Positions 1 through 32,250 of a stretch of 32,250 nucleotides of DNA are shown here, one piece after another. Each line of letters opens with the position of its first letter. The first letter of the stretch is position 1. Origin of the DNA: a virus; the IMG/VR virus record IMGVR_UViG_3300024282_000010, positions 1 to 32,250 of that record. One strand, written 5' to 3'. A program made the translations under genes and the position numbers. The notes under the pieces are model-generated. The model saw only the letters and a list, made by a program, of their open reading frames with translations, was not told where the DNA came from and searched no databases.

Positions 1-105
1 ACTGCAATGGGCGATTCTGTCGGCTATGAAGTGACTTTGTCTGCCATTGAGGGAGATGCACCCTACAAAGTGCAAGGTTCGGTTGCCACTTCATTGGGCA
101 TCTAA
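1..105 (+). CDS. Tail tube-like protein, 3' end only
   Basis: This is the C-terminal 34 codons and stop of the gene whose complete copy lies at 30947-31453. The first 127 bases of the window are identical to 31349-31475. It is the left end of a circular or terminally redundant genome rather than a separate gene; see the entry at 30947 for the product. Confidence 0.9.
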   Translation, partial: TAMGDSVGYEVTLSAIEGDAPYKVQGSVATSLGI

Positions 106-127
106 ATCTGGTTTTTCATATGTGTTT
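1..127 (+). repeat. Exact terminal direct repeat (partner 31349-31475)
   Basis: Bases 1-127 match 31349-31475 without a difference; the first mismatch is position 128 (A against G). Beyond it the two ends stay homologous but diverged, and the first copy holds a 544-nt longer interval. An exact length of 127 equals the largest k-mer used by common de Bruijn assemblers, which suggests a circular graph closing on a strain fork rather than a biological terminal repeat. Unit genome length implied: about 31,348 bp. Confidence 0.9.
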
Positions 128-132
128 AGATT

Positions 133-162
133 GGGGTGGCTTCGGTCACCCCTTTCTTTTTG
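133..162 (+). terminator. Intrinsic terminator with UUCG loop after the tail tube gene
   Basis: GGGGTGGC (133-140) pairs with GTCACCCC (145-152) over 8 bp, including one G-U, around a TTCG tetraloop, and is followed at once by a T-rich tract. The partner copy at 31481-31500 keeps the stem unchanged and has a TTAG loop. It would end the capsid/tail tube transcript before the HNH cassette. Confidence 0.8.
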
Positions 163-193
163 CCATAAATGTCGTTGCTATTTTGTATATTTG
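160..193 (+). promoter_or_regulatory. Putative promoter of the HNH gene
   Basis: TATATTTG (186-193) matches the Bacteroidota -7 consensus TAnnTTTG and lies 3 nt before the ATG at 197; TTG at 160-162 is a possible -33 element with a 23-nt spacer. GCTATTT at 176-182 also matches the late-gene start motif described elsewhere. Which element is used cannot be decided from sequence. Confidence 0.45.
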
Positions 194-721
194 TGTATGG
201 AGATATTTAAGGACATACAAGGGTACGAAGGTTTGTATCAAGTGTCAAATTACGGCAGAGTCAAATCATTAAAACGCAAAAAACATAGAATTATTGAAGG
301 CAGATTGTGTAAAGGATACCAGAGAGTACGGCTGTTAAATAGCAAAGGTGATTGGCACGATATATTAGTACATAGATTGGTATGTACGACATTTATTGAA
401 AATCCAGATAATAAGCCAAATGTGAATCATAAAGATTTCAACAGGTCTAATAATCATATATCAAATCTTGAGTGGTGTACTCAAGCAGAAAACATACAAC
501 ACGCAAGAAATCATGGTAAAATCAAAATGACTGAGAAAGGTAAAAGAAATCGTTTGCAAAAAATACAAAAACCGGTTATTGACTTACAAACTGGTATAAT
601 GTATGACTCGTTGGTTATGGGTTGTGAGGCTTTAAATATACACCGAAACAGCGAGTGGTATCGTATACATCGTAATCAAAAAAACAAAAGATTCCAATAC
701 TTGTGACCATTATTCAAAAAA
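161..721 (+). mobile_element. Homing endonuclease cassette, absent from the second copy of the locus
   Basis: The locus occurs twice. At 31501-31541 the terminator T tract is followed by a short spacer and then the ATG of the next gene. Here the same interval is 544 nt longer and holds an HNH gene plus its own leader. The left edge is near 161 and the right edge near 721, where homology resumes at TGCTATTTCTTATTG. The leader of the inserted gene (about 174-196) resembles the leader of the downstream gene, so the promoter region looks duplicated. Exact borders are uncertain by about 15 nt because of this similarity. Presence in one copy and absence in the other is what is expected of a free-standing homing endonuclease moving through a phage population. 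Confidence 0.8.
197..706 (+). CDS. NUMOD4/HNH homing endonuclease
   Basis: Predicted free-standing DNA endonuclease of 169 residues. A NUMOD4 domain (residues 3-25, FKDIQGYEGLYQVSNYGRV) leads into an HNH_3-type nuclease core with H59, NVNHKD at 75-80 and NLEWC at 90-94. A NUMOD1-like DNA-binding helix region follows at about 126-160 (KPVIDLQTGIMYDS...). The frame is open further upstream to 47, but that part reads through the tail tube gene's 3' end and the terminator, so ATG 197 is chosen; NUMOD4 proteins normally begin a few residues before this motif. The gene is missing from the second copy of the locus at 31501-31541. It sits between genes and interrupts none. Family assignment is firm; its target site is unknown but is plausibly the intergenic junction it occupies. 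Confidence 0.92.
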   Translation: MEIFKDIQGYEGLYQVSNYGRVKSLKRKKHRIIEGRLCKGYQRVRLLNSKGDWHDILVHRLVCTTFIENPDNKPNVNHKDFNRSNNHISNLEWCTQAENIQHARNHGKIKMTEKGKRNRLQKIQKPVIDLQTGIMYDSLVMGCEALNIHRNSEWYRIHRNQKNKRFQYL

Positions 722-722
722 T

Positions 723-736
723 GCTATTTCTTATTG
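723..736 (+). promoter_or_regulatory. GCTATTT late-start motif
   Basis: GCTATTT (723-729) followed by 7 nt (CTTATTG) and then ATG 737. The same arrangement precedes the starts at 2998, 3948, 21445 and 31541. TTG at 701-703 could serve as a -33 element. Inferred promoter giving a leaderless or nearly leaderless mRNA. Confidence 0.5.
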
Positions 737-1081
737 ATGTTGCAGATAGATAAAGGCGAAACAAAGAATTGGTATCTAACACTAACGGAAAAGGTGACAA
801 TCTCTCCTGTTTACTTTTTGTTTTCGTTCACTCATCGCCTGACCAATACCACCACAAATGTCATCTTGACCGATATAAGTTCATACACTGACCGATACAA
901 CAAGTTCTTGGTCACCGAGGGAACGACCTTCACAATCTATTCAGGAGAGTATGACTACAAAGTTTACGCTCAAACCTCTTCAAATAATACCAATCCTGAC
1001 AATGCCAATGAGTTGGTTGAAGAAGGAATCTTGAAAGTCAATGAGCAAGAGCAACCAGAAGTTTACTATACCCCATCGTGA
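737..1081 (+). CDS. Putative virion/tail-associated protein (114 aa)
   Basis: Family not recognised with certainty. The protein has a beta-rich look with no signal peptide or membrane segment: a hydrophobic N-terminal strand (residues 15-28), a central TDRYNKFLVTEG segment, and an end of the type DYKVYAQTS...EEGILKV. I recall this ending from small proteins beside fiber genes in Bacteroidota phages. It is the first gene of a set overlapping by 4 nt that ends in the tail fiber, so a baseplate or fiber-attachment role is inferred. A second copy at 31541-31885 differs at 11 of 348 positions with only one amino-acid change (Thr to Ile), showing purifying selection. ATG 737 is preferred to TTG 734. 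Confidence 0.75.
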   Translation: MLQIDKGETKNWYLTLTEKVTISPVYFLFSFTHRLTNTTTNVILTDISSYTDRYNKFLVTEGTTFTIYSGEYDYKVYAQTSSNNTNPDNANELVEEGILKVNEQEQPEVYYTPS

Positions 1082-1386
1082 GCGAAAAGCAGCACAACAT
1101 ATTACCAACTACCCCTGTTGAGGTATTCGCTTTTCTTGTAACTCAGGAAGATGATTTGTTGTTGACTCAAAGCTTTGATTTTTTAGGTTTAGAAGACACA
1201 GCCTACATTGACCAAAAGCAATACATCCCCACGCTTGTAGAGAAGCCATTTGCGGTCACTTTGAACAGCAAGGCATACATACCTACTTTGACTGAAAAAA
1301 TAATTGAACCAACGCAAGTTTCATATCTACTGACCTCAGAAGGTTATTTCTTGCGAACCCAAGATGGGAATTTCATAATCTTATGA
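1078..1386 (+). CDS. Small tail-associated protein with internal repeats (102 aa)
   Basis: Unknown function. The start is GTG 1078, overlapping the previous stop by 4 nt (GTGA). The protein contains two pairs of related segments: YIPTLVEKPFAV and YIPTLTEKIIEP (about 41-75), and VTQEDDLLLTQ with LTSEGYFLRTQDGNFI (about 22-32 and 85-101). It may be a small beta-repeat structural protein acting with the fiber encoded next. The second copy at 31882-32190 differs at 15 of 309 positions but only two residues (Glu/Gln, Ile/Val), so it is a real, constrained gene. Confidence 0.75.
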   Translation: MSEKQHNILPTTPVEVFAFLVTQEDDLLLTQSFDFLGLEDTAYIDQKQYIPTLVEKPFAVTLNSKAYIPTLTEKIIEPTQVSYLLTSEGYFLRTQDGNFIIL

Positions 1387-2519
1387 CCAACAAAAAAATC
1401 ACCGACTTAGTTGAGTTAACCACTCCGACCACAGATGATGTGTTTCCTTTGGTAGACATTGCAACCAATAGCACCAAGAAAGCACAACTTGCCAACCTCC
1501 CCATCTCAACGGCTACTCAAACGGCTTTGGATGCCAAACAAGCGACCCTTGTTTCGGGTACAAACATCAAGACCATCAACTCTACATCTTTGTTGGGTTC
1601 GGGTAATATTTCAATCGCTGCCAACCCCGCTGGAACGGCTGGGCAAATTCAGTTCAATAGTGGGTCTGCTTTTACTGCGGATTCTAATCTGTATTGGGAC
1701 AACACTAATAAAAGGCTTGGTGTTGGGACTGCTACGCCAACAAGTAAATTACAAGTTGTAACGGATGATGCCACAAATCCACAAGCATTTAGTAACCAAA
1801 CATCAATTTTGGCAGGTACAGCTTCACAAGGGGCTTTAATATCTGCGTTTAGTTCTACAAATGGAGGATATGTAAACGCCTTGTGGCCAGGCAATGCTTG
1901 GTATAAAATGAATTATGGTGGCACAAATCACAATTTTTCGGTGGGAGGTACTGTAACCGCAGTTATTGATTCAAATACAACCTTTGGAAATGGCACGACC
2001 TCACTCGGTGCAAGGCTTGGCATCAAAGGCAGCGGCTCAACCTCAGCCACTACTTCATTGTTGGTGCAGAATAGTTCGGGGACAAATTGGCTACAAGTCA
2101 AAGACGATGGAGATATAACAAATGGGGCAAATGGTTCAACTGACTTGAAATTTGAATTTTCACCCGTTGCAAATAAATTTTTTCGCTTAACTCGTCAGGG
2201 TACAACTGTTGATTTTTATGCGGGGAATGGTGGTAATGCCTTAATTGAAACAAGTGGTGGTCAGCCATTTTCGTTAATTGCCGCAAGTTCTTATTTAACA
2301 TTGTCAAACGGAGGTGTGTCGATTGGTGCTACATTGAACACGACCAATGCATCTGCAATTTTGGATGTAACAAGCACCACCAAAGGCTTCCTCCCTCCCC
2401 GAATGACCACAACCCAAAAGAACGCAATCTCTTCACCTGCTGCTGGCTTGGTTGTATACGACACCGACACAAACAAACTATGCTGTTATAACGGCACATC
2501 TTGGAACGACTTATTCTAA
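1383..2519 (+). CDS. Tail fiber protein
   Basis: A 378-residue fiber-type protein, overlapping the previous gene by ATGA. The N-terminus (ITDLVELTTPTTDDVFPLVDI) is the kind that attaches fibers to the virion in Bacteroidota phages. A DAKQATLVSGTNIKTINS...LLGSGNISI segment (about 50-78), typical of phage fibers, follows. The long middle part is rich in Gly, Ser, Thr and Asn and contains RLGVGTATPTSKLQV. The C-terminal module (about 315-378, from NASAILDVTSTTKGFLPPRM to YNGTSWNDLF) recurs at fiber ends in this phage group. Role: receptor recognition or virion decoration. No catalytic domain is visible. Only its first 64 bases are repeated at the right end of the window. Confidence 0.85.
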   Translation: MTNKKITDLVELTTPTTDDVFPLVDIATNSTKKAQLANLPISTATQTALDAKQATLVSGTNIKTINSTSLLGSGNISIAANPAGTAGQIQFNSGSAFTADSNLYWDNTNKRLGVGTATPTSKLQVVTDDATNPQAFSNQTSILAGTASQGALISAFSSTNGGYVNALWPGNAWYKMNYGGTNHNFSVGGTVTAVIDSNTTFGNGTTSLGARLGIKGSGSTSATTSLLVQNSSGTNWLQVKDDGDITNGANGSTDLKFEFSPVANKFFRLTRQGTTVDFYAGNGGNALIETSGGQPFSLIAASSYLTLSNGGVSIGATLNTTNASAILDVTSTTKGFLPPRMTTTQKNAISSPAAGLVVYDTDTNKLCCYNGTSWNDLF

Positions 2520-2524
2520 AAACT

Positions 2525-2863
2525 ATGTATATAAAAATCAATACCACCGTTAATCTATCAAGCGGTTTGGCAATCCCATCGGGAGCAGTTGTAACAATCG
2601 CAGAAGGCTATGCCGCAATTAAAGACCAAAAAGAAGGCGTAATCCCTGCCCAAGTTGCGACTTTTGTCTATGCAAGTGAAGCAGCCTACACGCAAGGACT
2701 TGAACCCGTTTCAGGCGTTGCTGACTTTAACCCAGTTTTCAGTGGGTTGGAATTGAGCGTTTCTGACTACGCAAGTAAGACGGCTGAGGCTTTGTTAGTT
2801 GATGCAGTCAAAGGTGCTTTGATTGCTATCTACGGAGAATCAAACATCCAAATCGTTGGCTAA
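2525..2863 (+). CDS. Hypothetical phage structural protein (112 aa)
   Basis: Start at ATG 2525 (MYIKINTTVNLSSG), 5 nt after the fiber stop; an upstream in-frame extension would overlap the fiber end and is rejected. The chain begins with short beta-type segments around SGLAIPSGAVVTIAEGYAAI. It ends with a helical region and a hydrophobic stretch (LLVDAVKGALIAIYG) that is amphipathic rather than a clear membrane segment. Position directly after the fiber suggests a fiber chaperone or virion component, but that is inference from context only. Confidence 0.7.
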   Translation: MYIKINTTVNLSSGLAIPSGAVVTIAEGYAAIKDQKEGVIPAQVATFVYASEAAYTQGLEPVSGVADFNPVFSGLELSVSDYASKTAEALLVDAVKGALIAIYGESNIQIVG

Positions 2864-2981
2864 GGCAAAGAGCAAATCGGTAGGTGTCAGCAAATACAAA
2901 CCGAAAAGAAAGGTCAGTAGAAAAGGTGTGCATTCCAAGAACAACCCACCAGCGAAGAAATATCGTGGACAAGGTCGGTGA
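2856..2981 (+). CDS. Small, very basic protein (41 aa)
   Basis: A short frame from TTG 2856 to TGA 2979-2981 fills what would otherwise be a 130-nt gap. The product is extremely Lys/Arg rich (KAKSKSVGVSKYKPKRKVSR) and ends KKYRGQGR. I recall short basic proteins with a similar RGQGR end next to fiber genes in other Bacteroidota phages, but this is memory, not a search. The charge suggests nucleic acid binding. The TTG start overlaps the previous stop by 8 nt; TTG 2823 is an alternative. No ATG is available in this frame. Confidence 0.6.
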   Translation: MAKAKSKSVGVSKYKPKRKVSRKGVHSKNNPPAKKYRGQGR

Positions 2982-2984
2982 TTT

Positions 2985-2997
2985 GCTATTTTAAGAT
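2985..2997 (+). promoter_or_regulatory. GCTATTT late-start motif
   Basis: GCTATTT (2985-2991) followed by TAAGAT and ATG 2998; a 6-nt gap where the other copies have 7. No good -33 element is visible at the expected distance. Confidence 0.4.
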
Positions 2998-3258
2998 ATG
3001 AAGCTTCCAGTCAGTTTTTCAGAGTTCAGTAAAGACCCATCAAAGGCTTTGACTTATCTGATGATTTTTGCAGTCATCTTTCTCTATCTGAGAATGGAAG
3101 GTCAAGACAACTCCATAAACAATGGATGCGAGGACAGATTGACAAAGTGTGAAAACAAACTTGACCAAATGTCGGTAATGCTTAAAACTCAGGACTCGCT
3201 CTCTGCTTCGCTCCGCTCTGAATTGAACACCTACAAAAACTTGGGAATCATCAAATGA
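2998..3258 (+). CDS. Membrane-anchored coiled-coil protein, i-spanin-like (86 aa)
   Basis: One membrane segment (residues 17-31, ALTYLMIFAVIFLYL) near the N-terminus is followed by a polar, heptad-like region (CEDRLTKCENKLDQMSVML...) to the end. This is the layout of an inner-membrane spanin subunit (Rz type): a short cytoplasmic tail, one TM helix and a periplasmic coiled coil. The next gene, overlapping by 4 nt, encodes a secreted coiled-coil protein, and a holin gene follows, so a lysis role is likely. The family is not recognised at sequence level; another membrane-bound scaffold role is possible. Confidence 0.65.
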   Translation: MKLPVSFSEFSKDPSKALTYLMIFAVIFLYLRMEGQDNSINNGCEDRLTKCENKLDQMSVMLKTQDSLSASLRSELNTYKNLGIIK

Positions 3259-3608
3259 AATATCTCATCCTGACCGCACTCTTGGCAGTAACTGCAACTC
3301 CTCGTTTAGAGACAGCAGACCCCTACAAGAAATACGACTGGGTTCTTGACCACGCTCAAACAAACATAGAACTCACAAAAGCCTCTATAAGCGAAGCAAA
3401 AGCAATGACCGAGACCAAGGTACAAGAAATCCAAGAAAGTGTCTCAGAAGCCAAGGAAATGGCTAAAAAAGTAGAATTGCTTGAAAGAGTGTGTGAGGTT
3501 TATTCCGTTCCTGTCCCTGAATCAATGGAGGAATTTGAATACGAAAGAAAAGCCGACTCAATTAGGGTCAACAATATGAAGAAGCTGAATGAATTGGGTA
3601 ATCGTTAA
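3255..3608 (+). CDS. Secreted coiled-coil protein, possible spanin partner (117 aa)
   Basis: The N-terminus MKYLILTALLAVTATPRLE is a signal peptide by composition. The body is a long charged helix with repeats around SISEAKAMTETKVQEIQESVS and SEAKEMAKKVELLERV (about 45-85). No lipobox cysteine is present, so it is not a standard outer-membrane spanin lipoprotein. It overlaps the membrane coiled-coil gene upstream by 4 nt and lies just before the holin. A periplasmic partner in lysis is inferred from context only. Confidence 0.6.
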   Translation: MKYLILTALLAVTATPRLETADPYKKYDWVLDHAQTNIELTKASISEAKAMTETKVQEIQESVSEAKEMAKKVELLERVCEVYSVPVPESMEEFEYERKADSIRVNNMKKLNELGNR

Positions 3609-3717
3609 AGAACTTGAAGATGGGTACATCGTAGAAGATTGCCAAGGATATACACACTTCATATCCAAGGAGATTTATCATAAGTACCACGATAAAAAAT
3701 ATGAAAAAAGTAATTAA
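3589..3717 (+). CDS. Small hypothetical protein (42 aa)
   Basis: ATG 3589 to TAA 3715-3717 encodes MNWVIVKELEDGYIVEDC..., which continues with QGYTHFISKEIYHKYHD. It overlaps the upstream gene by 20 nt and the holin start by 17 nt, and it covers the only unfilled stretch of this cluster. The composition is that of a real small protein rather than a shadow frame. Function unknown. Confidence 0.55.
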   Translation: MNWVIVKELEDGYIVEDCQGYTHFISKEIYHKYHDKKYEKSN

Positions 3718-3931
3718 TTTTCTGAAAAAGATTGTCAGCGATGGCAATGAGATATCCTCCAAGCGAGTTGTGGGTGTGTTAGGTGCATTAGTTCTGTTTG
3801 GAACTATGATTGCCAACTCTTTTTCTCCTCTTGAAATCGCTCCTTCTGCTGAGTTAGTCGCTGCTGTGGAATGGGTGACCATCCTTTGCTTGGGATTCAC
3901 ATCGGTGGAGAAATTTTCCAAAAAGGACTAA
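3701..3931 (+). CDS. Holin
   Basis: A 76-residue membrane protein with two hydrophobic segments (about 24-39, VVGVLGALVLFGTMIA; about 51-67, LVAAVEWVTILCLGFTS), a basic N-terminus (MKKVINFLKKI) and a short charged tail (EKFSKKD). Size, topology and the motif SSKRVVGVLGAL...CLGFTSVEKF fit small holins of Bacteroidota phages. It would form the membrane lesion that lets out or activates the amidase encoded at 8644. Two spanin-like proteins are encoded immediately upstream. Confidence 0.8.
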   Translation: MKKVINFLKKIVSDGNEISSKRVVGVLGALVLFGTMIANSFSPLEIAPSAELVAAVEWVTILCLGFTSVEKFSKKD

Positions 3932-3933
3932 AC

Positions 3934-3947
3934 GCTATTTGTAAGTG
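3934..3947 (+). promoter_or_regulatory. GCTATTT late-start motif before the portal gene
   Basis: GCTATTT (3934-3940), then GTAAGTG, then ATG 3948. It starts 3 nt after the holin stop. Spacing and the trailing TG match the copies at 723 and 21431. Confidence 0.5.
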
Positions 3948-5828
3948 ATGGAAGGCCATTTTCAAAGAGTTTCGTTTGTTGAATCTTCTCTCCCTAAATT
4001 CAAGGAGAACAAGAGCAAAGGCTTCATCACTTTCGGGGAAAATAACAAATATCCCTTTGAACTGATAGACCTTTTCAACAAATCTCCAAAGCACTCTGCA
4101 ATCGTTACCCAGAAAGCAGCCTATTTGGCTGGTGATAAAACGCAAATCATTGGTGGAAGCACCGAAGATATGGCGAAGGCTCAGGACTATCTGAACTCAA
4201 TCAACTCTTATGAGGGATTGGAATCTCTGAAAACAAAGATTGCTCAGGACTGCGAGTTGTTCAATGGATTCGCTCTTGAGATTATCTGGAACAAAGCCAA
4301 GACCGCAATTGCCGAGATTTATCACCTGCCTTTTCAGAATGTCCGTAAAGGGTTAGAAATGGACTTTGTCTACTCAGACAATTGGGATTCTTCTCGCCCT
4401 GAACTTACTTATTACCCAAAGTGGAATCCGACTACTCGTGAAAACAAACAACTCTATTATTTCAAGTTTTACCGAGCAGGGCAAGATATGTATCCTCTTC
4501 CCGACTATGTAGGTGCTTTGAAATACATTGAGATTGACACGGAGATTGCCAACTTCCATTTGAACTCCATCAAGAGTGGTTTCTCTGCTCAGACATTGAT
4601 TCAATTATTCAAAGGCATCCCAACTCCCGAAGAAGCAAGAAAGACCGCCAAGCGATTCAAGGATAATTTCCAAGGCACAGACAACGCTGGTTCTGTCATC
4701 ATTCAATACAACGAACCCAACGAAAACCCATCGGTCATCAACAACCTTGCACCAAGTGACTTTGACAAGTTGTTTGTTGAATTGAACCGCCAAGTCCAAG
4801 AAGAGATTTTTGTTGGTCACAAGGTGACATCTCCGATGTTGTTTGGAGTTAAGACAGAAGGCCAATTGGGTGGAAGGAATGAATTGGTTGAGGCATTTGA
4901 GGCATTTCAGACCTCCTATGTAGAGCCTCGCCAAAAACAGATTGACTCCTGCCTCACACATTTGTTCAAATACATTGTCCCAGTTAGAATTGTAACTGAG
5001 AACAATATGCCAATCGGTTTGGACTACGCTGATTTGTACACCAAAGGATTGATGAGCTTGGATGAAGCCAGAGAGGAGCTTGGATTTGCCAAGCAACGTG
5101 ACACTAAAACAGTAGTGGATAGCATCAACAACCTCTCTCCATTGGTTGCTAACAAGGTGATTGAGCAAATGACCATTAATGAAATTCGTGGAATTGCTGG
5201 ATTGCCACCAATTTTAGGAGGAGACCAACCATCAAAGTCAGTTGCTATGTCAGAACAAAACCCATTCGGATGGGATGATGACAATGATTTGAAAATCTTT
5301 GAGATGTTCGGTGAAACATCGGATAAGTTTGAAGCTGTTGAGATGAATTTTGCCAATGCTCTTCAACTGATGATTTTGTCTTTGATTCGTTCCAATCCCG
5401 GAATGGTTCTTGGTGACCTTGTCGCTCAAATTAAGGCCGACCCTGCCATCATCTCTGATGCTGTGGCATCTCTACAAAGCGAAGGTCTTTTGGGTGAATT
5501 AGAAGGAGGCTATGAGGTTTCTTCTGAGGGTCTTAGTGAATTGGAAAAGAACAACATTTCCGAGAACTTGGAGGTTCGGTATGAATACACCAAAGCACCG
5601 GGCGTGACTGGCACAGAGGTCATTCCAACAACAAGAGAGTTTTGCAAACGGATGGTTGGATTCAACCGACTTTATACGAGAGCCGAGATTACTCAGATGA
5701 GTGCTTTGCTTGGGTATGATGTTTGGATGAGAAGAGGTGGATGGATGACTGTGAAAGGAACATCTCCTGCCGTTCACGTTCCATACTGCCGTCATATTTG
5801 GGCTTCTAAATTGGTGAGAAAGAAATGA
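3948..5828 (+). CDS. Portal protein with MuF-like C-terminal extension
   Basis: A 626-residue portal protein: the ring at the capsid vertex through which DNA is packaged and to which the tail attaches. Portal features are the N-terminal ITFGENNKYPFELIDLFNKSP, the central KRFKDNFQGTDNAGSVIIQY, and HKVTSPMLFGVKTEGQLGG followed by a long stem-type helix. After about residue 440 come a winged-helix-like stretch (LGDLVAQIKADPAIISDAVASL) and a C-terminal domain, about 545-626, with FCKRMV, YDVWMRRGGWM and VPYCRHIW. That last pattern resembles the end of Mu gpF-type head morphogenesis proteins, so it may be a portal/minor-head fusion. ATG 3948 is preferred to GTG 3945. The gene is followed by connector genes, as usual, but is far from the protease and capsid genes. 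Confidence 0.88.
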   Translation: MEGHFQRVSFVESSLPKFKENKSKGFITFGENNKYPFELIDLFNKSPKHSAIVTQKAAYLAGDKTQIIGGSTEDMAKAQDYLNSINSYEGLESLKTKIAQDCELFNGFALEIIWNKAKTAIAEIYHLPFQNVRKGLEMDFVYSDNWDSSRPELTYYPKWNPTTRENKQLYYFKFYRAGQDMYPLPDYVGALKYIEIDTEIANFHLNSIKSGFSAQTLIQLFKGIPTPEEARKTAKRFKDNFQGTDNAGSVIIQYNEPNENPSVINNLAPSDFDKLFVELNRQVQEEIFVGHKVTSPMLFGVKTEGQLGGRNELVEAFEAFQTSYVEPRQKQIDSCLTHLFKYIVPVRIVTENNMPIGLDYADLYTKGLMSLDEAREELGFAKQRDTKTVVDSINNLSPLVANKVIEQMTINEIRGIAGLPPILGGDQPSKSVAMSEQNPFGWDDDNDLKIFEMFGETSDKFEAVEMNFANALQLMILSLIRSNPGMVLGDLVAQIKADPAIISDAVASLQSEGLLGELEGGYEVSSEGLSELEKNNISENLEVRYEYTKAPGVTGTEVIPTTREFCKRMVGFNRLYTRAEITQMSALLGYDVWMRRGGWMTVKGTSPAVHVPYCRHIWASKLVRKK

Positions 5829-6379
5829 GTAATTTTGTCTACTTCATAAGCACTTCATATCTCAAAGACAACACCCCTTTGAACGAGAACTTGGATGACA
5901 AGATTCTCAAATCCTCCATTAAGGAAGCACAAGAGATTTACATCCGTGACATCATTGGCTCAGGCATTTACGATGAGTTGCAGACCCAAGCCTATGCAGG
6001 AACTCTGACGGCTGACAACACCACTCTTCTGGACTCTTATATCGCTCCTTGCTTGAAGTATTACACCTTGGTGGAGTCAATGCTTCCTTTGACCTTCAAG
6101 TTTATGAATAAGAGCGTGGCATCTCGCAACTCTGAGAACGCTACACCTGCCACTCCTTCTGACCTTACCCACATTGAGCAGAGATACCGAGATAAGGCCG
6201 AATACTACGGAGAGCGTTTGAGAGATTATCTTCGCACATATCCAAACAAATATCCTTTGTATCTCAACCCAGGTTCTGACTTTGATACCATCCGTCCTAA
6301 GTCAACTGCTTTCTTCGGTGGTATGTATCTTCCCGGTGATGATGATTGCTATTTCAACTATGACTTCCCCAAAGAATAA
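5825..6379 (+). CDS. Head-tail connector protein (184 aa)
   Basis: Overlaps the portal stop by ATGA. The mostly helical protein (STSYLKDNTPLNENLDDKIL, IKEAQEIYIRDIIGSGIYDE, then DNTTLLDSYIAPCLKYYTLV) ends in a motif-rich tail with LYLNPGSDFDTIRP and GGMYLPGDD. I recall this type (DUF6712-like) as the protein encoded after portals in Bacteroidota phages, where it is taken to be a gp6-like adaptor binding beneath the portal ring. Family number is from memory and should be checked; the connector role rests on position plus fold impression. Confidence 0.75.
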   Translation: MSNFVYFISTSYLKDNTPLNENLDDKILKSSIKEAQEIYIRDIIGSGIYDELQTQAYAGTLTADNTTLLDSYIAPCLKYYTLVESMLPLTFKFMNKSVASRNSENATPATPSDLTHIEQRYRDKAEYYGERLRDYLRTYPNKYPLYLNPGSDFDTIRPKSTAFFGGMYLPGDDDCYFNYDFPKE

Positions 6380-6414
6380 GTGGCGATTAAAGAACGAAAT
6401 CAAACTCCAATCTT

Positions 6415-6855
6415 ATGACCCTAAACCAAATCATTGCCAAAATCAAGACGGCAGCCGAAAGTCACAAGATGGTCGGCAAGTTCGCAGTCGGGGCTGAATT
6501 TGACTTTGCAGTTGATGAAGTCAAGTATTACCCATTGGTGTGGCTCGTTCCGAACGGCTTTGATTTCAATACCTCTGGAAAGTTGGTGTCTTATCGCTTC
6601 GCTATGATGGTGATGGATAGGCAGTTTGAGAGCAGTTCTAACACCATAGAAGTCCTCTCAGACACCGCTGGAGTTCTGATTGACATAGTCACTCTATTAA
6701 TAAGAAATAACAGATTAGATGAAGATTTTGAAATGGTTGTCAACTCAACGGCAGAACCCTTCTATGACGCTTCTACTGATGTGGTCGCTGGTCACGCTAT
6801 TGATTTTGTGGTCAACACGCCATACTTGGAGTCCTACTGCGACATCCCAACTTGA
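6415..6855 (+). CDS. Tail completion / head-tail joining protein (146 aa)
   Basis: The start at ATG 6415 lies 35 nt after the connector stop. The N-terminal helix (LNQIIAKIKTAAESHKMVG) is followed by strand-rich sequence (KYYPLVWLVP, YRFAMMVMDR), a helix (TIEVLSDTAGVLIDIVTLLI) and an acidic beta end. This alternation resembles small tail terminator proteins (gpU/gp17-like), usually encoded after the connectors. The assignment is by architecture and place; confidence in the exact role is moderate. Confidence 0.65.
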   Translation: MTLNQIIAKIKTAAESHKMVGKFAVGAEFDFAVDEVKYYPLVWLVPNGFDFNTSGKLVSYRFAMMVMDRQFESSSNTIEVLSDTAGVLIDIVTLLIRNNRLDEDFEMVVNSTAEPFYDASTDVVAGHAIDFVVNTPYLESYCDIPT

Positions 6856-7096
6856 TACCTTGCATATCCACGACTTAAAAGTGGAAAAGCAAACCATCCG
6901 AACTGAACGGACTTTTGTAGAACAAGAATATGACACGCTCCTTTTGTATCTTTCTGACAGCCTTGCTGATGTTCGTGCCACAAAAAGCCTCTTGTCAATT
7001 CACCGATTCATTGATTCGGGAGGTCAACTACCGCTTATGGCAAGGAGCAAAAGCAAGAGAACAAGTGATTCTTCTGCAAAAAGAGATTCAGATTGA
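6764..7096 (+). CDS. Putative i-spanin-like protein overlapping two genes (110 aa)
   Basis: Starts inside the end of the previous gene, in another frame, and runs across the 74-nt gap that follows. From ATG 6764 it has an N-terminal membrane segment (MTLLLMWSLVTLLILW) and then a charged helical region (HDLKVEKQTIRTERTFVEQE and YDTLLLYLSDSLADV). The gene at 6930 lies across its 3' half in a third frame, which recalls the nested Rz/Rz1 layout. The last 35 residues (from about IHRFIDSGG) look like a shadow of that gene. It could be a chance open frame; the otherwise unexplained gap argues for it. Confidence 0.45.
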   Translation: MTLLLMWSLVTLLILWSTRHTWSPTATSQLDTLHIHDLKVEKQTIRTERTFVEQEYDTLLLYLSDSLADVRATKSLLSIHRFIDSGGQLPLMARSKSKRTSDSSAKRDSD

Positions 7097-7253
7097 CTCA
7101 GCAATTATCCACGAGCAAGATGTGGTGATTGAAAAATTGGACAAAGAGAATATTCAGTTGCGAACAGACAACAAGGTTCTCACCCATTCCATAAAACAAT
7201 ACAAGCGAATTTCAGGAGGACTTGCTCTTCTTGTTATTCTCCTAATCATATGA
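6930..7253 (+). CDS. Spanin-like protein with signal and C-terminal TM (107 aa)
   Basis: N-terminal signal sequence (MTRSFCIFLTALLMFVPQ) ending KASC at residues 19-22, a possible but imperfect lipobox; a central coiled coil (REQVILLQKEIQIDSAIIHE, then QDVVIEKLDKENIQLRTDNK); and a hydrophobic C-terminus (ISGGLALLVILLII). A lipidated N-terminus plus a C-terminal TM helix is the layout of unimolecular spanins such as T1 gp11. Those fuse inner and outer membranes at the last step of lysis. Alternatively it is the outer-membrane partner of the overlapping frame at 6764. It overlaps the next gene by ATGA. Confidence 0.6.
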   Translation: MTRSFCIFLTALLMFVPQKASCQFTDSLIREVNYRLWQGAKAREQVILLQKEIQIDSAIIHEQDVVIEKLDKENIQLRTDNKVLTHSIKQYKRISGGLALLVILLII

Positions 7254-8236
7254 AAAAAGACATTGTTCAAGATTACATCCAACGCTTTCCTGAGTTGCCA
7301 AATAAGACATTGGCAGCAATGATTTTTACCAAAGAGGAAGGTTTGTTCACGGATGTAGAAGCAGCACGCAAAATGATTCGCTACTACAAAGGTGCGGTTG
7401 GTGTAGTTAGTAAAAAGGCCGCTGACAACCAAAACAGAAAAGTGGAACACTCAACCATCAAAGATGGACTCCGCAAACTTGGCCTCATCTCAAAAGCCGA
7501 GAATATGGAATCCGTTGAATTGGGTGCTGGTAGTTATTTAATCCTTTCAGACATCCACCTTCCATTCCACGATGAAGACGCTCTTGCTCTCGCCATTGAG
7601 TACGGACTGAACCACAAGGTTGATGCTTTGATTCTCAACGGAGACATCTTGGACTGCTATGATGTTTCTCGCTTTGGAAAGGAACTTCGCAGACCGAAAA
7701 TCTCTGAGGAATTAGAGATGGGTCGGCAGTTCTTGAAATATGTTTCTGAGAAGTTTCCACGGGTTCTTTACAAGATAGGCAACCACGAGGAGAGGATGAG
7801 AGCCTATGTATTGCGAAATGCCCGTGAATTAGGCGATTTGAACGAGGTTTCTCTTGAATACCTACTCCGCTTCCACGAGTACGGAATTGAGGCCGTAAAT
7901 CGTGAAATGATTAAACTCGGCAATCTGATTGTTTTGCACGGACACGAGTTGGGAGAGAGTGTGTTTTCACCCGTTAACCCTGCACGAGGATTCTTCTTGA
8001 AAGCAAAAGCCTCTACTCTGATGGGTCACTATCACCAGGTCAGTCATCACTCAGAATCTAACCTCCACGGAGAGCAAGTTGGAGTTTGGTCAACTGGTTG
8101 TTTGTGCAACCTCTCTCCTGAGTACAGACCCTACGCCTATACTAAATGGTCAAATGGTTTTGCCTATGTCACGGTGAATGAAGACAAGACCTTCCAAGTA
8201 AAGAATTTCCGTATCTTAGATGGCAAGATATTATGA
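7250..8236 (+). CDS. Calcineurin-like metallophosphoesterase
   Basis: A 328-residue protein with all metal-binding blocks of the family: SDIH (100-103), GDILD (131-135), GNHEER (177-182), LHGHE (229-233) and GHYHQ (259-263). About 90 residues precede the catalytic domain and contain a helical segment (YIQRFPELPNKTLAAMIF...) that may bind DNA. Such enzymes hydrolyse phosphomono- or diesters using two metal ions; the phage substrate is unknown, with nucleic acid ends or cyclic nucleotides as possibilities. It lies between lysis-type genes and overlaps the next gene by 4 nt. The unusual N-terminal region is the main open question. Confidence 0.88.
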   Translation: MKKDIVQDYIQRFPELPNKTLAAMIFTKEEGLFTDVEAARKMIRYYKGAVGVVSKKAADNQNRKVEHSTIKDGLRKLGLISKAENMESVELGAGSYLILSDIHLPFHDEDALALAIEYGLNHKVDALILNGDILDCYDVSRFGKELRRPKISEELEMGRQFLKYVSEKFPRVLYKIGNHEERMRAYVLRNARELGDLNEVSLEYLLRFHEYGIEAVNREMIKLGNLIVLHGHELGESVFSPVNPARGFFLKAKASTLMGHYHQVSHHSESNLHGEQVGVWSTGCLCNLSPEYRPYAYTKWSNGFAYVTVNEDKTFQVKNFRILDGKIL

Positions 8237-8460
8237 ACCTAATCAAAGTTCCTTTCATTTATGAGTTTACCCCAGACGCAATGGACAAGCTGCTCAACGA
8301 TGCCCCCGACTTGGTGGAGTTTGAACGAGACGGTTACTTGGATTTGGATTCCGTCATCGCAGCAGTTGAGTACGATGAAATGACCGAGGTCTATACAGCA
8401 AACCAAACCTTTCTATTAAATTTGCCCATCACCGAATTTATGACCAAATGGATGCAGTAA
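8233..8460 (+). CDS. Small acidic hypothetical protein (75 aa)
   Basis: ATGA overlap with the phosphoesterase. Acidic and helical (FTPDAMDKLLNDAPDLVEFE and DGYLDLDSVIAAVEYDEM), ending LPITEFMTKWMQ. No membrane segment or motif recognised. Its last 13 nt overlap the DUF3310 gene, so it is probably translated as part of the same set. Confidence 0.65.
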   Translation: MNLIKVPFIYEFTPDAMDKLLNDAPDLVEFERDGYLDLDSVIAAVEYDEMTEVYTANQTFLLNLPITEFMTKWMQ

Positions 8461-8654
8461 ACCCTGAACACTACAAAGGAGAGATTGAGGCCATTGACGC
8501 TATCAAAGCCTCAATGACAAAAGACCAATTCAACGGCTATTGCAAGGGAAACGCTATTAAGTATTTGTGGAGATGGGAGAAGAAGGGAAAGGTAGAAGAC
8601 CTAAGAAAAGCCAACTGGTATCTCAACCGATTAATACAAGAAAATGAACCTTAA
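8448..8654 (+). CDS. DUF3310 family protein (68 aa)
   Basis: Shows the signature of DUF3310 (SaV-like): NPEHYKGEIEAIDAI (5-19), then YCKGNAIKYLWRWEKKGK (31-48) and DLRKANWYLNRLI. The family is widespread in phages and its biochemical role is not settled. The length is typical of the short form. It overlaps both neighbours in other frames, consistent with translational coupling. Confidence 0.88.
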   Translation: MDAVNPEHYKGEIEAIDAIKASMTKDQFNGYCKGNAIKYLWRWEKKGKVEDLRKANWYLNRLIQENEP

Positions 8655-9261
8655 ACAATACGACTTTAACGACTATGTCAACGAGAGTGTTGACAAGAAA
8701 CAAATCTATCTGCATCACACAGCAGGAACAGGAACTCCGAAATCTGTGTTTTCAATGTGGCAAAGCAACTCCGCACGAATAGCAACTTCCATTGTCATTG
8801 GTCGTGATGGGGAGATTGGTCAAGGCTTTTCTTCTGCCAAGTGGGCATATCATTTGGGAATCAAGCAGGATGTCTTTTCAAAGCACGGAGTGAAGTATCA
8901 GAACCTTGACAAGATTTCCATTGGTATTGAGATAATCAATTGGGGGCAACTGACTGAGAAAGACGGCAAGTTCTTTTCCTATACAGGCAAAGAGGTAAAG
9001 GATGTGATTGAAGTACCTTTCAAAAAGTATCGCTATTGGGAGAACTACACAGACGCTCAGATTGAAAGCACTCGTGAACTCCTTCTTTTGTGGAAGGACA
9101 AATACGGCATACCGCTATCTTACAATGAAGACATTTGGGATGTTACAACAAGAGCGTTGAAAGGCGAAGAGGGAGTGTTCACTCACAACTCAGTTCGCTC
9201 AGACAAGGTTGATGTTTATCCGCATCCCAAGTTGATAGAAATGCTCAAAGGACTTGGCTAA
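8644..9261 (+). CDS. N-acetylmuramoyl-L-alanine amidase (endolysin)
   Basis: Amidase_2/PGRP-type zinc enzyme of 205 residues that cuts the amide bond between MurNAc and the peptide stem of peptidoglycan. Visible features: YLHHTAG (22-28) with the first zinc histidine, IVIGRDGEIGQ (50-60), WAYHLG (67-72), ISIGIEIINWG (91-101), and the C-terminal zinc site FTHNSVRSDKVDVYP (179-193) with H181 and D187/D190. There is no signal peptide, so export must rely on the holin encoded at 3701. It overlaps DUF3310 by 11 nt. Confidence 0.93.
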   Translation: MNLKQYDFNDYVNESVDKKQIYLHHTAGTGTPKSVFSMWQSNSARIATSIVIGRDGEIGQGFSSAKWAYHLGIKQDVFSKHGVKYQNLDKISIGIEIINWGQLTEKDGKFFSYTGKEVKDVIEVPFKKYRYWENYTDAQIESTRELLLLWKDKYGIPLSYNEDIWDVTTRALKGEEGVFTHNSVRSDKVDVYPHPKLIEMLKGLG

Positions 9262-9832
9262 TTTTTACAATCTCTCAGCCTCTGAAATCGCTCGTAAACA
9301 ACGAGCCTTGACTGATATTTTAGCGGGTGATAAATCTATTGGGTCAGGTTATACCACCCAAGGAGACACAGAGTTTGAGAAGATTTTGTTTGCTTGGACA
9401 AACGCTGCTATGAAGCAGATGCGAGACAATCTCGGCAAACGCAAAGCAATGGCCTCAGGGAAGTTGGCTCAAAGTATTCATCCTGACATTACAACCATAG
9501 GTCAAGGAGGCAATGTCAAGATTCTGATGCTAGAATACTGGGAGTGGCTTGACCAAGGTAGACCACCAACTCGTTCCAAATCAAAAGGCAATCCAACTCT
9601 TCAAAAATCTCTTGAAGAATGGATACGAATGAAAGGCATTCAGGTTCGTGGCTCTAAGGAAGAGAGCTTAGAAAGCCGTATCAAATCACTTGCGTTCGTT
9701 ATAGCAAGGAAGATTCACGCCAAAGGCTACAAAGCCAAACCATTTGTGAGTCCTGTCATCAATGACAAGATGTTGCAACAACTCTCCGACTCAATCGGAA
9801 CATATCTTTCTATCGCAGTTTTGCCTGAATAG
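9254..9832 (+). CDS. HK97 gp10-like / virion morphogenesis protein (192 aa)
   Basis: The start is TTG 9254, overlapping the amidase stop by 8 nt; the first internal ATG is too far in to be credible. Motifs typical of gp10-like tail or head-closure proteins are present: MRDNLGKRKAMASGKLAQSI (55-74), LEYWEWLDQGRPPTRSK (about 93-109), and a C-terminal FVIARKIHAKGYKAKPFVSP before a last helix. Such proteins help join head and tail. It closes the late gene set; the next gene has its own promoter. Confidence 0.72.
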   Translation: MANFYNLSASEIARKQRALTDILAGDKSIGSGYTTQGDTEFEKILFAWTNAAMKQMRDNLGKRKAMASGKLAQSIHPDITTIGQGGNVKILMLEYWEWLDQGRPPTRSKSKGNPTLQKSLEEWIRMKGIQVRGSKEESLESRIKSLAFVIARKIHAKGYKAKPFVSPVINDKMLQQLSDSIGTYLSIAVLPE

Positions 9833-9842
9833 AAAAGATTTT

Positions 9843-9872
9843 TTTCTTTTTCATAAAATTGTTTTATCTTTG
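9843..9872 (+). promoter_or_regulatory. Early promoter before the HTH regulator
   Basis: TATCTTTG (9865-9872) matches the -7 consensus TAnnTTTG; a T-rich block at 9841-9850 occupies the -33 position with a 19-nt spacer, though without a clean TTG. ATG 9880 follows after 7 nt. It separates the late genes upstream from the early genes downstream. Confidence 0.65.
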
Positions 9873-9879
9873 CTTCTGT

Positions 9880-10065
9880 ATGAAACCAGAAGAATTGATA
9901 CATTTTGTGAAAATGAACAAGCGTCACGGCATAATCAAAGCCGTATCTGAACGCACAGGAATCTCTATGCCTACGGTCTCCAAATACCTGAGAGGCGACA
10001 TCTACAACCAAACGGCTCTTGAAGTCATCAAGGCTGCAAAGGAGGTCATAGATGCATCACTTTAA
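9880..10065 (+). CDS. HTH DNA-binding regulator (61 aa)
   Basis: Small protein made almost only of a helix-turn-helix: KMNKRHGIIKAVSERTGISM (11-30), PTVSKYLRGDIYNQ and a last helix TALEVIKAAKEVI. ISMPTVSKYLRGD is the recognition helix pattern of XRE/Cro-like regulators. As the first gene behind an early promoter it probably represses or times early transcription. No effector or cleavage domain is present, and no divergent partner gene is seen, which speaks against a classic lysogeny switch. Start chosen at ATG 9880; upstream extension would run through the promoter. Confidence 0.82.
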   Translation: MKPEELIHFVKMNKRHGIIKAVSERTGISMPTVSKYLRGDIYNQTALEVIKAAKEVIDASL

Positions 10066-10348
10066 GTATAACGATGAACACATCATTGAAGACGATATCC
10101 AAAACGGAGATTGGCTCTTGATGTCTTACCAAAGAATCTACCACTTTGATAGAGAAGATTTCCGCAATTGGTGTATGACCGAGCATTGGGATTTTCTTTC
10201 TCAAATCGGCAGAACAGAAATAGATGAAGATGGCTTCCTCCAAAAATATGTAGGATGGGACGCATTAGACTTGGATATGGAATTGGCTTGGCTTGTTGAG
10301 GCCGTAGTCACCGGAAAAATCAAACACTACAAAATCACATATGAATAA
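10052..10348 (+). CDS. Hypothetical acidic protein (98 aa)
   Basis: Overlaps the HTH gene by 14 nt and the ERF gene by 8 nt. Rich in aromatic and acidic residues (FKYNDEHIIEDDIQNGDWLL, FRNWCMTEHWDFL, LDLDMELAWLVEAVVTGKI). No motif recognised. Its place directly before the annealing protein suggests an early accessory role in DNA metabolism or host takeover, by context only. Confidence 0.65.
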   Translation: MHHFKYNDEHIIEDDIQNGDWLLMSYQRIYHFDREDFRNWCMTEHWDFLSQIGRTEIDEDGFLQKYVGWDALDLDMELAWLVEAVVTGKIKHYKITYE

Positions 10349-10883
10349 ATCACAAGAAATCAAAGAACTCGCTAAGGCATTAGCGGTCTTTCACGCCCAA
10401 GTTGGCAAAGTCAAAAAAGAGGCTCAGAACCCTTTTTTCAAGAGCAAGTATGCTTCCCTCTCAAACATCTTAGATGTCATCTCAGAACCGCTCCAAAAGG
10501 CTGGGTTGGTGTTCTCTCAGTTCCCTGATGAGTTTGAGTTGACTACAATCATCATTCACACCGAGTCGGGGCAGTTTATGGAGGCTTCTTATGGTATGCC
10601 CATCGCCAAGGAGAACGACCCACAAGCAATGGGTTCTGCTATCACCTACGCTCGGAGATATGCTCTTGGTGCTATCCTTGGTCTGAACATTGATGAGGAT
10701 GATGATGGCGAAAAGGCAATGAACCGGCAGAAGATGGTCAAATACAAACTGACCAAGAACTCTCCCAAGTGGGCTGATGCGGTCAAGTATGTAGCACAAG
10801 GAGGAGACACGGCTAAGATTGCTGAGAAGTATGATATCTCTAACAAGGATTTAATGGATTTAGCCGTTGAGGCTGGATTATGA
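10341..10883 (+). CDS. ERF-family single-strand annealing protein
   Basis: Recombination mediator of the ERF superfamily: coats and anneals single-stranded DNA during phage recombination and repair. The 180-residue chain shows the ERF pattern: LAVFHAQVGKVKKEAQNPFF (14-33), KYASLSNILDVISEPLQKAG, YGMPIAKENDPQAMGSAITY (84-103), and ARRYALGAILGLNIDEDDDG. The last 45 residues have a HTH-like shape (AKIAEKYDISNKDLMDLAVE). It is encoded two genes before a YqaJ exonuclease; the two make a Red-like exonuclease/annealase pair. Confidence 0.92.
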   Translation: MNKSQEIKELAKALAVFHAQVGKVKKEAQNPFFKSKYASLSNILDVISEPLQKAGLVFSQFPDEFELTTIIIHTESGQFMEASYGMPIAKENDPQAMGSAITYARRYALGAILGLNIDEDDDGEKAMNRQKMVKYKLTKNSPKWADAVKYVAQGGDTAKIAEKYDISNKDLMDLAVEAGL

Positions 10884-11032
10884 TTTACGAGGCAATAGTC
10901 AACGGACAAGTGTTGTGGCGAGTGTATTGGAAACAAGAACTCGCTGCAACCTTCCTCTCTAACGAAGAAGCAAAAGAGTATTTGATGCTCTTGCAGTTCG
11001 TTGAGCAACTGCCAAACTTTAATTCAATATGA
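10880..11032 (+). CDS. Small hypothetical protein between ERF and exonuclease (50 aa)
   Basis: ATG 10880 overlaps the ERF stop by ATGA, and its own stop overlaps the exonuclease start by ATGA. The product starts MIYEAIVNGQVLWRVYWKQE, then LAATFLSNEEAKEYLMLLQF, and ends VEQLPNFNSI. Double ATGA coupling and full use of the gap make it a convincing gene. It might be an adaptor of the recombination pair; nothing in the sequence proves it. Confidence 0.75.
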   Translation: MIYEAIVNGQVLWRVYWKQELAATFLSNEEAKEYLMLLQFVEQLPNFNSI

Positions 11033-11643
11033 CACAATTAGAATGGGAAGCAAAGCGAATGGGTAAGTTCACGGCTTCCGAGATATACAAGTTGATGGGT
11101 ACACCTCGCAAGAAGGGAGAAGTACTCTCAGAGACCGCCAAATCGTTTGTGATTGAAAAAGCAGCAGAGATTCTAACTGGACAGAAACGACCCATTTGGG
11201 GTGCTGCATTAGATTGGGGAGTGGAACACGAGCAAGAAGCGTTTATTCATTTCAACAATCAGTCAGAACAAATCTGGGAATACTACGGAGGACAAGAGTT
11301 CAAGTTCTACGCTTATGGGGTTTTTTCAGGAGCTTCGCCTGATGGACTGTCCAACTCTCATTTGTTGGAGATTAAGTGTCCCTACGAGAGTCACAACCAC
11401 ATCAAGCACATCTTAATCAAAGACAACGAAGATTTCAAATCCTCCAAACCAGAATATTACTGGCAGATGCAGTTGGGGATGTTGGCAACCGAAAAGTCCA
11501 AAGGGATGTTTGTCTCCTACGACCCAAGAATGCCCGAAGACAAGCAGATATATCAGTTGGAGATATACTTAGATGATATCAAATCAGAAATAGATGACAA
11601 GATTTCTGCTGCTTCTGAATTACTTGCAAGTATCATTCACTAA
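11029..11643 (+). CDS. YqaJ-like (lambda exonuclease family) recombinase
   Basis: 5'-3' exonuclease of the YqaJ/lambda-exo family that resects double-strand ends to produce single strands for ERF annealing. Motifs of the PD-(D/E)XK core: RMGKFTASEIYKLMG (10-24), WGAALDWGVEHEQEA (57-71), GVFSGASPDGL (96-106) with the catalytic Asp, LLEIKCPYE (110-118) with the ExK pair, and YYWQMQLGML (142-151). The size (204 aa) fits. Last gene of the recombination set; the next gene has its own promoter. Confidence 0.93.
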   Translation: MTQLEWEAKRMGKFTASEIYKLMGTPRKKGEVLSETAKSFVIEKAAEILTGQKRPIWGAALDWGVEHEQEAFIHFNNQSEQIWEYYGGQEFKFYAYGVFSGASPDGLSNSHLLEIKCPYESHNHIKHILIKDNEDFKSSKPEYYWQMQLGMLATEKSKGMFVSYDPRMPEDKQIYQLEIYLDDIKSEIDDKISAASELLASIIH

Positions 11644-11691
11644 GGAAATCGTTCATTCACAAAGAATCACACAATAAAATCACAAAAAAAC

Positions 11692-11721
11692 TTGCGATAT
11701 CAAAAAAAGGGTGCATCTTTG
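11692..11721 (+). promoter_or_regulatory. Early promoter of the ribozyme-containing operon
   Basis: TTG (11692-11694), a 19-nt spacer, then CATCTTTG (11714-11721), one mismatch from TAnnTTTG. ATG 11726 follows after 4 nt, so the transcript is leaderless or close to it. Spacer length equals that of the promoters at 12600 and 21174. Confidence 0.6.
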
Positions 11722-11725
11722 AACT

Positions 11726-11938
11726 ATGAAAAACGAACAACAAACCACCGAAACTAAAATCTGGGCTATTGACCAAATTGTGAAATTCACTCTTGAAATT
11801 GAAAATATCAAAGAGATGATGAACCGAAAAACATTTAATGAACACGACCAAAATTTCAATCGTTCTATGTGGGCTTTAAAAATTGATATGATTGAAAGCC
11901 AAATTGAGCAATTGAAGATTTGGATTGTAAACAACTAA
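11726..11938 (+). CDS. Small helical hypothetical protein (70 aa)
   Basis: First gene behind the 11692 promoter. Almost entirely helical and charged (WAIDQIVKFTLEIENIKEMM, MWALKIDMIESQIEQLKIWI). No known motif or membrane segment. Its stop codon is followed without gap by a hammerhead ribozyme, so its mRNA would be cut away from the rest of the operon and end in the ribozyme body with a 2',3'-cyclic phosphate. Function unknown. Confidence 0.7.
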   Translation: MKNEQQTTETKIWAIDQIVKFTLEIENIKEMMNRKTFNEHDQNFNRSMWALKIDMIESQIEQLKIWIVNN

Positions 11939-11988
11939 GTCAAACTGATGAGGCTTCAATAGCCGAAACGCCTTCGGGCGTCTTTGAC
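11939..11988 (+). ncRNA. Hammerhead ribozyme (type I, open stem I)
   Basis: Every element of the hammerhead core is present in order. Stem I: GTCAAA (11939-11944) with TTTGAC (11983-11988), 6 perfect pairs. Core: CTGATGA (11945-11951). Stem II: GGC/GCC (11952-11954, 11962-11964) with a 7-nt loop. Core: GAAA (11965-11968), whose last A pairs with T11981. Stem III: CGCC/GGCG (11969-11972, 11977-11980) closed by TTCG. The cleavage triplet is GTC (11980-11982), so cutting is predicted between 11982 and 11983. It fills the 54-nt gap between two genes; cleavage would leave the next ATG (11993) ten nucleotides from a new 5'-OH end. Hammerheads are known in phage genomes; activity here is inferred from complete consensus. 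Confidence 0.93.
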
Positions 11989-11992
11989 AACT

Positions 11993-12133
11993 ATGCAAAA
12001 GCCAACTTACGCCTACCTCAACGGGAAAGTTGTGGAGGTCATCAAGCAAGAGGACAATGGAACATTCCTCATCAAACTAAACGAACGCCTATATTGGGTA
12101 GAAGCACACGAACTCAAACACATCAAACTATGA
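11993..12133 (+). CDS. Small hypothetical protein directly after the ribozyme (46 aa)
   Basis: ATG 11993 to TGA 12131-12133: MQKPTYAYLNGKVVEVIKQE, DNGTFLIKLNERLYWVEAHE, LKHIKL. Alternating hydrophobic residues suggest a small SH3-like beta barrel. Its stop overlaps the next start (ATGA at 12130), supporting expression. It would be the first gene on the downstream mRNA released by the hammerhead, beginning after a 10-nt leader. Confidence 0.75.
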   Translation: MQKPTYAYLNGKVVEVIKQEDNGTFLIKLNERLYWVEAHELKHIKL

Positions 12134-12336
12134 TACCAGCAATCCTAATCATCCCGGTGACCATTGCCATCTTGGCAATCAGTTACCTCAAATTTATCAT
12201 CAAGAAGGGTATTGACTCTTACGATGTTCCTCACCAACCAATCCCTGAGCGTGACAAGCCTATTCCTCAATTTAACGAATGGCAAAATCACCTCAAAACC
12301 GAACGCAAAAAATTGTATAGAGGAAAGGCACTATGA
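12130..12336 (+). CDS. Small membrane protein (68 aa)
   Basis: One N-terminal membrane segment (IPAILIIPVTIAILAISYLK), then a polar tail with DVPHQPIPERDKPIPQF and a basic end (TERKKLYRGKAL). ATG 12130 overlaps the previous stop; the longer open frame upstream runs through the ribozyme and is rejected. Possibly a host-takeover or superinfection protein, but no family is recognised. Confidence 0.75.
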   Translation: MIPAILIIPVTIAILAISYLKFIIKKGIDSYDVPHQPIPERDKPIPQFNEWQNHLKTERKKLYRGKAL

Positions 12337-12611
12337 AGAACAAGATTGAACAACTGATGCTCAACTATCCAAAGGCAATGGATGATGACAATTTTCTTCA
12401 AGCCTTAGTTTGGAAAGGTGAACTTGGAGCGAACCCAAATATGTCAGCGATGGACTTTCTGCGACTCTATGCAGCAGGTTCATTCACCGCACCTGAAACC
12501 ATCAGACGCACTCGGCAAAAGCTGCAAGAGGAGAAAGAACATCTCAGAGGTAAGAAGTACAAGATTCGTCACGAGCATCAAGAAACTTGGAAAAAGGACT
12601 TGGGGTATTGA
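12333..12611 (+). CDS. Hypothetical helical protein (92 aa)
   Basis: ATGA overlap with the previous gene. Helical, with DDDNFLQALVWKGELGANPN, SAMDFLRLYAAGSFTAPETI and RRTRQKLQEEKEHLRGKKYK. The last part resembles the winged-helix-like C-terminus of small phage proteins encoded in replication regions, which I recall but cannot verify. It ends 11 nt before the -7 box of the ncRNA promoter, whose -33 element lies inside this gene. Confidence 0.72.
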   Translation: MKNKIEQLMLNYPKAMDDDNFLQALVWKGELGANPNMSAMDFLRLYAAGSFTAPETIRRTRQKLQEEKEHLRGKKYKIRHEHQETWKKDLGY

Positions 12612-12629
12612 GCCAATTTGCTATCTTTG
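12600..12629 (+). promoter_or_regulatory. Promoter of the 12.6-kb small RNA
   Basis: TTG (12600-12602), a 19-nt spacer, and TATCTTTG (12622-12629), a perfect TAnnTTTG. The expected start is about 12634-12637. No start codon follows within 100 nt in a plausible reading frame; a structured RNA and a terminator do. Confidence 0.75.
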
Positions 12630-12634
12630 CTATA

Positions 12635-12741
12635 TACTAATACAGATAGTTCACGAGAGGTAGCCGACTCTCCAAAGAACAAATACTTTTGCCTCGGGGG
12701 TACAGGTTGCGGCTACGACCTGTTCCTTTCGGGGCTTTTTT
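12635..12741 (+). ncRNA. Structured small RNA with complementary hairpin loops
   Basis: About 105 nt between a consensus promoter and a terminator. Hairpin 1: GTTC/GAAC (12649-12652, 12677-12680) then GAGAG/CTCTC (12655-12659, 12668-12672), loop 12660-12667. Hairpin 2 is the terminator stem, whose inner helix ACAGGT/ACCTGT (12702-12707, 12718-12723) closes a 10-nt loop. GTAGCCG (12660-12666) in loop 1 is exactly complementary to CGGCTAC (12710-12716) in loop 2: seven pairs, five of them G-C, allowing a kissing-loop fold. I do not recognise a known class. It may be a free sRNA or an attenuator for the nuclease gene starting at 12745. The 5' end is inferred from the promoter. Confidence 0.7.
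12691..12741 (+). terminator. Strong intrinsic terminator ahead of the nuclease gene
   Basis: Outer stem GCCTCGGGGG (12691-12700) with 12726-12735 gives 10 pairs with four G-U; the inner stem gives 6 pairs (12702-12707 with 12718-12723), separated by a small internal loop. Six T follow at 12736-12741. The T tract ends 3 nt before ATG 12745, so expression of that gene depends on read-through. Confidence 0.85.
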
Positions 12742-12744
12742 ATT

Positions 12745-13209
12745 ATGAAATTTTTGGAAAAAGATTTGGAACAAATCATCTGCGAATCTGGAATGGAGGA
12801 GCTGAGAAAAAGAGGACTTGGGATTGCTGGAAAGTTATTCCGTCAAGTTAAAATTGGTAACTATGGTATTGCTGATTTAATCACAGTCAGAAGACCATAC
12901 TATGAAGATGAATTAAACATCACAATCTATGAATTGAAGAAAGACACAATCTCAATCAGTGCCTTTTTACAAGCTGTCAATTACGCAAAGGGGATTCAGA
13001 AATTTATGGGTAAGAGATACCCAGAGATTGATTACAGAATGACCATTGCATTGATTGGACACAACATTGATACGAGTGGGAGTTTTTGTTATTTGCCCGA
13101 AATTGTTACTGGACATTGTCAACTTAAAATGTACACCTATGAGTACAAGGTTGATGGTGTTCAGTTTGTCAAACACAATAACTATCATTTGGTGGAGGCT
13201 GGATTCTAA
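12745..13209 (+). CDS. PD-(D/E)XK nuclease-like protein (154 aa)
   Basis: Restriction-fold nuclease candidate. GIADLITV (41-48) supplies the Asp (D44), IYELKKD (61-67) the E63-x-K65 pair, and AFLQAVNYAKG (73-83) the following Q-x-x-x-Y helix of RecB/NucS-like enzymes. These residues bind metal and cut phosphodiester bonds. A branch-specific or repair nuclease in replication is likely, given the neighbouring initiator and helicase. The start comes 3 nt after a strong terminator, so its expression seems conditional. Its stop overlaps the next gene by 1 nt. Confidence 0.8.
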   Translation: MKFLEKDLEQIICESGMEELRKRGLGIAGKLFRQVKIGNYGIADLITVRRPYYEDELNITIYELKKDTISISAFLQAVNYAKGIQKFMGKRYPEIDYRMTIALIGHNIDTSGSFCYLPEIVTGHCQLKMYTYEYKVDGVQFVKHNNYHLVEAGF

Positions 13210-13835
13210 TGGCTATATTCAGAAAAATACACACCTCATTCTGGTCTGACCCATTCATTCAAGACCTTGACAATGACCACCGTTTATTCTACCTCTATTT
13301 GCTTACAAACGAAAAGACAAAGCAATGTGGAATCTACGAAATCAGTAAAAAGCAAATGGCTTTTGAACTTGGGTACTCTATTGATAGAGTATCTAAACTC
13401 CTTTCATACTTTATCAAGTCAGGCAAAATCCTCTATTCAGAAGACACAAAAGAGATTGCTTTAAAGAATTGGATGAAATACAACGGTTCAACATCTCCAA
13501 AAGTTGTAAGTTGCATAAACTCAGAACTTTCCCAAATCAAAGATAGAGTATTGATAGAGTATGTAAACGGTATGTATACTGCATCGCAAGAAGAACAAGA
13601 AGAAGAACAAGAAGAAGAAAAGAATAATAGGTTCAAAATTCCTACGAAGGAAGAAATCAATTCAGAGTTTCCAGGATTCGATGCTGAACGCTTCATTGAC
13701 TTTTACTCCTCAAAAGGATGGATGGTTGGAAAGAATAAAATGAAGGATTGGAAAGCAAGTGTTAGAACTTGGCTTCGTTCTTCCGAACAAAAAACCGAAC
13801 TTGCTGCACCTAAATACAAAAAAGCAACGCTATGA
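13209..13835 (+). CDS. Replication initiator / replisome organizer
   Basis: A 208-residue protein. The N-terminal winged helix (IFRKIHTSFWSDPFIQDLDN, YLLTNEKTKQCGIYEISKKQ, FELGYSIDRVSKLLSYFIKS) is of the phage replisome organizer type. An acidic linker (EEQEEEQEEE, about 126-137) follows, then a C-terminal region with FDAERFIDFYSSKGWMVGKN and DWKASVRTWLR, as in helicase-recruiting proteins. It probably binds the origin and loads the DnaB-type helicase encoded next (4-nt overlap). The gene contains three iteron-like repeats (see 13374-13568), matching the rule that such origins lie inside the initiator gene. Confidence 0.82.
   Translation: MAIFRKIHTSFWSDPFIQDLDNDHRLFYLYLLTNEKTKQCGIYEISKKQMAFELGYSIDRVSKLLSYFIKSGKILYSEDTKEIALKNWMKYNGSTSPKVVSCINSELSQIKDRVLIEYVNGMYTASQEEQEEEQEEEKNNRFKIPTKEEINSEFPGFDAERFIDFYSSKGWMVGKNKMKDWKASVRTWLRSSEQKTELAAPKYKKATL
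13374..13568 (+). repeat. Iteron-like repeats, candidate replication origin
   Basis: GATAGAGTAT occurs at 13383-13392, 13542-13551 and 13553-13562; the last two start 11 bp apart, one helical turn. A longer 18-nt match (17/18) links 13381-13398 and 13551-13568. The first copy also sits in the palindrome TACTCTA-ttga-TAGAGTA (13374-13391). The copies are read in different codon frames (IDRV against IEYV), so they are not a protein repeat. Similar to the lambda O origin layout; function is inferred. Confidence 0.55.
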
Positions 13836-15046
13836 GTCCAAGTGAATACATTCTCGCCTCGGCAATGTTTGATGAAACCACAAGAGTCAAACTCCTTGCC
13901 GTCAATTCAAAATGGTTTGAGTCACCAATAGACAAAGCCATTGCCAAGGTTCAAGAACTGTATCTATCTGGAAAACCTTTGAACAATCACAACATCTTGA
14001 TTGAGTTGAAGGACACGATGGATTTCAGACGCTTGGTGATGATTCAAGGAATGGCAACCGAATACTCTCAGGTGGATGCTTACTTGAAACAACTCGCAAA
14101 GAAATACGAACACGAGCGATTAGTTCAAGGACTTGCTGAGATAGATATCAAAGGAGACATTGTTTCTCAACTGACAACCTTAATCTCAACCGCTACCATC
14201 CAAATGGATAGAGAGCCAATCACCTCACGCAAAGCCATCAACAAGGCTTGTGATGACATCTGTGAAGCTTTCCAACGCCAAGATGCTACAAACGGAATGA
14301 TGACGGGGTGGAGATACCTTGACAAATACTTGGGAGGTTGGAACAGAGGAGACCTGATTATCTGTGCAGGAAGACCTGGAATGGGTAAATCAGCCATCGC
14401 AATGACTTGGGCTTTGTTGGCAGCCGAACGATACAAGGTTCTTTTTCTTTCCTTGGAGATGTCCGTTGACCAACTTGCACGAAGAATCCTGACCCACGAA
14501 ACTCATATTGAGAACTACAAAATCAGAAGCAATTCTCTTTCACAAGGTCACATTGACCGCATAGTGGAATACACCATCGCAGACAACCCGGTTCTATGGT
14601 TGGATGATGACACCTCTATACGAATAGACAAACTGCTCGGCAAACTCAAAATCCACCAGCAGAAGAACGGACTTGACCTATTGGTCATTGACTACATCCA
14701 ACTAATGAAAGGCACGAAGGCAAACCGCCAAGAGGAGGTCGCTGAGATTTCTCGCAACCTGAAACTCATCGCCAAGGAGTTAGGAATCTGCATCATTGCT
14801 CTCTCACAACTTTCAAGAGCCGTAGAGCAACGCTCAGACCACCGCCCAATGCTTTCCGACCTGAGAGAGTCAGGAGCAATTGAGCAAGACGCTGATGCAA
14901 TTCTTTTCCCTTACCGACCAGCCTACTATCAAGATGACAAACCAGCAACAGAAGACGCTGAGTTGATGATTGCAAAAAACCGACACGGAGAATGTGTGAC
15001 AATAGATGTCAAATTCACTGGGTCACTTACTAAATTCACAGAGTAA
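13832..15046 (+). CDS. DnaB-family replicative helicase
   Basis: Replicative DNA helicase of 404 residues. The short N-terminal domain (1-130) is helical and begins SPSEYILASAMFDE. The RecA-type motor follows: GWRYLDKYLGGWNRGDLIIC (159-178), Walker A GRPGMGKSA (180-188), LSLEMS (207-212), Walker B LLVIDYIQLM (283-292), ALSQLSRAVE and the arginine-finger region KNRHGE near the C-terminus. It unwinds the fork as a hexamer and is expected to be loaded by the initiator encoded upstream. Confidence 0.95.
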   Translation: MSPSEYILASAMFDETTRVKLLAVNSKWFESPIDKAIAKVQELYLSGKPLNNHNILIELKDTMDFRRLVMIQGMATEYSQVDAYLKQLAKKYEHERLVQGLAEIDIKGDIVSQLTTLISTATIQMDREPITSRKAINKACDDICEAFQRQDATNGMMTGWRYLDKYLGGWNRGDLIICAGRPGMGKSAIAMTWALLAAERYKVLFLSLEMSVDQLARRILTHETHIENYKIRSNSLSQGHIDRIVEYTIADNPVLWLDDDTSIRIDKLLGKLKIHQQKNGLDLLVIDYIQLMKGTKANRQEEVAEISRNLKLIAKELGICIIALSQLSRAVEQRSDHRPMLSDLRESGAIEQDADAILFPYRPAYYQDDKPATEDAELMIAKNRHGECVTIDVKFTGSLTKFTE

Positions 15047-15053
15047 AACTATT

Positions 15054-15656
15054 ATGAACGATTTTGTTATAGTTAAAGAACACCCAGACCTAATTCTATT
15101 TATTGATTCATTGCAGAAAAAAAATGCAGAACAACTTTCTTTTTATCCAAAACAAGTTTTTGAAAGAGAAAAAGAAAATGGTAGGCTGTTTTTAGGATTG
15201 CTAAATGGACAGCCTTGTGGTTATATTTATGTTGGAGCTGCTGGTGGAGATGTGAAATGTCATCAGGTTTGCATTGAATACGACGCAAGAAGAAAATTAT
15301 ATGGTGCAATGCTTGTAACCGCATTAGAACAATACGCAATAGATAGCCATAGCAATTCAATCACTTTGAGATGTGGTTTTGATTTAGAAGCCAACAATTT
15401 TTGGAAATCCTTGGGTTATCAATGTATCAAAGTAGTTGATGGAGGTATCAGAAGAAATCGGAAAATAAACATTTGGAGAAAATACTTAAAGCCTCAATTG
15501 TTTTACCACGATTGGGTAGACCCAGTAGAAGGCAAAACAGATGCAAGTATTTGGAGGAAGAACAAAGAAACTGGAATAATAAGTTCTTTTACAAGAGGAA
15601 AGAAATTGTCAGATTATAGATTAATTGTAATTAATAAAAATAAAGAGAACCCATAG
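15054..15656 (+). CDS. GNAT-family N-acetyltransferase, likely acquired
   Basis: GNAT fold in the first 145 of 200 residues: GRLFLGLLNGQPCGYIYVG (43-61), the acetyl-CoA loop DARRKLYGAMLV (77-88), LRCGFDLEANNFWKSLGYQC (105-124). The C-terminal extension carries IWRKNKETGIISSFTRGKKL. It is visibly more AT-rich than the genes around it, and it is set off by non-overlapping spacers (7 and 20 nt) in a region of overlapping genes, so it is probably a late arrival. The substrate is unknown; protein acetylation, toxin inactivation, or DNA base modification in the manner of Mu Mom (also a GNAT fold) are possibilities. ATG 15054 is chosen; the upstream open part lies inside the helicase gene. Confidence 0.8.
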   Translation: MNDFVIVKEHPDLILFIDSLQKKNAEQLSFYPKQVFEREKENGRLFLGLLNGQPCGYIYVGAAGGDVKCHQVCIEYDARRKLYGAMLVTALEQYAIDSHSNSITLRCGFDLEANNFWKSLGYQCIKVVDGGIRRNRKINIWRKYLKPQLFYHDWVDPVEGKTDASIWRKNKETGIISSFTRGKKLSDYRLIVINKNKENP

Positions 15657-15676
15657 ATTAAAAATAATACAATAAT

Positions 15677-16150
15677 ATGAAAGACCTATATAAAGAAAAC
15701 ACCGAACTCAAAATCCAGAACACTCGCCTTCTGAAAAAGTGCCAAACGCTCTGGTCTAACCTTGCCAACGCAAGACAAACTATTAAGGAGTACAAAATCC
15801 TGCTTCAAGATTTGGAGAACCCGATTGACCGCAATGCACCGCTTGATGAAATAGCAAGAGCAGTTTCACACGCATCAGGTGTAGGAATCTCAGAAATGAG
15901 GTCACCAAACAGAGAGCGTCACAATGTGATTGCAAGACAAGTGTTCTTCTACATCGGAAGACGAGCAGGATTCTCTTGGTTGCAGCTTGGGCAGTTTATG
16001 CTTAGAGACCACTCAACCGCCATTCACGGATATCGACAAATCCAAGACCTTATCTCACTCCCTAAATCCAATTTCGTTGAAGTCCAAACCTACATACACG
16101 CCAGGGAAATCTTGGCTGCTCGTGATGCGGAAAGGTATCAATCAATCTGA
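15677..16150 (+). CDS. DnaA domain IV-like DNA-binding protein with coiled coil
   Basis: 157 residues. The N-terminus (1-48) is a coiled coil (YKENTELKIQNTRLLKKCQT). Residues 57-128 match the DnaA C-terminal DNA-binding domain: DEIARAVSHASGVGISEMRS, RERHNVIARQVFFYIGRRAG, and LRDHSTAIHGYRQIQDL, where RDHSTAIHG (110-118) corresponds to the DnaA signature that reads DnaA boxes. There is no AAA+ ATPase domain, so it can bind but not open DNA as DnaA does. It may recruit or block host initiation, or act as a regulator. Located after the helicase, in the replication set. Confidence 0.85.
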   Translation: MKDLYKENTELKIQNTRLLKKCQTLWSNLANARQTIKEYKILLQDLENPIDRNAPLDEIARAVSHASGVGISEMRSPNRERHNVIARQVFFYIGRRAGFSWLQLGQFMLRDHSTAIHGYRQIQDLISLPKSNFVEVQTYIHAREILAARDAERYQSI

Positions 16151-16247
16151 CATCTGTTGTGCAACCGAAGCCCAAGTCAAATTCTATCGCAAGAAGTACG
16201 AGAAAGATGGCTGGGAGTTTTACGAGTTGAGAACTTGTGGAAAATAA
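16125..16247 (+). CDS. Small Cys-containing hypothetical protein (40 aa)
   Basis: ATG 16125 inside the end of the DnaA-like gene, reaching TAA 16245-16247: MRKGINQSDICCATEAQVKF, YRKKYEKDGWEFYELRTCGK. It covers 97 nt that otherwise have no gene. Composition (CC pair, aromatic and basic residues) looks protein-like. Function unknown; upstream parts of the same open frame are a shadow. Confidence 0.55.
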   Translation: MRKGINQSDICCATEAQVKFYRKKYEKDGWEFYELRTCGK

Positions 16248-16301
16248 ACAACAAAATTGAACAAACTTTGAAATATCACAAAAGAGGAAATCATATCGGA
16301 G

Positions 16302-16850
16302 TTGACTCGTGAAGAATGGGTGCGAGGCTTCTGCATTAAAGTCGGCAAAGACCTTGCATCTGACTTGTATCAAGAACTCTTTCTCATCCTTTGCGAAAAG
16401 TCAGAATCTTGGATTGTAGAGAAATACGAATCTGGATATTGGGCAGGGTTTGTGTCTCGCATCATCCTCAACCAGTTCTACGGCAAAAGGACTTCCTTTG
16501 AGAAGAACTTCATCCGACCCATTGGAATGGAGGACACAAGCCAAGTAGAGATTGAGTGCGAAGATGAACCCTATACCGAACACCATCAAGAAGCTATTGA
16601 TGCCGTCCTTGAAAAGTGTGATTGGTATGAAAGCAGAATCTGGGAACTCTGGTCAAAGGGAGATGACAACATCAGACCGAGGTCAGCAAGAGCCATTGCA
16701 CGAGTGACAGATATCAGCCGTCAAGAAATCCTCCGAGTGGTGAACGAACTTAAAATCAAAATCAACGATGAATACATTATTAGAAATAATCGGAGTCAGT
16801 TGTCTCTCAATCATATTTGTCTCAGAGATAGGTTGGAAGGCGAAGATTAA
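16302..16850 (+). CDS. Sigma-factor-like protein, non-ATG start
   Basis: A region-2-like segment (DLYQELFLILCEKSESWIVE, then YWAGFVSRIILNQFYGKRTS) and a C-terminal HTH (RSARAIARVTDISRQEILRV) resemble small sigma-like factors of Bacteroidota phages. It could direct host RNA polymerase to phage late promoters. The first usable start is TTG 16302. The frame is open upstream to a TGA near 16267-16269, and the 9 codons before TTG read ITKEEIISE, which looks like a normal N-terminus beginning at an ATC; no ATG exists there. Start is therefore uncertain. The last ~28 residues overlap the next gene in another frame and may be a read-over tail. Confidence 0.72.
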   Translation: MTREEWVRGFCIKVGKDLASDLYQELFLILCEKSESWIVEKYESGYWAGFVSRIILNQFYGKRTSFEKNFIRPIGMEDTSQVEIECEDEPYTEHHQEAIDAVLEKCDWYESRIWELWSKGDDNIRPRSARAIARVTDISRQEILRVVNELKIKINDEYIIRNNRSQLSLNHICLRDRLEGED

Positions 16851-16983
16851 ACCCTTCACCTGCGAACTCTGTATGGCGTGGTGGCTTGGGCTTCTGCTCT
16901 TTGTTCCTCTTTATGGATGGAGTGGCATTCCGTTTGCTGCTCTCTCTGGGTGGCTATCAACAACCATCAACCGCTATTTATGA
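16768..16983 (+). CDS. Small membrane protein with CxxC (71 aa)
   Basis: Three hydrophobic segments: EIIGVSCLSIIFVSEIGW (6-23), WWLGLLLFVPLYGW and GIPFAALSGWLS. A Cys pair, CELC (32-35), lies at the membrane edge before MAWW. It overlaps the sigma-like gene by 83 nt in another frame and the next micro-gene by 4 nt. Function unknown; I recall short CxxC membrane proteins of this shape in related phages. Confidence 0.75.
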   Translation: MNTLLEIIGVSCLSIIFVSEIGWKAKIKPFTCELCMAWWLGLLLFVPLYGWSGIPFAALSGWLSTTINRYL

Positions 16984-17063
16984 AACATTATAGCCTAAAA
17001 ACAGACCTTAAATGGGCAGCATTTCTGCTCGTTACTCAAACCCTTTATTCATTCTTTCTATGA
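16980..17063 (+). CDS. 27-residue membrane micro-protein
   Basis: ATG 16980 to TGA 17061-17063: MKHYSLKTDLKWAAFLLVTQ, TLYSFFL. Both ends are ATGA overlaps with the neighbouring genes, giving an unbroken chain of coupled starts. The C-terminal half is one membrane-type segment. Without this frame the chain would have a 76-nt gap. Function unknown. Confidence 0.6.
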   Translation: MKHYSLKTDLKWAAFLLVTQTLYSFFL

Positions 17064-17392
17064 TACAAACAGACATTGACTTTGTCCTTGAACTTTCTCC
17101 GTTGTTTCAGCAATGGAAGCAACAAGGATACTTCCGAGTGACCCCTGAACAAGGAGTACGACTCCGCAACATCTATCAAACTGAGATGGGAAAACCGATG
17201 CCATCTTGCTCAACTTGCTTTGTTGAAGCTTTCTACTCTCTAATTATTCGAGCAGAAGCACAACAAAAGGAACTCCAAGCAGCACAGATTTCAGATGACG
17301 AACAAAAACCAAAACGAAAAAGGCGTGAAAAAACACACACAGATTTACTTGAAGGAAATGAACTACCACCTCACGGATTGGATACCGTGTGA
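17060..17392 (+). CDS. Hypothetical protein before the packaging genes (110 aa)
   Basis: Start at ATG 17060 (MIQTDIDFVLELSPLFQQWK), ATGA-coupled. The body is helical with YFRVTPEQGVRLRNIYQTEM (24-43) and a conserved-looking PSCSTCFVEAFYSLI (48-62) holding a CxxC. The tail (DDEQKPKRKRREK...) is highly charged and overlaps the HNH gene by 98 nt. It could be a DNA-associated accessory of packaging; the family is not recognised. Confidence 0.7.
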   Translation: MIQTDIDFVLELSPLFQQWKQQGYFRVTPEQGVRLRNIYQTEMGKPMPSCSTCFVEAFYSLIIRAEAQQKELQAAQISDDEQKPKRKRREKTHTDLLEGNELPPHGLDTV

Positions 17393-17585
17393 GATGTGTG
17401 GTCAACAAGCAACCGACATTCACCACATTGACGCTCGTGGAATGGGAGGCTCAAAAGAGAAGGACTTCATTGAAAATCTTATGGCTTTATGCAGAAGTTG
17501 TCACAATAGATACGAAGGAAACAAAGCGGACAAAGCAATGCTCAGAGTCGTTCACTTGGTGAAGATGAGTCAACGCAAAAAATAA
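17295..17585 (+). CDS. HNH nuclease beside the terminase genes
   Basis: HNH protein of 96 residues: CEMCGQ (32-37) and CRSCHN (66-71) form the two zinc knuckles around the catalytic stretch DIHHIDARGMGG (41-52) and ENLMAL. HNH proteins encoded beside terminases are known to assist cos-site cleavage by the large subunit, so cos packaging is suggested. It lacks the NUMOD modules of the homing enzyme at 197 and is probably a resident packaging factor. It overlaps the upstream gene. Confidence 0.85.
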   Translation: MTNKNQNEKGVKKHTQIYLKEMNYHLTDWIPCEMCGQQATDIHHIDARGMGGSKEKDFIENLMALCRSCHNRYEGNKADKAMLRVVHLVKMSQRKK

Positions 17586-17598
17586 AGATAGAAAAAAG

Positions 17599-17970
17599 AT
17601 GCCTAACAACCCCAATGCAGCGGACAACCTTAAACCAATCCAACCAGGAGAGGTAAGAAATCCTAACGGAAGACCAAAGAAATTCACCACCTTAATGAAG
17701 GAGAACGGCTACAAGTTGGCCGAGGTGAATGATTCCATTCAGGCGATTATGGCAATGAACGAGGAACAGATAAAAGAGGTGCTTGAAAACGATGACGCAA
17801 CGATGCTTGAAAAGACGGTTGCAAAGGCAATTATCAAGTCATTTGAGAAAGGCTCTCTATACTCTATGGACACTCTCCTCTCTCGTGTATATGGAAAACC
17901 AAAAGAAAGCATTGACGCAACGATTGAGCAGAAGGTTGTGAAGGTGACTTTGAACTTGGGTGATAAATGA
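17599..17970 (+). CDS. terS: Terminase small subunit (DUF5681-like)
   Basis: 123 residues. The N-terminal PGEVRNPNGRPKKFTTLM (15-32) is the DNA-binding motif shared by DUF5681-type proteins encoded before large terminases. The rest is helical (DSIQAIMAMNEEQIKEVLEN, MLEKTVAKAIIKSFEKGSLY) with GKPKES and a beta end. It recognises the packaging site and stimulates the large subunit. It follows the HNH gene by 13 nt. Assignment by motif and position. Confidence 0.75.
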   Translation: MPNNPNAADNLKPIQPGEVRNPNGRPKKFTTLMKENGYKLAEVNDSIQAIMAMNEEQIKEVLENDDATMLEKTVAKAIIKSFEKGSLYSMDTLLSRVYGKPKESIDATIEQKVVKVTLNLGDK

Positions 17971-17987
17971 AACAATGTGAAACAAAA

Positions 17988-18015
17988 CCCTTCAATTTAC
18001 ATATGTAGTTAAGGG
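17988..18015 (+). promoter_or_regulatory. Imperfect hairpin in the gap after terS
   Basis: CCCTT (17988-17992) pairs with AAGGG (18011-18015) and the pairing continues inward as AAT/GTT and TAC/GTA with two single-base bulges and an ATAT loop. No T tract follows, so it is not a standard terminator. Its place in the 62-nt gap after terS makes a packaging-site or mRNA-processing role conceivable. Confidence 0.3.
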
Positions 18016-18032
18016 ATGTAATTTAGAAAACT

Positions 18033-18251
18033 ATGGAAAAACTATATTTCGGAAACGGCTGGGAAGACCAGTATGGGATGAACATCTCAATCAACATCAA
18101 AGCAATTCAAGAGGCTTTGGAATCAGGCAAACTTGAAATGAACTCTTATGGAGACATCAAGCTCAGAGTCGGCAAACGCCAAGCACCTCACGAGAAATCC
18201 AAAGCGACTCACTTCATCTCTAATCAGAAACCCAAAGACAATTTGTTTTGA
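18033..18251 (+). CDS. Small hypothetical protein (72 aa)
   Basis: MEKLYFGNGWEDQYGMNISI begins the chain; KAIQEALESGKLEMN is helical, and DIKLRVGKRQAPHEKSKATH is a basic beta-type end. The compact beta-rich look could fit a small nucleic acid binding protein, but no motif is decisive. Its TGA overlaps the TTG start of the glycosyltransferase. Confidence 0.65.
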   Translation: MEKLYFGNGWEDQYGMNISINIKAIQEALESGKLEMNSYGDIKLRVGKRQAPHEKSKATHFISNQKPKDNLF

Positions 18252-19264
18252 AAATCTTAGTCCTACTTGATGGCTCAAATGGAGTGGCTTATCACCGCTT
18301 GTTTGTTCCATTTGCTCGGTTGCAGCAAGACCACGATGTGACAGTTGATGTGAGCCAAAACCGAGCCGAGTGGGGCGGTCTCAAATACACGGACTATGAT
18401 TGTGTGGTTTTCAATCGGTGGCTTGGTGACCTGCAATACAATATTTTGGAGATACTCGCCAAGAACAAAATCCCCTACATCATAGACATTGATGACTACT
18501 GGATTATTCCACGCCACAATCCAGCCTACCAAGCATACCGAAAGGTTATCAAGAACTGCATCAAAGACGCTATCTACTACGCTGATGCTGTAATGACCAC
18601 CACACCTCAATTGGCTTCTGTAATCACTTCCTTAAATCCAAATGTGACTATTGTCAAGAACGCTTTGGACTATACTCACGAGCAATGGCAGAAGAAGACC
18701 GAACACCCTCTGACTATTGGTTGGGTGGGAGGCATTAGCCACGAGGAAGATATTAGGTTGCTTGAAGGACAAATTGAACCAATCATTGAGAAATACAACG
18801 CTCGGTTCTTGATGTGCGGATTCCACGAAAACCAATCCATTTGGGCTAAGATGGAGAAAAGCATCACGGGCAAATCAAGGAAAGAAAGACCGGAGTGGTT
18901 TGAACACAGAGAAGGAACAACGCCTATCAAATACGCTGAGTATTATTCAGAGATAGACATCCTTCTTGCTCCTTTGACCCACGACAAATTCAATCGCTAC
19001 AAATCCGAGTTGAAAATCGTTGAAGCTGCTGCCTACAATCGCCCTATTCTCTGCTCACGAGTAGAACCCTATACCAATCACAAATCAAACCTCGGAGTGT
19101 TCTTTGTAGACAACAACGATTGGGTGACTCCTCTTGACAAACTCCTGAAATCTAAGAAGTGGGACAAGGTCGGGGCAATCAACCGAGCCTATTGCGATGA
19201 CCACCACTCTCTCAAAGCCGAAAACATCATCCGAATGGAATTGCTCAAATCAGTATGCAGATAA
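18248..19264 (+). CDS. Glycosyltransferase (GT4-like) between terminase genes
   Basis: A 338-residue GT-B type glycosyltransferase. The N-terminal Rossmann half begins KILVLLDGSNGVAYHRLFVP, with YDCVVFNRW (48-56) and YIIDIDDYW (76-84). The C-terminal half has TIGWVGGISHEEDI (142-155), DILLAPL (228-234), and KSELKIVEAAAYNRPILCSR (243-262), the E-x7-E-like sugar-nucleotide site of GT4. Start TTG 18248 overlaps the previous stop by 4 nt; the 3' end overlaps terL by 10 nt. The target may be phage DNA, virion proteins or host surface glycan. Confidence 0.88.
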   Translation: MKILVLLDGSNGVAYHRLFVPFARLQQDHDVTVDVSQNRAEWGGLKYTDYDCVVFNRWLGDLQYNILEILAKNKIPYIIDIDDYWIIPRHNPAYQAYRKVIKNCIKDAIYYADAVMTTTPQLASVITSLNPNVTIVKNALDYTHEQWQKKTEHPLTIGWVGGISHEEDIRLLEGQIEPIIEKYNARFLMCGFHENQSIWAKMEKSITGKSRKERPEWFEHREGTTPIKYAEYYSEIDILLAPLTHDKFNRYKSELKIVEAAAYNRPILCSRVEPYTNHKSNLGVFFVDNNDWVTPLDKLLKSKKWDKVGAINRAYCDDHHSLKAENIIRMELLKSVCR

Positions 19265-20442
19265 ACTATGAGCGACCATATCTCACCACCTACCAACGAG
19301 CCATCCTTGACTCGCCTTCTCGCTATACCATAACCGCTGCAAGTACCAAAACAGGGAAGACCGCATCTCATATCATTTGGCTATTTGAGCAGTCCTTGAC
19401 CTTGAAACAAAACCAATCGGTTTGGTGGGTTGCTCCCGTATACCAACAAGCGGAGATTGCGTTCCGAAGGATGAAGACCCAAGTCAGCGACCCGCACTTC
19501 TTCCAAGCCAACGAATCAAAACTGGTCCTCACCACCCCAATGGGTTCACGGATAGAGTTCAAATCAGCCGAGAAAGCAGACAACCTCTACGGAGATGATG
19601 TCTTTGCTGCCGTGTTTGATGAAGCCTCACGAGCAAGAGAAGAAGCGTGGTATGCACTTCGTTCTACCCTAACCGCTACCCAAGGCAAATGCAAAATGAT
19701 TGGGAACGTCAAAGGCAAAAAGAACTGGTTCTATAAACTCGGAGAGAGAGCAAGGCAAGGAGAACCTGACTATTCCTTTTTCAAAATCACCGCCTACGAT
19801 GCAGCCAAGGAAGGTATCATATCAGAACAAGAGATTGAACAAGCCAAACGTGACCTTCCTGAATATGTGTTCAAGGAACTCTATTTGGCTGAACCTGCCG
19901 ATGACCAGAGCAACCCATTTGGGATAGAGAATATTAGAGCGTGTTATTCGCCCATTCTGAGCGGTTCTGTTGCGTCTTTTGGTATTGACCTTGCCAAGTA
20001 CTCGGATTGGACTGTGATAGTCGGTCTGAGCGCAAATAAAGAGGTTGTCCATTTTGAGCGATTCCAAAAGGATTGGGCATCAACTGCCGAGCATATTGCC
20101 AGACTCGTTCAAGGGACTCCGTGTTTCATTGACTCAACCGGGGTAGGTGACCCCGTGGTGGAGCAATTGCAGAGGAGATGTCCTCGGATGCAAGGCTTCA
20201 AATTCACCGCACAATCAAAGCAACAACTCATTGAAGGGTTGGTGATGGCAGTACAAGGGCAAGAGATAAGATTCCCGAGCGAACCGATTGGCTCTGAAAT
20301 GGAGAACTTTGAGTTTGAATACACCCGAACGGGAGTCAGATATTCAGCACCATCAGGACTGCACGATGACTGTGTAATGGCTTTGGCCTTATCTTTGGAC
20401 TGCTCACAGAAAAATAAAAAAGGAACATTCTTCTTCGTATGA
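19255..20442 (+). CDS. terL: Terminase large subunit
   Basis: The 395-residue packaging motor. ATPase half: a variant Walker A, ASTKTGKT (29-36), WWVAPVY (57-63), Walker B with catalytic Glu VFDEAS (120-125), and motif III-like CKMIGNVKGKKNWFYKLG. RNase H-like nuclease half with acidic residues in SFGIDLAKYSDWT (D245), FIDSTGVGDP (D293) and GLHDDCVMALAL (D371/D372). It cuts concatemers and drives DNA into the prohead through the portal. ATG 19255 overlaps the glycosyltransferase end by 10 nt; the next gene overlaps by ATGA. Confidence 0.95.
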   Translation: MQINYERPYLTTYQRAILDSPSRYTITAASTKTGKTASHIIWLFEQSLTLKQNQSVWWVAPVYQQAEIAFRRMKTQVSDPHFFQANESKLVLTTPMGSRIEFKSAEKADNLYGDDVFAAVFDEASRAREEAWYALRSTLTATQGKCKMIGNVKGKKNWFYKLGERARQGEPDYSFFKITAYDAAKEGIISEQEIEQAKRDLPEYVFKELYLAEPADDQSNPFGIENIRACYSPILSGSVASFGIDLAKYSDWTVIVGLSANKEVVHFERFQKDWASTAEHIARLVQGTPCFIDSTGVGDPVVEQLQRRCPRMQGFKFTAQSKQQLIEGLVMAVQGQEIRFPSEPIGSEMENFEFEYTRTGVRYSAPSGLHDDCVMALALSLDCSQKNKKGTFFFV

Positions 20443-20972
20443 AAATTTCACAAATACAAGAACTCGCTTCGCTCAAAGATTTGAACCCGATTGAGCAGAT
20501 GGCACACGAGGTGTCTATTTGTCTGAACATCCCTTTCTCGGATGTGGAAATCTGGACAATGGACAAACTCCAAACCGAACACAAGAAACTAAAACTTGAC
20601 CATCTTCCTGACAAGCGGATTGGCTACAAGTTCTCTCACAAGGGAAGAAGATTTCGTTTGGTCAGAAACGCCAAGGAGATGTCGGCTCACCATTTTATTG
20701 AACTGCAAGAGGTCGTTAAGGGAGATATGATTGAAAGTCTTCATCAGGTCATCGCTCTTTTATCCTATCGGGTTGATTGGTTTGGTAGAAAGATTGAAGA
20801 TGACTACCAATGGAAGGTAGACAACTTCAAGGACTTAGAGGCAGAGCAATTCTATGGCTATGCGCTTTTTTTTTCGGCACTCTTTCCGAGGTTATTGGCA
20901 ACTACCCTAACCTATTTGAAGGCGGAGAACAAGGAGGTGAGGGAGATGTTTTTGGATGGCTCTCTATCATAG
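20439..20972 (+). CDS. Tail assembly chaperone-like protein, zero-frame product (177 aa)
   Basis: Unshifted product of a gene that appears to use a -1 frameshift. Residues 1-145 (KISQIQELASLKDLNPIEQM, then GDMIESLHQVIALLSYRVDW and DLEAEQFYGYALFF) are common to both products; the last 32 residues after the T run are specific to this one. The arrangement of a short protein and a longer -1 fusion is that of lambda gpG/gpGT tail chaperones, which hold the tape measure protein during tail assembly. Here it lies after terL with two large genes before the tape measure, which is not the usual order. Identity rests on architecture, not on recognised sequence similarity. Confidence 0.65.
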   Translation: MKISQIQELASLKDLNPIEQMAHEVSICLNIPFSDVEIWTMDKLQTEHKKLKLDHLPDKRIGYKFSHKGRRFRLVRNAKEMSAHHFIELQEVVKGDMIESLHQVIALLSYRVDWFGRKIEDDYQWKVDNFKDLEAEQFYGYALFFSALFPRLLATTLTYLKAENKEVREMFLDGSLS

Positions 20973-21154
20973 ACCGATTGGCAGGAGGTAGAAGAGCTGA
21001 GTGGGATGCGATTCTGAAAATGCCTTTGATTGAGTTCCTCAATACCCTCTCATTTCACCGCACCATCACCAAGCAAAGAAACAAACGCTTGGAACAAGCA
21101 GCGTCAAAAGGTTTTGAGTCCTATGTCTGTGCTTGTCTAAATGAAATGCTATAA
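20439..21154 (+). CDS. Tail assembly chaperone-like -1 frameshift fusion (238 aa)
   Basis: Reading 20439-20873, then slipping back one base in the T run and continuing from 20873 to TAA 21152-21154, gives 145 + 93 residues. The fused part reads FGTLSEVIGNYPNLFEGGEQ, then FGWLSIIDRLAGGRRAEWDA and MPLIEFLNTLSFHRTITKQR, and ends FESYVCACLNEML. It looks like ordinary protein to its end and has no start of its own, since the first ATG in that frame lies within the zero-frame gene. An indel in the T9 run from sequencing would produce the same picture, so this is either a programmed frameshift or one uninterrupted 238-residue gene. Confidence 0.65.
20866..20913 (+). promoter_or_regulatory. Slippery T9 run and downstream hairpin (-1 frameshift site)
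   Basis: Nine T at 20866-20874 contain T TTT TTT (20867-20873) in the zero frame, a canonical X XXY YYZ heptamer. AGGTTA (20889-20894) pairs with TAACCT (20908-20913), a 6-bp hairpin starting 15 nt downstream, somewhat farther than the usual 5-9 nt. Confidence 0.6.
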
Positions 21155-21171
21155 AATATTTTCAAAAAAAG

Positions 21172-21203
21172 TTTTGCATATTGAAAAAATAGTTTTATAT
21201 TTG
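21172..21203 (+). promoter_or_regulatory. Consensus Bacteroidota promoter
   Basis: TTTTG (21172-21176), 19-nt spacer, TATATTTG (21196-21203), a full match to TAnnTTTG. ATG 21225 follows 21 nt later. It is an early-type promoter within the late region, driving the 58-residue gene. Confidence 0.75.
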
Positions 21204-21224
21204 AATCAACAAACGCACACAACT

Positions 21225-21401
21225 ATGACAACCTACGGAGGAAAATACACTGCACCAAGAGCCTACAACAGAACTGCTCCCACCAAGTATGACTATTTGA
21301 TGGCTTTGCAAAACGCTGGAATCAACTTCCGCATTTCAACTCCAATCAACGCTTTGAAGGCTGCTTGTGAAAAGAACGGCATTGAAGTGATTGCCAAATA
21401 A
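21225..21401 (+). CDS. Small protein behind its own promoter (58 aa)
   Basis: Start at ATG 21225, the first after the promoter; the longer open frame begins upstream of the promoter. Sequence: TYGGKYTAPRAYNRTAPTKY, then YLMALQNAGINFRISTPINA and LKAACEKNGIEVIAK. The second half resembles a short helix-extended-loop-helix (SAP/HeH-like) module that binds nucleic acid, a weak resemblance. Independent promoter in the middle of structural genes suggests a separately timed accessory gene. Confidence 0.7.
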   Translation: MTTYGGKYTAPRAYNRTAPTKYDYLMALQNAGINFRISTPINALKAACEKNGIEVIAK

Positions 21402-21430
21402 AAGACCATTTGGGACATTTTGACGCTATC

Positions 21431-21444
21431 GCTATTTTTAGGTG
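21431..21444 (+). promoter_or_regulatory. GCTATTT late-start motif
   Basis: GCTATTT (21431-21437), then TTAGGTG, then ATG 21445. A TTTG at 21409-21412 lies about 18 nt upstream as a possible -33 element. Same spacing as at 723 and 3934. Confidence 0.5.
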
Positions 21445-22620
21445 ATGGCACTCAATGTCAAACACCAACCAACTGGAACAACCTATCTCCCAGCGTACAA
21501 TGACAATGTCTTTATTGTAACGGAAAGTGATTCCGGTATCTATGGACAATACAACTTCAAGTTCATCTGCGATGTCAAGGATGGAAGTGGTAACTTGTTA
21601 GCCCGACTCAAAACCCCTATCTACTATGGCTCAACCAATAAGGGAGTGTTCAACATCTCTCGCCTATTGGAGAACTATGTGACCAACGATTGGAACTACA
21701 ACGATTCAGCAGCGAGTGGATGCACCAACTCTGTGTTTGGATATCAAGCGGTGTTTGGCTACGAGTACTCAACAGGAGCAACGACTGCGATTGTAGAAAC
21801 TACTGGCGTGACTTCCTCAACTGGCAACACAATTTGGAATGCCTCTCTTGACCCATTGACATTCTTGTCCTATGATGAAGACAACTATTGGATGTCAACC
21901 TCGGCTTCTGGGACTGCTTCTTTTCTAACCAACAACCAATCACAAAAACTACCTATTGATGCAAAAGCTTGGCTCTATTGTCTACACGGCTCTAATGTCG
22001 CTTCTGTGGATGTTGCTTTTAGTCCTTCGGGAACTGCTTCTATTTCTGTCCCAAGTGGCACTCTCGCTCGTATTCCTATTGGAAGCAATATTCCGGGCGG
22101 TATACCAGTTGGAACAACTTCTTTCACTTGCACTCCGAAGAACTCTGGTGGCAATCAAGTGGGCAAAGCGTATACTATCACAATAGACACTCGCTGTTCT
22201 AAATACCCAACCACCGACCTCTACTTCTTGAACCGATTAGGAGGAGTTGACACGATGCGATTTGATATGGTCAAGAGAACCAACTTTGACATTGAGCGAA
22301 AGACCTACAAAGCCAATCCATTCACGTTGAACAATTCTTCGGTGACTTTTACCTATGACACGGCTGCTCATTCCAACTCTGATTTCTTCACCCAATCAAC
22401 CGAGCGAATCACTCTCAATTCTAACCTTATAACAGAGGCAGAAGCCGAATGGCTGAAAGAGTTGCTGATGTCTCCAAGAGTATGGATGTATGACGGGACT
22501 CTCAAAGCGGTCAACATTCTGACCTCTCAATACGAGCAGAAAACCCACATCAACGACAAGGCATTCAACTTGACCTTGGAAGTGACCACATCTATCCCTG
22601 ACAAATCTCAGCGTCTATGA
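21445..22620 (+). CDS. Tail/baseplate protein (391 aa)
   Basis: Structural protein of the tail tip. It begins ALNVKHQPTGTTYLPAYNDN and has beta-rich segments such as VFIVTESDSGIYGQYNFKFI and ARLKTPIYYGSTNKGVFNIS, followed by RLLENYV. The C-terminal third has YFLNRLGGVDTMRFDMVKRT and AEWLKELLMSPRVWMYDG. I recall proteins with this GVFNISRLLENYV block in Bacteroidota phage tail modules, always paired with a larger protein as here (the next gene overlaps by 4 nt). Distal tail or baseplate hub function is inferred. ATG 21445 is preferred over the GTG just before it. Confidence 0.75.
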   Translation: MALNVKHQPTGTTYLPAYNDNVFIVTESDSGIYGQYNFKFICDVKDGSGNLLARLKTPIYYGSTNKGVFNISRLLENYVTNDWNYNDSAASGCTNSVFGYQAVFGYEYSTGATTAIVETTGVTSSTGNTIWNASLDPLTFLSYDEDNYWMSTSASGTASFLTNNQSQKLPIDAKAWLYCLHGSNVASVDVAFSPSGTASISVPSGTLARIPIGSNIPGGIPVGTTSFTCTPKNSGGNQVGKAYTITIDTRCSKYPTTDLYFLNRLGGVDTMRFDMVKRTNFDIERKTYKANPFTLNNSSVTFTYDTAAHSNSDFFTQSTERITLNSNLITEAEAEWLKELLMSPRVWMYDGTLKAVNILTSQYEQKTHINDKAFNLTLEVTTSIPDKSQRL

Positions 22621-25349
22621 TAGAACTTTTGGTCAACAACCAGAGAGTTGATTTGAGCGAAGATTTTGACCTCTTGGTCACTCGTTCTATTGCCGACATC
22701 ACTCAACCGCAAACACGCCAAGGGGATTGGTCAAAGACCATTCAGATTCCCGGAACTAAGGGAAACAATAAACTCTTTGGTCACATCTTTGAGGTAGAGC
22801 AGACCATCACGGGTTCTGGGCAATTCTCACCTGACTTCAATCCTAACCTCAAAGCCGAAGCAATCGTTCTGCTTGATGGGTTGGAGCAGATGCGAGGGTT
22901 TATTCGGGTCATTCAGATAAACATTGTTGACACGGATTTGATTCAGTACGAGTGTGCCATCTTCGGCACGACTGCTGACTTCTTTTCTGTAATAGAAAAC
23001 ACCAAACTCAACGAGCTTGATTTCTCCAAATACAACCACACGCTCAACATTGAGAATGTGATGGCAAGTTGGGACACATATATCTACAAAGACGGTGCAA
23101 CTGCTACCTTTGCCTATGGTGATGGCTATGTTTACCCTATAACCTACCCACCCACCAATGGCTCAGTTGAGACCATCTCCGATGAAGACAACTACCCCGC
23201 TCTTTACGCAAAGACCGTCATTGACAAGATTTTCTCTGACGCTGGGTACAAATATACCAACGACTCTTTCTTCAACACAGACCGCTTCAAAAGGCTGATA
23301 ATACCTTGGACAAACCAAGGCTTGGAGATAGACGAAACAACAGCAGCCAACTATCTATTCAAAGCCCAACAAAATGCTGGGGTAACTGGGGCAACCTATG
23401 ACCAAGGTGACCAACTTTTATTCACCAACGAAATCAGCGACCCTGGCAACGACTACGCAACTGGCACTTCTACCTATACCGTTGACAGAGGTGGCACTTA
23501 TACGTTCTTCCATAGGTTTGTTGGGCAGGTTGATATCATCGCATCAGGGACTTGGGTAGGTTGTGATGTGGGAATTGGGGTTTATGTGAACAATGTTCTG
23601 AAAACCACCATCTCGTTTATGAACTCAGGCAACCCCACTTCAACTACTTTTACCTTTGATGATACCGGAGTCGCTCAGTTGGATTTGAAACCATCTGACG
23701 CAGTCACTCTGAAACTTGAATCGGTGGTAGGTGTAGAGAGTGGGACATACAATCTGTTCTCAACTTATCTAACCAATGCAGATTTTGATTTGACGAGCGA
23801 TGATGACTCGCAATTCTACAACGGATTCAATGCAGTTTCTTTTGCTCACAACTCATCGGTTGACTTTACTCAGTTCTTTGGACAACAGAAGCAGAGCGAA
23901 CTATTTATGGGGTTTGTCAATCTCTTTAACCTGTATGTTGAGGAGGATTATCTGACCACCAAAACACTCCGAATCGTTCCAAGAGATGAGTTCTACAACG
24001 GCTCAAACTTAAACTGGTCCGCAAAGCTTGACTATTCTCAGCAGTATTCAGTCATCCCTATGGGAGAGGTTGTCGGCAATCCATACATCCTAACCTACAA
24101 ACAAGGTGGAGACATTGAGAATGTCAAATTCCAAGACCTGACTGGTGGCGTATATGGTGACCGCATCATCCGCATCAACAACGACTTCATCAAGGAAGAA
24201 AAAAAGATTGAAATTCCCTTTGTACCGACTCAAATCTACACTCAGAATGGTCGCTACTACTCGTGGATAGAATACGAATCCAACAAGGCTTCTGAACTTC
24301 GTCTTTTATATTACGCAGGATTGGTCAATTGTCAGGTTTACTACACCCGAAACCAAGGCGAATCTCTAACCCAGAACGCCAAATATTCCTACCCTCTGAC
24401 GCTTCACGTTGACTCGGTTTCCAATATGCAGTTTGACTTGTCATTTGGAATGCCGTTTATTGTGAACATCCCTGCTGGTGTTCCCTATTCCAACCAGAAT
24501 GTTGGGAATGTTTATTGGTACAGATTCCTCACCGAGATAGCAGACAAGAACTCCAAAGTTTTCAAAGGTTATTTCCGAGTGACTCCCAAAGATTGGGCTA
24601 CCTTACGCTTCAACGACAACTACTTCTTTGAAGGGCAGTACTGGAAACTGCTTCGGGTCAATGACTATAACCCTCTATCCGATGGATTGGTGGAGTGTGA
24701 GTTCCTACTGAGCAAGTATATCTCACCGATTGCAGCAACGCAAAAAGGAGTCGGAACAAGTGCGACAGATACCTATGACAACCGCTATCCATTAGGCAAC
24801 AGAAAGCCTATCCAATCAACGGGAGGAGTGGTTATTGGAGGAGGCAACGAAACCGATGAGCAAGTCATAGTTGTAGGAACTGACAACAATGTGAACGGTG
24901 AAAGGAATGTCGTTCTTGGTTCTAATGCAACCTACATCGCACCGGGTCTTGACAATGTAGTTGTGATAAACTCCGAAGGGTTAACCCCAACCGAGAACAA
25001 TACGATGTACTATGGTAATTACAAGATGTACAAGAATTGGCTCTCTGCGGGAAAGGTTGTTACTATCACCGACTCAGATTCTCCCTACTCAGCAACGGCT
25101 GACGATTATATGATTATTTGTGACACAGCTTTGGGGACAATCTCTGTGGTATTGCCTGACCCGACTGGGCTATCTGGAAAACATTTTGTCATCAAAAAAA
25201 TCAGTTCATCTCATCAAGTAGACATCACGGCAGGAGATGGTTCAATTCTTTTGGATGGTGCAACAACACACTCAAACAACGCCAACAACGGATTTGACTG
25301 GTTCATCTGTGACGGCACTCAATACTGGTTAATAAGCGAAGGACACTAA
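22617..25349 (+). CDS. Large tail/baseplate protein (910 aa)
   Basis: The largest gene product of the window. The N-terminal part (IELLVNNQRVDLSEDFDLLV, ITQPQTRQGDWSKTIQIPGT, then NLKAEAIVLLDGLEQMRGFI) is typical of the long tail-tip protein of Bacteroidota phages. Central region: carbohydrate-binding-like beta stretches around residues 270-390. From 430 on, LFMGFVNLFNLYVEEDYLTT and a hub-like segment. The C-terminal ~150 residues (GNETDEQVIVVGTDNNVNGE, VLGSNATYI, then a DSDSPYSATADDYMIICDTA head-domain) resemble fiber ends. It may combine baseplate hub and receptor-binding functions. ATGA-coupled with the previous gene and overlapping the tape measure by 1 nt. Confidence 0.78.
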   Translation: MIELLVNNQRVDLSEDFDLLVTRSIADITQPQTRQGDWSKTIQIPGTKGNNKLFGHIFEVEQTITGSGQFSPDFNPNLKAEAIVLLDGLEQMRGFIRVIQINIVDTDLIQYECAIFGTTADFFSVIENTKLNELDFSKYNHTLNIENVMASWDTYIYKDGATATFAYGDGYVYPITYPPTNGSVETISDEDNYPALYAKTVIDKIFSDAGYKYTNDSFFNTDRFKRLIIPWTNQGLEIDETTAANYLFKAQQNAGVTGATYDQGDQLLFTNEISDPGNDYATGTSTYTVDRGGTYTFFHRFVGQVDIIASGTWVGCDVGIGVYVNNVLKTTISFMNSGNPTSTTFTFDDTGVAQLDLKPSDAVTLKLESVVGVESGTYNLFSTYLTNADFDLTSDDDSQFYNGFNAVSFAHNSSVDFTQFFGQQKQSELFMGFVNLFNLYVEEDYLTTKTLRIVPRDEFYNGSNLNWSAKLDYSQQYSVIPMGEVVGNPYILTYKQGGDIENVKFQDLTGGVYGDRIIRINNDFIKEEKKIEIPFVPTQIYTQNGRYYSWIEYESNKASELRLLYYAGLVNCQVYYTRNQGESLTQNAKYSYPLTLHVDSVSNMQFDLSFGMPFIVNIPAGVPYSNQNVGNVYWYRFLTEIADKNSKVFKGYFRVTPKDWATLRFNDNYFFEGQYWKLLRVNDYNPLSDGLVECEFLLSKYISPIAATQKGVGTSATDTYDNRYPLGNRKPIQSTGGVVIGGGNETDEQVIVVGTDNNVNGERNVVLGSNATYIAPGLDNVVVINSEGLTPTENNTMYYGNYKMYKNWLSAGKVVTITDSDSPYSATADDYMIICDTALGTISVVLPDPTGLSGKHFVIKKISSSHQVDITAGDGSILLDGATTHSNNANNGFDWFICDGTQYWLISEGH

Positions 25350-27025
25350 TGGCAACAATAAAAACGGCAGTAGATATTGATGTAAATGTACAAGGCACTC
25401 AGACTGTACAACAAGCATCACAAGGATTTGATTCCTTAAAAACACAATTCAGAGCAGCCAAGAAAGAAGCGGAATTGTTAACCGCTCAATACGGCTTGAT
25501 GGATGAGCGAACTCAGGAAGCCATCAGAAGGACGGGTGAGTTCAAAGACCAGATGGAAGAACTGAGTCGCAGGATTGAGAGTCAAAAATCTGGATTGGAT
25601 ACTCATCTCCAAGCCATTAGAGGTGTTGCAGGTGGATTTGAGGCCGCTGCTGGTGCTGCTGCTTTAATGGGAGTTGAGAGCGAAGACCTACAAAAAACAT
25701 TGCTCAGAGTTCAAGGTGCTATGGCATTTGCCCAAGGGATTGACCAATTTATGGACTTCCTCCCTGCTATCAAAAGCACGGCTGTTGCTCTTAAAAACCA
25801 ATTAATTCCAGCATTGAGAACAACCCAAGGCCTTATCAAAGGACTTGGAATTGGTGCAATAATTGGGCTTGTCATTATGTTTAAAGACAAGTTGCTTGAA
25901 TTGGTAGCACCATTGAAAGGTATTATTCAATCCTTTACTGATTGGATTGGGTTAACATCTGAAATGGAGAGAACAATGGAGTCTGCATATTTGGCAGCCG
26001 AGAAACAAGCAGACGCAATCCAAAGGCAAATTGACCTTCGTACTGCACAAGGTGCATCAGAACAAGAACTCTACAAACTGCAAAAGCAATTGGCAGAGCA
26101 GCAGTTGGTGATGGCTCAAAATATGGCTGCCGAAGAAGAGGAGCAAATCAAAGAAAAAGAAAAAGCCATTCTTGATGCCAACAATAGAATTGCCGTTGTA
26201 GAAGCAGAACATCAAACTCACCTAAGAGAAATAAGAGAAGAAGCCCGACTCAAAGAACTTGAAGAAAGACAAGCAGCAGAAGAGGCTTTTAATGAATTAA
26301 TGGCTCAGGTAAATGAGGATGCAGAAAAACAAATCCGCAACCAAGCCTCACGAGACGCCTTTGAACGCAACAAGCAAATCGCTGAACAAGAAAAGGAAGC
26401 TTTGAGAATTGTCCAAGAAGCAACAGAGAAAGGGCTTTTGACACAAGAACAAGCATCTGATGAAACAGATAAAATTGTTGACTTGGCTAACAAGCGGAGA
26501 TTGGAATCTGATAAGCAGTATTTGACTGACAAACGCAATATGCTGATGGCTCAAAGAGAGTTGGAAATTAAAACTGCACAAGACATCGCAGAAGGTTTGT
26601 TGGCAATCAATGAACTCTTTGCAGGTAAGGAAGCCAAATCACAAGAGGCAGCGTTCAAACGAGCCAAGGCTCTCAACATCTCTGTTGCTACTATGGATAC
26701 TTTTGTAGGGGCGCAGAGGGCATACAACTCTCAGTTGACTTTGACTCCCGATGCACCAATCAGGGCTGCCATTGCTGCTGCTGCTGCCGTTGCTGCTGGT
26801 CTTGCTCGTATCAAACAAATTGCAAGTCAACAATTCTCTGCTTCATCTTCTGCTGCTTCTGTAAGTGGTGCAGTTGGAATCACCGCACCTACCAGAACCT
26901 TCCAAGCCTCTGAATTGGGGCAGGACTTTACTGGTGACCGCAGAGTGTATGTAACCGAAGGAGACATCACCAAAACCCAAAGAAGGGTTCAGAACTTACA
27001 ACGAGTTTCCGTAGTAGGAGGCTAA
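25349..27025 (+). CDS. Tail tape measure protein (short)
   Basis: 558 residues, long charged helices around a hydrophobic centre: KTQFRAAKKEAELLTAQYGL (29-48), an Ala/Gly-rich part (GGFEAAAGAAALMGVESEDL), a membrane-like segment LGIGAIIGLVIMF (about 165-177), coiled coils of Gln/Glu/Ala through 210-420, and a second Ala-rich segment IRAAIAAAAAVAAGLARIKQ. Tape measures set tail length; at about 1.5 A per residue this implies a tail near 80 nm, by established rule of thumb. The gene follows rather than precedes the baseplate genes. Confidence 0.85.
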   Translation: MATIKTAVDIDVNVQGTQTVQQASQGFDSLKTQFRAAKKEAELLTAQYGLMDERTQEAIRRTGEFKDQMEELSRRIESQKSGLDTHLQAIRGVAGGFEAAAGAAALMGVESEDLQKTLLRVQGAMAFAQGIDQFMDFLPAIKSTAVALKNQLIPALRTTQGLIKGLGIGAIIGLVIMFKDKLLELVAPLKGIIQSFTDWIGLTSEMERTMESAYLAAEKQADAIQRQIDLRTAQGASEQELYKLQKQLAEQQLVMAQNMAAEEEEQIKEKEKAILDANNRIAVVEAEHQTHLREIREEARLKELEERQAAEEAFNELMAQVNEDAEKQIRNQASRDAFERNKQIAEQEKEALRIVQEATEKGLLTQEQASDETDKIVDLANKRRLESDKQYLTDKRNMLMAQRELEIKTAQDIAEGLLAINELFAGKEAKSQEAAFKRAKALNISVATMDTFVGAQRAYNSQLTLTPDAPIRAAIAAAAAVAAGLARIKQIASQQFSASSSAASVSGAVGITAPTRTFQASELGQDFTGDRRVYVTEGDITKTQRRVQNLQRVSVVGG

Positions 27026-27037
27026 AACTAAAAAACC

Positions 27038-27051
27038 GCTAATATATAGAT
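27038..27051 (+). promoter_or_regulatory. Variant late-start motif
   Basis: GCTAATATATAGAT immediately before ATG 27052. It shares GCTA and a TA-rich right half with the GCTATTT elements and closely resembles CTAATTTTATATAGT before ATG 29439. Weak evidence for a promoter. Confidence 0.35.
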
Positions 27052-27321
27052 ATGAGTACTTCAACAGAATTTATCGCTGGATTTACAGGATGCAAAGTTG
27101 TATCAAACACAAGTGCCAATACTGGTCGTTGGCAAGGATTCGTAGTCAATGCCGATGCAGTTGTTTCTGCAATCCTTGATGAAGGCAGTTCTTCATTGAT
27201 GACAAGCATTGGTTTGAGTGGTGTGACCTTGAAGCAAGGAATTTTCATTTCAGTTCCTGAGGGCAAGACAATCACCTCCATTACCTTGACAAGTGGGTCA
27301 GTTGTGATGTACAATGTTTAG
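27052..27321 (+). CDS. Small virion protein (89 aa)
   Basis: Beta-rich protein ending EGKTITSITLTSGSVVMYNV, with FVVNADAVVSAILDEGSSSL (35-54) and LSGVTLKQGIFISVPEGKTI. I recall small proteins of this pattern next to fibers and adhesins in Bacteroidota phages; a capsid or tail decoration or adaptor role fits. It overlaps the adhesin gene by 8 nt. Confidence 0.72.
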   Translation: MSTSTEFIAGFTGCKVVSNTSANTGRWQGFVVNADAVVSAILDEGSSSLMTSIGLSGVTLKQGIFISVPEGKTITSITLTSGSVVMYNV

Positions 27322-28150
27322 GATTGGACTTGGTGTAGGAAGACCGCTTCCTTCTTTTTCATCTTTTACGGGCTTATTGGACACCTACACGGGAGCAGCA
27401 GCGGCCTATTCATTGCGTCTTTTGTCTACCTCTTACACGGGTTCGGCTATTAAGGTTCGCAGGGCTTCGGATAACACAGAGCAGGATATTGGATTCTCAA
27501 ACAACGAACTTGATACCACCACCCTCGCTTCTTTTTGTTCGGGTACTAATGGTTTTGTAACTACTTGGTACGACCAAAGTGGGAACGGGAACAATGCTAC
27601 GCAGACAACGGCAGCGAATCAGCCGCAAATAGTTAGTAGTGGAAGTGTGATTTTAGAAGGCGCAAAACCCATTGTTTCGTATTTGTCAACCGCTAACTGT
27701 CAACTAAAAACAACTGCAAGTTTCTCAATCTCTTCGCCCTTGCAAACTTTTATTGTAGGTAAAAACACAAGAGCAGTTTCAGCGTTTCCGTATTATTATG
27801 ATTTTCAAACAAATCGTGCTATTCTATATTATGCCGATGATGTAACGCCTAAAGGCTTGGCTTCATCTAATGGTTTACAGATAAATAGTGGAGATACATC
27901 AACTTCACAAGGAATTTTTGAAACTTTATACAATGGCTCATCATCTTATATATATAAAAACAATTCATTGTTAATTAGTGGGGATACTGGTACAAATGGG
28001 GCGAGTGGCGTAATGTTTTTAGGTACAAGAAATAACAACGGGCAAAATTTACACGGAGGGTTTCAGGAATTTATATTATATCCATCAAGCCAATCTTCAA
28101 ATAGAACTGGAATTACAACCAACATCAACGGCTTTTACTCTATATACTAA
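27314..28150 (+). CDS. Lectin/arabinofuranosidase-like phage adhesin (278 aa)
   Basis: Starts FRIGLGVGRPLPSFSSFTGL. Then AYSLRLLSTSYTGSAIKVRR (31-50) and a TWYDQSGNGNNATQ block (84-97) give the pattern of the alpha-L-arabinofuranosidase B catalytic-like domain found in many phage and bacterial adhesins. The rest folds like a concanavalin-type beta sandwich (FIVGKNTRA..., GIFETLYNGSSSYIYKNNSL, FLGTRNNNGQNLHGGFQEFI). Probable role: glycan binding on the host surface. Catalytic activity cannot be judged from sequence. It overlaps the next gene by 1 nt. Confidence 0.75.
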   Translation: MFRIGLGVGRPLPSFSSFTGLLDTYTGAAAAYSLRLLSTSYTGSAIKVRRASDNTEQDIGFSNNELDTTTLASFCSGTNGFVTTWYDQSGNGNNATQTTAANQPQIVSSGSVILEGAKPIVSYLSTANCQLKTTASFSISSPLQTFIVGKNTRAVSAFPYYYDFQTNRAILYYADDVTPKGLASSNGLQINSGDTSTSQGIFETLYNGSSSYIYKNNSLLISGDTGTNGASGVMFLGTRNNNGQNLHGGFQEFILYPSSQSSNRTGITTNINGFYSIY

Positions 28151-28374
28151 TGATAAAAGGCTATACCTATACAACCGAAAGCGAAGCCCAAGAGGCAAGA
28201 GCAGCAGCAGCGACCTACAAAGGTTTGCCAATCCCAGGAGGGACTACGCTTTATTGGGTTGACTACAATTTTAGCAACCTTGACGGCTTCTATTACATTA
28301 CCTACGATGAAGGACTTGAAGCGGTTTTGGGGCAGCCAGTAGAGTTTGAAATAACACAACAAGATTTATTCTAA
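28150..28374 (+). CDS. Small hypothetical protein after the adhesin (74 aa)
   Basis: MIKGYTYTTESEAQEARAAA, then PIPGGTTLYWVDYNF and FYYITYDEGLEAVLGQPVEF. Overlaps both neighbours by 1 nt (TAATG). I recall similar short proteins following phage adhesins, perhaps acting as chaperone or cap; not provable here. Confidence 0.7.
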   Translation: MIKGYTYTTESEAQEARAAAATYKGLPIPGGTTLYWVDYNFSNLDGFYYITYDEGLEAVLGQPVEFEITQQDLF

Positions 28375-29405
28375 TGGAGCTACCAATCTACAAACTAATA
28401 ATCAACCCAGAAGATGAAACCGGGGTTGAGTTCGTTTCGCTTGTGACCAAACCAGCCATTGAGCGTGACTTCCAATACTTCAACGACCAATTCGTTGACC
28501 CTCGCCCAGGAGAAAGCAAAGATGACTTTGTCGCTCGTTGCATTCCAATCGTAATGAACGAAGGCAAAGACAACGAACAGGCCGTTGCCATCTGCTATTC
28601 AATGTACGAGCAAGGCTTCAAGTTTGAGTCATACAACGACTACCCCAAAGCAGCAGGACAAAACGCTGCAAGAGGAATGAAATTGAACGAAGCAGTAGGA
28701 AATCAATGTGCCACCTTGGTAGGAAAAAACAGAGCCAATCAATTGGCTAATCAAGAGCCTCTGTCAATGGAGACCATCAAGAGAACCTACTCATTCCTTT
28801 CAAGAGCAAAGACATACTACGACAAGAACGACAAAGAATCTTGTGGCACTATCTCTTATCTCTTGTGGGGTGGTGATGAAATGCTGAGTTGGACTGAGAG
28901 AAAGTTGGAACAACTCCAAATGAGAAAAGCCCGAAGAGGGTTTGCCATCCAAAGCGAAGAAAAGAGAATCATCTCAGGTGCTGCTATGATTGCTGACCTT
29001 CCCATCTACCGCTACGATGACCAACGAGGTGAGTACTATGTGGTTTTTGACAAGGAGACAATCTTTGAGATTGCTAAGAAATGGGCGAAGCAGGACAAAT
29101 ACGATTCAGTCAACATTCATCACGATGTGCCTTCTCAAGGACTTTCTTTGTTTGAGTCATATTTGGTAGACAGAGAGCGTGGAATAATGCCTCCAAAGGG
29201 CTATGAGGAAGTTGCTGATGGTTCTTGGTTTGTTTCTTACTTGGTGAACGATGACCAAATCTGGGAGCGAGTCAAGAATGGCGAGTTCCGTGGGTTCTCA
29301 GTTGAGGGTATTTTTGACTTTGATATGAGTCAGCAACAGAAGGTTGAAGACACTTTGTTCCGCAAACTGAAAGAGATTGCATCCAAATGGGATGGAAAAA
29401 ACTAA
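28374..29405 (+). CDS. XkdF-like prohead protease with inserted module
   Basis: 343 residues. The protease fold begins PIYKLIINPEDETGVEFVSL (4-23) with VTKPAIERDF, is interrupted by about 160 residues, and resumes RIISGAAMIADLPIYR (198-213), YYVVFDKETI (221-230), VNIHHDV (246-252) with the likely catalytic His, and FRGFSVEGIFDF (305-316) with the likely Ser (S309). The insert has FVARCIPIVMNEGKDNEQAV, ICYSMYE, and a Cys-containing helical part through SFLSRAKTYYDKNDKESCGT. It cleaves scaffold and capsid N-termini during head maturation. Encoded directly before scaffold and capsid genes. Confidence 0.85.
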   Translation: MELPIYKLIINPEDETGVEFVSLVTKPAIERDFQYFNDQFVDPRPGESKDDFVARCIPIVMNEGKDNEQAVAICYSMYEQGFKFESYNDYPKAAGQNAARGMKLNEAVGNQCATLVGKNRANQLANQEPLSMETIKRTYSFLSRAKTYYDKNDKESCGTISYLLWGGDEMLSWTERKLEQLQMRKARRGFAIQSEEKRIISGAAMIADLPIYRYDDQRGEYYVVFDKETIFEIAKKWAKQDKYDSVNIHHDVPSQGLSLFESYLVDRERGIMPPKGYEEVADGSWFVSYLVNDDQIWERVKNGEFRGFSVEGIFDFDMSQQQKVEDTLFRKLKEIASKWDGKN

Positions 29406-29423
29406 GCCAAAAAACAAATAAAA

Positions 29424-29438
29424 CTAATTTTATATAGT
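29424..29438 (+). promoter_or_regulatory. Variant late-start motif before the scaffold gene
   Basis: CTAATTTTATATAGT directly before ATG 29439, similar to the element at 27038. It could give separate, strong transcription of scaffold and capsid. Weak evidence. Confidence 0.35.
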
Positions 29439-29981
29439 ATGAACTCAAAAGAAGTAATTCAAGAGATTCGGACTTTGCTGGGATTCAGCGAAGAACCGAA
29501 AGCCGAGATTGAGATGGCATCCGCTATGCTCGTTGACGGCACAGAGATTCAATGGGAAGGTGAATTGGCAGTAGGTGTGGCTTTGTTCGTTGTTACAAAC
29601 GAAGGTCTTGTTCCTGCTCCTGACGCAACTCACGAAGTTGAAGGTGGAATGTTGGTCACTACCGAAGGTGGTTTGGTGACTGAAATCGTAGAACCTGAGG
29701 TTGAGGTTGAAGTTGAGGCTGCTGAGTTTGCCACAATGGAAGCCTTTGAAACTGCCATCGCTGAATTGAAATCCGCTATCGCTGATTTGAATAGCAAGAT
29801 GGAAAAGTACGGTGAGAAGTTCGCTACTCAATCTGAGGCCGTTATGAAGGCTGTTGATTTGGTAGAGGCTATCGCTGAACTGCCTTCTGCTGAACCCGTA
29901 AAGAAAGAAGAAGTCAAAATGAGCAAGAAAGATGCTCAAATGGCTAACATCGTAAAAATTGCACAATCACTTAAAAAATAA
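29439..29981 (+). CDS. Capsid scaffolding protein
   Basis: 180 residues, very acidic in the middle (VEPEVEVEVEAAEFATMEAF) with a coiled coil (AIAELKSAIADLNSKMEKYG, 108-127) and a basic C-terminal helix (SKKDAQMANIVKIAQSLKK) of the kind that binds capsid subunits. The place between protease and major capsid genes is the standard one for a scaffold. N-terminal part (KEVIQEIRTLLGF; WEGELAVGVALFV) is a small beta module. Confidence 0.82.
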   Translation: MNSKEVIQEIRTLLGFSEEPKAEIEMASAMLVDGTEIQWEGELAVGVALFVVTNEGLVPAPDATHEVEGGMLVTTEGGLVTEIVEPEVEVEVEAAEFATMEAFETAIAELKSAIADLNSKMEKYGEKFATQSEAVMKAVDLVEAIAELPSAEPVKKEEVKMSKKDAQMANIVKIAQSLKK

Positions 29982-29989
29982 ATAAAACT

Positions 29990-30928
29990 ATGGCATTCAA
30001 TGTTACCGGGTTGACTAACTATGTCAACGAGCAAAACACCGACATCCTCATCAAAAGTTTGTTCGGTTCTAAGACCGCTTCTATGCTTCAAGCAGCTGGT
30101 CAAGTTCAAGTAGGTGTTAAGAGCGCAGAGGCTTTGAACATCTTGTCTTCTGATGTGTATTTCCAAGCCGATGGTTGCGGTTACACCGCATCTGGAAACA
30201 CCACTTTTTCTCAGCGTACTATCACCGTTGGTAAAATCAAAGTTGAAGAGACCTTGTGTCCCAAGACTTTGGAAGCAAAGTGGATGCAAACCCAAATCGC
30301 TGCTGGTTCTCCTACTGCCGTTCCTTTTGAGCAGCAAATCAGCGAGAGTAAAGCTTCTGTAATCGCCAAGCAATTGGAAGTTGCTATGTGGCAAGGTGAC
30401 ACCGCTACTTCTAACACCAACCCCAACACCAACAAGTTTGATGGCTTTGTCAAAATCATTGACGCTGCTTCTGCTTCTACAATTTCTGGTAACACCGGTG
30501 CAGTTACTGCCGTAACTACTTCAAACATTGATGACATCTTGGATGCTATCTACGCTGCTATTCCTGCTGACATCGCTACTGCTGATGACTTGGTTTGCTG
30601 GGTAGGTATTGACAACTACAAGAAGATGTTGACCAACTTGAAGAACGCCAACTTGTTCCACTATGTTCCCGATGCCTCTACTGAAATGGAGATGGTATAC
30701 CCCGGAACTAACGTGAAGGTTGTTGCCGTTGGTGGTTTGAACGGAACTAACCGTATGTTTGCTGGTCGTTTGAGCAACTTCTTTGTTGGTACTGACTTGG
30801 CTAATGAAGAGGAGGAATTGAAATACTGGTACAGCCAAGACAACGATGAAGTTCGCTTCCGTATGACTTGCAAGTATGGTGTTCAGGTTGCTTTCCCTGA
30901 CCAGTTGGTTCAGTTCACTTTGGCTTAA
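29990..30928 (+). CDS. Major capsid protein
   Basis: 312 residues, probably HK97 fold: AFNVTGLTNYVNEQNTDILI (2-21), a central helix (QQISESKASVIAKQLEVAMW, about 115-134), DDILDAIYAAIPADIATADD, CWVGIDNYKKMLTNL and a beta end ...VRFRMTCKYGVQVAFPDQLV. Codon choice is noticeably restricted (AAC, GCT, ACT), as expected of a highly expressed gene. The start has an A-rich leader (AATAAATAAAACT) without Shine-Dalgarno sequence, in the manner of Bacteroidota. The N-terminal region may be removed or bound by the protease/scaffold encoded upstream. Confidence 0.88.
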   Translation: MAFNVTGLTNYVNEQNTDILIKSLFGSKTASMLQAAGQVQVGVKSAEALNILSSDVYFQADGCGYTASGNTTFSQRTITVGKIKVEETLCPKTLEAKWMQTQIAAGSPTAVPFEQQISESKASVIAKQLEVAMWQGDTATSNTNPNTNKFDGFVKIIDAASASTISGNTGAVTAVTTSNIDDILDAIYAAIPADIATADDLVCWVGIDNYKKMLTNLKNANLFHYVPDASTEMEMVYPGTNVKVVAVGGLNGTNRMFAGRLSNFFVGTDLANEEEELKYWYSQDNDEVRFRMTCKYGVQVAFPDQLVQFTLA

Positions 30929-30946
30929 TTCATAAAAGGATAGATT

Positions 30947-31453
30947 ATGGCTTGTTCATTAACCCAAGGCTTTACCTTAGATTGTAAAGACGCTGTCGGA
31001 GGCATCAAATCTATCCACTTGATTGATTGGGCTGCTTCTGGATTCTCAATCGGTGGTAGCGAAGTAACTGCTACAACCATTGCTTCTGGTGATGTCTTTA
31101 CCTACGAACTTCCCAAGGGAACTGGTTCAATGGTAATCACCACCAATGTAAGCACCGAGAACGGAACTTCTTTCAATCAGGCTGATGTTGCCTTCAAATT
31201 GCGTAGGCTTTCAACTGCCAAGCGCAATGAATTGAAACTCTTGGCTGCTGGTCGTGTTTTCTGCATTGTCAAAGACAATAACGATGACTACTGGTTGTGT
31301 GGCTACGAGTATGGTGCAGATGTGACTTCAATGGTTGCAAACTCTGGAACTGCAATGGGCGATTCTGTCGGCTATGAAGTGACTTTGTCTGCCATTGAGG
31401 GAGATGCACCCTACAAAGTGCAAGGTTCGGTTGCCACTTCATTGGGCATCTAA
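30947..31453 (+). CDS. Major tail tube-like protein (168 aa)
   Basis: Complete copy of the gene whose 3' end starts the window. MACSLTQGFTLDCKDAVGGI opens the chain; IHLIDWAASGF, FKLRRLSTAKRNELKLLAAG (82-101), then VKDNNDDYWLCGYEYGADVT (108-127) and GYEVTLSAIEGDAPYKVQ follow. The alternation of strands with one helix and the block 'DNN.DYWLCG.EYG' fit tail tube proteins of Bacteroidota siphoviruses as I recall them. Followed by a terminator that ends the capsid transcript. Confidence 0.75.
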   Translation: MACSLTQGFTLDCKDAVGGIKSIHLIDWAASGFSIGGSEVTATTIASGDVFTYELPKGTGSMVITTNVSTENGTSFNQADVAFKLRRLSTAKRNELKLLAAGRVFCIVKDNNDDYWLCGYEYGADVTSMVANSGTAMGDSVGYEVTLSAIEGDAPYKVQGSVATSLGI

Positions 31454-31475
31454 ATCTGGTTTTTCATATGTGTTT
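31349..31475 (+). repeat. Right copy of the 127-nt exact terminal repeat
   Basis: Identical to 1-127. From 31476 on the sequence continues into the second, endonuclease-free version of the locus, which runs to the end of the window and corresponds to 128-1446. Confidence 0.9.
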
Positions 31476-31480
31476 GGATT

Positions 31481-31510
31481 GGGGTGGCTTAGGTCACCCC
31501 TTTCTTTTAG
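31481..31510 (+). terminator. Intrinsic terminator after the tail tube gene (second copy)
   Basis: GGGGTGGC (31481-31488) with GTCACCCC (31493-31500), loop TTAG, then TTTCTTTT. The stem is unchanged from the copy at 133-152 while the loop differs (TTCG there), which supports a functional hairpin. Confidence 0.8.
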
Positions 31511-31526
31511 CCACTTTTTTACTTTT

Positions 31527-31540
31527 GCTATTTCTTATTG
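31527..31540 (+). promoter_or_regulatory. GCTATTT late-start motif (second copy)
   Basis: GCTATTT (31527-31533), then CTTATTG, then ATG 31541. Here it directly follows the terminator with no endonuclease gene between, so it is the ancestral promoter position. Confidence 0.5.
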
Positions 31541-31885
31541 ATGTTGCAGATAGATAAAGGCGAAACAAAGAATTGGTATCTAACGCTAACGGAAAAGGTG
31601 ACAATCTCTCCTGTTTACTTTCTGTTTTCGTTCACTCATCGCTTGACCAACACAATTACAAATGTCATCTTGACCGATATAAGTTCATACACTGACCGAT
31701 ATAACAAGTTCTTGGTCACCGAGGGAACGACCTTTACAATCTATTCTGGAGAGTATGACTACAAAGTTTACGCTCAAACCTCTTCAAATAATACCAATCC
31801 TGACAATGCCAATGAGTTGGTTGAAGAAGGAATCTTGAAAGTCAACGAGCAAGAGCAACCAGAAGTTTACTATACCCCATCGTGA
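31541..31885 (+). CDS. Putative tail-associated protein (second copy)
   Basis: Diverged duplicate of 737-1081: 11 of 348 aligned bases differ (counted from TTG 31538), with one residue change (TNTTTNV becomes TNTITNV). Same 4-nt overlap with the next gene. It is best read as the allele of a second strain at the same locus rather than a second gene in one genome. Confidence 0.75.
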   Translation: MLQIDKGETKNWYLTLTEKVTISPVYFLFSFTHRLTNTITNVILTDISSYTDRYNKFLVTEGTTFTIYSGEYDYKVYAQTSSNNTNPDNANELVEEGILKVNEQEQPEVYYTPS

Positions 31886-32190
31886 GCGAAAAGCAGCACA
31901 ACATATTACCAACTACCCCTGTCGAGGTATTCGCTTTTCTTGTAACTCAGGAAGATGATTTGTTGTTGACTCAAAGCTTTGATTTTTTAGGTTTACAAGA
32001 CACAGCCTACATTGACCAAAAACAATACATCCCCACGCTTGTAGAGAAGCCATTTGCGGTGACTTTGAATAGCAAGGCTTATGTTCCTACACTTACTGAA
32101 AAAATAATTGAACCAACGCAAGTTTCATACCTTCTGACCTCAGAGGGTTATTTCTTGCGAACCCAAGATGGGAATTTCATAATCTTATGA
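31882..32190 (+). CDS. Small tail-associated protein (second copy)
   Basis: Diverged duplicate of 1078-1386: 15 of 309 bases differ, two residue changes (LGLEDT to LGLQDT; KAYIPT to KAYVPT). GTG start and 4-nt overlaps are kept. The last mismatch between the two ends is at 32145; after it 105 bases are identical to the window end. Confidence 0.75.
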   Translation: MSEKQHNILPTTPVEVFAFLVTQEDDLLLTQSFDFLGLQDTAYIDQKQYIPTLVEKPFAVTLNSKAYVPTLTEKIIEPTQVSYLLTSEGYFLRTQDGNFIIL

Positions 32191-32250
32191 CCAACAAAAA
32201 AATCACCGACTTAGTTGAGTTAACCACTCCGACCACAGATGATGTGTTTC
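32187..32250 (+). CDS. Tail fiber protein, 5' end only
   Basis: First 21 codons of the fiber gene (MTNKKITDLVELTTPTTDDV), cut by the window edge and identical to 1383-1446, where the complete gene lies. Confidence 0.85.
   Translation, partial: MTNKKITDLVELTTPTTDDVF

Follow-up and report, generated by a model that had tools for sequence, protein, structure and literature searches.

The role of hammerhead ribozymes in phages has been an open question since they were first found there, and it is raised again by a hammerhead lying between two early genes in the 32,250-nt stretch of DNA from an uncultured phage analyzed here (the window). Hammerheads in clusters that flank phage genes were described by Perreault et al. 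(2011, PMC3088659), who showed that some of the tandem prophage copies cleave in E. coli as well as in vitro. The same study proposed that hammerheads process phage polycistronic transcripts (PMC3088659), so a separator function is not in itself new. Judging from the comparisons below, it is fairly likely that the window ribozyme belongs to a compact, phage-borne subfamily of type I hammerheads and works as a cistron separator, and phage hammerheads placed between genes probably chop long messages into separate ones.

The sequence at positions 11939–11988 (plus strand) is a complete type I hammerhead with a canonical core and a GUC cleavage triplet, and reads GUCAAA CUGAUGA GGCUUCAAUAGCC GAA ACGCCUUCGGGCGU C UUUGAC. 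The 5' strand of stem I (GUCAAA, 11939–11944) forms 6 bp with the 3' strand (UUUGAC, 11983–11988) and is followed by an exact copy of the conserved core segment CUGAUGA (11945–11951), the columns of which are invariant in alignment A1. Stem II (11952–11964) consists of 4 bp (GGCU/AGCC, 11952–11955 with 11961–11964) closed by the loop UCAAU (11956–11960), and leads into the core segment GAA (11965–11967) and A15.1 at 11968. Stem III (11968–11981) has 5 bp (ACGCC/GGCGU, 11968–11972 with 11977–11981), counting the A15.1-U16.1 pair, and carries a UUCG loop. C17 is located at 11982, and the canonical GUC triplet is the basis for placing the predicted cleavage between 11982 and 11983, which would make the 3' strand of stem I the 5'-OH end of the downstream mRNA; the sequence AACU (11989–11992) then completes a 10-nt leader ahead of the AUG at 11993. 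Every invariant position of the hammerhead core (CUGANGA ... GAAA) is present, the GUC triplet conforms to NUH, and the A15.1-U16.1 position is A-U in all 57 of 57 aligned sequences. As in other type I hammerheads, stem I is open to the flanking RNA and stems II and III are loop-closed. The predicted minimum free energy structure is exactly the hammerhead fold (−15.3 kcal/mol, z −2.0). A preliminary description of this locus had recognized a complete hammerhead that begins right behind a stop codon and ends just short of the next ATG. Sequence, predicted fold and an independent covariance model (see below) all bear this out, with the TAA stop at 11936–11938 abutting stem I and the next ATG at 11993. 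Its count of 6, 3 and 5 pairs is correct for stems I and III, whereas stem II has one pair more than had been counted because a U-A pair extends GGC/GCC.

The window ribozyme is one of many. A descriptor scan over 186 loci gave 285 copies (216 distinct), and none in reversed sequences; these copies come from pattern scans of IMG/VR contigs, cultured phages and some bacterial contigs. The subfamily form combines a 6-bp stem I, a length found exactly in 251 of the 285 copies, with a 4-bp stem II that bears a 4–5-nt loop, and stem I is flanked by A on its 5' side (88%) and by AA on its 3' side (87% and 83%). The pattern used for the IMG/VR scan prescribed the core but not all of the stems, so that 8 pairs were left free, and all 8 are formed in 124 of the 134 distinct pattern matches (chance, about 4e-4 each). 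In a 57-sequence alignment, double changes occur at 13 of the 15 pairs, all stems covary, and the covariation score is 0.83 compared with at most 0.10 for slid-partner controls. This alignment was chosen by the descriptor, and the free-pair test is consequently the less biased result. Covariation also links stem I to loop II. Where stem I has A.A flanks, loop II ends in U in 133 of 152 copies, and where the 3' flank is U the final loop base is A in 19/19 copies and U in 0/19 (Fisher p 5e-15, uncorrected for relatedness), which suggests a conserved tertiary contact between the stem I region and loop II. Tertiary contacts of the stem I–loop II type make natural hammerheads fast. In the window, the corresponding positions are A11938 and A11989 at the flanks of stem I and U11960 in loop II.

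Several variants of the ribozyme were seen in the course of these scans. At nine loci (including L005:2359–2452, L012:7026–7119 and L037:3495–3585), stem III contains a long insert in which two copies of GAGWCCGCAAA surround a small hairpin. In 3 of the 3 loci checked, the insert-type hammerhead is upstream of a conserved MGLDMYL...YQSSW-type protein; L033 and L022 have a simple stem III ahead of the same type of gene. The insert with its doubled motif is a candidate sensor or protein-binding element. At L120, which has 7 copies in record G002, the copies are followed by a near-identical 24-nt leader (aaaagtsaggygcasactataaca), so that ribozyme and ribosome-binding leader look as if they were duplicated as one unit. 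Legionella genomes and contigs (L162–L181) carry related, looser hammerheads followed by a shared gccac...ttccctaa, and these possibly represent another subfamily; hammerheads at Legionella ardA were noted earlier by Perreault et al. (PMC3088659).

Could the window element be a chance or inactive look-alike? Of 100 shuffled windows, 17 contain the loose core pattern, and a match to the core alone is therefore weak evidence and not enough. For the 25-nt core plus stem II, 0 matches at up to 3 mismatches are expected in shuffled windows. A covariance model (R2) built from 56 diverse relatives, with the window sequence left out, returns a single match in the window, at 11937–11991, with 71 bits and an E value of about 1e-16. 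These two results and the free-pair test settle that the element did not arise by chance. The Rfam models speak for a look-alike insofar as they stay below threshold. Scanning the whole window gave no Rfam match at E ≤ 1, and on the isolated region the best models were sub-threshold, with RAGATH-1-hammerhead at 18.7 bits (gathering cut-off 56.3) and Hammerhead_3 at 14.8 bits (cut-off 48.5); neither Hammerhead_1 nor Hammerhead_3 reached gathering, and no gathering match was obtained for 15 relatives with about 48 copies. A known Rfam family was therefore rejected as the identity of the element. BLAST of the ribozyme region against annotated phages gave no match. The preliminary description had held that a core without conservation in related phages would count against the ribozyme; the core is conserved in the relatives. 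The strength of the independent model, the compensatory changes seen among syntenic relatives (three double compensatory changes and a single loop base separate the window ribozyme from that of L002), the contrast between 285 forward copies and none in reversed sequences, and a search of 396 genomes of the Aquimarina phylum in which only the already known carrier was matched (few candidates were scored per genome) make a look-alike barely credible.

The placement of the copies bears on their function. Between two same-strand ORFs lie 171 of 209 distinct copies, compared with 20% of random positions, and 6 of 209 are inside an ORF, compared with 33% for random positions; the window ribozyme likewise sits between co-oriented cistrons. 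In no locus are there copies on both strands. For 38 of the 209, the method used did not detect ORFs on both sides, which counts against a cistron separator. The distance from cleavage site to start codon is 19–31 nt in most copies, and the leader often contains GGAG. Where an upstream stop codon was detected, its last base coincides with ribozyme base 1 or lies up to 10 nt inside the ribozyme in about three quarters of cases; the ribozyme consensus contains stop triplets, and this overlap may consequently be a by-product. Relatives use the ribozyme serially, with 13 copies in record G031, 9 in G001, 8 in G028 and 7 in G002. Only one copy is found by model R2 in the window record, which may be incomplete, and the window element is therefore classed as a lone intergenic hammerhead belonging to the subfamily and not as a cluster. 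Record G031 encodes an RNA polymerase, a primase-helicase, a DNA polymerase and a thymidylate synthase. In this record, ribozyme copies stand between early genes and also border the genes for RNA polymerase and thymidylate synthase. Carriers are diverse: a phage-type RNA polymerase is present in 6 of the 35 records tested and none was detected in the window, so T7-like phages were rejected as the sole carriers. Isolates that carry the ribozyme include the Pelagibacter phages HTVC019P, Jormungand and HTVC131P, Flavobacterium elemo phages, and Agrobacterium phage OLIVR1. The copy in an elemo phage is at 17287–17349 of MT497017.1 (minus strand), and that in HTVC019P is at 2946–3011 of KC465901.1.

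The window ribozyme is embedded in a group of small genes. Upstream of the region are an Erf annealing protein and a YqaJ exonuclease, and downstream are a DnaD-like loader and a DnaB helicase; these neighbors make the early operon, or replication, setting given in the preliminary description sound. The TAA at stem I terminates gene A (11726–11938, plus strand), which encodes 70 aa with no PHROG or Pfam match. A candidate Bacteroidota-type promoter for gene A, read from the sequence with low confidence, is located at 11692–11721 (plus strand); it consists of TTG 19 nt 5' of CATCTTTG, an imperfect TAnnTTTG box that stands 4 nt before the ATG, and the relative L036 carries a perfect TATATTTG in the corresponding position. 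Downstream of the ribozyme are gene C (11993–12133, plus strand; 46 aa) and further cistrons at 12130–12336 and 12333–12611 (plus strand), which have overlapping starts and stops and belong to the same predicted message. In L002, L007, L011 and L042, the ribozyme is kept before gene C and the upstream gene differs among them. The order in L007 is gene A, hammerhead, gene B, hammerhead, gene C where the window has gene A, hammerhead, gene C, and the gene junctions between the two fall in the ribozyme. In L036, gene C has no ribozyme directly before it, indicating that the gene C junction does not need one, which argues against a separator. Matches to a phosphoesterase, used as a host test, were found in 2 of 297 genomes of the Aquimarina phylum and in 0 of 299 of the Legionella phylum, the latter set being without a positive control; a Bacteroidota host is weakly suggested.

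Promoters and a second RNA structure were also considered in the window. A promoter in the 3' part of the ribozyme (TCTTTGAC) was rejected, as the site has no TA of the TAnnTTTG box and is missed by the promoter scan; the frequency of TTTGN(16-21)TANNTTTG in the window is not above chance. A perfect Bacteroidota-type promoter (TTTG-N19-TATATTTG) is located at 21173–21203 (plus strand), where it precedes another gene, and is nearly identical to that before gene A' in L036 and L011. Between the genes bounded by 12611 and 12745, the segment 12622–12738 (plus strand) contains a promoter-like box TATCTTTG, two hairpins with complementary loops (GUAGCC and GGCUAC), and then GGGGCUUUUUU; it has a predicted fold of −36.4 kcal/mol (z −3.5) and no Rfam match in the window scan. 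Both hairpins and the loop–loop pair are altered compensatorily in L007 (1967–2095, GUAGCA/UGCUAC), and the element is also present in L002, L011 and L042. It is possibly a new phage small RNA or an attenuator with a kissing loop.

A conserved, covarying structure that is set between cistrons and used in series by relatives leads us to infer cleavage, and with it the end chemistry, the product release and the benefit described here. The early transcript would be cut after 11982, past the upstream stop and ahead of the downstream start, a geometry that fits the split of the message between cistrons put forward in the preliminary description. The upstream message would keep its stop codon; its 3' end, made up of the hairpins of stems II and III and a 2',3'-cyclic phosphate, should thereby be protected. 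The message beyond the cut would start with a 5'-OH at UUUGACAACUAUG and carry only the six-base strand of stem I. Because stem I is short, and rich in A-U pairs where it meets the core, the products should part and cleavage should be effectively one-way; the mean duplex energy of stem I is −4.0 kcal/mol, and so weak a stem favors product release. The benefit would be that early messages have lifetimes and dosages of their own with no need of a host nuclease, an outcome comparable to that of RNase III processing in T7 early mRNA.

Other readings place the function elsewhere. The preliminary description suggested that cleavage gives the downstream cistrons a near-leaderless mRNA and could thereby set start efficiency or mRNA stability. 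A main role in setting downstream translation through a near-leaderless, structure-free 5' end is favored by the 10-nt leader shared by the window, L002 and L042, and by the lack of Shine-Dalgarno use in the window phage (SD-like 4-mers at 6 of 39 window genes compared with 13% at random positions, hence no SD signal), which agrees with the little use that the description had ascribed to the host group. The near-leaderless trait thus stands for the window lineage and fails as a general one, since most relatives have the longer, often GGAG-containing leaders noted above. Predicted accessibility of the start site after cleavage rises by a small, significant amount, but the change is tiny (mean, 0.60 to 0.62; window, 0.51 to 0.57), and the predicted folds give no clear sign of an effect on translation. 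The predicted change is too small for unmasking of the start site to be the main effect, which was rejected, and the claim on start efficiency is weak insofar as it relies on unfolding of the start region; a main role in downstream translation keeps a small chance. As a whole, the interpretation in the preliminary description is supported in part. A regulated switch in place of constant scissors has a slimmer one. The upstream stop is often inside the ribozyme, where a terminating ribosome would cover the core, and cutting would then report the level of upstream gene translation; the members with the large stem III insert could add a sensor.

The ribozyme could alternatively be mainly a recombination seam, at which homologous recombination between copies adds or removes cassettes made of a gene and a ribozyme. 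The additional gene B and ribozyme in L007, with junctions in the ribozyme, and the varying upstream genes of the other relatives are what such a seam would leave. Homology breaks at 77 of 98 ribozyme junctions compared with 344 of 493 others, an excess that is not significant per junction (p = 0.09), and this was the ground for rejecting it as the main function; conservation of the catalytic core and the flank–loop covariation would also go unexplained, making a seam quite improbable. Tandem type I copies flanking single genes also recall retrozymes and satellite RNAs, in which case pairs of ribozymes would excise and circularize the gene between them. Stem I differs in sequence in 86 of 118 adjacent pairs, so excised ends usually would not rebuild a ribozyme, and the window holds a single copy. 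A search by Perreault et al. for products that were circular or spliced was negative (PMC3088659). Circularization is very improbable here.

A cistron separator of this kind has counterparts in known systems. Like the prophage clusters of Perreault et al., the present set has the hammerhead catalytic core, serial placement around single genes or short blocks, and a proposed role in phage transcript processing; unlike those clusters, which mix types I, II and III, it is uniformly type I, occurs in phage contigs and isolates, and reaches up to 13 copies per genome. In the haloviruses HF1 and HF2, HHphage is located 13 nt before an early gene start and an RNA 5' end maps within 3 nt of the cleavage site (PMC3088659). 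The window element resembles it in its position shortly ahead of an early gene, and differs in having a canonical core where HHphage has a variant core and a haloarchaeal host. RAGATH-1-hammerhead (RF03152), which gave the best Rfam score, shares the short open stem I of 5–6 bp, but differs in the hairpin that its model places upstream and in the form of stem II. RNase III cleaves T7 early mRNA at sites that separate early genes and border the RNA polymerase gene, and the cuts leave hairpins at the 3' ends. The G031 copies, between early genes and around an RNA polymerase gene, are analogous to these sites. T7 processing requires a host enzyme, unlike the self-cutting predicted here, and no phage RNA polymerase was detected in 29 of the 35 carrier records.

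Within the literature searched, what is new is a subfamily both compact and uniform, the range of carriers it spans, its abundance and serial use in phage genomes and its presence in isolates, together with the flank–loop covariation, the absence from Rfam models at threshold and the availability of testable cultured phages. Some members may be in the dataset of Perreault et al. (PMC3088659), and a literature search found no paper with both "Pelagibacter phage" and "ribozyme". Because the subfamily occurs in cultured phages of Flavobacterium, Pelagibacter and Agrobacterium, the role of phage hammerheads becomes testable in infected cells. If the cistron separator reading is true, many phages would need nothing but RNA to process early messages, and transcript maps and annotations of phages would have to be revised.
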